From Bacteroidaceae bacterium (GTDB lineage: Bacteria; Bacteroidota; Bacteroidia; Bacteroidales; Bacteroidaceae): a stretch of 64,000 nt of DNA. Position 1 is the stretch's first letter. Each line of letters starts with the position of its first letter. The notes under the pieces are model-generated. The model was given only the letters and a program-made list of their open reading frames with translations, made no database searches and was not told the origin of the DNA. The stretch is taken from positions 1-64,000 of the forward strand of contig JAIKYE010000078.1 of the NCBI GenBank assembly GCA_024683455.1. Reading direction: 5' to 3'. This document shows positions 1 through 64,000 of the stretch, piece by piece. Made by a program: the position numbers and the translations under genes.

Positions 1-348
1 TGTTTTTGTTATTCGGACATATTTTTTCGAATGCAAAAGTATCCCAAAGAATCCAAACGGGCATTTAATTATGGTAGTAATTTTCTTAATATCGGTACGC
101 GAAGACCAACTACGGTAGGAAAAGCAGCAAATTGTGGTACAAAACAACATAACAAAAAACACTAACGTTAACCTACATATCAACAAAAAAAAGCGGTGAA
201 ATGGCAATTTCTGACAATTTCAAAAGAGCTATTGCTAATTTCAAAAGAAGAAAACGAGAATTGCAAGACATTGTAGGCGCGAAAGGAGTCAAAGAACCAT
301 AGATTAGCAATAAAAAAAGGTCTTTATGTTGGCAAAGAAAAAAAATCC
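1..348. other. Intergenic left edge with one outward promoter-like box
   Basis: AT-rich stretch with no open frame that I can support as a gene. On the minus strand TACTTTTG (34-41) fits the Bacteroidetes -7 consensus TAnnTTTG and would drive a gene lying to the left of the window, but I see no well-spaced -33 TTG for it. The rest is A-rich sequence downstream of the minus-strand cyclophilin gene, without a clear hairpin terminator. Confidence 0.4.
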
Positions 349-1056
349 CTACTTCTTCTTAGCTTTGCTGTATTGCTCAACAGTCATTTTCTGAACAACA
401 ACGTCATCCATCGGACGATCATTCTTATCCGTTGGAATAGCCAAAATCTGTTTCACTACATCCATCCCCTCTATAACCTCACCAAAAACTGTATATTGAC
501 CATCCAAATGCGGAGTTCCTCCGCGCATCTGATAATCATCCGAAATCTGAGAAGTAAGTTCAATCCCCTTTTCGCTTAACATAGAACGAACTTTCTTAAT
601 ATCGGCAGGGGTCTGTTTTTTCCCATACACAATATAAAACTGGCTGCCACTACTGCGCTGCTCGGGATTAACGTCGTCAGATTCCCTGGCTGCTGCCAAA
701 GCTCCACGCCAATGATATATATAAGGAAGACAAAACTCAGCAGGAATAGTATAATCAGGACCACCTTCGCCAAGAAGTTGACCCTTTACAGCACTCCGAG
801 AGTCAGGATCTCCACCCTGAATCATAAAATCCTTAATACACCTATGAAAAAGTGTCCCATCATAGTAGCCTTCCGAAGCCAACTTCAAGAAATTGTCACG
901 ATGCAAAGGTGTCTCGTCAAACAAAGCTACGCGAACCACACCACAACTGGTTTCAATACGTACAATAGCGCGTTTTTCTTTCTTCTTTGCCTGAGCAGAA
1001 AGAGCAAACAGAGAAAGAAGTAAAACCAATACAAAAAGAATCCTATTTTTCAGCAT
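349..1056 (-). CDS. Secreted cyclophilin-type peptidyl-prolyl isomerase
   Basis: Catalyses cis-trans isomerisation of X-Pro bonds, here probably in the periplasm as a folding helper. The 235-residue protein starts with MLKN, followed by a strongly hydrophobic signal peptide ending SAQA. The cyclophilin core is clear: FHRCIKDFMIQGGDP, SSGSQFYIVYG and a late VFGEVIEG segment. An upstream in-frame ATG at 1137 would add 27 residues in front of the signal peptide and lies upstream of the promoter box at 1074-1081, so the start at 1056 is preferred. It diverges from the mraZ operon. There is no lipobox Cys, so it is likely soluble after cleavage. The family is sure; which client proteins it serves cannot be told. 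Confidence 0.93.
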   Translation of the reverse strand: MLKNRILFVLVLLLSLFALSAQAKKKEKRAIVRIETSCGVVRVALFDETPLHRDNFLKLASEGYYDGTLFHRCIKDFMIQGGDPDSRSAVKGQLLGEGGPDYTIPAEFCLPYIYHWRGALAAARESDDVNPEQRSSGSQFYIVYGKKQTPADIKKVRSMLSEKGIELTSQISDDYQMRGGTPHLDGQYTVFGEVIEGMDVVKQILAIPTDKNDRPMDDVVVQKMTVEQYSKAKKK

Positions 1057-1073
1057 ATTTTTGATGTTTTGTG

Positions 1074-1104
1074 CAAAAATACGGATTTTTTCCCCACCAG
1101 ACAA
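1074..1104 (-). promoter_or_regulatory. Promoter of the cyclophilin gene
   Basis: Reading the minus strand, TATTTTTG (1074-1081) matches the -7 consensus TAnnTTTG, and a TTG (1102-1104) lies 20 bp upstream. The start codon at 1056 is about 18 bases downstream of the box, leaving a very short leader. Confidence 0.7.
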
Positions 1105-1256
1105 GAAAAAAGAGATAAAAATATCAAGCAAGTACAAGAATTACCAAGAAGAATAAAAATAATCCATTCCATCGGCATATTTTTTATCACTCCTGTCAAT
1201 TCAGGACAGAAACCACAAAGCGCACAAAAAGATTGTTGAAAAAATATTCCGGAAAT

Positions 1257-1290
1257 TTGTGGGGAATTGTGGGGAATTTTATTATCTTTG
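1257..1290 (+). promoter_or_regulatory. Promoter of the dcw (mraZ) operon
   Basis: TATCTTTG (1283-1290) is a perfect Bacteroidetes -7 box, and TTG (1257-1259) lies 23 bp upstream. The MraZ start at 1322 follows after a leader of about 25 bases. The MraZ-type repeats lie between the two boxes. Confidence 0.75.
1260..1274 (+). promoter_or_regulatory. MraZ operator: two TGGGN repeats with 5-nt spacer
   Basis: TGGGG (1260-1264), AATTG, TGGGG (1270-1274). MraZ proteins are known to bind direct TGGGN repeats separated by 5 nt, three in E. coli and four in Mycoplasma. Here two perfect repeats sit between the -33 and -7 boxes, so bound MraZ should block the promoter. A degenerate third copy one period upstream (1250-1254) is doubtful. 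Confidence 0.75.
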
Positions 1291-1321
1291 CACCAAGAAT
1301 TAATATAATTAAGTACACGCA

Positions 1322-1780
1322 ATGAGATTTACCGGCAATATAGATGCCAAAGTAGATGAAAAGGGACGCGTTTTTGTTCCAAGCAGCTTCCGCAAGATTC
1401 TTCAGAAGGAAGAAGAGCAGGGGCTGATTTTGCGTCGTGACATTTTCCAGCGCTGCCTGATTCTATACCCCTTGCAGGTATGGGATGAGCAAGTCAACGC
1501 CATTACTGCACGCACAAATATGTTCGACAGGAATGGACGAAATGCACTCAGGCAGTTTGTCGCTGGCGCTGAAGCAGTTTCTCTAGACAGCGGAGGAAGA
1601 ATACTCATCCCCAAACGCTACCTCGAAGAAGCCTGCATCAAGAACGACGTGCGATTTATTGGCGTAGATAACACTATTGAAATCTGGAACAAGCAAGACG
1701 CAGAGGCATTGCTCAGTCAGCCTGACACTTTGGCTGATAGCTTGGAAGAGATGATGAACGCACCACAAGAGTGCAAATAG
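1322..1780 (+). CDS. mraZ: Transcriptional regulator MraZ
   Basis: First gene of the division and cell wall cluster; 152 residues, the usual size. Two SpoVT-AbrB-type halves are visible: DEKGRVFVPSSFR near residue 12 and DSGGRILIPKRY near residue 84, carrying the paired D-x-(K/G)-G-R turns of MraZ. The family forms ring-shaped oligomers that bind TGGGN repeats and repress their own operon; two such repeats lie in the promoter just upstream. The gene is 13 bp ahead of rsmH, which in other bacteria antagonises MraZ. Confidence 0.96.
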   Translation: MRFTGNIDAKVDEKGRVFVPSSFRKILQKEEEQGLILRRDIFQRCLILYPLQVWDEQVNAITARTNMFDRNGRNALRQFVAGAEAVSLDSGGRILIPKRYLEEACIKNDVRFIGVDNTIEIWNKQDAEALLSQPDTLADSLEEMMNAPQECK

Positions 1781-1793
1781 AGAATTACTGATT

Positions 1794-2723
1794 ATGGCGA
1801 ACGAGGTTTATCATATTCCTGTACTGCTGATGGAGACAGTAGATGGGCTTGACATCAAGCCCGACGGGACTTATGTTGACCTTACGTTTGGAGGAGGCGG
1901 GCACAGCAAGGAAATCCTGAGCCGTCTGGGAAAGAACGGACACCTGTACAGCTTCGATCAGGACCTTGACGCTCAAAAGAACGCCCAGCCCTTGGAAGAG
2001 GCATACGGAAAGGCCTTTACATTCGTCAGAAGTAACTTCCGATTCCTGAAGAACTGGATGCAGTATTACGATGTAGAGAAGGTTGACGGAATTCTTGCCG
2101 ATTTAGGCGTAAGCAGCCATCATCTGGACGATGGAGAACGAGGTTTCAGCTTCCGATATGACGCTCAACTGGACATGAGAATGAACCAGACGGCGAAGTT
2201 GAAAGCAAGCGATGTACTGAAGAACTACTCTGAGGAGCAGCTGGCAGATGTTTTCTATTTGTATGGAGAACTGAAAAACAGCAGAAAGCTGGCTTCTGTC
2301 ATCGTTAAAGCAAGAGCCACAGCTGAGATGGAGACAACAGGCCAATTGGCTGAGATTCTAAAGCCTTGCCTTGGGTATGACAGAGAGAAGAAAGATCTGG
2401 CCCGTGTCTTTCAGGCCTTACGAATAGAGGTTAACGGAGAAATGTCTGCACTCAGACAGATGCTGACCTCGGCTGTAGAGACATTAAGTCCAGGTGGAAG
2501 GATTTCCATTCTTACTTACCACTCATTGGAAGACAGGATGGTAAAGAATATCATCAAGTCTGGAAACGTAGAAGGAAAAACAGAAACAGACCTCTTTGGA
2601 CAAAGCAAAGCGCCCTTGAAGGCTGTCAACAGGAGTGTGATTACAGCATCTGCAGAAGAGGTACAGATGAACCCTCGTAGCAGATCGGCAAAACTTAGAA
2701 TCGGAGAAAAATGGCAGAGATGA
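1794..2723 (+). CDS. rsmH: 16S rRNA (cytosine(1402)-N(4))-methyltransferase
   Basis: Methylates N4 of C1402 in the decoding centre of 16S rRNA using S-adenosylmethionine. The 309-residue protein has the family's SAM motif GGGGHS at residues 33-38, the DLGVSSHHLD segment and the C-terminal YHSLEDRMVKN motif. It sits in the conserved place between mraZ and ftsL, and its stop overlaps the next gene, so the two are probably translationally coupled. Confidence 0.97.
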   Translation: MANEVYHIPVLLMETVDGLDIKPDGTYVDLTFGGGGHSKEILSRLGKNGHLYSFDQDLDAQKNAQPLEEAYGKAFTFVRSNFRFLKNWMQYYDVEKVDGILADLGVSSHHLDDGERGFSFRYDAQLDMRMNQTAKLKASDVLKNYSEEQLADVFYLYGELKNSRKLASVIVKARATAEMETTGQLAEILKPCLGYDREKKDLARVFQALRIEVNGEMSALRQMLTSAVETLSPGGRISILTYHSLEDRMVKNIIKSGNVEGKTETDLFGQSKAPLKAVNRSVITASAEEVQMNPRSRSAKLRIGEKWQR

Positions 2724-3163
2724 CAGAAAACATACAAGAGGAATTGGAGAAGAATGAGACGCTCGCTCCAGAGGACCAGGAACAAAGCAGCAAGAGTAAA
2801 ATCCTGAATGCGCTGGTCAACGAGGAGGACGACAGCGACAAGAAGGATATGGAACATCTGAAGGATGTTCTGCATGCACTGAGTATCAATGGTTTATGGT
2901 TCAAGAAACAACTCGGAGTATTAGCACTAATCGTTCTAGGCATCATCATCTACATTTCAAATCGCTACCAAGCTCAGACAGAGATGATTGAAGAGGACAA
3001 ACTGCATGAGGAACTACAAGACTGGAAATACAGGAGTATGACAAGAAACAGCGAGTTGACATTACGCTGCCGCCAAAGCCAATTAGAAGAACAGCTGAAA
3101 GCAATGGGCGACAGCACTCTCTGCTCTAGCAACGAACCTGTCTATGAACTTACAAACGATTAA
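2711..3163 (+). CDS. ftsL: FtsL-like cell division protein
   Basis: Small bitopic divisome protein of 150 residues: an acidic cytoplasmic N-terminus (about 1-60), one membrane segment (about 67-83) and a periplasmic part with a short coiled-coil-like stretch. Sequence is poorly conserved in this family, so the name rests on size, topology and position between rsmH and ftsI. It overlaps rsmH by 13 nt; a second start at 2720 gives the classic ATGA overlap with the rsmH stop and may be the real one. In E. coli, FtsL forms a complex with FtsB and FtsQ that activates FtsW-FtsI. Confidence 0.85.
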   Translation: MAEMTENIQEELEKNETLAPEDQEQSSKSKILNALVNEEDDSDKKDMEHLKDVLHALSINGLWFKKQLGVLALIVLGIIIYISNRYQAQTEMIEEDKLHEELQDWKYRSMTRNSELTLRCRQSQLEEQLKAMGDSTLCSSNEPVYELTND

Positions 3164-3171
3164 AAAGACGA

Positions 3172-5307
3172 ATGAAGTCAACAAAAAACGATAGTTCAAT
3201 AGGTCGATTTCGCATCATCCTCGCGTTGATTGCGATAATTGCCGTATATATTCTGGGTACAGCCCTGCACACCATGCTGCCACCACAAAGCAATTACTGG
3301 GAGCAAGTGGACAAGCGCTTTACCACAGAGAACATCCCCATACCCGCCAACAGAGGTAACATCCTCTCTGCTGACGGGCAAGTCCTGTCTGGCTCCATTC
3401 CAGTATATCGCTTGTACATGGACTTCAAAGTGTTTGATCCTGATTCTGCCAGCCAAAAGAAAATCGAACTGTGGAGAGATTCCGCCTTCGATGCAGATTT
3501 GGACAGCATTTCTGTAGGTTTGGCAAAAATATTCCAGAATCATGATGCTGCATGGTTCAGAAATCATTTGCTCAAAGGAAAGCAACGCGGAAGATTTGCT
3601 TGGAACATCTGCCCAGGAAAACTTGCCACATACATTCAATACAAGGAGTGCAAGAAACTTCCCATGCTAAGAGAGAGCACCAACAAAAGTGGATTTCATG
3701 CTGAAGAGATTATGCAACGCAAAAAGCCCTACGGAATGTTAGCATACAGAACTTTAGGCGATTTGTATGCAGACTCCAGCGCTCAGGCAAAGTGCGGACT
3801 GGAACTGAGTTTCGACAGCATCCTGAGAGGAAAGCCAGGGACATCCCATTCATCAAAAGTCCTGAACAAACGAATCAGATTTGTAGATATGCCGCCAGAG
3901 AACGGCAACGACCTGTTAACTACAATTGACATTAACATTCAGGACATGGCCGACAGAGCCTTACGCAACAAGCTTAAAGAAGTTGGCGGTGAGATTGGAA
4001 TGGCTGTAGTAATGGAAGTGAAGACAGGCGATGTGAAAGCCATTGTCAACCTTACCAGAATGTCCGATGGAGAATATTATGAATGCAAGAACAATGCCGT
4101 GAGCGACCTGATGGAACCAGGCTCCACCTTTAAGACGGCAAGTATCATGGTGGCTCTGGACGACGGTAAAATAAATAAGAACACGCGCGTAGAAACAGGA
4201 AGCGGAATTTATCTGATGCACGGACGCCAGATGAAAGACCACAACTGGCGTAAAGGAGGTTACGGAGAACTGACTGTTACACAAGTCTTGGAATACAGTT
4301 CTAACATTGGAGTCAGCAGACTGATAGATGAAGCTTACAAAGATGATCCAGACAGATACGTTCGTGGTCTTAACAAACTGGGCGTAGGACTCCCGCTGAA
4401 CCTTCCCTTCGTAGGAAAAGGAGAGCCTCGCGTTCGTCATCCCAAAAAACAAGGCAGGTTCTGGCTTAATTGGAGTAACACAGCCCTCCCATGGATGAGT
4501 ATCGGATATGAGACGATGCTTCCGCCTATTGCTACCTTGGCATTTTATAATGGTATTGCAAACGGAGGCAAAATGATTAAGCCACGATTCGTTACTGCAG
4601 AACTGAAAGACGGACAGGTGGTTCGAGAATTCCCCACAGAGGTCATCAAGGAACATATGTGCAAGCCAAGCACATTGGCAGATATTCAGGAGATTCTGGA
4701 AAAGGTGGTAAGTGAAGGTCTGGGTAAAAAAGCTGGCAATAACGGCAAATACTTTAAGGTAAGCGGAAAGACAGGAACCGCCCAGATTGCCTCGGCAGGT
4801 GGCGGTGGCTACCATAGCGGCATTACAAGATACATGGTCAGCTTCTGTGGATATTTCCCCAGCGAAGCTCCGAAATACAGTTGTATCGTATGTATTGTAA
4901 AGACAGGTCTGCCTGCATCTGGAGGTGGCCAGTGTGGTCCCGTATTTAGCGAAATATCACAGTACATCATGTCAAAGGGAAAAAGCCATGACGCGCAGGA
5001 AATCAGCGATTCCAACTCGGTATATATACCAACTTCCGTACGAGGTCAGGAAAGAAAATCAAACCAAGTAATGGAAGAGTTAGGTATCAGAAAACAGTTG
5101 GAAGCCAAAACAGATTCCATACCCGAAAACAAGGTTCCAGACGTCACAGGTATGGGAGCAAGAGATGCTGTATTTGAGCTTCAGAAACGAGGCTTGAAGG
5201 TAGCTTTACGTGGCAAGGGCCGTGTAAAAAGCCAGAATATCCCTGCAGGCACTATCGCAGAAAGAGGGAAAACGATAACAATACAACTAGAACAAATCTC
5301 GAAATAA
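3172..5307 (+). CDS. ftsI: Septal transpeptidase FtsI (PBP3) with PASTA domain
   Basis: Class B penicillin-binding protein that cross-links septal peptidoglycan in partnership with FtsW. The 711 residues comprise a membrane anchor (about 14-33), a pedestal domain, and a transpeptidase domain with the three catalytic motifs: STFK with Ser318, SSN at 376-378 and KTGT at 533-536. The C-terminus (about 650-708) is one PASTA domain beginning [13 protein letters not shown], a usual extra of Bacteroidetes FtsI that is absent from the E. coli protein. It starts 8 bp after ftsL. Confidence 0.96.
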
Positions 5308-5318
5308 AACATACAATT

Positions 5319-6797
5319 ATGAAATTAGCAGAATTAATAAATGTATGCAGCCCTACAAAAATTGTGGGTGAAACTGAAATAGAAGTATCAGGGATTGAGA
5401 TAGACTCTCGCCTAATAAAGAGCGGAAATATGTTCGTAGCTATGCGAGGAACACAAGTTGACGGACACACATATATTGCCAAGGCCATAGAACTTGGCGC
5501 AAAAACTATTGTCTGTGAGGAGTTGCCCGCTGCAATCCAAAACGGAGTAACTTATATTCAATATAATAAGACAGACGATGTCGTAGGCCCCTTAGCAACG
5601 ACGTTCTTTGGCAATCCTACAAGCAAGATGAAACTGATTGGCGTGACAGGAACCAATGGTAAGACTACCATTGCTACTGTCTTATATAATATGTTTAGGA
5701 GAATGGGGCACAAATGCGGTCTGTGCAGCACCGTCTGCAACTATATAGACGGCGAGGCAGTCCCAACGGAATGCACAACTCCCGACCCTATTACGCTAAA
5801 CAGGCTACTCGGACAAATGGCAGACGCTGAATGCGAATATGCCTTTATGGAAGTCAGCAGTCATAGTGTAGCTCAGAAGAGAATTGGCGGTTTGAAGTTT
5901 GCTGGAGGTATCTTCACAAACCTCACTCGTGACCATCTAGATTACCACAAGACTTTCGAGAACTACAGAGATGCAAAGAAAGGCTTCTTTGATGCATTAC
6001 CCAAAGGTGCTTTTGCCATCACAAATGCAGATGACAAGAATGGAAGCATAATGGTTCAAAACACAAAAGCCAAAGTTAAGACCTATTCAACACGTACAAC
6101 AGCAGATTTCAAGGCAAAAATCCTAGAAGAAAGTTTCGAAGGAATGAATCTGGAAATTAACGGTCAGGAAGTTTGCGTACAGTTTGTAGGACGCTTTAAT
6201 GTCAGCAATCTGCTTGCCATATATGGAGCAGCCATCATGATGGGTGCAGAACCAAGGGAAACATTAATTCACCTGAGTGCCATGAAGCCTGTAAACGGCA
6301 GGTTTGAAGCCATCCGTTCCAAGAATGGCGTTACAGCCATCGTGGACTATGCCCATACACCTGATGCGCTAAAGAACGTATTGGATACAATCAATGAGGT
6401 GCTGAAACACAGAGGTCAATGCTGGACAGTTTGTGGAGCAGGCGGTAACAGAGACAAGGGAAAACGCCCCCTGATGGCACAAGAAGCCGTTAAAAACAGC
6501 GACCGGGTTATCATTACCAGCGACAACCCAAGATTTGAAGACCCTCAGGAGATTATCAATGATATGCTTGCAGGCTTGACAGAAAAGCAGCGCCAGGGAG
6601 TACTATCCATCGTGGACAGAAGAGAAGCCATTCGTACTGCATGTATAATGGCACAGCCTGGAGATGTTATTCTTGTGGCAGGAAAAGGTCATGAAGATTA
6701 CCAGATCATTCAAGGTGTAAAACATCATTTTGACGATCACGAAATAATACAGGAAGCCTTTGGCTTAGTTCAAAACATTACAACCCTTAATTCATAA
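5319..6797 (+). CDS. murE: UDP-MurNAc-L-Ala-D-Glu:meso-diaminopimelate ligase
   Basis: Adds the third residue of the peptidoglycan stem peptide, with ATP, in the cytoplasm. The 492-residue protein has the Mur-ligase P-loop GTNGKTT at 111-117 and the DNPR motif at 402-405, which in this family marks meso-diaminopimelate (rather than lysine) as the amino acid added. The GKGHED motif near the C-terminus is also present. It lies 11 bp after ftsI. Confidence 0.97.
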
Positions 6798-6825
6798 CTA
6801 TCAAAAATAAATCGCAAACCGATAT

Positions 6826-8091
6826 ATGTTATACTACTTGTTCAGATACTTAGGCGAATACGGAGTAAGTGGCGCTCACCTCTGGTCATATATTTCTTTC
6901 CGTGCACTACTAACATTAGTGCTCTCATTAATCATTTCTGTATGGTTTGGAGAGTATTTCATCAAATGGATGAAGCGACGTGGCATCAACGAGGCACAGC
7001 GCAATGCAAGCATTGACCCTTATGGGGTGGAAAAGAAAGGCGTTCCCACCATGGGTGGCCTGATTATCATCATTGCAACCATAGTACCTTGTCTGCTTTT
7101 AGGAAGATTACGTAACATTTATATGTTGCTGATGATTCTAACTACTCTTTGGTTAGGTGCCCTTGGATTCGCAGATGATTACATCAAGATGAAAGTAACG
7201 AAGGACGGTTTGCGTCCATTATATAAACTGGTTGGTCAAGCCGTACTGGGACTTATCATCGGACTTGTCTTATGGCAGAGTCCGGATGCTGTAGTACGCG
7301 AAAATGTAAAGGCAGAGGTTCAAAATCCAACGGAAGAAGTAATATACAAAGAGGAAGCTGTAAAGAGTACAATAACCACCATTCCATTTGTAAAGAACAA
7401 CAACCTGCAATATAGCAACATGTTCCGTTTTTTAGGAAAATACCGTACTGCTGCAGGCTGGATATTCTTTGTATTCATGACTACCTTTGTAGTGATGGCA
7501 GTGAGCAACGGATGCAACCTGAACGATGGAATGGACGGCATGTGTGCAGGTAACTCTGCAATCATTGGAGTAGCTTTAGCTATATTGGCTTACGTAAGCA
7601 GCCATATAGTGATGGCAGGCTATCTGAACATCATGTTTATTCCAGGAAGCGAAGAAATGGTAATCTTTCTGTTGGCATTTGTAGGAGCATTGGTCGGCTT
7701 TTTATGGTACAATGCATACCCAGCACAAATATTCATGGGTGACACAGGAAGTCTGGCTATTGGCGGAATTATAGCCGTTGCGGCCATTATCATACACAAG
7801 GAATTGCTTATTCCCATTCTCTGCTTCATATTTTTCATGGAAAGTGTCAGCGTTTTGCTTCAGACTTACTATGCAAAGATGGGTAATAAGAGAGGGCAGA
7901 AATGGCGTGTCTTTAAACGCGCTCCCATACATGATACTTTCAGAGTAGCACCTGGTCAGCTACCCTCTGATTTTAAGGTTCTACTGAATTGGCCCAAGGG
8001 ATGCTGGTTGGAATCAAAAATAACTGTCCGTTTCTGGATAGTAACCATTATACTTGCAACACTTACCATAGTGACATTAAAGATAAGATAA
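6826..8091 (+). CDS. mraY: Phospho-MurNAc-pentapeptide translocase
   Basis: Polytopic membrane enzyme that transfers phospho-MurNAc-pentapeptide to undecaprenyl phosphate to make lipid I. The 421 residues are longer than the E. coli protein, mainly through an extra soluble stretch of about 50 residues near 150-200 that is usual in Bacteroidetes MraY. Active-site motifs are visible: FADDYIKM, and NLNDGMDGM at 231-239, with Asn where many MraY have Thr in the N-L-T-D-G motif. A PTMGG motif lies near residue 75. Gap to murE 28 bp, to murD 4 bp. Confidence 0.96.
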   Translation: MLYYLFRYLGEYGVSGAHLWSYISFRALLTLVLSLIISVWFGEYFIKWMKRRGINEAQRNASIDPYGVEKKGVPTMGGLIIIIATIVPCLLLGRLRNIYMLLMILTTLWLGALGFADDYIKMKVTKDGLRPLYKLVGQAVLGLIIGLVLWQSPDAVVRENVKAEVQNPTEEVIYKEEAVKSTITTIPFVKNNNLQYSNMFRFLGKYRTAAGWIFFVFMTTFVVMAVSNGCNLNDGMDGMCAGNSAIIGVALAILAYVSSHIVMAGYLNIMFIPGSEEMVIFLLAFVGALVGFLWYNAYPAQIFMGDTGSLAIGGIIAVAAIIIHKELLIPILCFIFFMESVSVLLQTYYAKMGNKRGQKWRVFKRAPIHDTFRVAPGQLPSDFKVLLNWPKGCWLESKITVRFWIVTIILATLTIVTLKIR

Positions 8092-8095
8092 GAAG

Positions 8096-9433
8096 ATGAA
8101 AGATAGAATAGTTGTTTTAGGTGCAGCCGAAAGTGGCGTAGGTGCAGCCGTACTGGCACAGAAGAAAGGTTTCGAGGTTTTTGTCAGCGACATGGGCACC
8201 ATCAAACCAGAATACAAAAGTATGCTGGAGCAATACGCTATTGAATGGGAGGAGGGCCATCATACAGAGGAAAAAATCTTGAATGCAAAGGAAATAATCA
8301 AGAGCCCTGGTATTCCAGAGAACGCTCCCATGATTGTCAAAGCCAAAAAGGCCGGTATTCCCATCATCAACGAAATTGAGTTTGCCGGACGCTATACCCA
8401 TGCCAAGATGATCTGCATTACAGGCTCTAACGGTAAAACAACTACAACAAGTCTCATCTATCATATTTTCAAGAACGCTGGTTATAACGTTGGATTGGCT
8501 GGAAACATAGGAAGAAGTTTGGCACTTCAGATTGCAGAAGGCAAAGAATATGATTATTATATCATTGAGTTGAGTAGTTTCCAACTCGACAATATGTATA
8601 AATTCCGTGCAAACATTGCTGTCCTGCTAAACATCACCCCCGACCATCTGGACCGATACAACAATAGCATGCAGGAATATACGGATGCTAAGATGCGTAT
8701 TCTACAGAACCAGACAGAAGAAGATGCATTCGTATATTGGGCAGACGATCCAATTATAACAAAGGAGCTGAAAAAATACGGCATCAAATCTCAGTTGTGC
8801 CCCTTCAGTATTCTCAAGAAAAATGGAATGATAGGTTACATCAACGACGGACATTACGTAATTGAACGCCCCACTCCGTTCAATATGGAACAAGAAAGCC
8901 TAAGTTTACATGGTAAGCATAACATGTACAACAGCCTGGCTGCCGGAATTGCCGCGCACCTGAGCGGCATTAAGGATGACGCTCTGAAAAAGAGTCTGGG
9001 AGACTTTGAGGGCGTAGAGCACAGACTTGAGAAAGTAGCCCGCGTTGGAGGTGTACAATACATCAACGATTCGAAAGCAACAAATGTAGACGCCTGCTGG
9101 TATGCACTTGAGAGTATGACAACACCCACCATCCTTATTATTGGTGGAAAAGATAAAGGTAACGACTACAATGCCATCAAAGACTTGGTTAAGAAAAAAT
9201 GCGTCGGTTTGGTGTTCCTGGGTGCCGACAACTCAAAGTTGCACAACTTTTTCGACGGAATGGGAATTCCCACAGCAGACACGCATAGTATGAAAGACTG
9301 CGTAGCAGAATGCGTAAAGATGGCTAAACCCGGTTATACCGTGCTACTGAGTCCCTGTTGTGCAAGTTTCGACCTCTTCAAAAATATGGAGGACCGAGGT
9401 GAGCAATTCAAAGAATTGGTTAGAGCGTTATAA
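8096..9433 (+). CDS. murD: UDP-MurNAc-L-alanine:D-glutamate ligase
   Basis: Adds D-glutamate to UDP-MurNAc-L-Ala with ATP. The 445-residue length is normal. An N-terminal Rossmann-like domain (GAAESGVGAAVLAQ), the P-loop GSNGKTT at 110-116, and the C-terminal Mur-ligase domain with HRLEKV and NDSKATN motifs are present. The ordering murE-mraY-murD-ftsW is the classical dcw order. Confidence 0.97.
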   Translation: MKDRIVVLGAAESGVGAAVLAQKKGFEVFVSDMGTIKPEYKSMLEQYAIEWEEGHHTEEKILNAKEIIKSPGIPENAPMIVKAKKAGIPIINEIEFAGRYTHAKMICITGSNGKTTTTSLIYHIFKNAGYNVGLAGNIGRSLALQIAEGKEYDYYIIELSSFQLDNMYKFRANIAVLLNITPDHLDRYNNSMQEYTDAKMRILQNQTEEDAFVYWADDPIITKELKKYGIKSQLCPFSILKKNGMIGYINDGHYVIERPTPFNMEQESLSLHGKHNMYNSLAAGIAAHLSGIKDDALKKSLGDFEGVEHRLEKVARVGGVQYINDSKATNVDACWYALESMTTPTILIIGGKDKGNDYNAIKDLVKKKCVGLVFLGADNSKLHNFFDGMGIPTADTHSMKDCVAECVKMAKPGYTVLLSPCCASFDLFKNMEDRGEQFKELVRAL

Positions 9434-9484
9434 AAAAGAATTTATTAAAAAGAAGAATAAACAAAGACAGCGAGACAAAAGGAT

Positions 9485-10678
9485 ATGACACTGAGCAATC
9501 TGAAAGAGAAAAGTTGGATGCAAGGCGACATGGTAATATGGATGGTATTCCTATTCCTGTGCATGATATCTGTAATTGAGGTGTATAGCGCAACAAGCAC
9601 TATGACCTATTCCAACGGGCACTATTGGGATCCTGTATTACGTCATAGTGCATTCTTGGGGATTGGAATAGTCTTTGCATGGCTCATAACACAGATTTCT
9701 TGCAATTGGTTCAAACTGGGTTCTCTTGTCGTATTAGCTATATCCATACTGTTACTCATTGTCGTTCTTTTCACTACTAAGATTAACGGTGGAGCACGTT
9801 GGCTGGAAATAGGAAAGATATCATTCCAGCCTTCTGAATTGGCCAAGATGGGACTAATTGGCTTCACAGCTTTTGTTCTCTCAACATCAAGAGACGAAAA
9901 AGGAGCCTCTAAGATTGGTACCAAATGGGTTTTAGGAGTAACTGGATTTGTTTTACTACTCATCGCCACAGAGAACCTCTCTACAGCGGGCATCATAGGT
10001 ATAACAATATTTGGCATATTGTTCTATGCCCAAGCGCCCAAGAAATATCTTGCAATAATCGTAGGACTGGTCTTAGCAGGTATCGTATTAGGAGGAACAA
10101 CCATTTATACCCTATCCAAGTCTGAAGAAACAATGGAGAAGATGGCTCAGGGACCTCTTCACCGTATCCCCACATGGGTACATCGTCTTACCACACATAG
10201 TGAAGTACCAGAAGACCCCAAGAATTACCCATTAACAGAAAACATACAGGTTACGCACGCAAACATTGCCATTGGAACATGCGGTATTATAGGAAAAGGA
10301 CCAGGGAACTCTGTACAACGCGACTACCTTCCTCAGGCATATTCAGATTTCATCTATGCTATCATCATTGAAGAAACTGGAGTTTTTGGCCTATTTGGTG
10401 TAATGTTCCTATACCTACTATTGATGTGGCAATCCATGAAGATTGCAAGTAGATGCAAATCCCGATTCCCATCGTATCTGGTTATGGGTCTTGCGCTAAT
10501 GATAGTGATACAAGCCATGGTAAACATGGCTGTAGCGACGGGTGCATTTCCTGTCACCGGCCAACCGCTTCCACTAATCAGCCGAGGCGGAACCAGTACG
10601 TTCGTGAATTGTGCATACTTTGGTATGATACTGAGTGTTAGCAGAACAGCAAAAAGAAAAGAAGAATATTCTATATAA
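9485..10678 (+). CDS. ftsW: Septal peptidoglycan glycosyltransferase FtsW
   Basis: SEDS-family polymerase that extends glycan strands from lipid II at the septum with FtsI. The 397 residues show about ten membrane segments, the conserved NGGARWLEIG loop with the FQPSELAK motif, and the ending PLPLISRGGTS that marks FtsW/RodA/SpoVE. Its place between murD and murG identifies it as FtsW rather than RodA. Gap to murD 51 bp, without a clear promoter. Confidence 0.95.
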   Translation: MTLSNLKEKSWMQGDMVIWMVFLFLCMISVIEVYSATSTMTYSNGHYWDPVLRHSAFLGIGIVFAWLITQISCNWFKLGSLVVLAISILLLIVVLFTTKINGGARWLEIGKISFQPSELAKMGLIGFTAFVLSTSRDEKGASKIGTKWVLGVTGFVLLLIATENLSTAGIIGITIFGILFYAQAPKKYLAIIVGLVLAGIVLGGTTIYTLSKSEETMEKMAQGPLHRIPTWVHRLTTHSEVPEDPKNYPLTENIQVTHANIAIGTCGIIGKGPGNSVQRDYLPQAYSDFIYAIIIEETGVFGLFGVMFLYLLLMWQSMKIASRCKSRFPSYLVMGLALMIVIQAMVNMAVATGAFPVTGQPLPLISRGGTSTFVNCAYFGMILSVSRTAKRKEEYSI

Positions 10679-10691
10679 TATAATAAGGTAT

Positions 10692-13187
10692 ATGGAAGAT
10701 TTGAGAGTCATCATAAGCGGAGGAGGAACAGGAGGACATATCTTTCCTGCTATCAGTATTGCAAATGCACTAAAGGAATTGTGCCCAAAGGCAGAAATTC
10801 TATTCGTTGGTGCAGAAGGAAGAATGGAAATGCAAAAAGTTCCTGCTGCCGGCTACAAAATAGTTGGACTACCCGTCAGAGGTTTACTACGGCCCCTGTG
10901 GAAACCTGGCAATATAGGTGTATTGTGGGATTTTATGCGAAGCAAAAAGGCTATCAAGAAAACCATACGTCTGTTTAAGCCGCATGTAGCGGTAGGAGTA
11001 GGCGGATATGCAAGTTCTGCCACGCTCAATGCAGCATATGAGTTAGGCATCCCATGTCTGATTCAGGAACAGAACAGCTTTGCCGGATTAACAAACAAAA
11101 CGCTTGCAAAAAAAGCTAGTAAGATTTGTGTAGCCTATGAGGGCATGGAGCGTTTCTTCCCCCAAGACAAAATAATGCTAACAGGTAATCCTGTCAGACA
11201 AAATCTTGTAAACAAGAACATAACAAGAGAAGACGCAGCAAACGAGTTCAAATTCAAGGTAGATATGCCCACCATACTCCTTGTCGGAGGAAGTCTGGGT
11301 GCAAAAACCTTGAATGAAAGTGTACTGCAAAATCTTGATAAAATAGCAGAAGCTCCTGTACAATTTATATGGCAAACTGGAGGTTATTACAAAGAGGAAA
11401 TAGCCAATGAATTGAAAGGGAAAAACGTGCCTAATAATCTGTATATAAAAGATTTTATAGGACGCATGGACATGGCATACCGACTGGCAGACCTTGTGAT
11501 AAGCAGGGCTGGAGCCAGCAGTATCAGCGAACTATGTCTGTTGGGGAAACCAAGTATTCTGGTACCGAGTCCAAATGTGGCAGAGGACCATCAGACTCAC
11601 AATGCCATGGCACTGGTAAACAAAGAAGCTGCCCTGTATGTCAAGGATATGAATGCTGTAGCAGAGCTAATTCCATTGGCGCTGACAACAGTTGTGGATG
11701 CAGACAAGTTGAAGACTCTGGGCGAGAATGCCTATAAAATGGCATATAAGGATTCTGCACGTATTATTGCAGAAGAGGTTTTGAAATTATCAAAAAAAAT
11801 AAAGAATATGAATCTAAACGACATAAAATCAGTATATTTCGTCGGCATAGGCGGCATAGGAATGAGTGCCATTGCCAGATATTTCCTACATAAAGGGTTG
11901 ATTGTGGGCGGATATGATAAAACTCCAAGCGACCTAACAAAGAAACTTCAGGAAGAAGGTGCATCTATTCATTATACAGAAGATGTTGAGCAGATACCTG
12001 ACGAATGCAAAGAGTCATCATCAACACTTATTATCTATACACCAGCCATACCTGCAGAACACAAGGAAATGGCATACTTCCGACAGAACGGTTTTGAGAT
12101 ACAGAAACGAGCACAGGTCTTAGGAACCCTTACACGTTCACTGAAGGGACTCTGTGTGGCAGGAACCCATGGAAAGACTACAACAAGTAGCATGGCAGCA
12201 CATTTACTACATCAGAGCCACATTGACTGTAATGCTTTCTTGGGTGGAATCACCAAGAACTATGGTACGAACTATATCATCAGCAAAGACAGTCCCTATG
12301 TGGTAATAGAGGCTGACGAATTCGACCGTAGTTTCCATTGGCTAACTCCTTATGCCAGCGTTATTACAGCAACAGATGCAGATCATCTAGATATCTATGG
12401 CACTGAAGAAGCTTATTTAGAGAGCTTCAGCAAATACAGCAGCCTCATCCAGTCTGGCGGTTTCTTGATTTTGCATACAGGATTAAAGATGAAGCCTTGC
12501 GTACAGGAGCGTGTCACCACCTATACTTATAGCCGCGAAGAAGGTGATTTTCACGCAGAAAACGTAAAGATTGGCAACGGAGAAATTTCTTTTAATCTGA
12601 TATCGCCACTTGGTAATATAAAGAACATAAAGCTTGGCGTCCCTGTTACAGTAAATATTGAGAATGGAATCGCAGCCATGGCACTTGCACAAATAGCAGG
12701 TGCAAACGAGGAAGAGATTCGAAAAGGAATGGAATCTTTCGGAGGTGTAGATCGCAGGTTCGATTTTCGCCTTAGAACAGATAAAATGGTATATCTCAGT
12801 GACTATGCTCACCATCCAGAAGAGATCCGCCAAAGTTTGCTTAGTATCAAGCAACTGTATGAAGGAAGGAAGATTAAAGTCATCTTCCAACCTCATTTAT
12901 ACACACGAACAAGAGATTTCTATCGTGATTTTGCGAATGCTTTATCCTTGCTGGATGATGTTACCATCGTAGATATCTATCCAGCAAGAGAAGCGCCCAT
13001 CCCAGGCGTGACCAGTGCACTTATTTATGACAATCTGCGCTCCGGAATAAAGAAACAAATGTGCAAGAAGGAAGAGATTTGCGACATTGTTCGTCAAGGA
13101 GGATTTGATGTTCTCGTAACATTAGGGGCGGGAGATATCGAAAATTACGCCGACCAAATAACAGAAATACTTAAACCACAATCATGA
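10692..13187 (+). CDS. murGC: Fused MurG glycosyltransferase - MurC ligase reading frame
   Basis: One uninterrupted frame of 831 codons. Residues 1-372 are a complete MurG, which makes lipid II from lipid I and UDP-GlcNAc: the GGGTGGHIFPA motif near residue 10, the GGSLGAK segment and SRAGASSISE are all present. Residues 373-831 are a complete MurC (UDP-MurNAc:L-alanine ligase) starting at its own Met (11808), with GIGGIGMS and the P-loop GTHGKTT at 491-497. Each half has its family's normal length, and no linker is inserted. The joint is a run of eight A (11792-11799) followed by TAA out of frame; with seven A, MurG would stop at 11802 (native numbering) and murC would start a few bases later. 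So this is a true fusion, a slippage site or a one-base sequencing error. The start at 10692 is chosen over 10635 because the latter overlaps ftsW. Confidence 0.9.
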   Translation: MEDLRVIISGGGTGGHIFPAISIANALKELCPKAEILFVGAEGRMEMQKVPAAGYKIVGLPVRGLLRPLWKPGNIGVLWDFMRSKKAIKKTIRLFKPHVAVGVGGYASSATLNAAYELGIPCLIQEQNSFAGLTNKTLAKKASKICVAYEGMERFFPQDKIMLTGNPVRQNLVNKNITREDAANEFKFKVDMPTILLVGGSLGAKTLNESVLQNLDKIAEAPVQFIWQTGGYYKEEIANELKGKNVPNNLYIKDFIGRMDMAYRLADLVISRAGASSISELCLLGKPSILVPSPNVAEDHQTHNAMALVNKEAALYVKDMNAVAELIPLALTTVVDADKLKTLGENAYKMAYKDSARIIAEEVLKLSKKIKNMNLNDIKSVYFVGIGGIGMSAIARYFLHKGLIVGGYDKTPSDLTKKLQEEGASIHYTEDVEQIPDECKESSSTLIIYTPAIPAEHKEMAYFRQNGFEIQKRAQVLGTLTRSLKGLCVAGTHGKTTTSSMAAHLLHQSHIDCNAFLGGITKNYGTNYIISKDSPYVVIEADEFDRSFHWLTPYASVITATDADHLDIYGTEEAYLESFSKYSSLIQSGGFLILHTGLKMKPCVQERVTTYTYSREEGDFHAENVKIGNGEISFNLISPLGNIKNIKLGVPVTVNIENGIAAMALAQIAGANEEEIRKGMESFGGVDRRFDFRLRTDKMVYLSDYAHHPEEIRQSLLSIKQLYEGRKIKVIFQPHLYTRTRDFYRDFANALSLLDDVTIVDIYPAREAPIPGVTSALIYDNLRSGIKKQMCKKEEICDIVRQGGFDVLVTLGAGDIENYADQITEILKPQS
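11792..11802 (+). other. A8 tract and out-of-frame TAA at the murG/murC joint
   Basis: Eight A (11792-11799) directly followed by TAA in the -1 register. RNA polymerase or ribosome slippage by one base here would end MurG at the TAA, six bases ahead of the murC ATG (11808). In the frame as given, the ribosome reads Lys-Lys-Ile-Lys-Asn through the joint. Confidence 0.8.
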
Positions 13188-13930
13188 AGATTGCACTCAA
13201 AATAATACTCCTCCTATTGGTTGCAGGCTATCTGATCTTTGCAATTGTAAGGTTCTCCCAACGCACGGAGGAACGCGTTTGTGAGGCCGTAGATATACAA
13301 ATAGAGGATAGTTTGGAAGGTGGATTCGTGACCGCGGATTACATACATAACATTCTAACCAAGAATAAGGTCTTTGCAGAGGGGCAAAAGCTAAGCAGCA
13401 TAGACATACAAGGGCTGGAGGAAAAACTCCAAAAAGACCCCTATATTGATAGCGCAAGATGCTACTGCTCTGCAGCAAGCCATTTATGTATTCAAATATT
13501 CCCACAACGACCCATTCTCCACATTGCACAAAATAACGGAGAGAACTATTATCTTGACGGAAGCGGCACCATCATGCCAATAGAAAATATGAACATAGAC
13601 CTCTGTGTAGCAACAGGTAACATCACCAAAGACTACGCAAAGAAAAACCTTATAGAATTGGCCAAGTACATACATAAAGATGATTTTTGGGACAAACAAA
13701 TAGAGCAGATTCATGTGACAGACAACCATGAGATAGAGCTATACCCAAGGGTTGGAGAACATGTTATTATATTAGGAACAGTAGAAAACTTCAAAAAGAA
13801 ACTTGATAAATTGATGATTTTTTATAAAAACGGCCTTAGTAAGACAGGATGGAACAAATACTCCATTATTAACTTGTCATTTGACGGACAGATTGTATGT
13901 ACCAAGAAAAATAACACAAAAAAAATATAG
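13184..13930 (+). CDS. ftsQ: Cell division protein FtsQ
   Basis: Bitopic divisome protein of 248 residues: short cytoplasmic tail, one membrane segment (about 5-22), then a POTRA-like and beta domain in the periplasm. The sequence is only weakly conserved; the assignment rests on topology and on the place between murC and ftsA. Its ATG overlaps the murC stop as ATGA, indicating coupled translation. There is no ddl gene between murC and ftsQ. Confidence 0.88.
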   Translation: MKIALKIILLLLVAGYLIFAIVRFSQRTEERVCEAVDIQIEDSLEGGFVTADYIHNILTKNKVFAEGQKLSSIDIQGLEEKLQKDPYIDSARCYCSAASHLCIQIFPQRPILHIAQNNGENYYLDGSGTIMPIENMNIDLCVATGNITKDYAKKNLIELAKYIHKDDFWDKQIEQIHVTDNHEIELYPRVGEHVIILGTVENFKKKLDKLMIFYKNGLSKTGWNKYSIINLSFDGQIVCTKKNNTKKI

Positions 13931-13933
13931 ACT

Positions 13934-15328
13934 ATGGGAGCAGAAAAGGACATTATCGTTGCCGTGGAACTAGGTTCCACCGCCATTAGGGGCATTGCTG
14001 GTAAAAGGGAGCCAGATGGCACTATGCGAATCTTGGCTATTTCACAAGAAGAAACCAATGACTCCATCAGGAAAGGACTCGTTGATAATATCGACAAAAC
14101 TACGCAAGCTATATCGCATGTTGTGAAGAAAATCAATGATGAATTGGGTATATCCACAACACGAATATTTGTGGGACTCTCTGGCCAATCTCTGAGAACA
14201 ATGGAAAACAAAGTTCCATATCAGTTCGCAGAGAAAACGCTTATAGACAACAAGATAATAGATCAGCTTAAGGAAATAAATAACAATGTAATATATCCGC
14301 AAGCTAAAATCCATGATGTAATTCCTCAGGAATACAAAATAGGAAATCGCTATGTTCAGGATCCTGTTGGCATGCAATGCGAACATATAGAAGCACGTTT
14401 CGTTAACGTTGTCGCCCGTAATGGCGTAAGCGAGAATATCGAACGTTGCGTAAAGAATGCGGGACTTGAGGTGGCCGACCTACTTATCTCACCCATATGT
14501 CTGGCAGACTGTTTACTCAATGCCAATGAGAAACGCTCAGGATGCGCTTTAGTGGATATTGGAGCAGACACAACTACCATCTCTGTTTATTACTCCAATA
14601 TACTCCGACATCTTGTCGTAATCCCCTTAGGTGGCAGCAATGTTACCACGGACATCAGTACAAAGAGTATAGAACTAGGAGAAGCCGAACAACTTAAATT
14701 AAAATATGGAACGGCATGGCATGAGAACGAGGAAGAACCCAACAAGAACAAGATTCAGATAAGTTTTGACCGTACTATCACAGAAGGTGAGCTCTCAAAT
14801 ATCACAGAAGCCAGATACGAAGAAATTATCGTTAATATCTGGGCGCATATTAAGCAATACAATGACAAACTGCTATCCGGAATACTGTTGACAGGTGGTA
14901 CAAGCAAAGCAAAGAATCTTATTAAGGCAATTACAGAATACTCGCAAACAGACAAGCAGATTCGACTTGCCAAAGGATTGCCGTTTAATATCAGTCTGGC
15001 TCCCAATATTTACATCCCAGAGGATAGCAACCTATATAGTCTTATGGCACTTTTACTCAAGGGAGACCAAAACTGTGTAGGACAGGCTACTGTTACACCT
15101 GAGGTTCCACCAACATCTACAACACAAGAAAAAGAGGAATCAACGGAAAACATCACTTCCCAAAAGGACGAAACAGTTGTAGAAGGTTTAGGAACAACAA
15201 TAGAAGAGGAAACTGAGAAAAAAGAAAAACCGAAAAAGGATGGCGGCATAAAAAAGAGGATAAGCAATGTATTTAGCGAAATAAAGAAGATGCTGACCGA
15301 CCCTGAGGATGAAGAGATAACTGACTAA
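13934..15328 (+). CDS. ftsA: Cell division protein FtsA
   Basis: Actin-fold ATPase that anchors FtsZ filaments to the membrane. The 464 residues show the N-terminal phosphate-binding strand VAVELGSTAIRGIAG, the second ATP motif ALVDIGADTTT and the adenosine motif GILLTGGTSKA. After the core (about 380) comes a Glu/Thr/Lys-rich linker of some 60 residues, then a short helix KKRISNVFSEIKKML near the end, which fits the C-terminal membrane-targeting helix of FtsA. It lies 3 bp after ftsQ and 25 bp before ftsZ. Confidence 0.96.
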   Translation: MGAEKDIIVAVELGSTAIRGIAGKREPDGTMRILAISQEETNDSIRKGLVDNIDKTTQAISHVVKKINDELGISTTRIFVGLSGQSLRTMENKVPYQFAEKTLIDNKIIDQLKEINNNVIYPQAKIHDVIPQEYKIGNRYVQDPVGMQCEHIEARFVNVVARNGVSENIERCVKNAGLEVADLLISPICLADCLLNANEKRSGCALVDIGADTTTISVYYSNILRHLVVIPLGGSNVTTDISTKSIELGEAEQLKLKYGTAWHENEEEPNKNKIQISFDRTITEGELSNITEARYEEIIVNIWAHIKQYNDKLLSGILLTGGTSKAKNLIKAITEYSQTDKQIRLAKGLPFNISLAPNIYIPEDSNLYSLMALLLKGDQNCVGQATVTPEVPPTSTTQEKEESTENITSQKDETVVEGLGTTIEEETEKKEKPKKDGGIKKRISNVFSEIKKMLTDPEDEEITD

Positions 15329-15353
15329 AATTAACGGAAAAAGAAAGAGTATT

Positions 15354-16682
15354 ATGGCAGACAATATGAATTTCAACCAAGGAGGCATTTCTTTTAACTT
15401 CGAGTCAAAAGCATCACAAAGCATCATCAAGGTCATTGGTGTTGGCGGTGGTGGTGGTAATGCCGTTAATCACATGTATCGTGAAGGTATACATGATGTT
15501 ACCTACGTGTTATGTAATACCGACAAGAAAGCTTTAAGCGACTCTCCCATACCCAACCATCTCCAGTTAGGAAAAGATGGACTAGGAGCAGGAAACCGTC
15601 CTGAGAAGGCAAGACAGGCCGCACTGGAAAGCATGGACGAGATTAAAGAAATGCTCAGTGACGGTACCCGTATGGTATTTATCACTGCGGGAATGGGTGG
15701 AGGAACTGGAACTGGCGCTGCTCCTATCATAGCACAATGTGCTAAAGACGCAGGTATCCTTACCGTCGGAATTGTAACCATACCCTTCAAATTCGAAGGC
15801 AACAAAAAAATCAATCAGGCGTTGGATGGCGTAGAAGAAATATCTAAGCATGTTGATGCATTGCTAGTTATTAACAACGAACGATTACGCGAAATTTACC
15901 CAGAACTAACCGTACTGACAGCTTTCGCAAAAGCCGATGACACCCTCAGCATTGCTGCAAAGAGCATTGCAGAGATTATCACTATGCATGGTATCATGAA
16001 CCTCGACTTCCAGGATGTAACAACCGTTCTGAAAGATGGTGGAGTTGCAATCATGAGTACAGGATACGGAGAAGGCGAGAATCGTGTTACGAAGGCCATC
16101 AATGAAGCTTTGAATAGTCCTTTGCTGAACAATAACGACATTTTCAATTCAAAGAAGGTACTTCTAAACATCAACTTCTGTAGCGATAAGGAAGACGAAA
16201 GCCTTATGATGGAAGAGATTAATGAAGTACATGAATTTATGAGTAAGTTCCGCGAAGACGTAGAAACGAAATGGGGCTTGGCTACAGACAGTTCATTAGG
16301 TAACAAAGTTAAAATAACGTTGCTCGCTACCGGGTTCGGGCTTCAGAATGTTCCAGGTATTACAGAGATGTCTGAACAGCAATCCCGTGAAAAAGCCGCT
16401 CTTGAACAGGAAGAGAAGCAGAAAGAGGGAGAACGTATGGAAATATACTACGGCAGCGACAAGTCATCTCCCCGCCGTCGTCGCTACGTTCACATCTTCA
16501 GAGACGACGAACTTGATAATGACGATATCATCTCAATGGTAGAAACATTACCCACTTATCGTCGTACAAAAGATGACCTGAATAAATTATCTTCCATAAA
16601 ATCAACCAACAGACCCATAGAGAGCACGCCTACGCCTGAATCTGAAACGGAATCAGATGGCATTTTGACATTTAATTTTTAA
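15354..16682 (+). CDS. ftsZ: Cell division GTPase FtsZ
   Basis: Tubulin-like GTPase that forms the division ring. The 442 residues include the nucleotide-binding GVGGGGGNAVNHM near residue 27 and the signature GGGTGTGAAP from about residue 115, then the GTPase-activating NxDFQDV segment. The C-terminal linker is acidic and rich in Arg clusters, and the protein ends SDGILTFNF, a possible FtsA-binding tail that differs from the proteobacterial one. Last gene of the dcw operon; its stop is only 13 bp from the end of the convergent recO. Confidence 0.98.
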   Translation: MADNMNFNQGGISFNFESKASQSIIKVIGVGGGGGNAVNHMYREGIHDVTYVLCNTDKKALSDSPIPNHLQLGKDGLGAGNRPEKARQAALESMDEIKEMLSDGTRMVFITAGMGGGTGTGAAPIIAQCAKDAGILTVGIVTIPFKFEGNKKINQALDGVEEISKHVDALLVINNERLREIYPELTVLTAFAKADDTLSIAAKSIAEIITMHGIMNLDFQDVTTVLKDGGVAIMSTGYGEGENRVTKAINEALNSPLLNNNDIFNSKKVLLNINFCSDKEDESLMMEEINEVHEFMSKFREDVETKWGLATDSSLGNKVKITLLATGFGLQNVPGITEMSEQQSREKAALEQEEKQKEGERMEIYYGSDKSSPRRRRYVHIFRDDELDNDDIISMVETLPTYRRTKDDLNKLSSIKSTNRPIESTPTPESETESDGILTFNF

Positions 16683-16695
16683 TACGGAACAATCT

Positions 16696-17421
16696 CTAAG
16701 AAAACACAGTTCGCAGCACATCCAAGGACTTTAATTCAGGAATTTCTGGGATGTGCATGCGATAATAATCTACTAATGCATCCAGTATTCTCGCCCTTTG
16801 CTGGCGGTTGAATCTGAAAAGATGAATTGTAGAATAGTCCATCCTCAACAAACGAGGAAGGAAAACTGATTCTTCAGAACTCAGATATTGCCCGTGTGCA
16901 GGAAGCGAATTTATCATCACAGCATCCCTCATATCAAATACCATTCCCTGCTCGTACTCTCTAACATTAGGCCAGAAACCTAAAAAACGGGTTAGGTGAA
17001 GTAAGAATACAAGATGAAAATTTGCTACTCCATTTTCAGACCGATCGAGCCATTGGAGACTATTGTACAGATACTGGAATAACGGAGGGTTTTCCATCTC
17101 GTGCTTTAAAGCATGGTATAAAATCTCAGATAGAAATAGAGCCAACGTTCCTTTTACATGATCATATGGTAATGAATCGTAAGAAATGTGTAGTCTCATA
17201 TCACTTATCCGTTGTAAAGTCTGAGAAGGTCTAAAGTCAAAATCAATCTCCAATATATTTAACGGACGCAGAAGCAACGTCTTAACATTACCTCGTTTCT
17301 GCTTGGATGTCTTAACTATAAAACCAACATTCCCATGCTGTTGTGTGTAGATATTTACAATAACGTTATCATCATTATATCTTATCTGATGTAGCACAAC
17401 CCCTAACGTTCGTTCCAACAT
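16696..17421 (-). CDS. recO: DNA repair protein RecO
   Basis: RecFOR pathway mediator that loads RecA on SSB-coated single strands. The 241-residue protein has an N-terminal OB fold with the typical opening (VVLHQIRYNDDNVIVNIYT), a helical centre and a C-terminal part. The four-Cys zinc site found in many RecO proteins is missing, as in other Bacteroidetes members. It is convergent with ftsZ with almost no spacer, so the two transcripts probably overlap. Confidence 0.9.
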   Translation of the reverse strand: MLERTLGVVLHQIRYNDDNVIVNIYTQQHGNVGFIVKTSKQKRGNVKTLLLRPLNILEIDFDFRPSQTLQRISDMRLHISYDSLPYDHVKGTLALFLSEILYHALKHEMENPPLFQYLYNSLQWLDRSENGVANFHLVFLLHLTRFLGFWPNVREYEQGMVFDMRDAVMINSLPAHGQYLSSEESVFLPRLLRMDYSTIHLFRFNRQQRARILDALVDYYRMHIPEIPELKSLDVLRTVFS

Positions 17422-17526
17422 GTTCTCAATACTTCATTTCGTCTTGTAAAGTTACAAAAAAGTATGGTTTTACCCATGCATTCCCTCATTTTTACAACAT
17501 AAAAGACATTTTTCTTCAAAAATATT

Positions 17527-17556
17527 TTGTTGGTCAACGAAAAAGAACTACCTTTG
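17527..17556 (+). promoter_or_regulatory. Promoter of tRNA-Glu and rpsT
   Basis: TTG (17527-17529), 19 bp, TACCTTTG (17549-17556): an ideal Bacteroidetes promoter. It would start a transcript about 50 bases before tRNA-Glu that runs on into rpsT. Confidence 0.8.
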
Positions 17557-17610
17557 CAACCGCAATTGAGGAAACTCCCTCGAAAGCACAGGCTAAAAAG
17601 CCGAAGGTTC

Positions 17611-17682
17611 GGTCCCTTCGTCTATCGGTTAGGACGAGAGATTTTCATTCTCTAAAGAGGAGTTCGACTCTCCTAGGGACTA
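17611..17682 (+). tRNA. tRNA-Glu (TTC)
   Basis: A 72-nt cloverleaf folds cleanly: acceptor GGTCCCT/AGGGACT (one G-U), D-stem GTCT/GGAC, anticodon stem AGAGA/TCTCT with loop TTTTCAT (anticodon TTC), T-stem AGGAG/CTCCT with loop TTCGACT. CCA is not encoded. It lies 32 bp upstream of rpsT under the same promoter. Confidence 0.95.
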
Positions 17683-17714
17683 CAAAAAACAAAAGAAAAT
17701 AAAGAAAGTTCAAA

Positions 17715-17969
17715 ATGGCTAATCACAAATCATCAGTCAAGAGAATCCGTCAGGAGGAGAAAAGAAGACTCCACAACAGATATTACGCCAAAACAATGCG
17801 TAATGCTGTACGCAAGTTGCGTGCAACCACAGACAAGGCTGCAGCTATCGAATTGTTCCCAAGCGTCCAGAAAGCTTTGGACAAGTTGGCTAAGGTAAAT
17901 ATTATTCACAAGAATAAGGCTGCAAACCTAAAGTCTAAGCTGGCTCGTCATATTCAGAAGCTAGCATAA
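17715..17969 (+). CDS. rpsT: 30S ribosomal protein S20
   Basis: Primary 16S rRNA-binding ribosomal protein of 84 residues, Lys/Arg-rich and helical, with the family opening [18 protein letters not shown] and the ending [14 protein letters not shown]. It is transcribed with tRNA-Glu and followed by a strong terminator. Confidence 0.98.
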
Positions 17970-18000
17970 TTGCACTCTATTTGTCATAGCGGACACGAGT

Positions 18001-18033
18001 AAAAGCAGTTTCCATACGGGAGCTGCTTTTTTT
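18001..18033 (+). terminator. Intrinsic terminator after rpsT
   Basis: AAAAGCAG...CTGCTTTT stem with a loop of about 15 nt, followed by an unbroken T run, 31 bp after the rpsT stop. Confidence 0.85.
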
Positions 18034-18045
18034 GTTTTCTTTCCT

Positions 18046-18075
18046 TTGCCGTTTGTTTTTTTTTATATAAATTTG
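18046..18075 (+). promoter_or_regulatory. Promoter of gyrB
   Basis: TTG (18046-18048) and TAAATTTG (18068-18075) are separated by 19 bp; the gyrB ATG follows 27 bp after the -7 box. Confidence 0.7.
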
Positions 18076-18099
18076 TACCAAATTTAACGTCATTCTTAA

Positions 18100-20070
<1,971 letters not shown>

Positions 20071-20093
20071 ATTATTCTAATCTTAAATAACTG

Positions 20094-20131
20094 AATAGGG
20101 GTGCCACATTACGTGACGCCCCTATTATTTT
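20094..20131. terminator. Bidirectional terminator between gyrB and the ProX-like gene
   Basis: AATAGGGGTG (20094-20103) pairs with CGCCCCTATT (20117-20126) around a short loop, followed by TATTTTT on the plus strand. The genes converge here and the minus-strand gene ends at 20132, so the hairpin may serve both. Confidence 0.75.
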
Positions 20132-20650
20132 TCACAATGTAATATATTCGTAAGTATTTCCCACAATCTGTAAGTAACGTTCGAACTCACCCCTGCTTAT
20201 CACCACCGTTCCTCTACAATCGTTAGGATGGAAACTCAACGTTTCCGCGTCCTGCAATCGGCTATCAAGAAAGAGGTGAACATGATGTTCCGTATCATTT
20301 ATCAATCCAAATGGTGATACGCTGCCAGGCTCCAAGCCAAGATATCGCATCATACGCTCAGGTGAGGCAAAGGAGAGCTTTCCTGGTGCATTCATCCCTT
20401 GGGCGGTAAGGGCAGCCTTCAGGCGGTGTTCCAATTCATGAATATCCAAATCATAGTCGCAATGAAAACACACCAAATAATGTTGATTCCCCTTATGATT
20501 ACGCAGAAAGATATTCTTACAATGTATACTGCCATCATCCTTCCACCATCTCTTAGCCTCCTCTATGGTCTTCCCTTCAGGATGATTATAGTTGGTGAAA
20601 GCAATACCATGCTCCCGAAGGAAGCTAAGAACAAGTTCTTCTCTTTCCAT
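20132..20650 (-). CDS. Prolyl-tRNA editing protein (YbaK/ProX family)
   Basis: Free-standing YbaK/PrdX-type aminoacyl-tRNA deacylase that removes a wrongly attached amino acid, typically alanine from tRNA-Pro. The 172 residues cover the whole single domain: NHPEGKTIEEA, CKNIFLRNHKGNQHYL with the conserved Lys, GSVSPFGLIND, and the closing FHPNDCRGTVVIS. No neighbouring proS supports the assignment; the substrate is inferred from the family. Confidence 0.85.
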   Translation of the reverse strand: MEREELVLSFLREHGIAFTNYNHPEGKTIEEAKRWWKDDGSIHCKNIFLRNHKGNQHYLVCFHCDYDLDIHELEHRLKAALTAQGMNAPGKLSFASPERMMRYLGLEPGSVSPFGLINDTEHHVHLFLDSRLQDAETLSFHPNDCRGTVVISRGEFERYLQIVGNTYEYITL

Positions 20651-20697
20651 GATATATCTTCTTTAACTTTAAACAAAGCAATAATTTTCTTAGCAAC

Positions 20698-21237
20698 CTA
20701 TTTTATATAGCCTTGCGACTTCAGTTCACAGACCACTTGTTCCAGCTCTTGGTACCACGCTTCACCAAACCTGCGAATGAGAGGCTCTTTTAAGAACTGA
20801 TAAACGCGCAAACCACGTTCCGTGCCTAATATCACCGCATCCTTGCAAATATCCCAACGATGATAGTTAAGTCCCGTCAGGGTTCCCATTTTTTTCTCAC
20901 GGATAGGATACAGGTGACAACTGATAGGACGCTGTGACAAGAGACAACCTTTCTGCCCACGGAAACAACAATCGCAGCTGCCTATGATACTGGTTACCAA
21001 CTCTCCTTCTGGATCTGTATAAGCAACCCCCTGTTTGTCTATCACCGCTTGAGCCTGAGCATTCAAGTCTGGCCACAACTTATCCAGTTGTTTTTCGATG
21101 TAAGCTATCTCCTCTAGTGTTACAGGCGCCCCAGCATCTCCTTCCTCACAGCAACGTCCCTTGCACTTCTCGATATCACAGCAGAAAAACTCCGTTACAA
21201 CATCAGTATGCACAATCACATCGCCCACCATCAACAT
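20698..21237 (-). CDS. DUF3109 family cysteine-rich protein
   Basis: Protein of unknown function, common in Bacteroidetes. About nine Cys fall in clusters: FCCDIEKCKGRCCEEGDAG near the start, then SIGSC-type and CDCC-FRGQKGC, and PISCHLYP, which suggests metal or Fe-S binding. The start at 21237 (MLMVGDVIVHTD) is chosen because the family begins this way and because it lies 16 nt after the ung stop with AAGGAA just ahead; longer in-frame starts would overlap ung. Co-directional with ung and gpmI. Confidence 0.85.
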   Translation of the reverse strand: MLMVGDVIVHTDVVTEFFCCDIEKCKGRCCEEGDAGAPVTLEEIAYIEKQLDKLWPDLNAQAQAVIDKQGVAYTDPEGELVTSIIGSCDCCFRGQKGCLLSQRPISCHLYPIREKKMGTLTGLNYHRWDICKDAVILGTERGLRVYQFLKEPLIRRFGEAWYQELEQVVCELKSQGYIK

Positions 21238-21253
21238 AGGGGGCAATTCCTTA

Positions 21254-21916
21254 TTACCATTGGATAGGTTGTTGACCATGCTGCTGTAGATATTGATTGC
21301 ACAGACTAAAGTGATTGTTGCCAAAGAAGCCTCTGTATGCACTCAGGGGACTGGGATGAGCTGACCGCAGAATACAATGCTTTGTGGCATCTATCAGAGC
21401 TGCCTTCTTTCCTGCAGGAGCACCCCAAAGCATAAATACCAACCCTTCACGCTCTCTGCTCAGTATACTAATGACAGCATCCGTGAACGTTTCCCATCCG
21501 TGACCGCTATGACTAAAAGCCTGATGCTGACGCACGCTCAGACAGGTATTTAGTAAGAATACTCCCTGTTTTGCCCATCGCGTAAGATTTCCACTTTGAG
21601 GAATTGGAGTCCCCATCTCTGCTTCAATCTCCTTGAAAATATTCTGTAACGAAGGTGGGAACTGCACTCCATCATTCACGCTGAAGCAAAGTCCATGCGC
21701 CTGATTGGGTTCGTGATAAGGATCCTGTCCTAAGATAACCACCCGAACTTGATCAAACGGAGTTGTATCAAAAGCGTTAAAGATAAGCTTCCCCGGAGGA
21801 TAACAAACGCAGGAGCCATACTCCGAGCGGACAAATTGTGTCAACTGCTCAAAGTATGGCTTCTCGAACTCTGTATTCAAGTGAGCCTTCCAGCTCTCTT
21901 CTATCTTTACATTCAT
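21254..21916 (-). CDS. ung: Uracil-DNA glycosylase
   Basis: Family 1 UDG that removes uracil from DNA. The 220-residue protein has the catalytic water-activating motif GQDPYHEPNQAHGLCFSV and the DNA-intercalating HPSPLSAYRGFFG loop. Its start overlaps the stop of gpmI by one base (TAATG), so the pair is coupled. Confidence 0.97.
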   Translation of the reverse strand: MNVKIEESWKAHLNTEFEKPYFEQLTQFVRSEYGSCVCYPPGKLIFNAFDTTPFDQVRVVILGQDPYHEPNQAHGLCFSVNDGVQFPPSLQNIFKEIEAEMGTPIPQSGNLTRWAKQGVFLLNTCLSVRQHQAFSHSGHGWETFTDAVISILSREREGLVFMLWGAPAGKKAALIDATKHCILRSAHPSPLSAYRGFFGNNHFSLCNQYLQQHGQQPIQW

Positions 21917-23433
21917 TATTTAATCAGGCACTTACCCGTCATATCGGCAGGCTGCTCCAAGCCCATGATGTGCAGGATACTGGGAGCCACATCAGCCAAT
22001 ACACCGTCCTCAACCTTAGCATCCTTATTCTCTGTTACATAAATAAAGGGAACAGCATTCAGAGAGTGGGCCGTGTTAGGTGTACCATCAGAATTCAGTG
22101 CATTATCAGCATTACCGTGGTCAGCTATAATGATCGTTTCGTAGCCAATCTCCTTAGCTGTCTCTACAACCTCGCTTACACATTTGTCCACAGCCTTTAC
22201 AGCTGCCTCTATAGCCTCATAAACACCAGTATGCCCAACCATGTCTCCGTTAGCAAAGTTAACAACGATAAAGTCATACTTATCTTCCTTGATAGCTGCA
22301 ACCAACTTATCCTTAACCTCGAATGCACTCATCTCTGGCTTCAGGTCGTAAGTGGCAACCTTAGGACTAGCAACCAAGATACGTTCCTCACCCTCATAGG
22401 GAGCCTCGCGTCCACCGTTAAAGAAGAAAGTAACATGAGCATATTTCTCTGTCTCGGCAGTATGCAATTGTTTCAGACCCTTGCTACTGATGTACTCGCC
22501 CAGTGTATTTGTAACATTCTCCTTAGGGAAAAGGATATGTACACCCTTGAAACTGGCATCGTATGGAGTCATACAATAGTACTGCAAACCGGGGATAGTC
22601 TTCATCTCCTGCTCAGGCATATCTTGTTGTGTCAGGACTACGGTCAACTCCTTGGCTCGGTCATTACGATAGTTAAAGAAGATAACAACGTCTCCCTCCT
22701 TGATAGTTCCGTCGATGGTACTGTTGTTAATTGGCTTGATAAATTCGTCCGTTACGCCCTCATCATAGCTATCCTGCATAGCATCCACCATATTGGTAGC
22801 CTGCTTACCCTCTGCGCTAACGAGCAAATCATAAGCAACCTTCACACGCTCCCAACGCTTATCACGGTCCATAGCGTAGAAACGTCCTACAATGCTGGCA
22901 ATAGCAGCATTGCCTGCCTCTGCACATTTAGCTGTAACCTGCTCAATAAAGCCTTTGCCGCTCTTAGGATCGGTATCACGACCATCCATAAAGCAGTGAA
23001 CAAAGGTATTCTGGACTTTATATTCCTTACCAATCTCAATAAGTTTGAACAGATGGTCCAATGAAGAGTGAACGCCGCCATTGCTGGTCAGACCCATCAG
23101 ATGAACATTCTTGCCGTTCAATGTAGCATACTCATAGGCATTTACAATCTCAGGGTTCTTCAGAATGCTACCGTCTGCACAAGCACGGTTGATTTTAACC
23201 AAGTCCTGATAAACGATTCTTCCAGCACCAATATTTAGGTGACCTACTTCAGAGTTACCCATTTGTCCGTCAGGCAGACCCACGTTCTCACCACAAGCCA
23301 ACAACTGACTATTGGGATAGTTCTTCTGCAAAGAATCCATATAAGGAGTAGGTGTATTAAAGATAACATCACCCTTACTTTTATTACCGATGCCCCATCC
23401 GTCAAGGATCATCAAAAGCGCTTTCTTAGCCAT
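21916..23433 (-). CDS. gpmI: 2,3-bisphosphoglycerate-independent phosphoglycerate mutase
   Basis: Interconverts 3- and 2-phosphoglycerate in glycolysis by a phosphoserine mechanism with two metal ions. The 505-residue protein shows [15 protein letters not shown] at the N-terminus, the catalytic Ser in [17 protein letters not shown], and the C-terminal metal motif [12 protein letters not shown]. First gene of a minus-strand unit with ung and the DUF3109 gene. Confidence 0.97.
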
Positions 23434-23473
23434 AATATTTTCTGTTTTTTTTCGTTATTCCATTTTTCGGCTG

Positions 23474-23481
23474 CAAAGGTA
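23474..23481 (-). promoter_or_regulatory. -7 box of the gpmI-ung promoter
   Basis: Minus-strand TACCTTTG, 40 bp upstream of the gpmI start. A TTG about 22 bp further upstream may be the -33 element. Confidence 0.6.
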
Positions 23482-23523
23482 CAACAAAAAAATGAGATAC
23501 GAACAAAAGAAAGGCAAAAACAA

Positions 23524-23570
23524 CCCCCAAGGTTGTAATCGACATAAGCGATATTTACATCTCTTGGGGG
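23524..23570 (-). terminator. Terminator of the M60 peptidase gene
   Basis: CCCCCAAG/CTTGGGGG arms with an inner TGTAA/TTACA stem, followed on the minus strand by TTGTTTTTG. It separates the peptidase transcript from the gpmI promoter. Confidence 0.75.
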
Positions 23571-23581
23571 CTGAATAATTC

Positions 23582-26500
23582 TTATTTCAAAACAACCTTC
23601 CTGCCACCTACAACATACAAGCCCTTTCCGGGATTATTTACTCGCTGACCACTCAGGTTGTAAACGGCTTCCTCATTCTGATGTTTGAAAGTTGTATTAG
23701 CTGTTTCTACAATGCCTGTAGCATTGTTGGTACTTGTCTCCCATTCGTCTAGGTCTCCCACGATTGTACCAAATTCGCCCCAGCCTGCTGACGTATATCT
23801 TGAGACAGCATTGGCATAGACATGAATGGTTGGTTCACTGCTAAACGTATAACCATTGGTGCTGGGGGGCGTTGTTGTCATCATATATACATCCTTGACT
23901 TCAGAGCCGTAGAACACACCTTTAGATAATGTATTGACAGCCTTACCTATAACCACAGTTCGCAAATTGTTGCAATAAGCAAAGGCATCTTCTCCAATTG
24001 AAGTCACCTTCTCAGGAATCTCAATCGTCTTAAGTCCTGTGGATGTAAAAGCCTCTTTTCCAATCTTGGTAAGCGAACTGGGTAATTTTACGGAAACCAA
24101 TTTGGTATAATCTTTGAAAGTATTATCGCCCAAGACATTGTTGGATGTTCTATGAGTTCCATCGTAAGCCGAACCGCCCGAAACAACCTTAGCGCTTGTC
24201 AAATCCAACGAAGCCAAATGCTTCTCAGCGATAAGCTTACGCATATACTTGATGTCCGTACCATTCATTTTTCCACTAAGGGTGAGCTTTATAGCAAGGT
24301 TTGACATTTTGTTCTCGAGCTGGCCTGCAGTGCTCTGCGAAACACTTGCCTTGCCTCCTGATATCTTGGAAATTTCGTGTAGCGATCCATCAGCATCAAC
24401 AGAGTAAATATCAAAATCGCGAATAACGCTACTAGGAATACATACATCCTTGGCATTGGAAGCATATCTCAAGTCACCATCCTCGTTCATCATCAGGAAG
24501 CCCACACCTCCAGTACCTTCCATAGCGTACAGGCTGTCGGCCTTCAGATATACATAGGATGAAGGTGTGCCAGCTCCAGGAAGGTAGCTGGTAAACTGAC
24601 CAAGATCGCCACACTGCCCTAATTTTTCTTGATTACGATAGAAACGCTGCTGTCCGGCTGTCACGATGAAACCTGTGGTAGGAATACTCTCCACGCGATC
24701 CTCTACAAAGACTATTTCATGATTCTTTTTGGGATACTGAGAGATTATATTCTTCGTATTGTTAATATCTGTCAGCCTGTTGGTAACATGATGGTCACCA
24801 TAGCATTCCAGATAACGATTCGTTGCTGGTTCAAAGAAGCCATAGAAGGTAAAGAAGTCGGTAAGGTCCTCCTGCGCAACCTCACAAACCTTACGAACAA
24901 ATTTCAAACCCGATTCATTGGTATTCTGGCCATAAGGCTCTATCCTATCATTGCGCAAAGCCTTGAAGAGTTCCGGATAGAAGGATGTATTCTTCTGTGC
25001 CTGATGATAATACAGATAGAGAGAGTAGTACATACGAAGACAACTATTGTCAACGGGTCTCCAATAGAAAGGCTCCTTACGAGCATACTCCTGCATAGCA
25101 ACACTCAAGGGGCGACCTGTAGATGCTCTGTGTCCCATAAGGAAACGACAGAGGTTAGAGAAGAGATCATTGCTACCTTCCGTCACGCCCTCCAACATGA
25201 TTGGAGACTGATGCTGATGTCCGAATTCATGTGCGATACCACCCTCGTCGTAACCTTCGACATTTGTATTGTAAACATCCAAGAAGTGCTCAGAAGCACC
25301 CGATGAAAGGTGAATACCAAACTCTGTGGCATGAGCATAAGAACCAGGAGAATCGTTATCTACAAATGCAGGATTGTTGAAATAGCCAGGATAAAAGGCA
25401 TCACCGCCACTGACATACCAAGGAGCACCAGCCTTCTCACCGTTAGCCACAGACTCACAGATACCCAGCAGATCCTTTTCCCATACCGAGATACTATCTG
25501 TGCACTCCACGACCTTAGCTATCTTGTTGGGATGCCAACTCCTGAGGATAGATGTCCATATGCTCAAAACAGAATGTTTTCCTTTAAGGACAAAAGCTTG
25601 ATGAGTAGCGTTATCAAGTAACTTCTTATAGTCAGCATCAGTATGGCGAGCTGCATCGAAGTAGCCTTCTACCCTACCGCCCTCTATATGAATCTTTATA
25701 TCTGGCCACTCGGTTACTCGCTTGGTCATAGACTTGGTATCAACAGTATATAGAATATAGAAAAGCTTACCAGCATCTCCGTCTATGATGTTAAGACCTC
25801 TCTCAAGTTTCTGGCCGAATTGGGCACTGGTAATCGACTTATCCACACCAATACTTGCGATGTACAGTGTTGCATCTGAAGGCACATCGCTGTCAACAAA
25901 CACATACAACTTATCGGAAAAGCCCGAGGTAAGAATACCTGTGGGATTACCCATATAGGATGCTGTGCGTGTCCACAATTTATCGTTCCAATATTTGGCG
26001 TCGCTGTATGGCTTGTATGAGTGTATACGGAACTCTTGCTCATACTCGGCCCATGTATTATTCTTGATTTTAAGGGCAATAGAAATCATATAAGTTGGCA
26101 TCTCTGCCTCAGCAAAGGCTACAGCCAACTCCGTGTCACTCATAGCCTGATATTGGGGCTTCAACTCTGTACAAGCAGCATCCGCAAAGAACTGACTGCA
26201 CTTTGCATTTTCGACGCTATAGTCATCAGACTCCTGAGGATAGGTGTTTGCCAGCGTTCCATATATCTTACCATAGTAATTTTTCCAATCAGATTGTTTG
26301 TAATCGTTCAGAACCTCCTGATAAACATATACTGTGGGGTTGGATGAGAAGAGATAAGAATTCACCGATGGTGGAATCATCGGCTTTACATAGGCTTTTT
26401 TCACGTTAGAGCCGTAGAACGAGCCTTTGCTCAGCGTATTCACCCTTTTGCCGATGACCACTGTTGCCAGATTGTTACAATATGCAAAGGCATCGTCGCC

Positions 26501-26938
26501 AACCGACTTAACGCTATTGGGCAAGTCAATCGACGTAAGCCCCGTATTGGCAAAGGCCTCATCCTTAATTGTTGTTACCGATGAGGGCAGTACCATCGAC
26601 TGAAGGCTCGAGCATTGGTAGAACATCTTTTTGCCGATGATATCATTCTCCGTTGTATAATTCTCGTAATAAGCCTGACCGCCAGCAACGATGCTAACGC
26701 CCGAAAAATCAAGTTTCTTGACCCTTCCTGCTGTTATCAACGAACGAATGTACTTGATATCTGTTCCGTTGATAACGCCCGTTACCTTCAATTCAGTTTG
26801 TGTAGATGTCAGTAACGAGGAGAGCGTACCTGCCGTCTCCACATTTACCTCAGTCTTTGAAAAAACGCTAATTGATACAAAACAAACGATGACTGTAATC
26901 ATTAGCTTTAAAACTCCATAAATGTTGTTTTTTTGCAT
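23582..26938 (-). CDS. Secreted M60-like metallopeptidase flanked by BspA-type leucine-rich repeats
   Basis: A 1118-residue exported protein. Order: signal peptide (1-28), a BspA-type LRR module (about 40-215), a long central region with the zinc site HEFGH (570-574) followed by Glu583/Glu587, which fits the M60/enhancin pattern HExxH(8-28)E, then a second LRR module (about 905-1040) and a C-terminal tail ending GLYVVGGRKVVLK. The two LRR modules are clearly related to each other (AFAYCNNL-TVVIGK-VNTLSKG-FYGS in both). M60-like peptidases in gut bacteria cut mucin-type O-glycoproteins; LRR modules of this type often bind host surfaces. Target and cleavage specificity are inference. The tail resembles the short C-terminal sorting tails of Prevotella secreted proteins. 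It is monocistronic. Confidence 0.85.
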   Translation of the reverse strand: MQKNNIYGVLKLMITVIVCFVSISVFSKTEVNVETAGTLSSLLTSTQTELKVTGVINGTDIKYIRSLITAGRVKKLDFSGVSIVAGGQAYYENYTTENDIIGKKMFYQCSSLQSMVLPSSVTTIKDEAFANTGLTSIDLPNSVKSVGDDAFAYCNNLATVVIGKRVNTLSKGSFYGSNVKKAYVKPMIPPSVNSYLFSSNPTVYVYQEVLNDYKQSDWKNYYGKIYGTLANTYPQESDDYSVENAKCSQFFADAACTELKPQYQAMSDTELAVAFAEAEMPTYMISIALKIKNNTWAEYEQEFRIHSYKPYSDAKYWNDKLWTRTASYMGNPTGILTSGFSDKLYVFVDSDVPSDATLYIASIGVDKSITSAQFGQKLERGLNIIDGDAGKLFYILYTVDTKSMTKRVTEWPDIKIHIEGGRVEGYFDAARHTDADYKKLLDNATHQAFVLKGKHSVLSIWTSILRSWHPNKIAKVVECTDSISVWEKDLLGICESVANGEKAGAPWYVSGGDAFYPGYFNNPAFVDNDSPGSYAHATEFGIHLSSGASEHFLDVYNTNVEGYDEGGIAHEFGHQHQSPIMLEGVTEGSNDLFSNLCRFLMGHRASTGRPLSVAMQEYARKEPFYWRPVDNSCLRMYYSLYLYYHQAQKNTSFYPELFKALRNDRIEPYGQNTNESGLKFVRKVCEVAQEDLTDFFTFYGFFEPATNRYLECYGDHHVTNRLTDINNTKNIISQYPKKNHEIVFVEDRVESIPTTGFIVTAGQQRFYRNQEKLGQCGDLGQFTSYLPGAGTPSSYVYLKADSLYAMEGTGGVGFLMMNEDGDLRYASNAKDVCIPSSVIRDFDIYSVDADGSLHEISKISGGKASVSQSTAGQLENKMSNLAIKLTLSGKMNGTDIKYMRKLIAEKHLASLDLTSAKVVSGGSAYDGTHRTSNNVLGDNTFKDYTKLVSVKLPSSLTKIGKEAFTSTGLKTIEIPEKVTSIGEDAFAYCNNLRTVVIGKAVNTLSKGVFYGSEVKDVYMMTTTPPSTNGYTFSSEPTIHVYANAVSRYTSAGWGEFGTIVGDLDEWETSTNNATGIVETANTTFKHQNEEAVYNLSGQRVNNPGKGLYVVGGRKVVLK

Positions 26939-26999
26939 AACTAATTGATTTAAGATTAATAGTTTTTATTTACCTTCATGAGACTCGCTAGCCTCTTTC

Positions 27000-27608
27000 T
27001 TAGCCGAAATCGAATTCCAGTTGTTGTGTTTTTCCTAACAAGTTGAAGCTCATCCTGTGGTAGGGTGTTGTGCCGAACTGCCGGATTGCCTCACGATGCA
27101 CCTTAGCCGGATAGCCTTTGTTCTTATCCCAGTGATACTGAGGGTACTCCTCATGGATACGCAGCATAAAATCGTCCCTGTACGTCTTAGCTAGAATACT
27201 CGCTGCTGCTATGGAGAGGTATTTGCCGTCTCCCTTCACGATGGTAGTGCCAGGTATATCCCTGTATGGTTTCCAACGGTTACCGTCCACGATGATGTTC
27301 TCTGGTCTAACCTTTAATTGATCCAGAGCCCTATGCATAGCCAAGATGCTGGCATTCAAGATATTTATCTGGTCTATCTCCTTATTATCCACAATGCCCA
27401 CAGCCCATGCCAGCGCCTCACGTTCTATCACCTCGCGCAACTGGTAGCGTTTCTTCTCTGTCAGTTGTTTAGAGTCGTTCAACATCTCATTCTTAAAGTC
27501 GGATGGCAATACCACAGCGGCAGCGAATACAGGACCAGCCAGACAACCTCTGCCAGCCTCATCGCAACCAGCTTCTACCAGACCTTCTTTATAGAACGGA
27601 AGTAACAT
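27000..27608 (-). CDS. rnhB: Ribonuclease HII
   Basis: Cuts RNA in RNA-DNA hybrids and removes single ribonucleotides from DNA. The 202-residue protein has the catalytic pattern [15 protein letters not shown] (Asp, Glu), a later VDGNRW Asp, and the ILAKTYRD segment. Start is 5 bp after sufS, so it may be read from the suf operon. Confidence 0.96.
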
Positions 27609-27613
27609 ATCTC

Positions 27614-28834
27614 TTAGAACATTTGTTTAACTCGCTGAATACCTGCCACCAAAGCATCCACCTCCTCACGGGTGTTGTATAACGCAAAGCTAGCGCGACA
27701 GGTTCCCTTAATGCCCAGTCTGCGCATCAATGGTTCGGCACAATGATGGCCTGTGCGGACAGCAATGCCCAATCGGTCGAGCAATGTCCCCATATCCAGA
27801 TGGTGAATATTACCCACCTGAAAACTGATTACTGCATCGTGAATATTCACATCTGCAGGACCATATATCTTCATACCTTCAATCTCCGCCATACGCTGCA
27901 TGGCATATGCGGTAAGGTCGCGCTCGTGTGCCTCGATGGCATCAAGGCCTATATTGCTTACATAATCCAACGCTCTTGCCAAGCCTGTGCTGGCTACATA
28001 GTCGGGTGTTCCAGCCTCGAACTTGAAGGGTAACGCATTGAAGGTTGTCCGTTCAAAACTAACATTCTTTATCATCTCACCGCCACCCATATACGGAGGC
28101 AGTTTCTCCAGTAGTTGCTCTTTACCGTACAATACGCCAATACCCGTAGGACCGTATATCTTATGACCGCTGAAGGCAAAGAAGTCGCAATCCAACTCCC
28201 GCACATCCACCTTCATGTGAGGTGTACTCTGCGCACCATCTATCAGCACGGGAACGCCATGCTCATGAGCTATGCGGATGATATCCTTTACAGGATTGAT
28301 TGTACCCAGTACATTGCTAACGTGCGTTACACTAACGATACGGGTACGGTCATTGAAGAGTTTTTCATATTCGTCAAGGCGAAGTTGTCCGTCATCCGTA
28401 ATAGGAATCACACGTAGCTTAATACCCTTCCTTTGCTGCTGCAACTGCCATGAAACGATATTAGAATGATGCTCCATCTCACTCACAATCACCTCATCGC
28501 CTTCCTTCATAAAAGCATCAGAGAAGCATTGAGCTACCAGATTGATGCTCTCCGTTGTACCACGAGTAAAAACAATCTCGCCGGTACTCTGGGCATTTAG
28601 GAATTTTCTGACCGTTTCCCGGCTTCCCTCATGCAGTTCTGTAGCCTGCTGCGAGAGGAAATGAACGCCTCTGTGCACATTGGCATTCACATTATAGTAC
28701 TCCTCCGTCATGGCCTCAACCACCTGACGAGGTTTCTGAGTAGTGGCTGCATTATCAAGATAGACCAACGGGTACTTTTTGTAAATGGTCTTAGTGAGTA
28801 TAGGGAAATCGCTTCTTACTTGCATAGCTTGCAT
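27614..28834 (-). CDS. sufS: Cysteine desulfurase SufS
   Basis: PLP enzyme that takes sulfur from cysteine for Fe-S cluster assembly. The 406 residues carry the PLP lysine in [12 protein letters not shown] and the catalytic Cys in [15 protein letters not shown], the SufS (class II) type. It overlaps the end of sufD by 19 nt; a start three codons further in is equally possible. No sufE or sufU partner gene is nearby. Confidence 0.95.
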
Positions 28835-30036
28835 CCTTCACATTTGCTTAGTTCTCCCCTCAGACGCTTGTCCACCAGATAGTGGAGCCTGTCGCGCAGA
28901 GCCTCAAAGGGGATAGTTTCAATTACTTCTGTGATGAAGGCCGACTTCAGCAGCAGCCTTGCCTCCTTTTCAGGAATACCACGCTGACGCATATAGAAGA
29001 GGGCTGCATCACTAATCTGCCCCACCGTACTGCCGTGGCTGCACTTTACATCATCGGCATAAATCTCCAGCATGGGCTGGGTGTACATACGAGCCGATGG
29101 GGTTGCACACAAATTGGCATTGGTCTCATTGCTGACGGTCTTCTGAGCACCTTCGCGCACCAGAATCCTACCCGCAAATGCACCCACAGCACTATCGTCC
29201 AGTACATACTTGTACAGTTCGTTGCTTTGACAGTTGCTTACCTGATGGTCTATCAGCGTATTGTTGTCTACATGCTGTGTCTTGTCTGCTATTACGCAAC
29301 CGTTCAAGATTACCTCGGAACCTTCGCCTTGCAAACTTACATCCAAACGGTTTCTAGTGTGTCCGTTGAAGAGTGTAAAGCTAGTGTGGCGTACATGACT
29401 ATCCCTGCCTTGCTGCACGAAGACGCTACTGTAACGTGTACACAACAGATGCGTCTCTTCTACTTCATATAGGTTCAGATGACTACCGTCGCCGGCAAAG
29501 ACCTCTATCACCTGATTGGTCAGGAAATGCGAGTGGTCTACAGCCTTGTCGGTTATTACGATGTCAGCTTCGGCACATTGCTCTAAAATAATCAAGATAC
29601 GACGGTTTACCATCGTGTCCTGCTCGCCCTTCAGCACATTGCTTATCTGAATGGGGTGCTCCACTTTGGTATTGCGCGGTACATAGATGACCAAAGCATC
29701 TACGCTAAGCATAGTGTTCAACGCCACTACAGCATCCTGTCTGTCCGTCAATCTGTTATAATATGGGGTAACGTCAATGGGAGCCTCGCTGATACGATGG
29801 CAGTAAGGCAAACCTGTTACTAGCAAGGGCATAAGGGCAATTCCGTAATTGGGAGCAAAGTCCTCTGCTACATCGGTATATTTGTAGCGCTCCACCTTTT
29901 TGGTAGGGAATCCTAGGGTCGAGAAGGTCTGCAAAGCCTCTGCGCGCGGGGCGTTCATCACCTCGCAGGAGCGCTCGCAGATCAGTTTGCCTGCTTGAGC
30001 ATAGAAATCAGTATATTGTCTTGTATCCTCTGCCAT
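28816..30036 (-). CDS. sufD: Fe-S cluster assembly protein SufD
   Basis: Scaffold partner of SufB and SufC in the SufBC2D complex. The 406 residues show the beta-helix core and the conserved ending with KCSHGSTVG-like DDVKCSHGSTVGQ and FITEVIETIP. The extreme C-terminus is Cys-rich (CEGCKLC), a small CxxCxxC tail that could bind metal. It sits 4 bp after sufC. Confidence 0.95.
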   Translation of the reverse strand: MAEDTRQYTDFYAQAGKLICERSCEVMNAPRAEALQTFSTLGFPTKKVERYKYTDVAEDFAPNYGIALMPLLVTGLPYCHRISEAPIDVTPYYNRLTDRQDAVVALNTMLSVDALVIYVPRNTKVEHPIQISNVLKGEQDTMVNRRILIILEQCAEADIVITDKAVDHSHFLTNQVIEVFAGDGSHLNLYEVEETHLLCTRYSSVFVQQGRDSHVRHTSFTLFNGHTRNRLDVSLQGEGSEVILNGCVIADKTQHVDNNTLIDHQVSNCQSNELYKYVLDDSAVGAFAGRILVREGAQKTVSNETNANLCATPSARMYTQPMLEIYADDVKCSHGSTVGQISDAALFYMRQRGIPEKEARLLLKSAFITEVIETIPFEALRDRLHYLVDKRLRGELSKCEGCKLCK

Positions 30037-30039
30037 AGC

Positions 30040-30792
30040 TTACAGACCCACCTCTTCTTTTATCCAGTCGAAACCACGGTTCTCGATCTCAAGTGCCAAC
30101 TCAGGACCAGCCGTCTTGACAATCATTCCACCTATGAGCACATGTATGATGTCAGGCTTCAGGTAATCCAGCAGACGCTGGTAATGGGTAATCACCAAAG
30201 CGCTAGTCTGTGGGGTACGAAGCTTATTAAATCCCTCGGCCACGATGCGCAAGGCATCTACATCCAATCCGCTGTCTGTCTCGTCCAGAATGCTGAATGT
30301 AGGCTCCAGCATAGCCATCTGGAATATCTCGTTGCGTTTCTTTTCTCCGCCTGAGAAACCTTCGTTTACGCTTCTGCTGGTCAGTCGGCTGTCCAACTCC
30401 ACTATCTGACGTTTCTCACGCATCAACTTCAGGAAGTCGCCTGCACTCAGGGGTTCCTCCCCCTTATACTGACGCTTGGCATTCAGCGCAGCACGCATAA
30501 AGTTAACCATGCTTACACCAGGAATTTCCACAGGTTGCTGAAACGACAGGAAGATACCCTCATGAGCACGTTCTTCAGGTGACATCTTTAGCAAATCCTT
30601 GCCGTTGAAGATAATCTCGCCCTCTGTAACCTCATAGGCAGGATGCCCCACGATTACATTGCTCAGCGTACTCTTGCCAGCACCGTTCAGTCCCATAATG
30701 GCATGCACCTCACCGTCTCTTACGGTCAGGTTTATACCTTTCAGAATCTCCTTGCCATTAATCCTGGCATGTAAATTATTTATCTGTAACAT
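30040..30792 (-). CDS. sufC: Fe-S cluster assembly ATPase SufC
   Basis: ABC-type ATPase of the SufBC2D scaffold. The 250 residues include Walker A GLNGAGKSTLSN, signature FSGGEKKRNEIFQ and Walker B SILDETDSGLDVDAL, whose DETDSGLD form is diagnostic for SufC. No membrane partner is encoded, as expected. Spaced 4 bp from sufB. Confidence 0.97.
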   Translation of the reverse strand: MLQINNLHARINGKEILKGINLTVRDGEVHAIMGLNGAGKSTLSNVIVGHPAYEVTEGEIIFNGKDLLKMSPEERAHEGIFLSFQQPVEIPGVSMVNFMRAALNAKRQYKGEEPLSAGDFLKLMREKRQIVELDSRLTSRSVNEGFSGGEKKRNEIFQMAMLEPTFSILDETDSGLDVDALRIVAEGFNKLRTPQTSALVITHYQRLLDYLKPDIIHVLIGGMIVKTAGPELALEIENRGFDWIKEEVGL

Positions 30793-30796
30793 ATTT

Positions 30797-32248
30797 CTAT
30801 CCTACGCTTCCTTCCAGACTTACGCCCAGCAGTTTCTGTGCTTCTACGGCGAACTCCATGGGAAGTTTGTTTATTACCTCTTTAGCGTATCCGTTTACTA
30901 TTAGGCTCACAGCCTCCTCAGTATTAATGCCACGTTGATTGCAATAGAAGAGCTGATCCTCTGAAATCTTGCTGGTCGTTGCTTCATGCTCCACCACCGC
31001 CGTATCATTATGAACATCCATATATGGGAAAGTATGAGCACCGCACTTACTGCCCAGCAGCAGCGAGTCGCAGCTGCTATAGTTGCGGGCATTATCAGCA
31101 GTCTTGGCTACCTTTACCAAACCACGATAGGCATTCTGACTCTTTCCTGCACTGATACCCTTACTGATGATTGTGCTCTTAGTATTCTTGCCTATGTGAA
31201 TCATCTTGGTGCCTGTATCAGCTTGCTGATAGTTATTGGTCACGGCCACGCTATAGAACTCGGCCTGCGCCCCTTCTCCACTCAGCACACAGCTGGGATA
31301 TTTCCATGTGATGGCACTACCCGTCTCCACCTGGGTCCAAGAGAGGCGACTGTTCCTACCTCTCAGGTGACCACGTTTGGTTACCAAGTTCAGCACACCG
31401 CCCTTACCCTCAGCATCACCAGGGTACCAGTTTTGAACGGTACTGTACTTCACCTCAGCATTCTCCTTCACCACAATCTCCACGATGGCAGCATGCAATT
31501 GGTTCTCGTCGCGCATCGGAGCTGTACAACCCTCCAGATAACTTACGTAGGCATCATCGTCACATACGATAAGGGTACGCTCAAACTGGCCCGTTCCTCT
31601 GGCGTTGATGCGGAAATAAGTACTCAACTCCATGGGGCAACGAACACCCGTGGGAATATAGACAAAGGAGCCGTCCGAGAATACAGCTGAATTAAGGGCT
31701 GCAAAGAAGTTATCCTTGTAAGGCACCACACTGCCCAAGTATTCACGTACCAGTTCGGGGTGTTCCTTCACGGCCTCGCTGATAGAGCAGAAGATAATGC
31801 CCTTTTCCTTCAGCTTCTCACGGAAGGTAGTCTTCACGCTCACCGAGTCCATCACAGCATCTACCGCCGTACCGCTCAGTGCCAGACGCTCCTCCAAGGG
31901 GATGCCTAACTTATCGAAGGTTTTCATCAGCTCGGGATCTATCTCTTTGGTGTTTCCAGAATTTCCAGACTTTCCTGCCGTGGGATTGGCGTAGTAGCTT
32001 ATATCCTGATAGTCTATCTCAGGCATCTTCAGGTGTCCCCATGTAGGAGCCTCCAGCGTTTGCCAATAGCGAAAAGCATTCAGTCGGAACTCCAACAACC
32101 AGTCGGGTTCCCCTTTTTTCTCAGAGATCAGTCTTACCACATCCTCCGAGAGTCCTTTATCTATCACCTCGGTCTGTACATCGGTAGTGAAGCCGTATTC
32201 GTACTTCTTCTCCGCTACCTCGCGCACAAACTTATTTTTATTATCCAT
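30797..32248 (-). CDS. sufB: Fe-S cluster assembly protein SufB
   Basis: Main scaffold on which SUF clusters are built. The 483 residues match the usual length and show [33 protein letters not shown] and the C-terminal [14 protein letters not shown] segment. First gene of the sufBCDS operon, which lacks regulator genes such as sufR. Divergent from the L-galactose operon. Confidence 0.97.
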
Positions 32249-32268
32249 TTATAGTCTCTTTGAGGGGG

Positions 32269-32276
32269 CGAAGTTA
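32269..32276 (-). promoter_or_regulatory. -7-like box of the suf operon
   Basis: Minus-strand TAACTTCG followed by CCCCCT, 21 bp upstream of sufB. It deviates by one base from TAnnTTTG, but the same TAACTTTGCCCCCT arrangement stands in front of the S41 protease gene (46890-46897). No well-spaced -33 TTG was found. Confidence 0.5.
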
Positions 32277-32288
32277 CAAATTTTATTT

Positions 32289-32305
32289 GGTTTATCTTTG
32301 ATAAA
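32289..32305. promoter_or_regulatory. Perfect 17-bp inverted repeat upstream of sufB
   Basis: GTTTATCTTTGATAAAC: 7-bp arms and a 3-nt centre, in the intergenic region between sufB and the L-galactose operon, 13 bp upstream of the suf -7 box. Position and symmetry fit a dimeric repressor or activator site; the protein is unknown. Confidence 0.45.
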
Positions 32306-32383
32306 CAGTTTTTTTTTCCGTTTAAATAACAAAAATCACATCTCCGCAAATACGCAAACATATGTTTTTTTGTCACTCTTCGC

Positions 32384-32413
32384 TTGGCGTTTGATAAAAT
32401 AGTATTACCTTTG
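32384..32413 (+). promoter_or_regulatory. Promoter of the L-galactose operon
   Basis: TTG (32384-32386), 19 bp, TACCTTTG (32406-32413), then the first start codon at 32451. Confidence 0.75.
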
Positions 32414-32450
32414 CGGTGTTATAAACAAAAAAGTAACAACTTTAAACTAT

Positions 32451-33398
32451 ATGGAATACCGAAAACTTGGAAAAACTGGTTTGCAGGTTTCTGCATTGAG
32501 CTTTGGTGCCTCGTCGCTGGGCGGGGTCTTTCATACAATCGACGAAGGACGGGCCATAGAAACCGTCGGTGTTGCTCTCGAGGGGGGTATGAACCTGATA
32601 GATGTATCACCTTACTACGGTCACTATAAGGCTGAAATGGTGCTGGGCAAGGCTCTCAGGCAACTGCCACGCGACAAATACATTCTCTCCACAAAGGTTG
32701 GACGCTACGGCAAGAATGGCGTGAACACGTGGGACTACAGCGGCAAGCGAGCGCAGGAAAGCGTTTATGAAAGTATGGACCGACTGGGCGTGGAGCACAT
32801 CGACTTGATTCACGTTCACGACATAGAATTCCAGGCTTCGCTCCCTGGCGGCTTACAGAAGGTTGTAGATGAGACGCTCCCCGCATTAGTAGAGCTAAAG
32901 CAGAAGGGCATCGTGAGCCATGTGGGTATCACAGACCTTCAGATACCTAATTTGCGCTGGGTCATCGACCACAGTCCCGAAGGTACCGTAGAGACCGTAC
33001 TGAACTTCTGCCATTTCTGCCTGAATGATGATGCGCTTGCCGACAATTTGGATTACTTCGAGAGTCGCGGCATAGGCCTTATCAATGCCTCACCACTCAG
33101 CATGGGATTGCTCAGCATGCGTGGTGTGCCCGATTGGCATCCGGCACCCAAGCCCCTCGTTGAGGCATGCCATTGTGCCGCCGAACATTGCGCTGCCAAG
33201 GGCTATCCCATCGAGAAACTGGCCATGCAGTTCTCTGTGAGCAATCCCCGTGTACCCTCTACCCTTTTCTCATCAGCCAACCCTGACAATGTGCGCCGCA
33301 ACCTGCAATACATCAACGACCCCATCGACTGGCAGTTGGTAAAGGAAGTACAAGATATCATTGGCAACCAAAAAAGAGTGACATGGAAAAACTCTTAA
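32451..33398 (+). CDS. Aldo/keto reductase, probable L-galactose 1-dehydrogenase
   Basis: Predicted to oxidise L-galactose to L-galactono-1,5-lactone with NAD(P). The 315-residue protein is an aldo/keto reductase: LDVSPYYG-type Asp/Tyr (NLIDVSPYYGHY), catalytic Lys in ILSTKVGRYG and His in LIHVHDIEF, close in feel to plant L-galactose dehydrogenase. A pathway of this gene order was described in Bacteroides vulgatus. L-fucose is a possible alternative substrate, but the downstream genes of the operon fit L-galactose. No signal peptide: cytoplasmic. The next gene overlaps by 16 nt. Confidence 0.85.
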   Translation: MEYRKLGKTGLQVSALSFGASSLGGVFHTIDEGRAIETVGVALEGGMNLIDVSPYYGHYKAEMVLGKALRQLPRDKYILSTKVGRYGKNGVNTWDYSGKRAQESVYESMDRLGVEHIDLIHVHDIEFQASLPGGLQKVVDETLPALVELKQKGIVSHVGITDLQIPNLRWVIDHSPEGTVETVLNFCHFCLNDDALADNLDYFESRGIGLINASPLSMGLLSMRGVPDWHPAPKPLVEACHCAAEHCAAKGYPIEKLAMQFSVSNPRVPSTLFSSANPDNVRRNLQYINDPIDWQLVKEVQDIIGNQKRVTWKNS

Positions 33399-34282
33399 TT
33401 ATTGATGCCCACTCTCACCTGTGGCTGAAGCAAGATACCATGGTGGATGGCAGCCCCATCCGCACGCTCCAGCCGAATGCCAGCCGCTCGGAATTCTTTG
33501 GCGAGGAACGCCAGATGTTACCACCCTTCATGATTGACGGCAAGAATACTGCTGAGGTGTTCCTCTCTAACATGGATTATGCACAGGTAGGTGCCGCCGT
33601 AGTAGTGCAGGAAGTCATCGACGGCAATCAAAACGCATACCTCACAGAAGTGCAGGCGAAGTACCCCAATCGCTTCTTCTGCATGGGCATGGCTTGGACG
33701 TTGGAGGAAGCCGAGATGGTACAGAAGGCCGGTCTGCGCGGCATCGCCTTCCCAGGGCACCGTATGAAGGAATCGCTGCATACACTCATGCCCATCTTCA
33801 AATTCATGGAGGAACAGGGTATGATGCTTTCTATGTGCTTAGGCGAAACGCCGAGACAGATAGCAGAGATGGCAGAGGTGATACAGGAATGCCCCAAGCT
33901 TAAAGTTGCCATCGGACACTTCGGAATGGTCACCACGTCAGCTTTTGAAAGTCAGGTGAAGTTGGCACTCGAAGGCCCCTGTGTAATGATAGAAAGCGGA
34001 GGTATCACATGGCTCTACAACGCCGAGTTCTATCCGTTCCCGTCTGCTGTACGCAGCATGCGCCAAGCCGCCGACTGGGTAGGTATCGACCGTCTGATGT
34101 GGGGCTCTGATTATCCTCGCACCATCACCGCCATCACCTACCGTATGAGTTACGATTTCCTCTTCCGCAGCAACCTTTTCACCCCTGAGGAGCAAGCTGC
34201 TTTCTTAGGCCAGAACGCCCAGCGTTTCTATGACTTCAAGAATCTGCCAGACCTACCTTACATAAAAAATATGAGTGAATAA
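33383..34282 (+). CDS. Amidohydrolase, probable L-galactono-1,5-lactonase
   Basis: Member of the amidohydrolase 2 family (COG3618-like, relatives of L-fuconolactonase). The 299 residues begin LLIIDAHSHLW with the metal-binding HxH, and GSDYPRT near the C-terminus supplies the catalytic Asp. It would open the lactone made by the preceding dehydrogenase to L-galactonate. The 16-nt overlap with the dehydrogenase gene points to tight coupling. Confidence 0.83.
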   Translation: MEKLLIIDAHSHLWLKQDTMVDGSPIRTLQPNASRSEFFGEERQMLPPFMIDGKNTAEVFLSNMDYAQVGAAVVVQEVIDGNQNAYLTEVQAKYPNRFFCMGMAWTLEEAEMVQKAGLRGIAFPGHRMKESLHTLMPIFKFMEEQGMMLSMCLGETPRQIAEMAEVIQECPKLKVAIGHFGMVTTSAFESQVKLALEGPCVMIESGGITWLYNAEFYPFPSAVRSMRQAADWVGIDRLMWGSDYPRTITAITYRMSYDFLFRSNLFTPEEQAAFLGQNAQRFYDFKNLPDLPYIKNMSE

Positions 34283-34301
34283 CACAACCCACAAATAAAG
34301 T

Positions 34302-35606
34302 ATGGAAAAGAAACCCTTAGTTGAAAAAAAATATCTCATTACTTTCATTCTCATCACCTCGCTCTTTGCGCTGTGGGGCTTTGCCAACGACATCACCAAC
34401 CCCATGGTGGCAGCCTTCCAGACGGTGATGGAGCTATCTGCCGCCAAGGCCTCCATGATTCAGTTTGCCTTCTACGGAGGCTATGCTACGATGGCCATTC
34501 CTGCAGCTTTGTTTATCCGACGGTACAGTTACAAGGTAGGTATCCTTATCGGACTGGCACTCTACGCCATTGGAGCCTTCCTGTTTATCCCTGCAGCGCA
34601 ATTTCAGCAGTTCTCGTTCTTCTGTGTCTCGCTGTATATCCTCACCTTTGGACTGGCTTTTCTGGAGACGACGGCCAACCCATTCATACTTTCTTTGGGC
34701 GACAAGACCAACTCCACACGTCGTCTGAATCTGGCACAGGCCTTTAATCCCGTAGGCTCATTAAGCGGTATGGCCGTTGCATCCGTCATTGTCCTGCCGC
34801 AACTGCTTTCCGACAAGCGCGATGCCGCTGGTCAGATTATCTTTGACACGCTCTCCGAGGCCGAGAAGGCCGACATCCGCTTGCACGACCTTGCCATCAT
34901 CCGCGACCCTTACGTTGCCCTTGGCCTTATTGTGCTGATGATGTTCATCATTATAGGCATAACCAAGATGCCCAATGTCGCCGGCGATGGAACATCTTCC
35001 TCAGCGCCCTCGCACCGCCATACCCTGTGCCGCCTTTGGTACAACACCATCTATCGCTATGGTGTACTGGCTCAGGTGTTTTATGTGGCGGCTCAGATTA
35101 TGTGCTGGACCTTTATTATCCAGTATGCCGACCGCCTTGGCATCAACAAGGCAACGGCACAGATGTTCAATATCGCAGCTATGTCGCTGAATCTTTGCGG
35201 TCGCTTCATAGGTACCTTTATCATGCGTTACATCAACACTCGGCGTTTACTGATGATTTTCGGTATCTTTGCCTCCATCTTCACCCTTGGTGCCATCTGT
35301 CTCGATGGGCTTGCAGGCCTCTACAGCCTTGTGTGCATCAGTCTCTTTATGTCCATCATGTTCCCCACCATCTACGGCATAGCATTAGAGGATGTAGATA
35401 GTGAAGACACCACCCTTGGTGCTGCCTTTCTGGTGATGGCCATCGTTGGCGGAGCTTTGATGCCCCCACTGCAAGGTATGATTATCGACCTCGGCACCAT
35501 TGCCGGCTGGCCTGCTGTGAACGTTTCTTTCTGCCTGCCACTGCTATGTTTTTGTTTCATTACCATGTACGGCTACCGAACCTATTGTAAAATCAAAACT
35601 ACCTAA
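34302..35606 (+). CDS. MFS sugar permease of the FucP family
   Basis: Inner-membrane H+-sugar symporter of 434 residues with about 12 membrane segments. FucP-like features: WGFANDITNPM in the first helix, the ETTANPFI motif, and the loop with NLAQAFNPVGSL. In this operon it would import L-galactose; L-fucose is the classic FucP substrate and differs from L-galactose only at C6. Fourteen codons of the loop after helix 6 are Ser/Ala-rich. Confidence 0.87.
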   Translation: MEKKPLVEKKYLITFILITSLFALWGFANDITNPMVAAFQTVMELSAAKASMIQFAFYGGYATMAIPAALFIRRYSYKVGILIGLALYAIGAFLFIPAAQFQQFSFFCVSLYILTFGLAFLETTANPFILSLGDKTNSTRRLNLAQAFNPVGSLSGMAVASVIVLPQLLSDKRDAAGQIIFDTLSEAEKADIRLHDLAIIRDPYVALGLIVLMMFIIIGITKMPNVAGDGTSSSAPSHRHTLCRLWYNTIYRYGVLAQVFYVAAQIMCWTFIIQYADRLGINKATAQMFNIAAMSLNLCGRFIGTFIMRYINTRRLLMIFGIFASIFTLGAICLDGLAGLYSLVCISLFMSIMFPTIYGIALEDVDSEDTTLGAAFLVMAIVGGALMPPLQGMIIDLGTIAGWPAVNVSFCLPLLCFCFITMYGYRTYCKIKTT

Positions 35607-35609
35607 GAT

Positions 35610-36626
35610 ATGAAAGCTATACAGATCTCAGATACACATCTGCTGGAAGTCATTGAACTTCCGATGCCACAACCCGCTGCAGGCGAGGTGCTGCTGCGCA
35701 TTAGCTACGTCGGCTTTTGCGGTTCCGATCTTAACACCTGGCGCGGGCGCAACGCTTTGGCGCTGAAACCCGTTATCCCTGGGCACGAGATCAGTGCCAT
35801 CATAGAGAAGGTAGGCGAAGGTGTGCCCGCCAGTTTTCAGACAGGTCAGCTGGTCACCGTGGATCCATACACCGCCTGTGGCAATTGCCCCAGCTGCCGT
35901 CGCCGTCGTTTCAATGCCTGCCAGCACAACGAGACCTTAGGTGTTCAGCGCCATGGCGCTATGCGCGAGTACATCTGTGTTCCATGGCAAAAAGTGATTC
36001 CCGCCGAGGGACTTGCTCCCCAAGATGTTGCCCTCATAGAGCCCATGAGTGTAGGCTTCCACGCCGTGGATCGCGGTCAGATAACGGATGCAGATACCGT
36101 TCTCGTCATCGGTTGCGGCATGATTGGCGTAGGTGCTATTGTCAGAGCTAGCCTTCGTGGAGCCACTGTCATCGCTATGGATTTGGACGACGAGAAGTTG
36201 GCTCTTGCCCGCGAGTTGGGTGCCTCTGCTACCGTCAATAGCGGCACAGACGACATCCACGCCCGACTACAGGAGCTGACTGCCGGTGCTGGTCCCGATG
36301 TGGTCATCGAAGCTGTTGGCGCCGCTCCCACCTACAGCATTGCCATCAACGAGGTTGCCTTTACGGGGCGTGTCGTCTGCATCGGTTACGCCCCAGGCGA
36401 TGTCACCTTGCCCACCCGCTTCTTCGTGCAGAAGGAGTTGGACATTCGCGGTTCACGCAATGCCTTGCCTGATGACTTCCGCGCCGTTATCCGTTATCTG
36501 CGTCGTGGCACCTGTCCTACAACACGCCTCATCTCTGACATCATCTCTCCCCAGGATGCCGCTCAGGCTATGGCCGCTTGGGATGCCGCCCCAGGCAAAG
36601 TATTCAGGATATTAGTTAAGTTTTAG
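35610..36626 (+). CDS. Zinc-dependent dehydrogenase, probable L-galactonate 5-dehydrogenase
   Basis: Medium-chain dehydrogenase of 338 residues with catalytic zinc ligands (GFCGSD, GHE) and the four-Cys structural zinc site CGNCPSC-(7)-C, then a Rossmann fold (VIGCGMIGVGAI). Predicted to oxidise L-galactonate to D-tagaturonate, as LgoD of E. coli and the B. vulgatus enzyme do. The two flanking genes, a permease and a tagaturonate reductase, support this. Spacing is 3 bp on either side. Confidence 0.85.
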   Translation: MKAIQISDTHLLEVIELPMPQPAAGEVLLRISYVGFCGSDLNTWRGRNALALKPVIPGHEISAIIEKVGEGVPASFQTGQLVTVDPYTACGNCPSCRRRRFNACQHNETLGVQRHGAMREYICVPWQKVIPAEGLAPQDVALIEPMSVGFHAVDRGQITDADTVLVIGCGMIGVGAIVRASLRGATVIAMDLDDEKLALARELGASATVNSGTDDIHARLQELTAGAGPDVVIEAVGAAPTYSIAINEVAFTGRVVCIGYAPGDVTLPTRFFVQKELDIRGSRNALPDDFRAVIRYLRRGTCPTTRLISDIISPQDAAQAMAAWDAAPGKVFRILVKF

Positions 36627-36629
36627 CTT

Positions 36630-38099
36630 ATGAAAATCATCCAGTTTGGCGAGGGAAACTTCCTGCGAGCCTTTGTAGAATGGATTGTGCAGCAGATGAA
36701 CAGTGCCACGGGGGGAGGCTCTTCCGTTGTTATTGTAAAGCCACGTCCGGGTGACGGGCTGGATACCTTGCGCGCACAGGACTGTCGCTACCACGTGAAC
36801 CTGCAAGGCATGCTCGACGGTGAGACTATAGATTCCTTAGAGGAAATCACCTGTGTCAGTCAGGCCATAAACCCATACGAGGAGTACGATGCCTTTTTTG
36901 CGCTTGCCCAAGATCCTGAGGTGCGCTTTGTTGTCTCCAACACCACCGAGGCCGGCATCACTTTCCACCCCTCCTGTTGTCTCTCTGACACACCGCCCTC
37001 TTCCTATCCCGCCAAGCTCACGCAGTTGCTGTACCATCGTTTCCGCGCTTTCAACGGCGACCCCACCAAGGGCCTCATCATTCTGCCCTGTGAGTTGATT
37101 TTTGGCAATGGTCATCATTTGGAACACTGCATATATCAATATATTGACCTATGGAAAGCCGAGTTGGATAACGATTACGAAGTATTCCTGAAGTGGTTTG
37201 AGCAGTCATGTTCTGTCTGCACCACCCTTGTGGACCGCATTGTGCCAGGCTACCCCAAGAAAGATGCCAACATTCTTCAGGCTCGTCTGCCTCAGGCCGA
37301 CCCTTTACTGGTGCAGGCTGAGCCCTATCATCTATGGGTTATAGAGACAGCTCGTAACCTACCCTTGGAACAACTTGCCCACGAGTTCCCTGCTGACAAG
37401 GCAGGTCTGAACGTAGTGTTCACTACCGACGAGTCACCTTACCACCAACGCAAGGTCACCTTGCTGAATGGTCCCCATACAGTTCTTTCACCTGTAGCCT
37501 TCCTTGCAGGCTTGAACATCGTTCGTGATGCCTGTCTGCACGAAGTCATAGGCCCCTTTGTCCGTCACGTGATGTTCGATGAGCTGCTGCCCACGCTCAA
37601 CCTGCCCGAGGACGAGTTGCGCCGCTTTGCCTGCGATGTCATGGAGCGCTTCTGCAATCCCTTCGTTGACCACCAGCTCACCAGCATCATGCTCAACAGT
37701 TTCCCCAAGTTCCAAACGCGCGATCTACCCAGTCTCAAGACCTATCTCCAGCGCAAGGGCACACTGCCCCGCGGCATAGTCCTTGGTTTGGCTGCCATCT
37801 GCGCATATTACAGAGGAGGTCAGCGTGCCGACGGCACACCCATACAGCCCAATGACGACCCTCGCATCATGCGACTGCTCACCGATCTGTGGGAAACGGG
37901 AGATGCACGGGAAGTGGCCGAAGGAGTCTTAGCTGCCAAGGACCTCATCTGGCATGAGCATGGCGACCTGAACACCATCCCCGACCTTACCGACCTCCTC
38001 ACCGACAACATCGCCAGCATCTTAGAAAAGGGAATGATGGAAACAGTAAAAATAGTTGAGAGTGTAGAGTTGAGAGGCAGTTTAAAGAGTGAAAAGTGA
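36630..38099 (+). CDS. uxaB: Tagaturonate reductase (altronate oxidoreductase)
   Basis: Reduces D-tagaturonate to D-altronate with NADH. The 489-residue protein is a long-chain mannitol-type dehydrogenase: IIQFGEGNFLRAF at the N-terminus, VSNTTEAGI, and KVTLLNGPHTVLSP in the C-terminal domain, a UxaB rather than UxuB pattern. Its last codons (VESVELRGSLKSEK) are made of the low-complexity repeat that continues into the intergenic region, so the C-terminus has probably been extended by it. Confidence 0.92.
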   Translation: MKIIQFGEGNFLRAFVEWIVQQMNSATGGGSSVVIVKPRPGDGLDTLRAQDCRYHVNLQGMLDGETIDSLEEITCVSQAINPYEEYDAFFALAQDPEVRFVVSNTTEAGITFHPSCCLSDTPPSSYPAKLTQLLYHRFRAFNGDPTKGLIILPCELIFGNGHHLEHCIYQYIDLWKAELDNDYEVFLKWFEQSCSVCTTLVDRIVPGYPKKDANILQARLPQADPLLVQAEPYHLWVIETARNLPLEQLAHEFPADKAGLNVVFTTDESPYHQRKVTLLNGPHTVLSPVAFLAGLNIVRDACLHEVIGPFVRHVMFDELLPTLNLPEDELRRFACDVMERFCNPFVDHQLTSIMLNSFPKFQTRDLPSLKTYLQRKGTLPRGIVLGLAAICAYYRGGQRADGTPIQPNDDPRIMRLLTDLWETGDAREVAEGVLAAKDLIWHEHGDLNTIPDLTDLLTDNIASILEKGMMETVKIVESVELRGSLKSEK

Positions 38100-38173
38100 A
38101 AAATGTGAGATACCAACTTGTAAACTCTGAACTTACCACTGGCTCTAAACTCTAAACAATAAACTCTAAACTG
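38062..38173 (+). repeat. Low-complexity repeat tract between uxaB and uxaA
   Basis: Short degenerate units: GTTGAGAG/GAGTTGAGAG, AGTGAAAA twice, then TAAACTCT three times (38121, 38146, 38160). It begins inside the end of uxaB and runs to just before the uxaA start. Related AGTGAAA units occur at 45032-45060. No terminator or promoter box is evident in it. Confidence 0.6.
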
Positions 38174-38180
38174 AAAAGAC

Positions 38181-39800
38181 ATGAAAGATTTTCTCCAAAT
38201 ACACCCCGCTGATACCGTGGCGGTAGCCCTGCAAGAACTACCCGGTATCCCCGCCGGCCATAAGTTTGCCCTTCGCGACATAGCAGAGGGCGAGGACGTC
38301 ATCAAGTACGGCTACCCCATCGGGCATGCCACACGTCCCATTCGTAAAGGAGAGTTGGTGGACCACAACAATATCGCCACCAACCTAAGCGGAACGATAG
38401 ATTATAAAAGCCTCTCCCCTAACCCCTCTCCCGAGAGAGAGGGGAACTTTATAGCTGAGGGGAACAATCCTCCCCTCGCCCACGGGAGAGGGGCAGGGGG
38501 AGAGGCCGCCTTTCTCGGTTATGTGCGTCCCGACGGTCAGGTAGGCATCCGCAACGACATCTGGGTCATCCCTACCGTCGGTTGTGTAAACCCCATCTGC
38601 CGCCAAATAGTAGAAAGAATAAAATCAAAATTAGCTACCCTCCCTTTCGGGGGAGGGGCAGGGGGAGAGGCTTCCATTATTCATTTCCCCCATCCCAACG
38701 GCTGCTCCCAGCTGGGTGATGACCACGAGAATACCCGCAAGATACTGCGCGATATGATTCTGCATCCCAATGCTGGCGGCGTACTGGTCGTTGGCTTAGG
38801 TTGCGAGAACAACCAGCCAAAAGAGCTCGAGAAAATGCTGGGCGAGTACGACCGACAGCGCATCCGCTTCATGGTTTGTCAGGAAGTGGAGGGCGACGAG
38901 GTAGAGACTGGTGTGCGCATCGTCAGGGAACTCTATGAGCAGGCACAGAGCTACCAGCGCGTGCGCGTACCTATCAGTAAACTACGCGTAGGCCTCAAAT
39001 GTGGCGGCTCCGACGGTTTCTCAGGCATCACTGCCAATCCCCTCTTGGGCGCCTTTACCGACTGGCTCTGCACGCAGCAAGGCGGAACAGCCATCCTTAC
39101 CGAAGTACCCGAGATGTTTGGCGCCGAGACCATCCTCATGCGTCGTGCCGTGTCCGATGAAGTCCTGCAGCAGACCATCAACCTCATCAACAACTTCAAG
39201 GAATACTACCTCTCCCACGGCCAGCCCGTAGGGGAGAATCCCTCGCCCGGCAACAAAGCCGGTGGCATCTCCACCTTAGAGGAGAAAGCCCTCGGCTGCA
39301 CCCAGAAAGCCGGCACCGCCCCCGTAGTAGGCGTATTAGAGTATGGAGATAGACTTACCAGCCTCTCCCCTAACCCCTCTCCCGTGGGCGAGGGGAACTT
39401 GATAGCTGAGAGGAACATTTCTTCCCTCCCTCACGGGGGAGGGGTGGGGGGAGAGGCTGTTGGCCTCTACTTATTGTCCGCCCCTGGTAACGACCTTGTG
39501 GCCAGCACCGCCTTGGCAGCAGCAGGATGCCAGTTGGTACTCTTCACCACAGGCAGGGGAACTCCTTTTTCCACCTTTGTCCCCACGCTGAAAGTCAGCA
39601 CCAACAGTGACTTGGCCTGTCGTAAGCCCCAATGGATAGACTTCGATGCCGGCATCCTGCTGGATGGCACAACGATGCCAGAGCTGCTCCAGCGCTTCAC
39701 CTCCTACATCATAGATGTTGCCTCCGGCAAGGAGCAGACCACAGCCGAAGCTCACGGCAATGCCGAAATAGCCATCTTCAAAAACGGCGTAACGTTATAG
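38181..39800 (+). CDS. uxaA: Altronate dehydratase with three translated palindromic insertions
   Basis: Dehydrates D-altronate to 2-keto-3-deoxygluconate. The 539-residue frame has the N-terminal SAF-like domain (1-75) with GHKFALRDI and the C-terminal dehydratase domain with GIRNDIWVIPTVGC, HPNGCSQLGDDHENT, GLGCENNQ and LKCGGSDGFSGITANP. Three stretches are foreign to the family: residues 77-109 (SLSPNPSP...GAGGEA), about 152-164 (PFGGGAGGEA) and 394-426 (SLSPNPSP...GVGGEA). Each is encoded by a copy of the same palindromic element, in the same phase. All three fall in linkers between conserved blocks, and the known catalytic region motifs are intact, so the enzyme may still work. It ends the L-galactose operon. 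Confidence 0.92.
   Translation: MKDFLQIHPADTVAVALQELPGIPAGHKFALRDIAEGEDVIKYGYPIGHATRPIRKGELVDHNNIATNLSGTIDYKSLSPNPSPEREGNFIAEGNNPPLAHGRGAGGEAAFLGYVRPDGQVGIRNDIWVIPTVGCVNPICRQIVERIKSKLATLPFGGGAGGEASIIHFPHPNGCSQLGDDHENTRKILRDMILHPNAGGVLVVGLGCENNQPKELEKMLGEYDRQRIRFMVCQEVEGDEVETGVRIVRELYEQAQSYQRVRVPISKLRVGLKCGGSDGFSGITANPLLGAFTDWLCTQQGGTAILTEVPEMFGAETILMRRAVSDEVLQQTINLINNFKEYYLSHGQPVGENPSPGNKAGGISTLEEKALGCTQKAGTAPVVGVLEYGDRLTSLSPNPSPVGEGNLIAERNISSLPHGGGVGGEAVGLYLLSAPGNDLVASTALAAAGCQLVLFTTGRGTPFSTFVPTLKVSTNSDLACRKPQWIDFDAGILLDGTTMPELLQRFTSYIIDVASGKEQTTAEAHGNAEIAIFKNGVTL
38410..38506 (+). repeat. Palindromic element copy 1, in frame in uxaA
   Basis: 97 bp, starting GCCTCTCCCCTAACCCCTC and ending GGCAGGGGGAGAGGC, so the ends are inverted repeats and the whole can fold into a long imperfect hairpin. 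It begins at the second base of codon 77 and ends at the second base of codon 109. Confidence 0.9.
38634..38671 (+). repeat. Palindromic element copy 2, partial, in frame in uxaA
   Basis: About 38 bp that match the right end of copies 1 and 3 (GGGGCAGGGGGAGAGGC at its end), preceded by a CCCTCCC arm after a TTTC turn. It is either a 5'-truncated copy or an internally deleted short form. Its right end falls at the same codon phase as the full copies. Confidence 0.75.
39361..39457 (+). repeat. Palindromic element copy 3, in frame in uxaA
   Basis: 97 bp, same ends and length as copy 1, with roughly a fifth of positions different by eye. It starts at the second base of codon 394 and ends at the second base of codon 426, the same phase as copy 1. 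Confidence 0.9.
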
Positions 39801-39816
39801 TGATTATAAGGATCAA

Positions 39817-39865
39817 CAAAAAAATGTGCATTCTCGCGGACTTCCGCAGGAATGCACATTTTTAT
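39817..39865. terminator. Bidirectional terminator between uxaA and cvpA
   Basis: AAAAATGTGCATTC pairs perfectly with GAATGCACATTTTT around a 16-nt loop containing a small GCGGA/TCCGC stem. A-run upstream and T-run downstream allow termination in both directions; the flanking genes converge. Confidence 0.9.
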
Positions 39866-39885
39866 TGGGTATATCAATTACTCTA

Positions 39886-40257
39886 TTATAGCATCGAATT
39901 TATAGACTGCTTTAGAGGTTCCACCTTATCAAGCATAAGAAGAATAAAGCCAACGAGGATAGCCCACTTGAGGCAGCCTAAAAGGGCACCAAAAAGGTGA
40001 TTCAGGAAACCTGCAACGATAACGTGATCCAAGGCCTTGGTAAGCAGAGAGGCTACCCAACCTAAGGCTATGGGTGTGGCAAGGGTGATAAAGATGAACA
40101 CCCACAGGTTACACCCCACAGTCTTGAAGTAGTAATAGGCCAGTCCGAGACCTATCAGGAAGCCGCCCGCAGAGAGCAGCTCCTTGAAAAGTCCGTTTAT
40201 CCAACCTGATATCAGTCCGTACAGGAGAGCACAGATGCAGGCTAATTCAATGAGCAT
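39886..40257 (-). CDS. CvpA family membrane protein
   Basis: 123-residue protein with four predicted membrane segments, short for the CvpA family (usually 160-190 residues). CvpA proteins relate to colicin V production and envelope stress; no biochemical role is settled. The opening LIELACICALLYGLISGWINGLFKELL fits the family. Its ATG shares one base with the infB stop (TGATG), so it belongs to the rimP-nusA-infB operon. Confidence 0.8.
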   Translation of the reverse strand: MLIELACICALLYGLISGWINGLFKELLSAGGFLIGLGLAYYYFKTVGCNLWVFIFITLATPIALGWVASLLTKALDHVIVAGFLNHLFGALLGCLKWAILVGFILLMLDKVEPLKQSINSML

Positions 40258-43145
40258 CAGAGCTTAGCCTTTATCTCTATCTCCTGGAAGGTCTCTAGGA
40301 TATCACCCTCGCGGAGGTCGTTATAGTTCACCAGTGAGATACCGCACTCGAAGTTGGTGGTTACCTCCTTCACATCGTCCTTGAAGCGCTTGAGGGCAAG
40401 GATGGAACCTGTATGTACAACAATTCCGTCGCGGATGACGCGAGCCTTGTTGGTGCGGTTTACCTTACCTTCTATTACGTACGCTCCGGCTACCACACCT
40501 ACCTTACTGATGTGATATACCTGACGAACCTCTACCTGAGCGGTTACCTCTTCCTTGATTTCAGGACTGAGCATACCCTCCATAGCATCGGTTACCTCCT
40601 CGATAGCATCGTAGATGACACTGTACAGACGGATATCTACGCCCATCTGCTCTGCCAACTTACGGGCGGCAGCACTGGGACGTACCTGGAAACCTACGAT
40701 GAAGCAGTTCTCGGCAGCAGCAGCCATATTGACATCGCTCTCGCTGATCTGACCTACGGCCTTGTAAATGACGTTCACCTGAATCTTCTCTGTAGAGAGC
40801 TTGATGAGTGAATCGCTCAGAGCTTCTATAGAACCGTCCACGTCGCCCTTGACGATAAGGTTGAGCTCCTTGAAGTCGCCCAAGGCTATACGACGCCCCA
40901 GCTCGGTGAGGTCGAAACGCTTCATGGTACGCAAGCCCTGCTCGCGTGCCAACTGCTCACGCTTGGTGGCAATCTCGCGTGCCTCCTGGTCGGTATCCAT
41001 CACGTGGAAGGTATCACCTGCCTGAGGAGCGCCGTTCAAACCGAGGATAGTAGCTGCCTGAGCAGGACCTATCTTCTCTACACGACGACCACGCTCGTCC
41101 AACATAGCCTTCACACGGCCGTAGTTGGTACCAGCCAATACGATATCACCTACGTGCAGGGTTCCGTTGCTGAGAAGCACGGTAGCTACGTAGCCACGGC
41201 CCTTATCCAAACTGGACTCGATGATGGAACCTGTAGCCTTGCGGTTGGGGTTAGCCTTGAGGTCGAGCATTTCAGCCTCCAAAAGCACCTTCTCCAGCAA
41301 GTCCTCCACACCGATACCCTGCTTGGCACTGATGTCCTGACTCTGGTACTTACCGCCCCAGTCCTCCACGAGGAAGTTCATGTTGGCCAAGCCTTCCTTG
41401 ATCTTATCGGGGTTGGCTCCAGGCTTATCTATCTTATTGATAGCAAATACAATGGGTACGTTAGCGGCTGTTGCGTGAGCAATGGCCTCCTTGGTCTGAG
41501 GCATGATGTCATCATCGGCAGCCACAATGATAATGGCGATATCCGTCACCTGAGCACCACGGGCACGCATAGCGGTAAAGGCCTCGTGACCGGGCGTATC
41601 CAGGAAGGTTACATGACGGCCGTCGGGCAACGTTACGTTGTAGGCACCGATGTGCTGGGTAATACCACCGGCCTCACCGGCAATCACATTGGTCTTACGG
41701 ATATAGTCGAGCAGAGAGGTCTTACCGTGGTCAACATGACCCATGACGGTAACGATGGGAGCACGTGGAACCAAATCTTCCTCGGCATCCTCCACCTCTG
41801 TTACAGCCTCGCTAACCTCGGCACTTACGTACTCGGTAGTGAAGCCGAACTCCTCTGCTACGAGGTTGATGGTCTCGGCATCCATACGCTGGTTGATGCT
41901 GACCATGATACCAATCTGCATACAGGTACCGATAACCTGGGTTACAGGCACGTCCATCATGGTAGCCAACTCGTTGGCTGTCACGAACTCGGTAAGCTTC
42001 AGTACCTTGCTTTCTGCTGCTTCGTTCTCCAGCTGCTCCTCCATTCCCTGACGGATGGCATCGCGCTTTTCACGACGGTACTTGGCACCCTTGCCCATCT
42101 TATTGTTCTTATTGGTAAGGCGAGCCAATGTCTCGCGTACCTGCTTTGCTACCTCTTCTTCGCTAACCTCAGGCTGCAGGAAGGCTTGTTGCTTCTGCTT
42201 GTTCTTCTTCTTGCCACCGCCATTCTGCTGACCCTGGTTACCATTATTGTTGTTATTCTTTCCGTTCTTCTGGAAGTTCTGAGGCTGGTTGGCCACATCG
42301 TTGACATCCACACGCTCCTTGCTGGTGCGCAGACGCTTCTTACGCTCGCCCTGAGCCTGCTGCTGCTGGGCACGCTTCTCGTCGCGCTCACGACGTTTCT
42401 CCTCCTTACTTTTCTTCTTAGGACGAGTGCTCTGGTTGAGGCTGTCCAAGTCTATCTTACCCTTAACGGTAAGACCGGGACCGGGCTGTGGAGCGGGAGC
42501 CAGACGGAAAACACCGTTCTCCTCGATGCCAATCTCCTTCTTCTCCTTCTTTGAGGGCAGGGGCTTTTCCTCCTCAGCTTTCTCCTCAGGAGCAGCCACA
42601 GGCTCCTCTGCTACGGGAGCGGGAGTCTCTACGGGTGCAGGAGCTACTTTCTCCTCCTCGGGTTTCTCCTCAGGAGCAGCTACAGGCACTTCCTGCTTAA
42701 CTGCTACAGGCTCTTCTGCCACGGGAGCGGGAGCCTCTACGGGTGCAGGAGCTGCTTTCTCCTCCTCAGGCTGGGGCTTTACTTCCTCGGCTACGGGCTG
42801 AGGTTTTTCCTCCTCGGGCTGAGGCTTCTTGCCTTCCAAGTCTATCTGGCCCAGAATCTTAGGACCCTGAATATGAGGTTTCTCCTCCACATACTCTCCA
42901 ACGGCAGGAGCAGGCTTCTTGCGCTCCTTGGTCTGTTCATGACGCTGCTGTATAAGCACCTTAGCCTCGGTACGCAGGCTCTTATCGGTGCTGAATTCCT
43001 GCTGCAGGAGGGTGAATTGCTCATCAGATATCTTATAGTTGGGGTTGGCCTCAACCTCTGAGAAGCCCTTCTTCTGCAGGAACTCTACGGCCGTCTGAAG
43101 ACCTATATTGAATTCTTTTGTTACCTTATTTAATCTTACGCTCAT
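40257..43145 (-). CDS. infB: Translation initiation factor IF-2
   Basis: GTPase that brings initiator tRNA to the 30S subunit. The 962-residue protein has a short IF2 N-terminal domain (1-55), a long low-complexity region (about 70-330) of Pro/Glu/Ala repeats such as [10 protein letters not shown] and [13 protein letters not shown] followed by Lys/Arg/Gln-rich stretches, then the G domain with GHVDHGKT near residue 468, DTPGHEAF and NKID, and C-terminal domains with the fMet-tRNA-binding region. Repeat units of the acidic region occur twice almost unchanged, a likely source of length variation. 63 bp after nusA. Confidence 0.97.
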
Positions 43146-43208
43146 TCGTTTATGTTTTTGAGTTTGTAAGTTTTCTTTTTGGTTATCGTTGACGTTAACG
43201 TTCCCGTT

Positions 43209-44465
43209 TTATTCAAACTCTGCTGCGAGTATGTTGAGAACCTCATCGATGGTCTCTTCCTCGAGGTCGGTACGCTGGATAAGTGTCTCACGGCTCTCAG
43301 CCAGTACGTCGCGAGCTGTAGAGTAACCAATCTTCTTGAACTCCTCGATGATCCAGGGCTCAATATCATCAGTAAACTCGTCCAGACTAACGTCATCCTC
43401 GTCGGCATTGTCTATCTCACGGAATACGTCGATGGTGTAGCCGGTAAGCATACTTGCCAGCTTGATATTGAGACCGCCCTTACCGATAGCCAGAGATACC
43501 TGGTCGGGATCAAGGTAAACCTCGGCCTTCTTCTCTTCCTCGTTGAGAACAACGCTGTTCACACGGGCAGGACCAAGGGCACGGATGATAAGAATCTGTG
43601 GGTTGGCAGACCATGTAACAACATCGATATTCTCACCATGCAACTCACGAACGATACCATGAACACGGCTACCCTTAACACCTACACAAGCGCCTACGGG
43701 GTCGATACGGTCATCGTAGCTCTCAACGGCAATCTTGGCACGCTCACCAGGAATGCGGGCTACCTTATGGATAGTGATGAGACCGTCCTGAATTTCAGGA
43801 ACCTCGGCCTCCAACATACGCTGAACGAACATAGGGTCTGTACGGCTCAGAATGATACGGGGATTACCGTTGGGATTCTCCACGCGTGAGATAACGGCAC
43901 GTGCATTCTCGCCCTTACGGAAGAAATCGCTGGGAATCTGCTCTGAGCGGGGGAGCAGCAATTCATTGCCCTCGTCATCAAGCAGAAGGGTCTCGCGCTT
44001 CCAGGTCTGATAAACCTCGGCGGTGATAACCTCACCTACGCGGTCCTTGTACTGATTGTACAGTGAATCATGCTCCAACTCCAGAATACGGCTGGCCAAT
44101 GTCTGACGCAGGGTAAGGATGGCACGGCGGCCAAAGTCGGAGAACTTAACCAACTGGCTAACTTCCTCGCCTACCTCGTAGTCGTCCTCTATCTGACGAG
44201 CCTCAGAAAGGCTGATCTCGAGGTTGGGGTCCTTAACCTCACCGTCAGGAACAACGGTACGGTTGCGGTAAATCTCGAAGTCACCCTTGTCGGGGTTTAC
44301 AATAATGTCATAATTCTCATCGCTGCCGTATGTCTTGATGATAACGCTACGGAAGCATTCCTCCAGTACGCTCATGAGCGTAGCACGGTCAATGTTCTTG
44401 GTCTCTTTGAACTCTGCAAAGGACTCAATCAGGTTTACTGATTCTGATTTCTTTGTTGTTGCCAT
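43209..44465 (-). CDS. nusA: Transcription termination/antitermination protein NusA
   Basis: RNA polymerase-associated factor for pausing, termination and antitermination. The 418 residues comprise the N-terminal polymerase-binding domain, an S1 domain (about 130-200) and two KH domains (about 200-350, with GACVGVKGSRVHGIVRELHGE and VSLAIGKGGLNIKLAS). It lacks the two acidic C-terminal repeats of the E. coli protein, as usual outside proteobacteria. 7 bp after rimP. Confidence 0.97.
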   Translation of the reverse strand: MATTKKSESVNLIESFAEFKETKNIDRATLMSVLEECFRSVIIKTYGSDENYDIIVNPDKGDFEIYRNRTVVPDGEVKDPNLEISLSEARQIEDDYEVGEEVSQLVKFSDFGRRAILTLRQTLASRILELEHDSLYNQYKDRVGEVITAEVYQTWKRETLLLDDEGNELLLPRSEQIPSDFFRKGENARAVISRVENPNGNPRIILSRTDPMFVQRMLEAEVPEIQDGLITIHKVARIPGERAKIAVESYDDRIDPVGACVGVKGSRVHGIVRELHGENIDVVTWSANPQILIIRALGPARVNSVVLNEEEKKAEVYLDPDQVSLAIGKGGLNIKLASMLTGYTIDVFREIDNADEDDVSLDEFTDDIEPWIIEEFKKIGYSTARDVLAESRETLIQRTDLEEETIDEVLNILAAEFE

Positions 44466-44472
44466 CTATATG

Positions 44473-44940
44473 TTATTTTATTTTTATCAGGTATTTGGTA
44501 TAGGCTACCTCGTCGAAAGCAAAGCGGACGGTAACCTCCTTGTTGACAGGACGCTTCTTGCCTTCCTCTTTTACCTTCTGCATCTCGCCCAGCTCAAAGC
44601 CTTCCTTATCTACAGACAGCAGGGTACCACGGTGCTTCTTGCCATCCTTGGTCTGCGTCTCCACCTGCTTGCCGATATGAATCTCGTACTGACGGAGAAT
44701 CTTGAAGGGCTGGCCCAGTCCTGCACTGCCTACCTCCAGCTCGTAGTCTTCCTCTTCACGACTTACACGAGCCTCTATGAAGCGGCTCAAGTCGGCGCAG
44801 TCCTCAATCCACACGCCATCGGCATGGTCTATCTCTACTACGATTCTGTCATCAGCACTGATGTTAATGTCAACCAGAAAATAGTCTTTTCCCTGCAGCC
44901 ATTCTTCTACGGCCTGCTGTACTGTTGCTTTGTTAATCAT
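44473..44940 (-). CDS. rimP: Ribosome maturation factor RimP
   Basis: Needed for 30S subunit maturation. The 155 residues have the RimP_N fold (DYFLVDINISADDRIVVEID, CADLSRFIEARV) and the SH3-like C-terminal domain (GTLLSVDKEGFEL). The order rimP-nusA-infB is conserved in many bacteria. First gene of the operon, behind a leader of about 70 nt. Confidence 0.93.
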   Translation of the reverse strand: MINKATVQQAVEEWLQGKDYFLVDINISADDRIVVEIDHADGVWIEDCADLSRFIEARVSREEEDYELEVGSAGLGQPFKILRQYEIHIGKQVETQTKDGKKHRGTLLSVDKEGFELGEMQKVKEEGKKRPVNKEVTVRFAFDEVAYTKYLIKIK

Positions 44941-44979
44941 GTACCTTTAGTTGTTTTGGTAAAGTGTATATAACGAAAA

Positions 44980-45028
44980 GTGAGGAACTCTCGAGCCCCT
45001 CACATTCATCTTTTCGTCGGCAAAGGTA
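44980..45028 (-). promoter_or_regulatory. Promoter and hairpin leader of rimP-nusA-infB
   Basis: Minus-strand TACCTTTG (45021-45028) is a perfect -7 box. In the leader just downstream, GTGAGG and CCTCAC (44980-45003) pair around a 12-nt loop, and outside them CGAAAA (45011-45016 side) can pair with TTTTCG, with a bulge. The stem is followed by TTTTCG, so it could act as an attenuator or a NusA-responsive site. Confidence 0.55.
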
Positions 45029-45031
45029 CAA

Positions 45032-45060
45032 ATTAAAAGTGAAAAGTAAAGAGTGAAAGT
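45032..45060 (+). repeat. Low-complexity AGTGAAA tract
   Basis: AAAAGTGAAAAGTAAAGAGTGAAAGTG-like units directly upstream of the rimP promoter, similar to part of the tract near 38090. Confidence 0.5.
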
Positions 45061-45113
45061 GAAAAAAATTACTTTTTCTACCTTATTTTATACTTATACC
45101 CCCTAAAAATCAC

Positions 45114-45227
45114 CTACTTCAGGCACCAAAAGCAGAAAAGGCCCACTACCATAATGACAATAAGGGCCATGGCAAAAATGCCAAACATAAAGTTTCTGTT
45201 GGCCTTACGGATGTCTCTTCTTCTCAT
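45114..45227 (-). CDS. 37-residue single-pass membrane peptide, unknown
   Basis: A short reading frame whose ATG overlaps the stop of the S41 protease gene as ATGA (stop TGA 45224-45226), a strong sign of coupled translation. The product starts MRRRDIRKANRN, six basic residues in the first eleven, followed by a hydrophobic stretch of about 22 residues (FMFGIFAMALIVIMVVGLF) and ends with two Cys and a Lys. The charge pattern predicts a cytoplasmic N-terminus and one membrane helix. I do not recognise a family. A structural or regulatory role next to the protease is only a guess. Confidence 0.6.
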   Translation of the reverse strand: MRRRDIRKANRNFMFGIFAMALIVIMVVGLFCFWCLK

Positions 45228-46870
45228 TTCCCAAGTATTTTATTCATTTCATTGGCATCGGAGAACAGTACCTTTATACGCTCTATGCAAGGGTCGTCAG
45301 ACAACTGCTGCTTGATGCCGCCACGGTCGAAGTAATAACGGTGTGCCAACTCGTCGGCAATATATTTTTCTATATCCTTGCGGAATCGGAGCAAATCGGT
45401 AGAGAGGTCAGGCGACAATTTGGCTTGCAAGGCTTCAAACTCTTGCTGAGCCTGCTCCAGATAACCCTCACGCTTGGCTACATCGCGCAATACCTTGAAC
45501 ACCTCCTCGCTACGACGATTGTACGTAAAGCCGGATTCCGTAATATACTGCACAAACTGGGCATACTCCTCATCCGTAAGCTTGATCTCGCCCGCAGGAG
45601 CTATCTGCTCATGCTTGCTGCAGTAATCCGTTCCCCAGTCCAGAAACTCATCGCTGCTCACCAGGTCGTAAATCAGCGTTGGCAGACTGTCGGGCTTCAC
45701 CTCTACATCGGGTTTGATGCCACCTCCATCACGCACCTCACGGCCACCTGCCGTATGGAAAACCTTGGTAAGGCTGTCAGGTATCGTTCCTGCCGAGCCG
45801 TCAGCATTCAGATGACGATAATCATATGCCTGAATACAGCGACCCGAGGGGATGTAATAGCGGCCGGTCGTTATCTTCAAGTGTCCGTCGTAAGCTACAT
45901 CACGCACCATCTGTACCAAGCCTTTTCCGTAAGAGCGGATACCCATAACCACGGCACGGTCCATATCCTGCAAGCTGCCAGCTACAATCTCGCTGGCCGA
46001 AGCAGAAGTTCCATCTATCAAGACAGCCAGCGGCATCACGGTATCTACAGGCTCGTAAGCGGTATAGTAATCACGGTTGGTATATTTCATCTTACCCTTG
46101 GTAGAAACCACCTTTCGGCCCTTGGAAACGAAGAGGCTGACGATATCCACAGCCTCGTTGACAGAGCCGCCGGGGTTGCCTCTCAGGTCCAGTACCAACT
46201 TATCTGCTCCCTGCTGCTTGAGTTCTGTAAAGGCTCGGCGCACCTCCTTGTAGTCGCCGTCCGTGAAGCCTGTAAGGCATATATAACCTATACCGTTTTC
46301 TATTATACCGAAATAGGGAACGTCTGGCGTTTGTATAGTCTGACGGGTGATATGAAAGGTCTTTTCTTCCTGTCCTCGGCGTACCACCAACTCAAAGGTC
46401 GTACCAGCCTCACCTCTCAGCATGCCGCTTACCTTAGGCGAGCCCCATCCCTTAACATCCTTGCCGTCGATGCTCATAATCACATCGCCTGCCTTCAGGC
46501 CGACACGATGGCTGGGTGAGTTCTCGAAAGGGTCTGTGATGATACAGCGGCTTTCCTTCTTGTGATAACGTATGGCGCTACCTATACCGGCATACTTGCC
46601 TGTGGTCATCTGGCGCAACTCCTCATCTTCCTGCGGGAAATAGTTGGTAAAGGGGTCCACGTGACTCAACAGCGAACGGATACCCCACCCTATCACGGTA
46701 TCAGCATCCAGCGTATCCACATAAAAGATGTCCAGCTGCTTGTATATATCGTTCAGAATCTCCAAGTTGCGACTAATGGCAGCATTGTGGCTCGATTGCT
46801 TCTGAGCACTGGCTCCAAAAACGCACAAAAAAGTAAATAACAACGTGTATATCAGACTTTTCATATTCAA
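45224..46870 (-). CDS. S41 family C-terminal processing peptidase
   Basis: Exported serine protease of 548 residues with signal peptide (up to SAQK, residue 23-24), a PDZ domain (about 90-175, GIGSAIRYHK, GLKAGDVIMSIDG) and the S41 core. The catalytic Ser is in GTSASASEIVAGSL and the Lys in GIRSYGKGLVQ, both intact. Family members cut the C-termini of periplasmic proteins. A start two codons later (MKSL) is equally good. The stop is coupled to the small membrane peptide gene. Confidence 0.92.
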   Translation of the reverse strand: MNMKSLIYTLLFTFLCVFGASAQKQSSHNAAISRNLEILNDIYKQLDIFYVDTLDADTVIGWGIRSLLSHVDPFTNYFPQEDEELRQMTTGKYAGIGSAIRYHKKESRCIITDPFENSPSHRVGLKAGDVIMSIDGKDVKGWGSPKVSGMLRGEAGTTFELVVRRGQEEKTFHITRQTIQTPDVPYFGIIENGIGYICLTGFTDGDYKEVRRAFTELKQQGADKLVLDLRGNPGGSVNEAVDIVSLFVSKGRKVVSTKGKMKYTNRDYYTAYEPVDTVMPLAVLIDGTSASASEIVAGSLQDMDRAVVMGIRSYGKGLVQMVRDVAYDGHLKITTGRYYIPSGRCIQAYDYRHLNADGSAGTIPDSLTKVFHTAGGREVRDGGGIKPDVEVKPDSLPTLIYDLVSSDEFLDWGTDYCSKHEQIAPAGEIKLTDEEYAQFVQYITESGFTYNRRSEEVFKVLRDVAKREGYLEQAQQEFEALQAKLSPDLSTDLLRFRKDIEKYIADELAHRYYFDRGGIKQQLSDDPCIERIKVLFSDANEMNKILGK

Positions 46871-46889
46871 TATCTCACTTTCAAGGGGG

Positions 46890-46897
46890 CAAAGTTA
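46890..46897 (-). promoter_or_regulatory. -7 box of the S41 protease gene
   Basis: Minus-strand TAACTTTG followed by CCCCCT, 20 bp upstream of the start codon. A close copy of this arrangement is found before sufB. Confidence 0.6.
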
Positions 46898-46975
46898 CGA
46901 TTAAGTGAGAGAAAAGCAAAAGAAAAGCTTGTTTTTCTTTTCTTTTCCGAACGGAAATAAGTTCGAGCCAACGTC

Positions 46976-47365
46976 TCAGCGCTCCCACTTATATCCGCAA
47001 TCGTTACAGACAAACTGCTCCGTACTGCAGGAGCCCAACATCAGCAACGCAGCCAAGAGGCGCGGCAGTTTTCGATTGGCAGGAGTCTTCTTCTGAACAG
47101 TTACATTCTCACTATCGCACTTAGGACACCAGGGCTTGAAAGATTGCTGCTCATCCAGAAATGACTGATACAACTTCTGAGCTTGCTCATAATCCTCCTC
47201 TTTTACAAGCACATCTACCGCCTGATCAAGAATTGCCCGAGCCACCTTGCTGTTTGTCTCATCATATACGGAGCTCTCTATTCCAGCCTCTTGCAAGAAC
47301 GAGCGGAATCCCTCAGCCTCAATAGGATTATTACACGAAATACCTTTTATTCCTTCTGATTTCAT
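46976..47365 (-). CDS. DUF2007-type protein with C-terminal zinc ribbon
   Basis: 129 residues. The N-terminal part resembles the small DUF2007 (putative signal-transducing) domain, here with the pattern NNPIEAEGFRSFLQEAGIESSVYDE; the C-terminal part has two CxxC pairs (CPKC and CNDC, the second in CNDCGYKW) that would form a zinc ribbon, with a hydrophobic patch between. Function unknown. The start at 47365 is chosen because a perfect -7 box lies at 47387-47394; a TTG upstream at 47389 would fall inside the box. Confidence 0.72.
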   Translation of the reverse strand: MKSEGIKGISCNNPIEAEGFRSFLQEAGIESSVYDETNSKVARAILDQAVDVLVKEEDYEQAQKLYQSFLDEQQSFKPWCPKCDSENVTVQKKTPANRKLPRLLAALLMLGSCSTEQFVCNDCGYKWER

Positions 47366-47386
47366 CTTTGCTATTATTTTCTGATG

Positions 47387-47394
47387 CAAAGATA
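47387..47394 (-). promoter_or_regulatory. -7 box of the DUF2007 gene
   Basis: Minus-strand TATCTTTG, 21 bp upstream of the chosen ATG; it decides the start. Confidence 0.6.
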
Positions 47395-47534
47395 GCCAAA
47401 TCTTTCCGATATTCCCAAGAATGTTTCAGAAAATCTAAAGGGAAGGTTACATCCTCTACCGATGACATCACGAATTCATACCATTAATAAAATTATTTTC
47501 AAAGCTTGAAAATAGTTTTTTCACTAGGAATTCG

Positions 47535-47542
47535 TATCTTTG
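47535..47542 (+). promoter_or_regulatory. -7 box of the CPBP protease gene
   Basis: TATCTTTG, 43 bp upstream of the start codon. The nearest TTG upstream is 26 bp away, more than the usual spacing. Confidence 0.5.
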
Positions 47543-47585
47543 CAACTAAAATTATATTCTTTGTCCTTAATAAAGAAACACAAGA

Positions 47586-48488
47586 ATGATGAGTAAAAGA
47601 AAAGAACTCTGGAGAGCAATCAAACTATATCTGCTGTATAATGTTATAGAATTCGTTATTATAGGATTTGTAGCCATCCCTATAGTGTTTCACGACCTAT
47701 CGATGCACATGAGCCGAGAGACTGTAGAAGAGCATATGTTACAATCCGACTACTATAAGTTGTCAGAATGCATAGCATATCTGCTTATTATCGCTTTATT
47801 CATAAATAAACGGTATGTTAAGATGTCGCTAGGGCGTATGGCTCGCATGAAACGCACAACCCTATGGACGGCGATTGGCATAGCAGCTATGATTAGCGTG
47901 GGCTGTTGCTTTTTCAGCATTTCCTTTTGGGAACTAATAGGCGGTTGTGACAACATATTTCCTAAGGATATAGAGAAGATAGAGAAAATGTATGGAGCGA
48001 TGTCTGAAGGCATTCTAGGCTGCCTGGCTGATATCATCCTGATTCCTATATGCGAGGAGATACTTTTCAGAGGTATTGTGGTGCGTAGCATGCTCAAGAT
48101 GAGATGGCGTCCGTGGGTAGCTATTCTGATATCGGCTCTCATCTTCTCCGCCATGCACGGCACTGCATTTCAGACAATTGACATTCTCCCCTTTGGCATC
48201 ATCGTAGGCTGGCTCTACTGGCGAACAAAGAGTCTGCTGCCTGGCATTGTTATACACATAGTAAATAATTCCATTGCCATTGTCCTACCACAATTCGTAG
48301 AATCCAACGATGATGACACAGAAGTTGGCATGAAAGTGTGGGTTGTCACGTTTGGCATCAGCATTGCCCTGATGGCATACGGCATCTACTGGTACAGAAA
48401 GAAGGCACAATGTTTGGAGTCGAGCCTAAAAAAGGCTAACTTTGCGAGCACTAACGAGATTTATACCGTTGATCAACGAGAACGTTAA
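47586..48488 (+). CDS. CPBP family intramembrane metalloprotease
   Basis: Integral membrane protein of 300 residues with about seven to eight hydrophobic segments. The diagnostic motifs of the CPBP (Abi/Rce1-like) family are present: EEILFRG near residue 158, a second motif with FSAMHG, and HIVNN. Family members are glutamate-type intramembrane proteases, some giving bacteriocin self-protection; substrate unknown here. The gene stands alone, with GC lower than its downstream neighbour. Confidence 0.88.
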   Translation: MMSKRKELWRAIKLYLLYNVIEFVIIGFVAIPIVFHDLSMHMSRETVEEHMLQSDYYKLSECIAYLLIIALFINKRYVKMSLGRMARMKRTTLWTAIGIAAMISVGCCFFSISFWELIGGCDNIFPKDIEKIEKMYGAMSEGILGCLADIILIPICEEILFRGIVVRSMLKMRWRPWVAILISALIFSAMHGTAFQTIDILPFGIIVGWLYWRTKSLLPGIVIHIVNNSIAIVLPQFVESNDDDTEVGMKVWVVTFGISIALMAYGIYWYRKKAQCLESSLKKANFASTNEIYTVDQRER

Positions 48489-48547
48489 CGGGAACGAAAA
48501 TAGTGTTCAATGGATAAAAACGGAAAACTAACTCAATAACTCAAAAT

Positions 48548-50269
48548 ATGAAAAAGATTCTGTTTCTTCTGGCCTTTGCCTGCTCCCTGATGGGGTCAGC
48601 ATGGGAACGCCAGAGTGTATGGCCCAAGGGCAAGATGCCCGATGCACAGGAGCATCAGATAGCGGCAATGACAAACGAGGTAAGAACTGAAGGCTTCAAG
48701 CCCGAGAAGTTCAAGACAGCCTATCTGGAGTGGTTCGACAAGCCAGCCAATCCCAACGGCTGCTGTATGATACTTATCTCTGGCGGAGGATATTATAATT
48801 GCTGCGATGTAGGCCTCATCAAGCAATGGCGCGAGCGTTTTACGGCGCTGGGCTACCAGTGTGTAAACTTCGTGTATCGTACACCCCGTCCAGAAGGTCT
48901 GCCCATCTATCAGACCGCTTGGGAAGACGGACAGCGTGCCGTTCGCCTGGTGCGCAGTCAGGCTAAGAAACGTGGCTTCGACCCAGAGCATATAGGCACC
49001 ATATCTATGTCGGCTGGCTCTCACCTGGCTGTTCTGCTTGCCACCAGCTCCCAAACACCCGCCTATGAGCCTGTCGATAAGTTGGACACCATTCCTTGCC
49101 ACATCAACTGGGCTATTGCCGATGCACCCGCCTACGTTACTACCGATGGTGAACTGGGCACTCCTGCCACACAGCAAGGATATGGGCCAGACATTAAGTT
49201 GAGCACTTGCTTTAAGTTCGACGAGAAGACCTGCCCCATGAGTCTGCATCATGGCGGAATGGACGAATATACGCCCAACGGTTCTACACTTATCTACAGA
49301 GAGTTGCGTAAGCGTAAGATTCCTGCTGAGTTGCACCTCTACCCCAACAAACGTCATGGTGCCTTCGGATTGGATCGTGCCATAGAGTTCCTGACTCAAC
49401 TGGGAATTCCTGGTCCTGTAGCTCCAGAGGAAGACCTGATGAGGCGTTATCCCAGCGATGATGCACGCAAGGAGAAGATTACCCAGGATGTCTGGCCTGA
49501 GGGCAAGATGCCTCTCGCACAGGACCACCAGTGCAAACCTTACATAGAGTGGCACTTCCCCAAGGAGCTGAAGACAAAAGCCATTCAGATTATCTATTCT
49601 GGCGGAGGGTACGATGGCAACAACCCTGATGGTTTCGAGGTAGCTCCCACACGTCGTTACCTGAATGAATTGGGTATGACGGTTGTAACGATGAAGTATC
49701 GTACACCCCGACCCAAGGGAATGCCCAAGCACATTACTGCTTGGCAAGACCTACAGCGTACCGTTAAGCTGGTTCGCAGTCAGGCCGAAAAGTACGGATT
49801 AGACCCCAATAAGATAGGTATTATGGGAAGCTCAGCAGGCGGACATCTGACGCTGATGGGTGTCACCTCATCGCAGCAGCAGTCTTACCTACCTATAGAT
49901 AATGTAGATAAGCAGCCCTGCAACGTACAATGGGGAATCGGCATTTATCCTGCCTATGCCCTAACAGATGGCGGCGATGTGCACAACACTACAGGCGGCA
50001 ACGATGACAGCGCCATCCTGGTGCCTGAGTTCAACTTCGACCTGAAGACCTGCCCCATGCTGTTTATTCATGGCGACGCCGATGTATGGGCTTGCATGAA
50101 TTCCGTTAAGACTTGGGAGAAGATGCGCGCCATGGGCATTCAGAGCGAGCTACATACGCTGGCCCTCCGTCCTCATTGCTTCCAGCGTAATGCCTCTCCA
50201 GGGACAGGCAGTTACACCTGGCAGGAGCGTATTAGTGAGTTCCTGAAAGGACAAGGGATACTCAAGTAA
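48548..50269 (+). CDS. Secreted two-domain alpha/beta hydrolase (carbohydrate esterase-like)
   Basis: 573 residues: signal peptide (about 1-18), then two alpha/beta-hydrolase domains of the BD-FAE/acetyl-esterase type in tandem, about 20-295 and 310-573. They share KMP-AQ-HQ, FVYRTPRP/MKYRTPRP, AWEDGQRAVRLVRSQA/AWQDLQRTVKLVRSQA and LYPNKRH/LALRPHC blocks. Nucleophile Ser155 sits in SMSAG (Ser replaces the first Gly of GxSxG); Ser429 in GSSAG is canonical. Both domains keep a His near the C-terminal end. So it likely arose by internal duplication with the second copy perhaps more active. Substrate, such as acetylated polysaccharide, is inferred. Confidence 0.82.
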   Translation: MKKILFLLAFACSLMGSAWERQSVWPKGKMPDAQEHQIAAMTNEVRTEGFKPEKFKTAYLEWFDKPANPNGCCMILISGGGYYNCCDVGLIKQWRERFTALGYQCVNFVYRTPRPEGLPIYQTAWEDGQRAVRLVRSQAKKRGFDPEHIGTISMSAGSHLAVLLATSSQTPAYEPVDKLDTIPCHINWAIADAPAYVTTDGELGTPATQQGYGPDIKLSTCFKFDEKTCPMSLHHGGMDEYTPNGSTLIYRELRKRKIPAELHLYPNKRHGAFGLDRAIEFLTQLGIPGPVAPEEDLMRRYPSDDARKEKITQDVWPEGKMPLAQDHQCKPYIEWHFPKELKTKAIQIIYSGGGYDGNNPDGFEVAPTRRYLNELGMTVVTMKYRTPRPKGMPKHITAWQDLQRTVKLVRSQAEKYGLDPNKIGIMGSSAGGHLTLMGVTSSQQQSYLPIDNVDKQPCNVQWGIGIYPAYALTDGGDVHNTTGGNDDSAILVPEFNFDLKTCPMLFIHGDADVWACMNSVKTWEKMRAMGIQSELHTLALRPHCFQRNASPGTGSYTWQERISEFLKGQGILK

Positions 50270-50277
50270 TTGAACAC

Positions 50278-50331
50278 AAAAAAAAGGGGAAGAGAATTCG
50301 AGAACCGATTCATCTTCCCCCCTTTTTTTTA
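50278..50331. terminator. Bidirectional terminator between the esterase and GH92
   Basis: AAAAAAAGGGGAAGA pairs with TCTTCCCC(C)CTTTTTTTT around a loop of about 20 nt. A-run and T-run on both sides; the flanking genes converge. Confidence 0.85.
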
Positions 50332-50342
50332 TCCTTTAATTA

Positions 50343-52577
50343 TTATTTCTTCTCGCTCATCTGGAACTGTAAGGTTCCACCAGCCACCAGCTGCTTATGG
50401 GTGAGCGTCCAGTCTGTTATCTTCTGACCGTTCAACTTCACGCTCTTTACGTAAATAGCCTTGTCACTCTTGCGAGGAGCCAGGATAGTGAAGTCCTTAC
50501 CACCAGCCAAATGCAACGTAGCCTTCTGGAAGAGAGGTGTACCAATGGTGTACTCAGCACTACCGGCATTGAAGGGATAGAAACCAAGGGCTGAGAAGAT
50601 GTACCAAGCAGACATCTGGCCACAGTCGTCATTTCCAGCATAGCCGCAAGGTGTCTCGTTATAGAAATTGGTGCGAACCTGATTTACCAACTCCTGAGTA
50701 CGCCAAGGCTGACCTGCGAAGTTATACAGGTAAACGGTATGATGGCTAGGTTCGTTGCCGTGAGCATACTGACCGATGAAACCGCTGGCATTGCCGTTTA
50801 CCTCTCCACTGGTAGCTGTCAGGGTGAAGTTCTCATCAAGTTTCTTGATGAAACCCTTCTCGCCACCCAAGAGTTCGATAAGTCCCTTAGGATTCTGAGG
50901 AACGAACCACATATACTGCCAAGCATTACCCTCGATGAAGCAAGGCTCCTCATAACTCAGAGGATCGAACTTCTCAATAAAGTTGCCCTTGCTATCCTTA
51001 GGACGGAAGAAACCAGTCTCCTTGTCCCACAAATTGCGATAGAACTCGCTACGCTTGAGGAAACGCTCATAATCAGCCTGCTTGCCCAACTTCTTGGCTA
51101 CAGCTGCTACGCACCAGTCATCGAATGCCTGCTCGAGGGTGATGCTGACGCTGGTTCCCTGTACATCCTGAGGCATATAGCCGTACTTCTCCCAAGCCTC
51201 GAAGGGGCTGTTGTAATGTGTGCGGGTGCTGCTCTCGAACATTGCCTTGTAAGCTTTCTCAACATCTATACCAGGAATCTCTGCCAAGATAGCATCAGCC
51301 AATACGGGAATAGCGTGGTTACCTATCATACAGTAGTTGTCCTGTCCCCACAAGTCCCAAATGGGCAGATAGCCGTAAGTCTCGTGGTGCAGAACCATAT
51401 CGCGCACGAACTGAGCGGCAACATCGGGGCAAAGCAAAGTGTACAGGGGATGAGCAGCACGGAAAGTATCCCACAGGCTGAAGGTGCTATGGTAAGCCTG
51501 GCCCTTAGGCATCTGCTTAATCTCGAAGTTGGTGTCCATATAACGACCGTCCACGTCACTCATGGTGTTGGGCTGCATCAGTACATGATACAGACCCGTA
51601 TAGAAGATGGTCTTCTGGGCATCTGTACCCTCTACATCTATGCGTGCCAGTTCCTTCTCCCAAGCATCGTGAGCAGCCTTGGTGTAGTAGTTGAAATCCC
51701 AGCTCTGTGCCTCAGCCTTCATATTCTTACGGGCACCATCGTTATCAACGGCAGAGATAGAAACCTTGACCATCAGGTCCTGCGTATCCTTATTGTCAAA
51801 CTCGAGGGCTGCACGTAGGGTACGACCATTCACCACATCGCTTTCACCAACGGAGCGGCCGCCATCCATCATCAGACGATTCTTGATAGGCTTACTGAAC
51901 TCAGCACGGAAATAGACCTTACGCAGTTTGGCCCAACCTGTCAGCACACGGAAGCCTTCGATTGTGTGATCGTCCACCACACGCATCTGAGCCTGAATAA
52001 TCTGGTAAGCCCTGCGACCTGTATAGTAAGCATCGCCTCGCCAAGTCATACGGTCGAGGTCCAGGATTACCGTCTGCAGCGCTGCTTCCTTGGGGAAAGT
52101 GTATTTATGAATACCAGCATGAACGGTAGCAGAAAGGTTGACCAGAATATTCTCGTTCTGCAGCTTCACCATATAGAAGCCTGGCGTTGCTGATTCCTCT
52201 GCGTGCTTGTAGGTCTGGGCAAAGATACCCTTCTTCAGTTCTGCCGGTGTCACCTTCTTGATTGAAGGCATCAGGGAGATGTCAATCAGGTCGGTACAGC
52301 CCGTTCCACTCAGGTGAGTATGAGTAAAACCAAAGATGCTATCCTTGTTGAAATCATAACCGCAGCAAGGGTCCCAGGTTACATACTGCTCTGTCTCAGG
52401 AGCCAACTGAACCATACCTTGTGGCATAGTGGGACCTGGGAAGGTGCTTCCACTCAAGGCACCCGTCTCATCGGTCTGAGTTCCTATAAAAGGGTTTACG
52501 TACTTAGTGTAGTCTATGGCCTGCAACTGAAAGGCTGCTGCCATCATAACAATCAGAGATAAAAATGTCTTTTTCAT
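50343..52577 (-). CDS. GH92 alpha-mannosidase (canonical)
   Basis: Exported calcium-dependent exo-alpha-mannosidase, 744 residues, signal peptide to about residue 20 (QLQA). Family blocks: YVNPFIGTQ, GSTFPGPTMPQGMVQLAPET, GFTHTHLSGTGC, HGNEPSHHTVYLYN with Glu609, the presumed general acid, and GNDDCGQMSAWYIFSALGFYP. Removes mannose from N-glycans or alpha-mannan in the periplasm. Linkage (alpha-1,2, 1,3 or 1,4) cannot be told. Lies 49 bp after the esterase gene in a likely two-gene unit. Confidence 0.93.
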   Translation of the reverse strand: MKKTFLSLIVMMAAAFQLQAIDYTKYVNPFIGTQTDETGALSGSTFPGPTMPQGMVQLAPETEQYVTWDPCCGYDFNKDSIFGFTHTHLSGTGCTDLIDISLMPSIKKVTPAELKKGIFAQTYKHAEESATPGFYMVKLQNENILVNLSATVHAGIHKYTFPKEAALQTVILDLDRMTWRGDAYYTGRRAYQIIQAQMRVVDDHTIEGFRVLTGWAKLRKVYFRAEFSKPIKNRLMMDGGRSVGESDVVNGRTLRAALEFDNKDTQDLMVKVSISAVDNDGARKNMKAEAQSWDFNYYTKAAHDAWEKELARIDVEGTDAQKTIFYTGLYHVLMQPNTMSDVDGRYMDTNFEIKQMPKGQAYHSTFSLWDTFRAAHPLYTLLCPDVAAQFVRDMVLHHETYGYLPIWDLWGQDNYCMIGNHAIPVLADAILAEIPGIDVEKAYKAMFESSTRTHYNSPFEAWEKYGYMPQDVQGTSVSITLEQAFDDWCVAAVAKKLGKQADYERFLKRSEFYRNLWDKETGFFRPKDSKGNFIEKFDPLSYEEPCFIEGNAWQYMWFVPQNPKGLIELLGGEKGFIKKLDENFTLTATSGEVNGNASGFIGQYAHGNEPSHHTVYLYNFAGQPWRTQELVNQVRTNFYNETPCGYAGNDDCGQMSAWYIFSALGFYPFNAGSAEYTIGTPLFQKATLHLAGGKDFTILAPRKSDKAIYVKSVKLNGQKITDWTLTHKQLVAGGTLQFQMSEKK

Positions 52578-52626
52578 TTATATTTTTTAATTTTCAACTA
52601 AAGTCTAATACCCAAGGTCTAAGAGA

Positions 52627-53439
52627 TTACTCCATATATGCTTCCTCTTTTTCATTGGAGTTTCGGATGTCACGCAAATCCTCGTATGCTTTGCTTAGCA
52701 TCTCGGGCGTAACCTTGAAATCACGGCAAACCTCACGTCCTGGGTCTTTGGTAGAATGGCTGAAAAGCCAGTCGTACGTCTGCGACATATAGAACAACCT
52801 TGCAGGCCTTCCGTGATCCACACCTTTCAGCGGTGTAAAGATGAGCCTGTCCTTGCCGCTTTTCTCCATAGCATCCACCACCTTCTGTGAGGCACTGAAG
52901 GGGACAGCACGATCAGCTGTTCCATGAAGAATCCACATGGGAACCTTAGAAAGGCCTGATACATCCTTCACAGTAGCACCACCACATGCAGCCATACCAG
53001 CCGCTATACGGTCGGGGTAAGTAGCACAGAGGTCGATGGTTCCGTAACCACCCATACTCATACCATACACATATATTCGGGTAGTATCAACAGCATAGTT
53101 CTTGATGGCCCAATCCACAATCTTCATCACCTTTTCAGGACTCCATCCATTGTTTGTCTGGGGAGCCATGATGTAGCAGTCTATACTGAGTCCCTTGGCA
53201 ACAGCACTGATAGGGCCATAACGTTTTACCTTCTCAAGGTTGCTGCCACTAAGGCTCCTTCCGTGCAGGAAGATAAGCAAAGGGAAGTGTGCTTTAGGAT
53301 CTTTGTGTGAACCATCTTCTGGATCATGAAACCAAAAGTTGTAACTACCGGGCACAGCGCCTCGGTGTGCCTTGAAATGCTGCGCCTCTGCAGAAGCAAA
53401 AAACAGCGTTACAAGGAGCCAAAGTACGAGCCTTTTCAT
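52627..53439 (-). CDS. Secreted alpha/beta hydrolase (feruloyl/PHB-depolymerase-like esterase)
   Basis: 270 residues. Starts MKRLVLWLLVTLFFASAEA, a clear signal peptide; ATG at 53439 is chosen over 53469, which lies upstream of the signal sequence. Nucleophile motif GMSMGGYGT, acid/His region HGTADRAVPF and DHGRPARL fit an esterase. Pairing with GH92 suggests removal of acyl groups from a glycan, which is inference. Confidence 0.82.
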   Translation of the reverse strand: MKRLVLWLLVTLFFASAEAQHFKAHRGAVPGSYNFWFHDPEDGSHKDPKAHFPLLIFLHGRSLSGSNLEKVKRYGPISAVAKGLSIDCYIMAPQTNNGWSPEKVMKIVDWAIKNYAVDTTRIYVYGMSMGGYGTIDLCATYPDRIAAGMAACGGATVKDVSGLSKVPMWILHGTADRAVPFSASQKVVDAMEKSGKDRLIFTPLKGVDHGRPARLFYMSQTYDWLFSHSTKDPGREVCRDFKVTPEMLSKAYEDLRDIRNSNEKEEAYME

Positions 53440-53473
53440 GTGTAATCTTATCTTAAATTTGTGTTTCAAGTCA

Positions 53474-53481
53474 CAAAAATA
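53474..53481 (-). promoter_or_regulatory. -7 box of the esterase-GH92 unit
   Basis: Minus-strand TATTTTTG, 35 bp upstream of the esterase start. Divergent to the promoter at 53505-53533. Confidence 0.55.
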
Positions 53482-53504
53482 ATGAAATTATTTACACTTG
53501 TCAC

Positions 53505-53533
53505 TTGTTTCTTACATTTAATTTGTATTTTTG
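53505..53533 (+). promoter_or_regulatory. Promoter of the small hypothetical gene
   Basis: TTG (53505-53507), 18 bp, TATTTTTG (53526-53533). The start codon at 53556 follows after a short leader, which excludes an upstream in-frame ATG. Confidence 0.65.
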
Positions 53534-53555
53534 TGAACATTTAACAAACAAAAGA

Positions 53556-53957
53556 ATGATAAACGTCCTTTTTACAGCATTCATGCTGACAGCCTTGCCC
53601 AATGACACCATCCCCCCTACCCGAGAGCAGACAGACACGCTGAAAGAGGTAGAGGTTATAGCTCCTGAGTCCACTGCAGCACTTAATGATGCTATACGTC
53701 AGAGTTTGGCAAGGATGGGTGTTTCTCCCCATACACCCAACTTAGGCGAAGTGTTAAATAAAATCGCCCCTAGCCTTCAGGATAGAATTCTGCACCCCTT
53801 TGGCTTTAAGGAGAGACGGCAAGCACGCAAGCGTAAGAGAGTTCAAAAAATCCTTGACGATTTCGACAAAGCGCAATCCTTCGATGAGCTTCTACGTGAA
53901 GCCCTGAAACGCGAAGGTATTGTTATCCCGGAGAAGAAAGATGCCAAGAGCAAATAA
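53556..53957 (+). CDS. Hypothetical protein with signal-like N-terminus
   Basis: 133 residues. A weakly hydrophobic N-terminus (MINVLFTAFMLTALP) is followed by an acidic, Pro/Thr-rich stretch, a central part with NLGEVLNKIAPSLQDRI and a basic region ERRQARKRKRVQKIL that is probably helical. No family recognised. Common as a lone small gene in Bacteroidales; a role at the cell surface or with nucleic acid are both possible and unsupported. Confidence 0.6.
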   Translation: MINVLFTAFMLTALPNDTIPPTREQTDTLKEVEVIAPESTAALNDAIRQSLARMGVSPHTPNLGEVLNKIAPSLQDRILHPFGFKERRQARKRKRVQKILDDFDKAQSFDELLREALKREGIVIPEKKDAKSK

Positions 53958-53960
53958 CAC

Positions 53961-53997
53961 AATAAAAGGCCGCACAAAATGTGCAGCCTTTTATTAT
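53961..53997. terminator. Terminator between the hypothetical gene and hsp20
   Basis: AATAAAAGGC-GCACA pairs with TGTGC-GCCTTTTATT around an AAA loop. Convergent genes on either side. Confidence 0.85.
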
Positions 53998-54016
53998 AAA
54001 CTGAGATTTCTCGACT

Positions 54017-54442
54017 TTAGCAAACCTCTATCGCCTTAGTGCATTTCTTTTGTTCCTTAACCATCTTAGGCATAGTGACAGTAAGAATACCATCCTCTAC
54101 CTTGGCAGAAATCTTGTCGCGTTCTACATCATCAGGCAGAGTGTAAACTTGTTCGTAGTTAGAGTAATTGAACTCCCTACGCAGATAATGATGATGCTTA
54201 TCTTCTTGTTTGTGTTCAACCTTGTTCTCTATGGCGATGGTAAGGTTGCCCTCGTCGTTGATACCTACGCGGCAGTATTCTTTCTTAATACCTGGAGCTG
54301 CAAGTTCCATTGTGTAGGCTTTTTCACTCTCCTTCACATTGACTGCAGGTGCTGTACTCTTAGCACGAGGCATGAAATCAGTGTTCAGGAAATCATCAAA
54401 CAATGTCGGCATCCAACTGTTTTGAAACATTACTGGTAACAT
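54017..54442 (-). CDS. Small heat shock protein (Hsp20 family)
   Basis: ATP-independent holdase chaperone of 141 residues with an alpha-crystallin domain (about 35-130): NVKESEKAYTMELAAPGIKKEY, VEDGILTVTMPK with the terminal GxLxxxxPK-like strand motif. A full Shine-Dalgarno AGGAGG lies 8 nt ahead of the start. Expected to be stress induced; the upstream region holds a symmetrical element. Confidence 0.93.
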   Translation of the reverse strand: MLPVMFQNSWMPTLFDDFLNTDFMPRAKSTAPAVNVKESEKAYTMELAAPGIKKEYCRVGINDEGNLTIAIENKVEHKQEDKHHHYLRREFNYSNYEQVYTLPDDVERDKISAKVEDGILTVTMPKMVKEQKKCTKAIEVC

Positions 54443-54450
54443 AATTAATA

Positions 54451-54456
54451 CCTCCT
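54451..54456 (-). promoter_or_regulatory. Full-consensus Shine-Dalgarno of hsp20
   Basis: Minus-strand AGGAGG spaced 8 nt from the ATG. This is unusual in Bacteroidetes, whose ribosomes rarely use such sites and where almost no other gene in this window has one. Confidence 0.8.
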
Positions 54457-54483
54457 AGTTATATTTTAGTTAAACATGTTGAT

Positions 54484-54513
54484 TCATTGAACATTGAACA
54501 TTGAGCATTGAAC
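54484..54513 (+). repeat. Short tandem repeat CATTGAACA
   Basis: About 3.3 copies of a 9-bp unit (CATTGAACATTGAACATTGAGCATTGAAC-like, one changed base) in the leader or promoter region of hsp20. Confidence 0.65.
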
Positions 54514-54600
54514 TTTGTTCGTTACTTTTTTGTCCTTCGTTCACTAACCATAATACAACTTACGTGCCTACATCAATTATTCTGACAAATTGGCGTAAAG

Positions 54601-54637
54601 TGTCACGTTTAGCGGCACAAAGACTTCTATCGTGACA
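54601..54637. promoter_or_regulatory. Inverted repeat TGTCACG-N23-CGTGACA
   Basis: TGTCACG (54601-54607) and CGTGACA (54631-54637), 7-bp perfect arms, about 160-195 bp upstream of hsp20. Possibly an operator; no consensus promoter box was found near it. Confidence 0.35.
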
Positions 54638-54665
54638 ATTCCATAATTTAACACCAAAAACCACG

Positions 54666-54700
54666 AAAAAAGAAAAGCCCGAGAAGTTTTTCTCGGGCTT
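54666..54700 (-). terminator. Terminator of the tRNA-Asn operon
   Basis: AAGCCCGAGAA/TTCTCGGGCTT stem with a 4-nt loop followed on the minus strand by TTTCTTTTTT. Just downstream of the second tRNA-Asn. Confidence 0.88.
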
Positions 54701-54701
54701 G

Positions 54702-54775
54702 CGCTTCAGGATGGGCTTGAACCAACGACCCCATGATTAACAGTCATGTGCTCTAACCAACTGAGCTACTGAAGC
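54702..54775 (-). tRNA. tRNA-Asn (GTT), second copy
   Basis: 74 nt including discriminator G. Acceptor GCTTCAG/CTGAAGC, D-stem GCTC/GAGC, anticodon stem CATGA/TCATG with loop CTGTTAA (GTT), T-stem GTTGG/CCATC with a U-U mismatch in the second pair. Identical to the first copy. Confidence 0.93.
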
Positions 54776-54805
54776 AAAATGCATCTGCAAACATCCTCTG
54801 TTTTG

Positions 54806-54879
54806 CGCTTCAGGATGGGCTTGAACCAACGACCCCATGATTAACAGTCATGTGCTCTAACCAACTGAGCTACTGAAGC
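54806..54879 (-). tRNA. tRNA-Asn (GTT), first copy
   Basis: Same 74 nt as the copy at 54702-54775, 30 bp upstream of it, under the promoter at 54910-54940. The identical copies, including the T-stem mismatch, point to recent duplication or gene conversion. Confidence 0.93.
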
Positions 54880-54909
54880 AATAATAAAGTTTTTGTTGCA
54901 AATGCGGTG

Positions 54910-54940
54910 CAAAAGTATAGCATTTTTTGGAATTATGCAA
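54910..54940 (-). promoter_or_regulatory. Promoter of the tRNA-Asn pair
   Basis: Minus-strand TTG (54938-54940), 20 bp, TACTTTTG (54910-54917), giving a leader of about 25 nt. The -33 end abuts the -7 box of the divergent PfkB gene. Confidence 0.7.
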
Positions 54941-54948
54941 TATCTTTG
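54941..54948 (+). promoter_or_regulatory. -7 box of the PfkB kinase gene
   Basis: TATCTTTG only 18 bp ahead of the chosen start at 54966, back to back with the tRNA promoter. Confidence 0.6.
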
Positions 54949-54965
54949 CAAAAAAAATGATTCAA

Positions 54966-55964
54966 ATGAAGAAAATAATTGGTATTGGCAACGCATTGGT
55001 AGACGTTTTGGTGCAGATGAATGATGATATGCTGCTCCGTGAGTTACAACTGCCCAAGGGTGGCATGCAGTTGATCAACGAACAGCAACAGAGAGTGCTA
55101 AGCCATAGAATACAACCTCTTACCCCCCAAAAGGCAACAGGAGGCAGTGCAGGTAATACCATATTGGCCTTAGCCAACTTGGGAATGAAGCCTGGCTTTA
55201 TAGGCAAGGTGGGAAAGGACGAGATGGGAACCTTCTATGCCAACAACTGCAAACAAACCGGTATAGAGGCAAAGCTCACAACATGCGAGACACCCACAGG
55301 AGTGGCCAATACCTTTATCTCTGCCGATGGCGAGCGTACATTTGGAACATATCTGGGAGCAGCTGCACTGATGCAGGCCGACGAGATTACACCTGACATG
55401 TTTCAGGGATACCACTTATTACATATCGAGGGCTATCTGGTACAAAACCATGAACTAATAGAGAAGATATGCAAAGCTGCCAAACAAGAGGGAATGAAGC
55501 TAAGCATCGACCTTGCCAGTTACAATGTCATTCAGACCGACCTGCCTTTCTTCAGACACCTGGTTGAGGATTACATAGACTTTGTCTTTGCCAACGAAGA
55601 GGAATGTACAGCCTTCACGGAAAAACAGGATCCTAAAGAGGGTTTGGAGTATATTGCACAACTCTGCACGCTGGCCATAGTAAAACTGGGCAGCAAAGGT
55701 GCAATAGCTATGTGGGGAGCCTCATCAAACCAATATGGCACGGAAGCCTTTGCACCTGCAATAAAGGTTAACGTTACAGATACCACCGCTGCCGGAGACT
55801 TCTTTGCTGCAGGTTTCCTGTATGCCTTCTGCAACGGCGCTACACTAGAAAGGTGTTTGCAGGCTGGTACACTTCTTTCCAGCGAAGTAATTCAGATTAT
55901 AGGAACACAATTACCAGAAGAGGTATGGAAAAAAATTCGCTCCTCAATAAAACAACTTTATTAA
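54966..55964 (+). CDS. PfkB family carbohydrate/nucleoside kinase
   Basis: Ribokinase-family kinase of 332 residues. N-terminal MKKIIGIGNALVDVL and TGGSAGNTI fit the substrate site, and the C-terminal anion-hole motif DTTAAGDFFAAGF contains the catalytic Asp. Closest in feel to adenosine kinase-like members found in Bacteroidetes; fructokinase or another sugar kinase cannot be excluded. The ATG at 54966 follows the promoter box by 18 bp; the earlier ATG at 54957 is possible, one at 54927 is upstream of the promoter and is rejected. Confidence 0.88.
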   Translation: MKKIIGIGNALVDVLVQMNDDMLLRELQLPKGGMQLINEQQQRVLSHRIQPLTPQKATGGSAGNTILALANLGMKPGFIGKVGKDEMGTFYANNCKQTGIEAKLTTCETPTGVANTFISADGERTFGTYLGAAALMQADEITPDMFQGYHLLHIEGYLVQNHELIEKICKAAKQEGMKLSIDLASYNVIQTDLPFFRHLVEDYIDFVFANEEECTAFTEKQDPKEGLEYIAQLCTLAIVKLGSKGAIAMWGASSNQYGTEAFAPAIKVNVTDTTAAGDFFAAGFLYAFCNGATLERCLQAGTLLSSEVIQIIGTQLPEEVWKKIRSSIKQLY

Positions 55965-55970
55965 GGAGCG
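55938..55970. terminator. Hairpin over the end of the PfkB gene
   Basis: CGCTCCT-(2)-ATAAA pairs with TTTAT-(2)-AGGAGCG, spanning the stop codon at 55962-55964. The genes converge; downstream T content is low, so strength is uncertain. Confidence 0.5.
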
Positions 55971-55992
55971 AAACAATTCTAACACGAGGATC

Positions 55993-57438
55993 TTACTTTG
56001 TTACCAGCATCTTTTTCTGCTGATATATGTAATATCCTTTATCTAAACTGCCAATCTGGCCAAGGCTGGCATCCCTCATTACCAATTTGCCATCGATGGA
56101 ATAAACATTGGTATCCTGATTCACTTGAACTGCAGATACTTCCTCTACTGCATCTTGGATATCATCCGCAGTAATATGCGCAGGGAACATGAGCATAAGG
56201 GCTGGCAATCCACTGCCTCCGTAGCTTTCCACCACATCGTCCTCGGTTGTCTTCTTACTGAAGTCACCAGTCTGAAGACCACGTACCTGATCGCGATTAT
56301 CCCAAGCCTTCTGCATGTTACGCTGTATATAAGTAAGGTATGTCTTCTGTCCCAAGTCATATACTACCATGGGAAGGTACTGAGCAAAAATGGCAGTATA
56401 GACACCCTGCTCGTAACCATTCTCAAACTTGAGAATCTTGGAAGAGTTTACCATACTATTGAAGACGTAGCGTGTAGCATTCAGAGCATTGGTCCTGTAC
56501 TTAGATTCGCCTGTAAGATTATAAAGCAGACAACTGGCGCCAATGTATGTAGCTTGATTGTAGAGATGATCAGAGAACTCCGGGCCTCCACCATGAATGC
56601 CATCAGCTACACGTCCGGCAGAAGTTGTCAGCGTCTTGCTGGCCCAGTCGTAGATTTCTACAGCTTTCTCTAAATACCACTCTTTGGTCTGACGGGTAGG
56701 ACGGGCAATCGTAGGAGCAGTCCTACCCTCTGGAACCAGTTGGTGCAACAGACATGCAGCTATGACTGTAGGAAAATTTATGCACGCCGAACGGAAATCG
56801 CCCTCCTTATGAGGGTTTGCGTGATCTATTGGCTGCCACTCCCAAAACATTCCACCGCCGGAACTACCACTGAAACGAGCAGGATCGGCATAAGAGCCGT
56901 CATCGCCTACAGTAGCGCTTCCGTACCAAACACGGCAGAAACTTCGCTCAGAATAAGTCAGATACTCAGCCTTTCCAAAGGTTTGGTAGGCACGTGCCAA
57001 AGCGCAAGTCCACCACATGATGTCATCATAAACGAACCATCCGTTATTGGTGTTGGAGTTGTCAAAGTCAAAGTTTACATAATGCGCTTTCTGCCCTTTG
57101 TAAATCTTATCGTGCAGGGTCTTGTACTTCTTCATCAATTCATCATTACCCTCGGCCTTGGCACGGTTGTAAGCATTGATGACCATATCGTAATAGATAG
57201 CCTGACACCAGATAGCGGCAGCACACCCCGTGAGGTCATTATCACGAGCCCCATTCCCTCGATGATCAGCAGCTCTCTGCTCAGTATCGGCTTTATAGAT
57301 ACTGCGATTCTTGTCAAGCAAGGCTGCATTAAAGTCGTCATACGCCTTCCACTGCATAGAGTCTGTGATGGAAAATGTCTGTGCCTGCAAATAGCCGGCA
57401 CAAAACATTGTGCAGAATATGGTTAATATTTTTTTCAT
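55993..57438 (-). CDS. GH76 endo-alpha-1,6-mannanase
   Basis: Exported retaining endo-mannanase acting on alpha-1,6-mannan backbones. The 481 residues have a signal peptide (to about residue 19, LQAQ), the GH76 catalytic pair Asp138-Asp139 in VYDDIMWW, and other family blocks (GMFWEWQPI, FSDHLYNQATYIGA). The last 40 residues (NVYSIDGK...GYYIYQQKKM) resemble the C-terminal tail of the M60 protein in this window and may be a sorting tail. Last gene of the mannan unit, 13 bp after GH92. Confidence 0.9.
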   Translation of the reverse strand: MKKILTIFCTMFCAGYLQAQTFSITDSMQWKAYDDFNAALLDKNRSIYKADTEQRAADHRGNGARDNDLTGCAAAIWCQAIYYDMVINAYNRAKAEGNDELMKKYKTLHDKIYKGQKAHYVNFDFDNSNTNNGWFVYDDIMWWTCALARAYQTFGKAEYLTYSERSFCRVWYGSATVGDDGSYADPARFSGSSGGGMFWEWQPIDHANPHKEGDFRSACINFPTVIAACLLHQLVPEGRTAPTIARPTRQTKEWYLEKAVEIYDWASKTLTTSAGRVADGIHGGGPEFSDHLYNQATYIGASCLLYNLTGESKYRTNALNATRYVFNSMVNSSKILKFENGYEQGVYTAIFAQYLPMVVYDLGQKTYLTYIQRNMQKAWDNRDQVRGLQTGDFSKKTTEDDVVESYGGSGLPALMLMFPAHITADDIQDAVEEVSAVQVNQDTNVYSIDGKLVMRDASLGQIGSLDKGYYIYQQKKMLVTK

Positions 57439-57451
57439 TAGGACAAAATCT

Positions 57452-59761
57452 TTACTTCTTTGACTTCTTATTCTTTTTTGAAGTAGCTTTATACTCTTTG
57501 CTGAAAGAATAGGGAGCAGCCTCTGCCGTGTTACCGCGATTCTCGTTGGCCTTGGCCCCCATCACATAATCCATCTTAGCACCTTGCAGAAGGTCTGCAT
57601 GGTTCACATAGTTTACCTTATGCTCTGCACCGTTAATGGTAAGTTTCTGCACATAGCGATTCTCGTCGCTGTTCTCGGGAGCGGTAATAACCACATCCTT
57701 TCCATTCTCCAAGTGCATTGTCATCTTCTTGAAATAGGGAGCACCCAACACGTACTGGTTAGATCCAGGACAGACAGGATAAAAGCCCATAGCAGTGAAG
57801 ATGTACCAGGCTGAAGTCTGCCCGTTATCCTCATCACCGCAATAGCCGTCGGCGTGAGCATTGTACATACGATTCATAGTCTCGCGCAACCAATACTGCG
57901 TTTTCCAAGGCTGACCGCTATAGTTGTACATATAAATCATATGCTGAATGGGCTGATTACCATGAGCATAGTTACCCATATTCATGATTTGCATCTCGCG
58001 AATCTCGTGGATGACGCCACCGTAATAACTATCATCAAAGATGGGAGGCAGAATGAAAACGCTGTCCAGCATCTGATTGAAGGTGGCTGTTCCGCCCATC
58101 AGGTCGATAAGTCCCTGAGGGTCATGGAACACACTCCATGAATAGTGCCAGCTATTGCCTTCTGTGAAGGCATCGCCCCACTTGAAGGGATTGAAATTGG
58201 GAGCCCACTCGCCGTTAGCCAACTTACCACGCATCAGGTTGTATTCCTTATCGAAGAGATTCTTATAGTTCATAGCATGTTCTGCATAAACCTTAATCTC
58301 TTTCTCTGGCTTACCCAAAGCCTGTCCCAACTTATAGATGCTCCAGTCATCGAAGGCATACTCAAGGGTACGTGCAGCACTTTCGTTTATACTGTCGTAA
58401 GGAACATAACCTAACTTGTTGTATGTAGCCCATTGTTTACGACCACTTGTAGTATGGGCCAAATCGGCATTGGCACCATGCTTCACGGCTTCCCAGAGAG
58501 CATCGATATCATATCCACGCACGCCCTTCAGATAAGCATCTGCCACAACGCTTGCAGAGTTGTTGCCCACCATGCAGGCACGATGACCGGGAGCACTCCA
58601 CTCGGGCAGGAAGCCACTCTCCTTATAAGCGTTAGCCCATCCCTCCTGCATCTTCTGGCTCATAGAGGGCCACATCAGATTCACCAAGGGGAACAAAGCA
58701 CGGAAAGTATCCCAGAAGCCTGTATCGGCAAACAGATAGCCTGGCAGAGTCTCACCGTTATAGGGGCTATAGTGTACGACCTCGCCTTTGGCATTAATCT
58801 CGAAGAAGCTACGGGGGAAAAGCACGCTACGGTACAGACAGCTGTAGAAGGTACGCAGGCGGTCTATATCACTTTCATCCTGCACATCAATGGTAGAGAG
58901 CACCTTATTCCACTCCTGACGTCCTGCCTCAGCAACCTCCTCAAGGGTCTTGTTACCCAATTCCTTCAGGTTCTGCTCAGCCTGCTCTATGCTGATGAAA
59001 GAGCTGGCTACACGAACATTCACCTGCTCGCCACGCTTTGTAGTGAAGCCTACCACACCTTGTGCATGCTTGCTGGCAGTCTCCAAAACAGACTTATTCT
59101 CCTTACCCTCGTCACAGATAGCAGTCATGGTGAAGGGACGATCGAACTGCAAGACAAAATAGTTCTTAAAGTTCTTGGGAACACCACCGCTGTTACGAGT
59201 GGTATAACCCACAATCTTATTCTGCTCGGGGATAATCTTCACATAAGAACCACGGTCAAAAGCATCCACCACCAGATAGCTCTTGCCTGCCGGATAGGTA
59301 AAACGGAAAATGGCAGCACGACTGGTAGGAGCCACCTCTGTTACGATATCGTAATCAGCCAGATATACCTTATAATAATGCGGTTTGCTTACCTCTGCTT
59401 TATGAGAGAACCAACTGGCACGTTTGTCCTCATCGAAGACATAATTCTCACCGCACTCGGGCATAATGTTGAACATACCATAGTCGTTCATCCAAGGGCT
59501 GGGTTGGTGCGTTTGCTTGAAACCGCGAATCTTTTCTGCATCATAAGTATAACACCATCCATTACCCATCTTTCCCGTCTGAGGGGTCCAAAAGTTCATA
59601 CCCCATGGAAGGGCAATTGCGGGATAGGTGTTACCTGTAGATAGACCTCCTGTAGAATGTGAGCCTACCAAGGGATTAACATACTGTACAGGATCTGTAA
59701 TTGCATGGGCACCGATGCTCATCATAAACATGGCACATGCTGCAAAAAATAATTTCCTCAT
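57452..59761 (-). CDS. GH92 family protein with Gln at the presumed acid position
   Basis: 769 residues, signal peptide to about residue 20 (SIGAHA). Clear GH92 blocks: YVNPLVGSHS, TYPAIALPWGMNFWTPQTG, GFKQTHQPSPWM, HGNQPIQHMIYMYN and GDEDNGQTSAWYIFTAMGFYP. At Gln603 the motif HGNQP replaces HGNEP of canonical members such as the gene at 50343. In GH92, that Glu is taken as the general acid; a Gln there is reported in a mannosyl-phosphodiester-cleaving member (Cellulosimicrobium CcMan5, from memory). So this protein may use an activated or phosphodiester substrate. The C-terminus is Lys-rich. Confidence 0.9.
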   Translation of the reverse strand: MRKLFFAACAMFMMSIGAHAITDPVQYVNPLVGSHSTGGLSTGNTYPAIALPWGMNFWTPQTGKMGNGWCYTYDAEKIRGFKQTHQPSPWMNDYGMFNIMPECGENYVFDEDKRASWFSHKAEVSKPHYYKVYLADYDIVTEVAPTSRAAIFRFTYPAGKSYLVVDAFDRGSYVKIIPEQNKIVGYTTRNSGGVPKNFKNYFVLQFDRPFTMTAICDEGKENKSVLETASKHAQGVVGFTTKRGEQVNVRVASSFISIEQAEQNLKELGNKTLEEVAEAGRQEWNKVLSTIDVQDESDIDRLRTFYSCLYRSVLFPRSFFEINAKGEVVHYSPYNGETLPGYLFADTGFWDTFRALFPLVNLMWPSMSQKMQEGWANAYKESGFLPEWSAPGHRACMVGNNSASVVADAYLKGVRGYDIDALWEAVKHGANADLAHTTSGRKQWATYNKLGYVPYDSINESAARTLEYAFDDWSIYKLGQALGKPEKEIKVYAEHAMNYKNLFDKEYNLMRGKLANGEWAPNFNPFKWGDAFTEGNSWHYSWSVFHDPQGLIDLMGGTATFNQMLDSVFILPPIFDDSYYGGVIHEIREMQIMNMGNYAHGNQPIQHMIYMYNYSGQPWKTQYWLRETMNRMYNAHADGYCGDEDNGQTSAWYIFTAMGFYPVCPGSNQYVLGAPYFKKMTMHLENGKDVVITAPENSDENRYVQKLTINGAEHKVNYVNHADLLQGAKMDYVMGAKANENRGNTAEAAPYSFSKEYKATSKKNKKSKK

Positions 59762-59791
59762 TACTTTTTCTTCTGTTATTTATGATTTTAA

Positions 59792-60550
59792 TTAGAATTC
59801 CTTAATCTTCACATTCTTGAACCAAACCTCATTGCCATGGTCCTGCAAAAGGATGCGACCGTCACGATTACCGAAGTTGGGCCAATTCTTATACTTACTG
59901 TAAGCTACCAATGCATTCCACTCCTGTGTATTGCGTTCGTACTCCAACAGTTTGACACCATTCAGCCAATGCTCTACATGATTATCCTTAACGATAACGA
60001 CAGCTGTATTCCATGTGGTGATATCAAAGGGTTTGTTGTCTGGAGCAGGAATCAAGTCATACAGAGAACCCAACTTACGGTTACCTTTCACACCCAACTT
60101 GGCATCGGGATGGCGCAGGTCGTCCAGAATCTGGAACTCGCAACCGATAGCGCTACCCTCACCCTGGTTCATATCGGGATCAACGAAATACTTGATGCCA
60201 CTGTTGGCACCCTCAGTAATCTTGAAATCTACCTTCAGGATAAAGTTGTGGTAACTCTTATTGGTAACAATGTCACCTCCGTTACCACTCTCAGCACCAT
60301 TGGCAGCCTCCACCTTCAGCACACCATCCTCGATGCGCCAACCTTTTTTGGGGAAACCAGTAAGTTTGGCACCACGCCAACCTTCTGTAGTTTTACCATC
60401 CCAAAGGAGTTTCCATCCTTCACGCTCTTCCTGCTCTGTAAGTACGTTATCTGTTGTAGGAACAGGCGCAGGAGTCTCTTTCACAATCTTTTTCTTGGCA
60501 GCTACGGGCAACACAGCCAGCATAGCTATAGCTATAATTATCTTTTTCAT
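59792..60550 (-). CDS. DUF1080 (3-keto-disaccharide hydrolase/lyase) protein
   Basis: 252-residue exported protein: hydrophobic signal ([15 protein letters not shown]), then a concanavalin-like DUF1080 domain with [42 protein letters not shown] and [15 protein letters not shown] blocks. Members cleave 3-keto-glycosides produced by partner oxidoreductases. The start at 60550 is taken because the signal peptide begins there; a longer frame runs through the palindrome at 60557-60691 and into the upstream gene. Follows the Gfo/Idh gene in the same unit. Confidence 0.88.
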
Positions 60551-60556
60551 CTTACG

Positions 60557-60691
60557 GCCCCTCTCCCTAACCCTCCCCCAAATGGGAGGGAACTGCAAAC
60601 AGGGGTTTGGCAGTTTAATTATTTCTTTTTGTCTCTCCGACATTCCCCGCCTCCCATTTGGGGGAGGAGGGGTTAGGGGTTGGAGAGGGGC
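60557..60691 (-). repeat. Palindromic element copy 4, intergenic
   Basis: 135 bp between the Gfo/Idh stop (60693) and the DUF1080 start (60550). Starts GCCCCTCTCCCTAACCCTC and ends TTGGAGAGGGGC; outer arms of roughly 40 bp are near inverted repeats, with inner CCAAATGGGAGG/CCTCCCATTTGG arms. The centre (about 45 bp) is AT-rich and unlike the uxaA copies, while the arms are of the same GC-rich type. It leaves only 6 bp ahead of the start codon. Confidence 0.85.
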
Positions 60692-60692
60692 G

Positions 60693-62120
60693 TTAATCAA
60701 TCTTATAAAACTCTTCCCAACCACGGCGTGGAGGCATGCCTGACAGCATAGCGTTTGCAAACTCGTTGTTGGTGAACTTCTTGGTGCGGGGGTCAAAGAA
60801 CAGCTGAGTGTTCAAGCGCTGAGCAATAACACCCAAGCAAAACACCTGACACAACACACCTGCAATCTGGAAGGGAGAACGAGTCTTCTCGATTCCCTGA
60901 CAAGCACGCAGGAAGTTGACATAGTGGTTACTGGGACCCTCGGGAACTACAGGCAGTTTATCCTTCATGGCCTCTGCCTTCTCCTTGGGGATAATCTCCA
61001 AAGTGCTACCATGACTGGCGCCCTTGAAGGTAAGGTCACGACCGTAAATAATCTTGCCGGGGTTCAACTTCTGATTGGTATATTCACCCTGTCCACTGGC
61101 AGGAATTCCTTCGGCCAACTTACTCTCGCCATAACCTTCTGGCAATGGGGGCTGATTGTCTGTACCATCATACCAGATAACATCGCAGGGAGGCATATTA
61201 CCACGAGCACCGAAACGGAATTCAATAGTACTCGAGAAGGGATAAAAGAACTCGTTGTGGTTCTTGGCATACTTCATGTTGATCTCATAGGGAAGACCCA
61301 ACTGCAGAAACTCGTGAGCTGTATCCAAGAGATGAGCGCCCCAGTCACCCAGTGCTCCCATACCAAAGTCGTACCAACTGCGCCAGTCGCCCTGATGATA
61401 GAGATTACTGAAGTTGTGATAACGAACACCTCCGTGCCACGTATCGTAGTCCATACCCTCGGGGATAGGGTCGCCCTCGGGCATTTTAATCATATTCCAG
61501 TCGTACTTGTGCCAACGACGATCGTTGTTCATGTGAGCCACCACCTTGGTAACATCCTTAATGATACCTGCTTCCATCCAAGCCTTGAACTGGAAGTAGT
61601 TTGCCTCAGAATGCCCTTGATTACCCACCTGAGTAGCAAGTTCTGGATGGCGGTTTGCCATCTCTATCAGAATCTCACCCTCCTGGAAAGTACGGATAAG
61701 AGGCTTCTCACAATAAACATGCTTGCCATGCTTCATGGCTGCCATGCAGACAAAGAAATGTGTATGGTCAGGCACACTTACTGCCACAGCATCAAAATGG
61801 TCTGAATACTCATCAAAAAGTTTGCGGAAATCGGTAAAACGCTTGGCATTGGGATACATGCTCAGGGCCTTCTGGCATTGCTTGCCTTGCAGATCAACAT
61901 CGCAAAGAGCTACTACATCCACCATATTGGTCTTGGCAAACTCTTCTATATTCTGCTGCCCACGGTTACCAATACCAATGTATGCAATCTTTACTTTGTC
62001 ACTTTTGGGAGTTGGGGAGGACTGCGTTTTTTTCTTGGCGGCCAACAATTCACCAGGAGCCAAAGTCAATCCAGCTGTAGCCAATCCCATCCCTTTCAAA
62101 AATTCTCTTCTTGAAGACAT
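60693..62120 (-). CDS. Exported Gfo/Idh/MocA oxidoreductase
   Basis: 475 residues, beginning [17 protein letters not shown], a twin-arginine (Tat) signal that would export a cofactor-loaded protein. Rossmann fold with [16 protein letters not shown] and the CEKPL motif, then the C-terminal substrate domain. With the DUF1080 gene directly downstream it fits the 3-keto-glycoside route: oxidation at C3 here, bond cleavage there. An alternative is GH109-type alpha-N-acetylgalactosaminidase, which has the same fold and Tat signal. First gene of the mannan unit. Confidence 0.88.
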
Positions 62121-62159
62121 AAATTAGGTTATTTTGTGGTTTATGATATGTTTCTGGCA

Positions 62160-62188
62160 CAAATATAGCAAAAATAATCATATGATTA
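62160..62188 (-). promoter_or_regulatory. -7 box and palindrome before the Gfo/Idh unit
   Basis: Minus-strand TATATTTG (62160-62167) is 39 bp ahead of the start. Just upstream lies the perfect 14-bp palindrome TAATCATATGATTA (62175-62188), which covers part of the -33 region and may be an operator. No well-placed TTG. Confidence 0.5.
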
Positions 62189-62217
62189 ATGCCACAACCG
62201 ACAAGAATTGCAAGAAA

Positions 62218-63393
62218 TTATTCTCTTTTCACTTTCTCACATCGAAAAAGAGCATGAGATTCGTTTTGCAGGGTAGTTGCGAACAAGTAAACACTGCCTC
62301 CCTCACGCAATTTCAACTTTTTCCTGAGTTCCTGAACTGTAGCAGGGAAGTTTCTGACTGTCAGATTGGCCTGTGTTACATCAGCCAACAAATTCTTAAG
62401 ACTATGCTTGCTAAAGTCGCTTCGACCCAAAATACGAAAACTTCTACCAGGGAAATCCTCTACCAGTTCATCCGAAGTAAACAGATGGCTGAACGGATGC
62501 AATTTCTCCACTTTATACAATTGGCATAGAGCATCCTGTACGCCAGCCTTAAGAATTGAGGCGTTGGGCTCATAAAGAAAGGTTTTCTCTTCCCTTGATA
62601 TGACAGGAGCGGACAATTGCTCAACCTCTGTCACTTCTTGTCCGTTATTGGTAATATTCACACAATAATAGCAAAGCGGGGTTTCCTCACGATGCATCAC
62701 CAAAAGAAGCTCTTTGCACTCGCCATCCACGCTTACCACATGCACCTCACGAACATTCTTTAGTTGGCGTAACGCCTGCTGTATATCCAACATAGGTGAA
62801 AGTTTCAGCATTACTACCTGGGAATGCTCCAGCAATACTTCTTGCAGACTGACAACGTTAGGTTGACAATCTTCCAACAAGACAGCCTTTCTGCCAACAT
62901 TGTCTCTACGAGCAGGATCGGCATAGATAAGGGACACATTTCCTATAGCTGGAAGTTCATCCTCGGCTTGTGCATTTTTGACTACAACATGCGATAGCCC
63001 CAGAAGATTAAAGTTGTGTAAAGCTATCTGACAAAGTTGTTCTTGCCTCTCTATATAAACAGCCTTTTCAAACAAGGGCGCCAGGTAGCTGAAATCTATG
63101 CCAAAGCCTCCCGTCAAATCCGCCATCTGCCTCATTTCCTCGCGTAAAAGACGGCATACAAGCTGCTTTTTGTAAAGTGCCGTTTTCTCACTACTGCACT
63201 GCTCCATGGAAAGATGTGGCGGAAAGAGTAATCCATCCGTTTCGGCCCAGTGCGGGATTTTCTTACGCGCCAACTGCCACCCCTCAATCTGTTGAAGACA
63301 GAAGGTCAAATCAACGCCCTCCGGCGCTTTTTTAAGGGCCAGTTTACGTACATCATCTGTTTTGTGCAGAGCTATAAATTCGGCATTAGTCAT
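62218..63393 (-). CDS. SAM-dependent methyltransferase with THUMP-like domain
   Basis: 391 residues. The central class I methyltransferase fold has DLTGGFGIDFSYLAP and the YADPARRD motif (D-P-A/P-R type), and the C-terminal part resembles the THUMP-like domain (GRSFRILGRSDFSKHSLKNLL). Probably modifies a nucleic acid; the target is unknown. Its ATG overlaps the ribF stop (ATGA). Confidence 0.8.
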   Translation of the reverse strand: MTNAEFIALHKTDDVRKLALKKAPEGVDLTFCLQQIEGWQLARKKIPHWAETDGLLFPPHLSMEQCSSEKTALYKKQLVCRLLREEMRQMADLTGGFGIDFSYLAPLFEKAVYIERQEQLCQIALHNFNLLGLSHVVVKNAQAEDELPAIGNVSLIYADPARRDNVGRKAVLLEDCQPNVVSLQEVLLEHSQVVMLKLSPMLDIQQALRQLKNVREVHVVSVDGECKELLLVMHREETPLCYYCVNITNNGQEVTEVEQLSAPVISREEKTFLYEPNASILKAGVQDALCQLYKVEKLHPFSHLFTSDELVEDFPGRSFRILGRSDFSKHSLKNLLADVTQANLTVRNFPATVQELRKKLKLREGGSVYLFATTLQNESHALFRCEKVKRE

Positions 63394-64000
63394 ACCATAG
63401 AAAGGAGAATTTTCTTTGCTTGGAGTGCATCTTGCTCCAGTTGCTTCTGTAGAGCTTGAAGAGAGGAAAAGGGTTTCTCGTCACGCAAACGCTCCACGAT
63501 GTTTACTTTCACTCTCTTGCCATACAAATCACCACTGAATTCAAACAGGTTGGCCTCTACCGACAACTCATTTCCATTGTTCAGCGTGGGTCGGTGCCCT
63601 ATACACAGCATGCCATTATAAAAAGCCTCATCAACTTCAGCTTTTATAGCGTAAACACCACAGGCAGGGAGAAGTTTATCATTTGGCACCTCTATATTGG
63701 CTGTAGGAAATCCTATGTTCCGGCCCACTTGATGACCACTTACAACCTTTCCTTGAATACTATATTCGTAACCTAACAGTCGGTTAGCCTGCTTTATCTC
63801 GCCAACTTGCAAATGCCGACGGATAACGCTACTGCTCACCTTCTCGCCCTCCAACTCGTGAGCTAATACCACGTCAATACCAGTCTGCTTACCCCACTCT
63901 ACATACTCCGCAAAGGTACCACCTCCATATCCGAAATGATGGTCATAGCCAATTACCAAAGTCTTTACATGCAACTGAGCACTTAGGACATGCGACATAA
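63390..64000 (-). CDS. ribF: Bifunctional riboflavin kinase/FAD synthetase, 5'-truncated by the window
   Basis: Makes FMN and FAD. The visible part covers the end of the N-terminal FAD synthetase domain (VIGYDHHFGYGGG, SSSVIRRHLQVG) and the full riboflavin kinase domain (GKVVSGHQVGRNIGFPTANIEV, ...GVYAI, GNELSVEANLFEF). The start codon lies beyond position 64000; the Met at 63998 is internal. Coupled to the methyltransferase gene by the ATGA overlap. Confidence 0.95.
   Translation of the reverse strand, partial: MSHVLSAQLHVKTLVIGYDHHFGYGGGTFAEYVEWGKQTGIDVVLAHELEGEKVSSSVIRRHLQVGEIKQANRLLGYEYSIQGKVVSGHQVGRNIGFPTANIEVPNDKLLPACGVYAIKAEVDEAFYNGMLCIGHRPTLNNGNELSVEANLFEFSGDLYGKRVKVNIVERLRDEKPFSSLQALQKQLEQDALQAKKILLSMV

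Follow-up and report, generated by a model that had tools for sequence, protein, structure and literature searches.

Palindromes that lie in frame within genes, also two to a gene, are already known in other bacteria, as passages of PMC3733652 record. The Rickettsia palindromic elements (RPEs; Ogata et al. 2000) are palindromes of ~150 bp that occur in frame in many unrelated genes, according to passages of PMC10969869 and PMC3733652. The intragenic REPs of the GTAG and CGTC types are portrayed in parts of Di Nocera et al. (2013, PMC3733652) as short hairpins, which also form inverted dimers and in-frame copies: uvrA or uvrB carries two REPs per gene, the REP ends often supply the stop codon, and CGTC repeats occur in five phyla including the Bacteroidetes. 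The word Prevotella is absent from the main text of that paper. The genes of TnpA-REP subclass 2.4, which are abundant in Bacteroidetes and Cyanobacteria, contain in-frame REPs without gene disruption, as stated in parts of Quentin et al. (2018, PMC6006769). Among the matches listed from the open-licence PMC literature, nothing dealt with the repeat family described below, with Prevotella-like enzymes that hold palindromes in frame, or with the replacement of linkers by several repeat families.

The window, by which we mean the whole stretch of 64,000 nucleotides analysed here, belongs to a genome (G000) assembled to 2.4 Mb in 107 contigs and 83% complete. In its uxaA gene, whose product of 539 aa matches the Pfam families GD_AH_second and GD_AH_C, three copies of a palindromic element are found (Table 1). 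A first-pass annotation of the sequence had proposed three palindromic copies here with one orientation and one codon phase, and both points were confirmed: there are two 97-bp palindromes and one half-copy, all in frame and all ending in ..GGEA. When compared as direct repeats, the long copies extend over 98 nt (38409-38506 vs 39360-39457) and are 87% identical without gaps. Each long copy is itself an inverted repeat, with 36-nt arms that are 83 and 86% complementary and lie 25 and 29 nt apart, and the short copy matches the right half of the long copies with direction and codon phase unchanged. In the window, CTCCCCTAACCCCTCTCCC, a 19-mer, has 4 matches when up to 3 mismatches are allowed, against a mean of 0 over 100 shuffles. 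The predicted RNA folds of the two 97-mers are strong (-66.4 and -70.9 kcal/mol; z -6.1 and -6.5). Neither the short copy (z -0.07) nor either of two single units taken from other genes (z -0.7 and -1.2) stands out in this respect. An Rfam search of 36500-40500 gave no match.

Table 1. Positions of uxaA and of its palindromic copies in the window, and genes elsewhere that host internal units
Feature	Position	Strand	Basis or remark
uxaA (altronate dehydratase), which hosts the three copies	38181..39800	+	ORF; Pfam PF04295 and PF20629
Long copy 1, inverted unit pair, predicted peptide SLSPNPSPEREGNFIAEGNNPPLAHGRGAGGEA	38410..38506	+	repeat comparison, fold
Left unit of copy 1, head GCCTCTCCCCTAA then hairpin	38410..38446	+	
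Spacer of copy 1	38447..38469	+	20/24 nt (38447-38470) match the spacer of copy 3
Right unit of copy 1, inverted	38470..38506	-	
Short copy, single unit oriented like the right arm, predicted peptide ..LPFGGGAGGEA	38635..38671	-	
Long copy 3, inverted pair, predicted peptide SLSPNPSPVGEGNLIAERNISSLPHGGGVGGEA	39361..39457	+	
Left unit of copy 3	39361..39397	+	
Right unit of copy 3, inverted	39421..39457	-	
GltB, GltD-like protein, LeuS, epimerase, EtfB, UxaA			hosts with internal unit; Pfam
DegT aminotransferase			host; two copies
Sigma-54 regulator			host; two doublets, one degenerate
GH2			host; two copies
GH127, M28 peptidase, sodium symporter with kelch-like part			hosts with internal unit

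The host gene apparently still works. Comparison with the uxaA of G021, the nearest species, gave a dN of 0.025 and a dS of 0.549 (dN/dS about 0.05), and purifying selection acts on UxaA; the open frame and this ratio led us to reject a pseudogene. An assembly artefact is also unlikely, in view of protein P0001 (core 98.9% identical), which carries the identical three inserts, is encoded on a 17-kb contig distinct from the 66-kb contig of the window and represents a cluster of 16 member sequences. UxaA is related to E. coli GarD (6u7l), on which insert site 3 maps between residues 409 and 412. In a structure model of UxaA, which is weak (mean pLDDT 64.8, pTM 0.64, 8 sequences), the residues that hold the inserts (70-107, 155-161 and 396-424) have a pLDDT below 50; since seven further stretches, one of them conserved (348-375), are also below 50, the low values are not special to the inserts. 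On the two sides of uxaA, other repeats were seen. The C-terminus of the upstream gene (..VKIVESVELRGSLKSEK) and the following gap, 38040-38180, resemble the AT-rich tandem repeats found in the uxaA linkers of other species, and just 3′ of uxaA (39820-39863) there is a 21-nt inverted repeat, 90% complementary and ending in T, which is probably an ordinary terminator.

Genome-wide comparison resolved the 97-mer into two units of ~37 nt, which are inverted with their heads outward around a 23-nt spacer. The unit opens with the 13-nt head GCCTC(A/T)CCCCTAA, continues as a hairpin (for example CCCCTCTCC-CGTG-GGCGAGGGG) and closes with AA. The stem has 9 pairs with one common mismatch. Over the 224 units compared, it is nearly constant except for one variable position (T-C in 101, T-A in 102 and C-G in 12), and the loop-closing pair is C-A in 28. 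Inverted doublets, which have terminal inverted repeats, and single units both occur, as in REPs and REPINs (BIMEs); a REP hairpin is an imperfect one of 20-40 nt in many copies, and here a 37-nt unit is present at 64 places in G000. The printed units, with the head GCCTCACCCCTAA and the tail AA, carry no GTAG/GTGG (or CGTC) foot tag, and no target-site duplication, which in a MITE accompanies the terminal inverted repeats, was readable in leuS or gltB. A second type of hairpin with the identical head was also noticed at L097, L112:1908 and L094:643 (contigs C88, C11 and C83 of G000), where GCCTCACCCCTAACC is followed by a hairpin with CGTCGCGAATGGGGA or a sequence close to it; judging from these sites, heads and hairpins look as if they were exchangeable.

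This unit is dispersed. With up to 3 mismatches, the 22-nt half-unit occurs at 64 places in G000, as compared with 1 for the reversed control; a genome search gave 82 match rows with both strands counted, so the further copies that the first-pass annotation had suggested looking for are indeed numerous. A further dispersal search gave 55 against 8 for the reversed pattern, and the exact IUPAC form occurs 48 times in G000 (control 2). This exact form is present in 89 of 139 genomes of the same genus, ranging from 0 to 67 (G138), and the exact 22-mer in at least 112 stretches of named records. Among the 80 titles listed with the exact 22-mer, most are MAGs of Prevotella sp., Prevotellaceae, Bacteroidaceae or Bacteroidales, and a few are of Chitinophagaceae, Ferruginibacter, Cytophagales, Desulfamplus and others; the records with a near UxaA likewise have titles including Prevotella sp. 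and Bacteroidaceae bacterium. MAGs built from short reads may hide copies or mix strains. Two side observations concern the range of carriers: the named isolate Bacteroides ndongoniae (L291) carries a unit in the sense direction 5 nt behind a gene, and the exact 22-mer occurs in five viral contigs (L455-L459), which are possibly prophage or host sequence. The presence of other copies in the genome, together with inserts that vary among relatives, supports the earlier suggestion of a mobile element rather than fixed inserts.

The 97-bp element is very probably made of two inverted copies of a short REP-type palindrome that multiplied in G000 and its relatives, an arrangement like that of a REPIN or BIME. 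In this explanation, copies would enter genes now and then by a single-strand or recombination process, and selection would keep only those copies that lie in frame in surface linkers, where a Pro/Gly-rich peptide may be tolerated; local copying within uxaA and the refilling of linkers by other repeats would complete the picture.

What moves the unit bears on the strongest of the alternatives, in which it is a canonical REP and a RAYT (TnpA-REP), lost to view in the incomplete assembly, mobilises it in trans. The hairpin with a stem mismatch, the inverted doublets, the single units and the high copy number agree with such a system, as do the completeness of G000, only 83%, and the subclass 2.4 RAYTs, which are common in Bacteroidetes and carry in-frame REPs as parts of PMC6006769 describe. 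However, the unit lacks a GTAG/GTGG foot, and no search that was made located a RAYT beside a unit. None of the 51 sampled PF01797 loci of the genus had an adjoining unit; some of these loci are weak matches, L232 does not resemble a transposase, and the nearest unit to these loci is a 4-mismatch copy at ~1.1 kb (L226). G000 itself has one Y1 transposase fragment, cut by the contig end. Among the 112 named loci, a single Y1 gene was found, and it sits 1.5 kb from a unit. Moreover, G036 (42 exact units), G023 (35), G021 (28) and G011 (14) are unit-rich without a PF01797 match, although all four genomes are incomplete (G011 is 92% complete). We thus regard the missing RAYT as a possible explanation against which the balance leans. 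Apart from this question, the Y1-transposase-like proteins L215, L216, L218, L219, L222 and L228 were seen to carry variable tandem repeats (e.g. NAAEVHGGERD) behind the HUH motif, and these stretches are reminiscent of the variable domain known from TnpA-REP subclass 2.4.

We also examined how the units are placed relative to genes. The fetched stretches of G000 contain 68 clusters with up to 5 mismatches. By the codon-model gene finder, which like the frame classifier is a simple codon-usage script, 26 of 67 half-units of G000 (up to 3 mismatches) are intragenic: 20 are read in sense in the SLTPNPSP frame, 2 in sense in the ASPLTPL frame, and 4, all of them doublet arms, are antisense. The sense intragenic units in the SLxPNPSP frame number 20 of 22 in G000, 46 of 50 in the named contigs, 7 of 7 in G138 and 4 of 7 in G102, where G138 and G102 are represented by the first 30 places each (of 67 and 52; 30 and 27 units). 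Random positions, by contrast, are spread by the frame classifier across all six phases. Sense intragenic copies therefore mostly use one reading frame, with the predicted peptide SLTPNPSPxGEG, and the impression that SPNPSPxGEG stretches recur in other proteins was right for this genome. Genes are poor in units, though not free of them. In the named contigs, an ORF of at least 250 aa runs through 64 of the 119 exact matches, as compared with 1753 of 2380 random positions, and under the strict classifier 11 of 58 clusters of G000 are intragenic in frame, as compared with 155 of 356 random positions. This depletion fits the expectation if most insertions are harmful. Pfam identified 18 of the 19 host ORFs scanned, and 12 of the hosts enclose at least one unit with the predicted reading S/G-L-x-P-x-P (Table 1); in thymidine kinase and a U32 peptidase, the unit forms the predicted C-terminal tail. 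The phase in other genes, which the first-pass annotation had proposed to compare, thus proved to be in frame for many copies, including those in gltB, leuS, etfB and the sigma-54 regulator gene.

Sites without the unit were found among relatives, as the notion of a mobile insert had led one to expect: empty ones in leuS and gltB, and ones with other fillers in uxaA. The leuS and gltB genes were searched in 61 of the 139 genomes, of which 57 and 33 had a match, and 30 loci of each were aligned. The leuS insert GLTPNPSSVGEG is present in G000 alone among the 30 aligned sequences, and G070 has a different SLTP-type insert in that linker. In the gltB of G000, G104 and G022, a left and a right unit flank a stretch of ~100 nt made up of conserved host codons. 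Among the rows listed of the 30, both places are empty in G110, G052, G089, G073, G083 and G012, and the GltB of G089 is 95% identical over 862 matched residues. These linkers are highly variable, and some of the seemingly empty forms may be remnants. It was also observed at the gltB loci L090, L380 and L397, from three species, that a doublet can enclose host sequence.

The strand of the units is relevant to a second alternative, in which insertion depends on transcription or RNA, with units arriving in transcript sense, often just behind stop codons. In G000, the single intragenic units (up to 3 mismatches) are all in sense (14 of 14), units in gaps between genes of the same direction are 17 in sense and 4 antisense, and 17 of the 32 units behind a same-strand gene begin -1 to +12 nt from the stop codon. 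The gaps show a similar tendency in the named set (34 to 13) and in the same-direction gaps of G102 (12 to 1). The genes of other genomes, however, do not repeat this pattern: G138 has 5 sense and 6 antisense single intragenic units, with 6 to 4 in same-direction gaps, and among the single intragenic units of the named set, 42 of 58 are in sense and 16 antisense (for all intragenic units, 50 and 29 of 79). Even G000 has a lone antisense unit within a gene, the short copy in uxaA, whose 4 mismatches place it outside the count of 14. The sense bias is marked in G000, not general, and selection on the peptide or on 3′ ends could yield the same bias. Strict insertion on the sense strand, as G000 by itself had suggested, is weakened by the result inside the genes of G138 and by the antisense short copy, and insertion dependent on transcription or RNA is an unlikely explanation as a whole.

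Clarification of the history of the inserts was sought in uxaA itself. Fifty-seven sequences were aligned, with the second UxaA copy of G138 and the partial copies of G095 and G125 set aside, and 56 of the 57 rows entered the tree after L155, a contig-end fragment, was dropped. The fillers were labelled as family 1 (the unit described above), family 2 or AT-rich (F1/F2/AT) by regular expressions, and some of them are mosaics. At site 1, a like doublet is present in G000, G021 and G104, while G033 and G036, which are also in that part of the UxaA tree, hold other fillers. At sites 2 and 3, G000 has family-1 units and G021 has AT-rich fillers, with 374 of 394 core residues equal between the two proteins. 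Site 3 of G104 is a mosaic that includes a family-1 unit, and the rough labels mark a few more species. The fewest filler-type changes on the tree, a quick one, are 11, 4 and 4 for sites 1-3. Close pairs differ as well: 368 of 375 core residues are equal between G104 and G036 (dS 0.127), yet sites 1 and 3 differ. Site 3 of G036 is nearly empty, and G036 retains GACTC|TGAGGCT, as after an in-frame loss. Among the metagenome proteins, P0003 and P0006 (core 99.8% identical) differ at sites 1 and 2, and P0003 and P0004 (99.3% identical) at site 3, although strain mixing could contribute to these differences.

Family 2 is another palindrome of ~116 nt with the head GACTCTCCCC. Three copies of it occupy the same three uxaA linkers in G035, and it is found in two linkers in G092. 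With at most 40 candidates scored per genome, its match rows number 99 in G035, 85 in G114, 69 in G092, 50 in G011, 26 in G060 and 9 in G033, and are few in G104 (5), G021 (2), G000 (1) and G089 (0). According to these counts, the filler tends to be the family that is common in its genome, with the exceptions of G033, which has few family 2 copies, and of G035, which is rich in both families (36 exact family-1 half-units besides family 2). In other species, the sites are filled by AT-rich tandem repeats with the predicted peptides NSQLSTLN or NENDNVND. A third GC-rich filler, whose predicted peptide is like LPRNGESLAPLDSCAPATPLPDGRGQGV, was noticed at site 2 in four species (L130, L132, L136 and L155). 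The three uxaA linkers are hotspots that hold different repeat families in different species. A broader reading, which we offer tentatively and would place slightly short of an even chance, is that unrelated intergenic repeat families (the two REP-like palindromes, the third GC-rich filler and the AT-rich tandem repeats) compete for fixed protein linkers of this genus and replace each other there. The linker would then be a docking site whose turnover is far faster than that of the enzyme, and repeat DNA would continually supply and reshuffle enzyme linkers.

Within uxaA of G000, the spacers of copies 1 and 3 are identical at 20 of 24 nt, and the nearest relatives of the single arms are scattered over many places of the genome. 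Elsewhere in G000, none of the candidates scored, at most 40, matched the 97-mer over its full length at more than 72%, and in the fetched stretches nothing outside uxaA reached 60 of 97 matching positions in ungapped comparison. Because copies 1 and 3 have this spacer in common and no other full-length doublet was seen, copy 3 probably arose inside uxaA as a local copy of the first. A single arrival at site 1, with copying from there, is the likely course, and three independent arrivals seem unlikely. An old local duplication, in which the repeats arose inside uxaA and are unrelated to any mobile family, would account for the shared spacer and the missing full-length matches, but the units at 64 places and in unrelated genes, and the different content of uxaA sites 2 and 3 in the nearest relatives, make it very improbable and lead us to reject it as the sole account, while it could explain the filling of site 3 and perhaps of site 2. 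Of the proposal that a mobile element entered one gene three times, then, the mobile part stands in the form of a dispersed family, and the threefold entry gives way to a probable local copying of copy 3. Dispersed family and local duplication appear to act together, a mix of the two alternatives that the first-pass annotation had set apart. Under the preferred explanation of a dispersed REP-type doublet, the site 1 doublet would have been in uxaA before G000, G021 and G104 split, or have been shared by recombination; copying inside uxaA may then have placed the whole doublet at site 3 and half of it at site 2, and a linker that tolerates one repeat could be refilled by others.

In this diverse lineage, many close relatives have been sequenced and the repeats occur in core enzymes, so that one can follow insertion, frame choice, local copying, replacement and loss at a dS of ~0.1. 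The enzymes provide a natural series for how linkers are gained and how much extra sequence is tolerated, and also for how REP-like DNA moves when no transposase is in sight. For annotators, they are a warning that SLTPNPSP-like peptides may derive from repeats.

Compared with the described systems, the present family resembles TnpA-REP subclass 2.4, as characterised in parts of its description, in the phylum Bacteroidetes and in having in-frame REPs; unlike there, where the transposase gene hosts the REPs, the hosts here are metabolic and housekeeping enzymes, and no cognate transposase was found. With the GTAG/CGTC REPs, so far as passages on them go, it shares short hairpins, inverted dimers, in-frame copies and two copies per gene, but its unit is without a GTAG or CGTC end tag. 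The parallel to the Rickettsia palindromic elements that had been drawn from the first reading was borne out, and the likeness extends to the intragenic REPs; both are already known. As with the RPEs, which were compared by description, a palindrome lies in frame within unrelated genes here too, judging from open frames and predicted peptides. The present family differs from the RPEs in that it is built from 37-nt units, one or two at a time and each with a 13-nt head, which occur as singles, doublets and mosaics, and in that its linkers are refilled by other repeat families.
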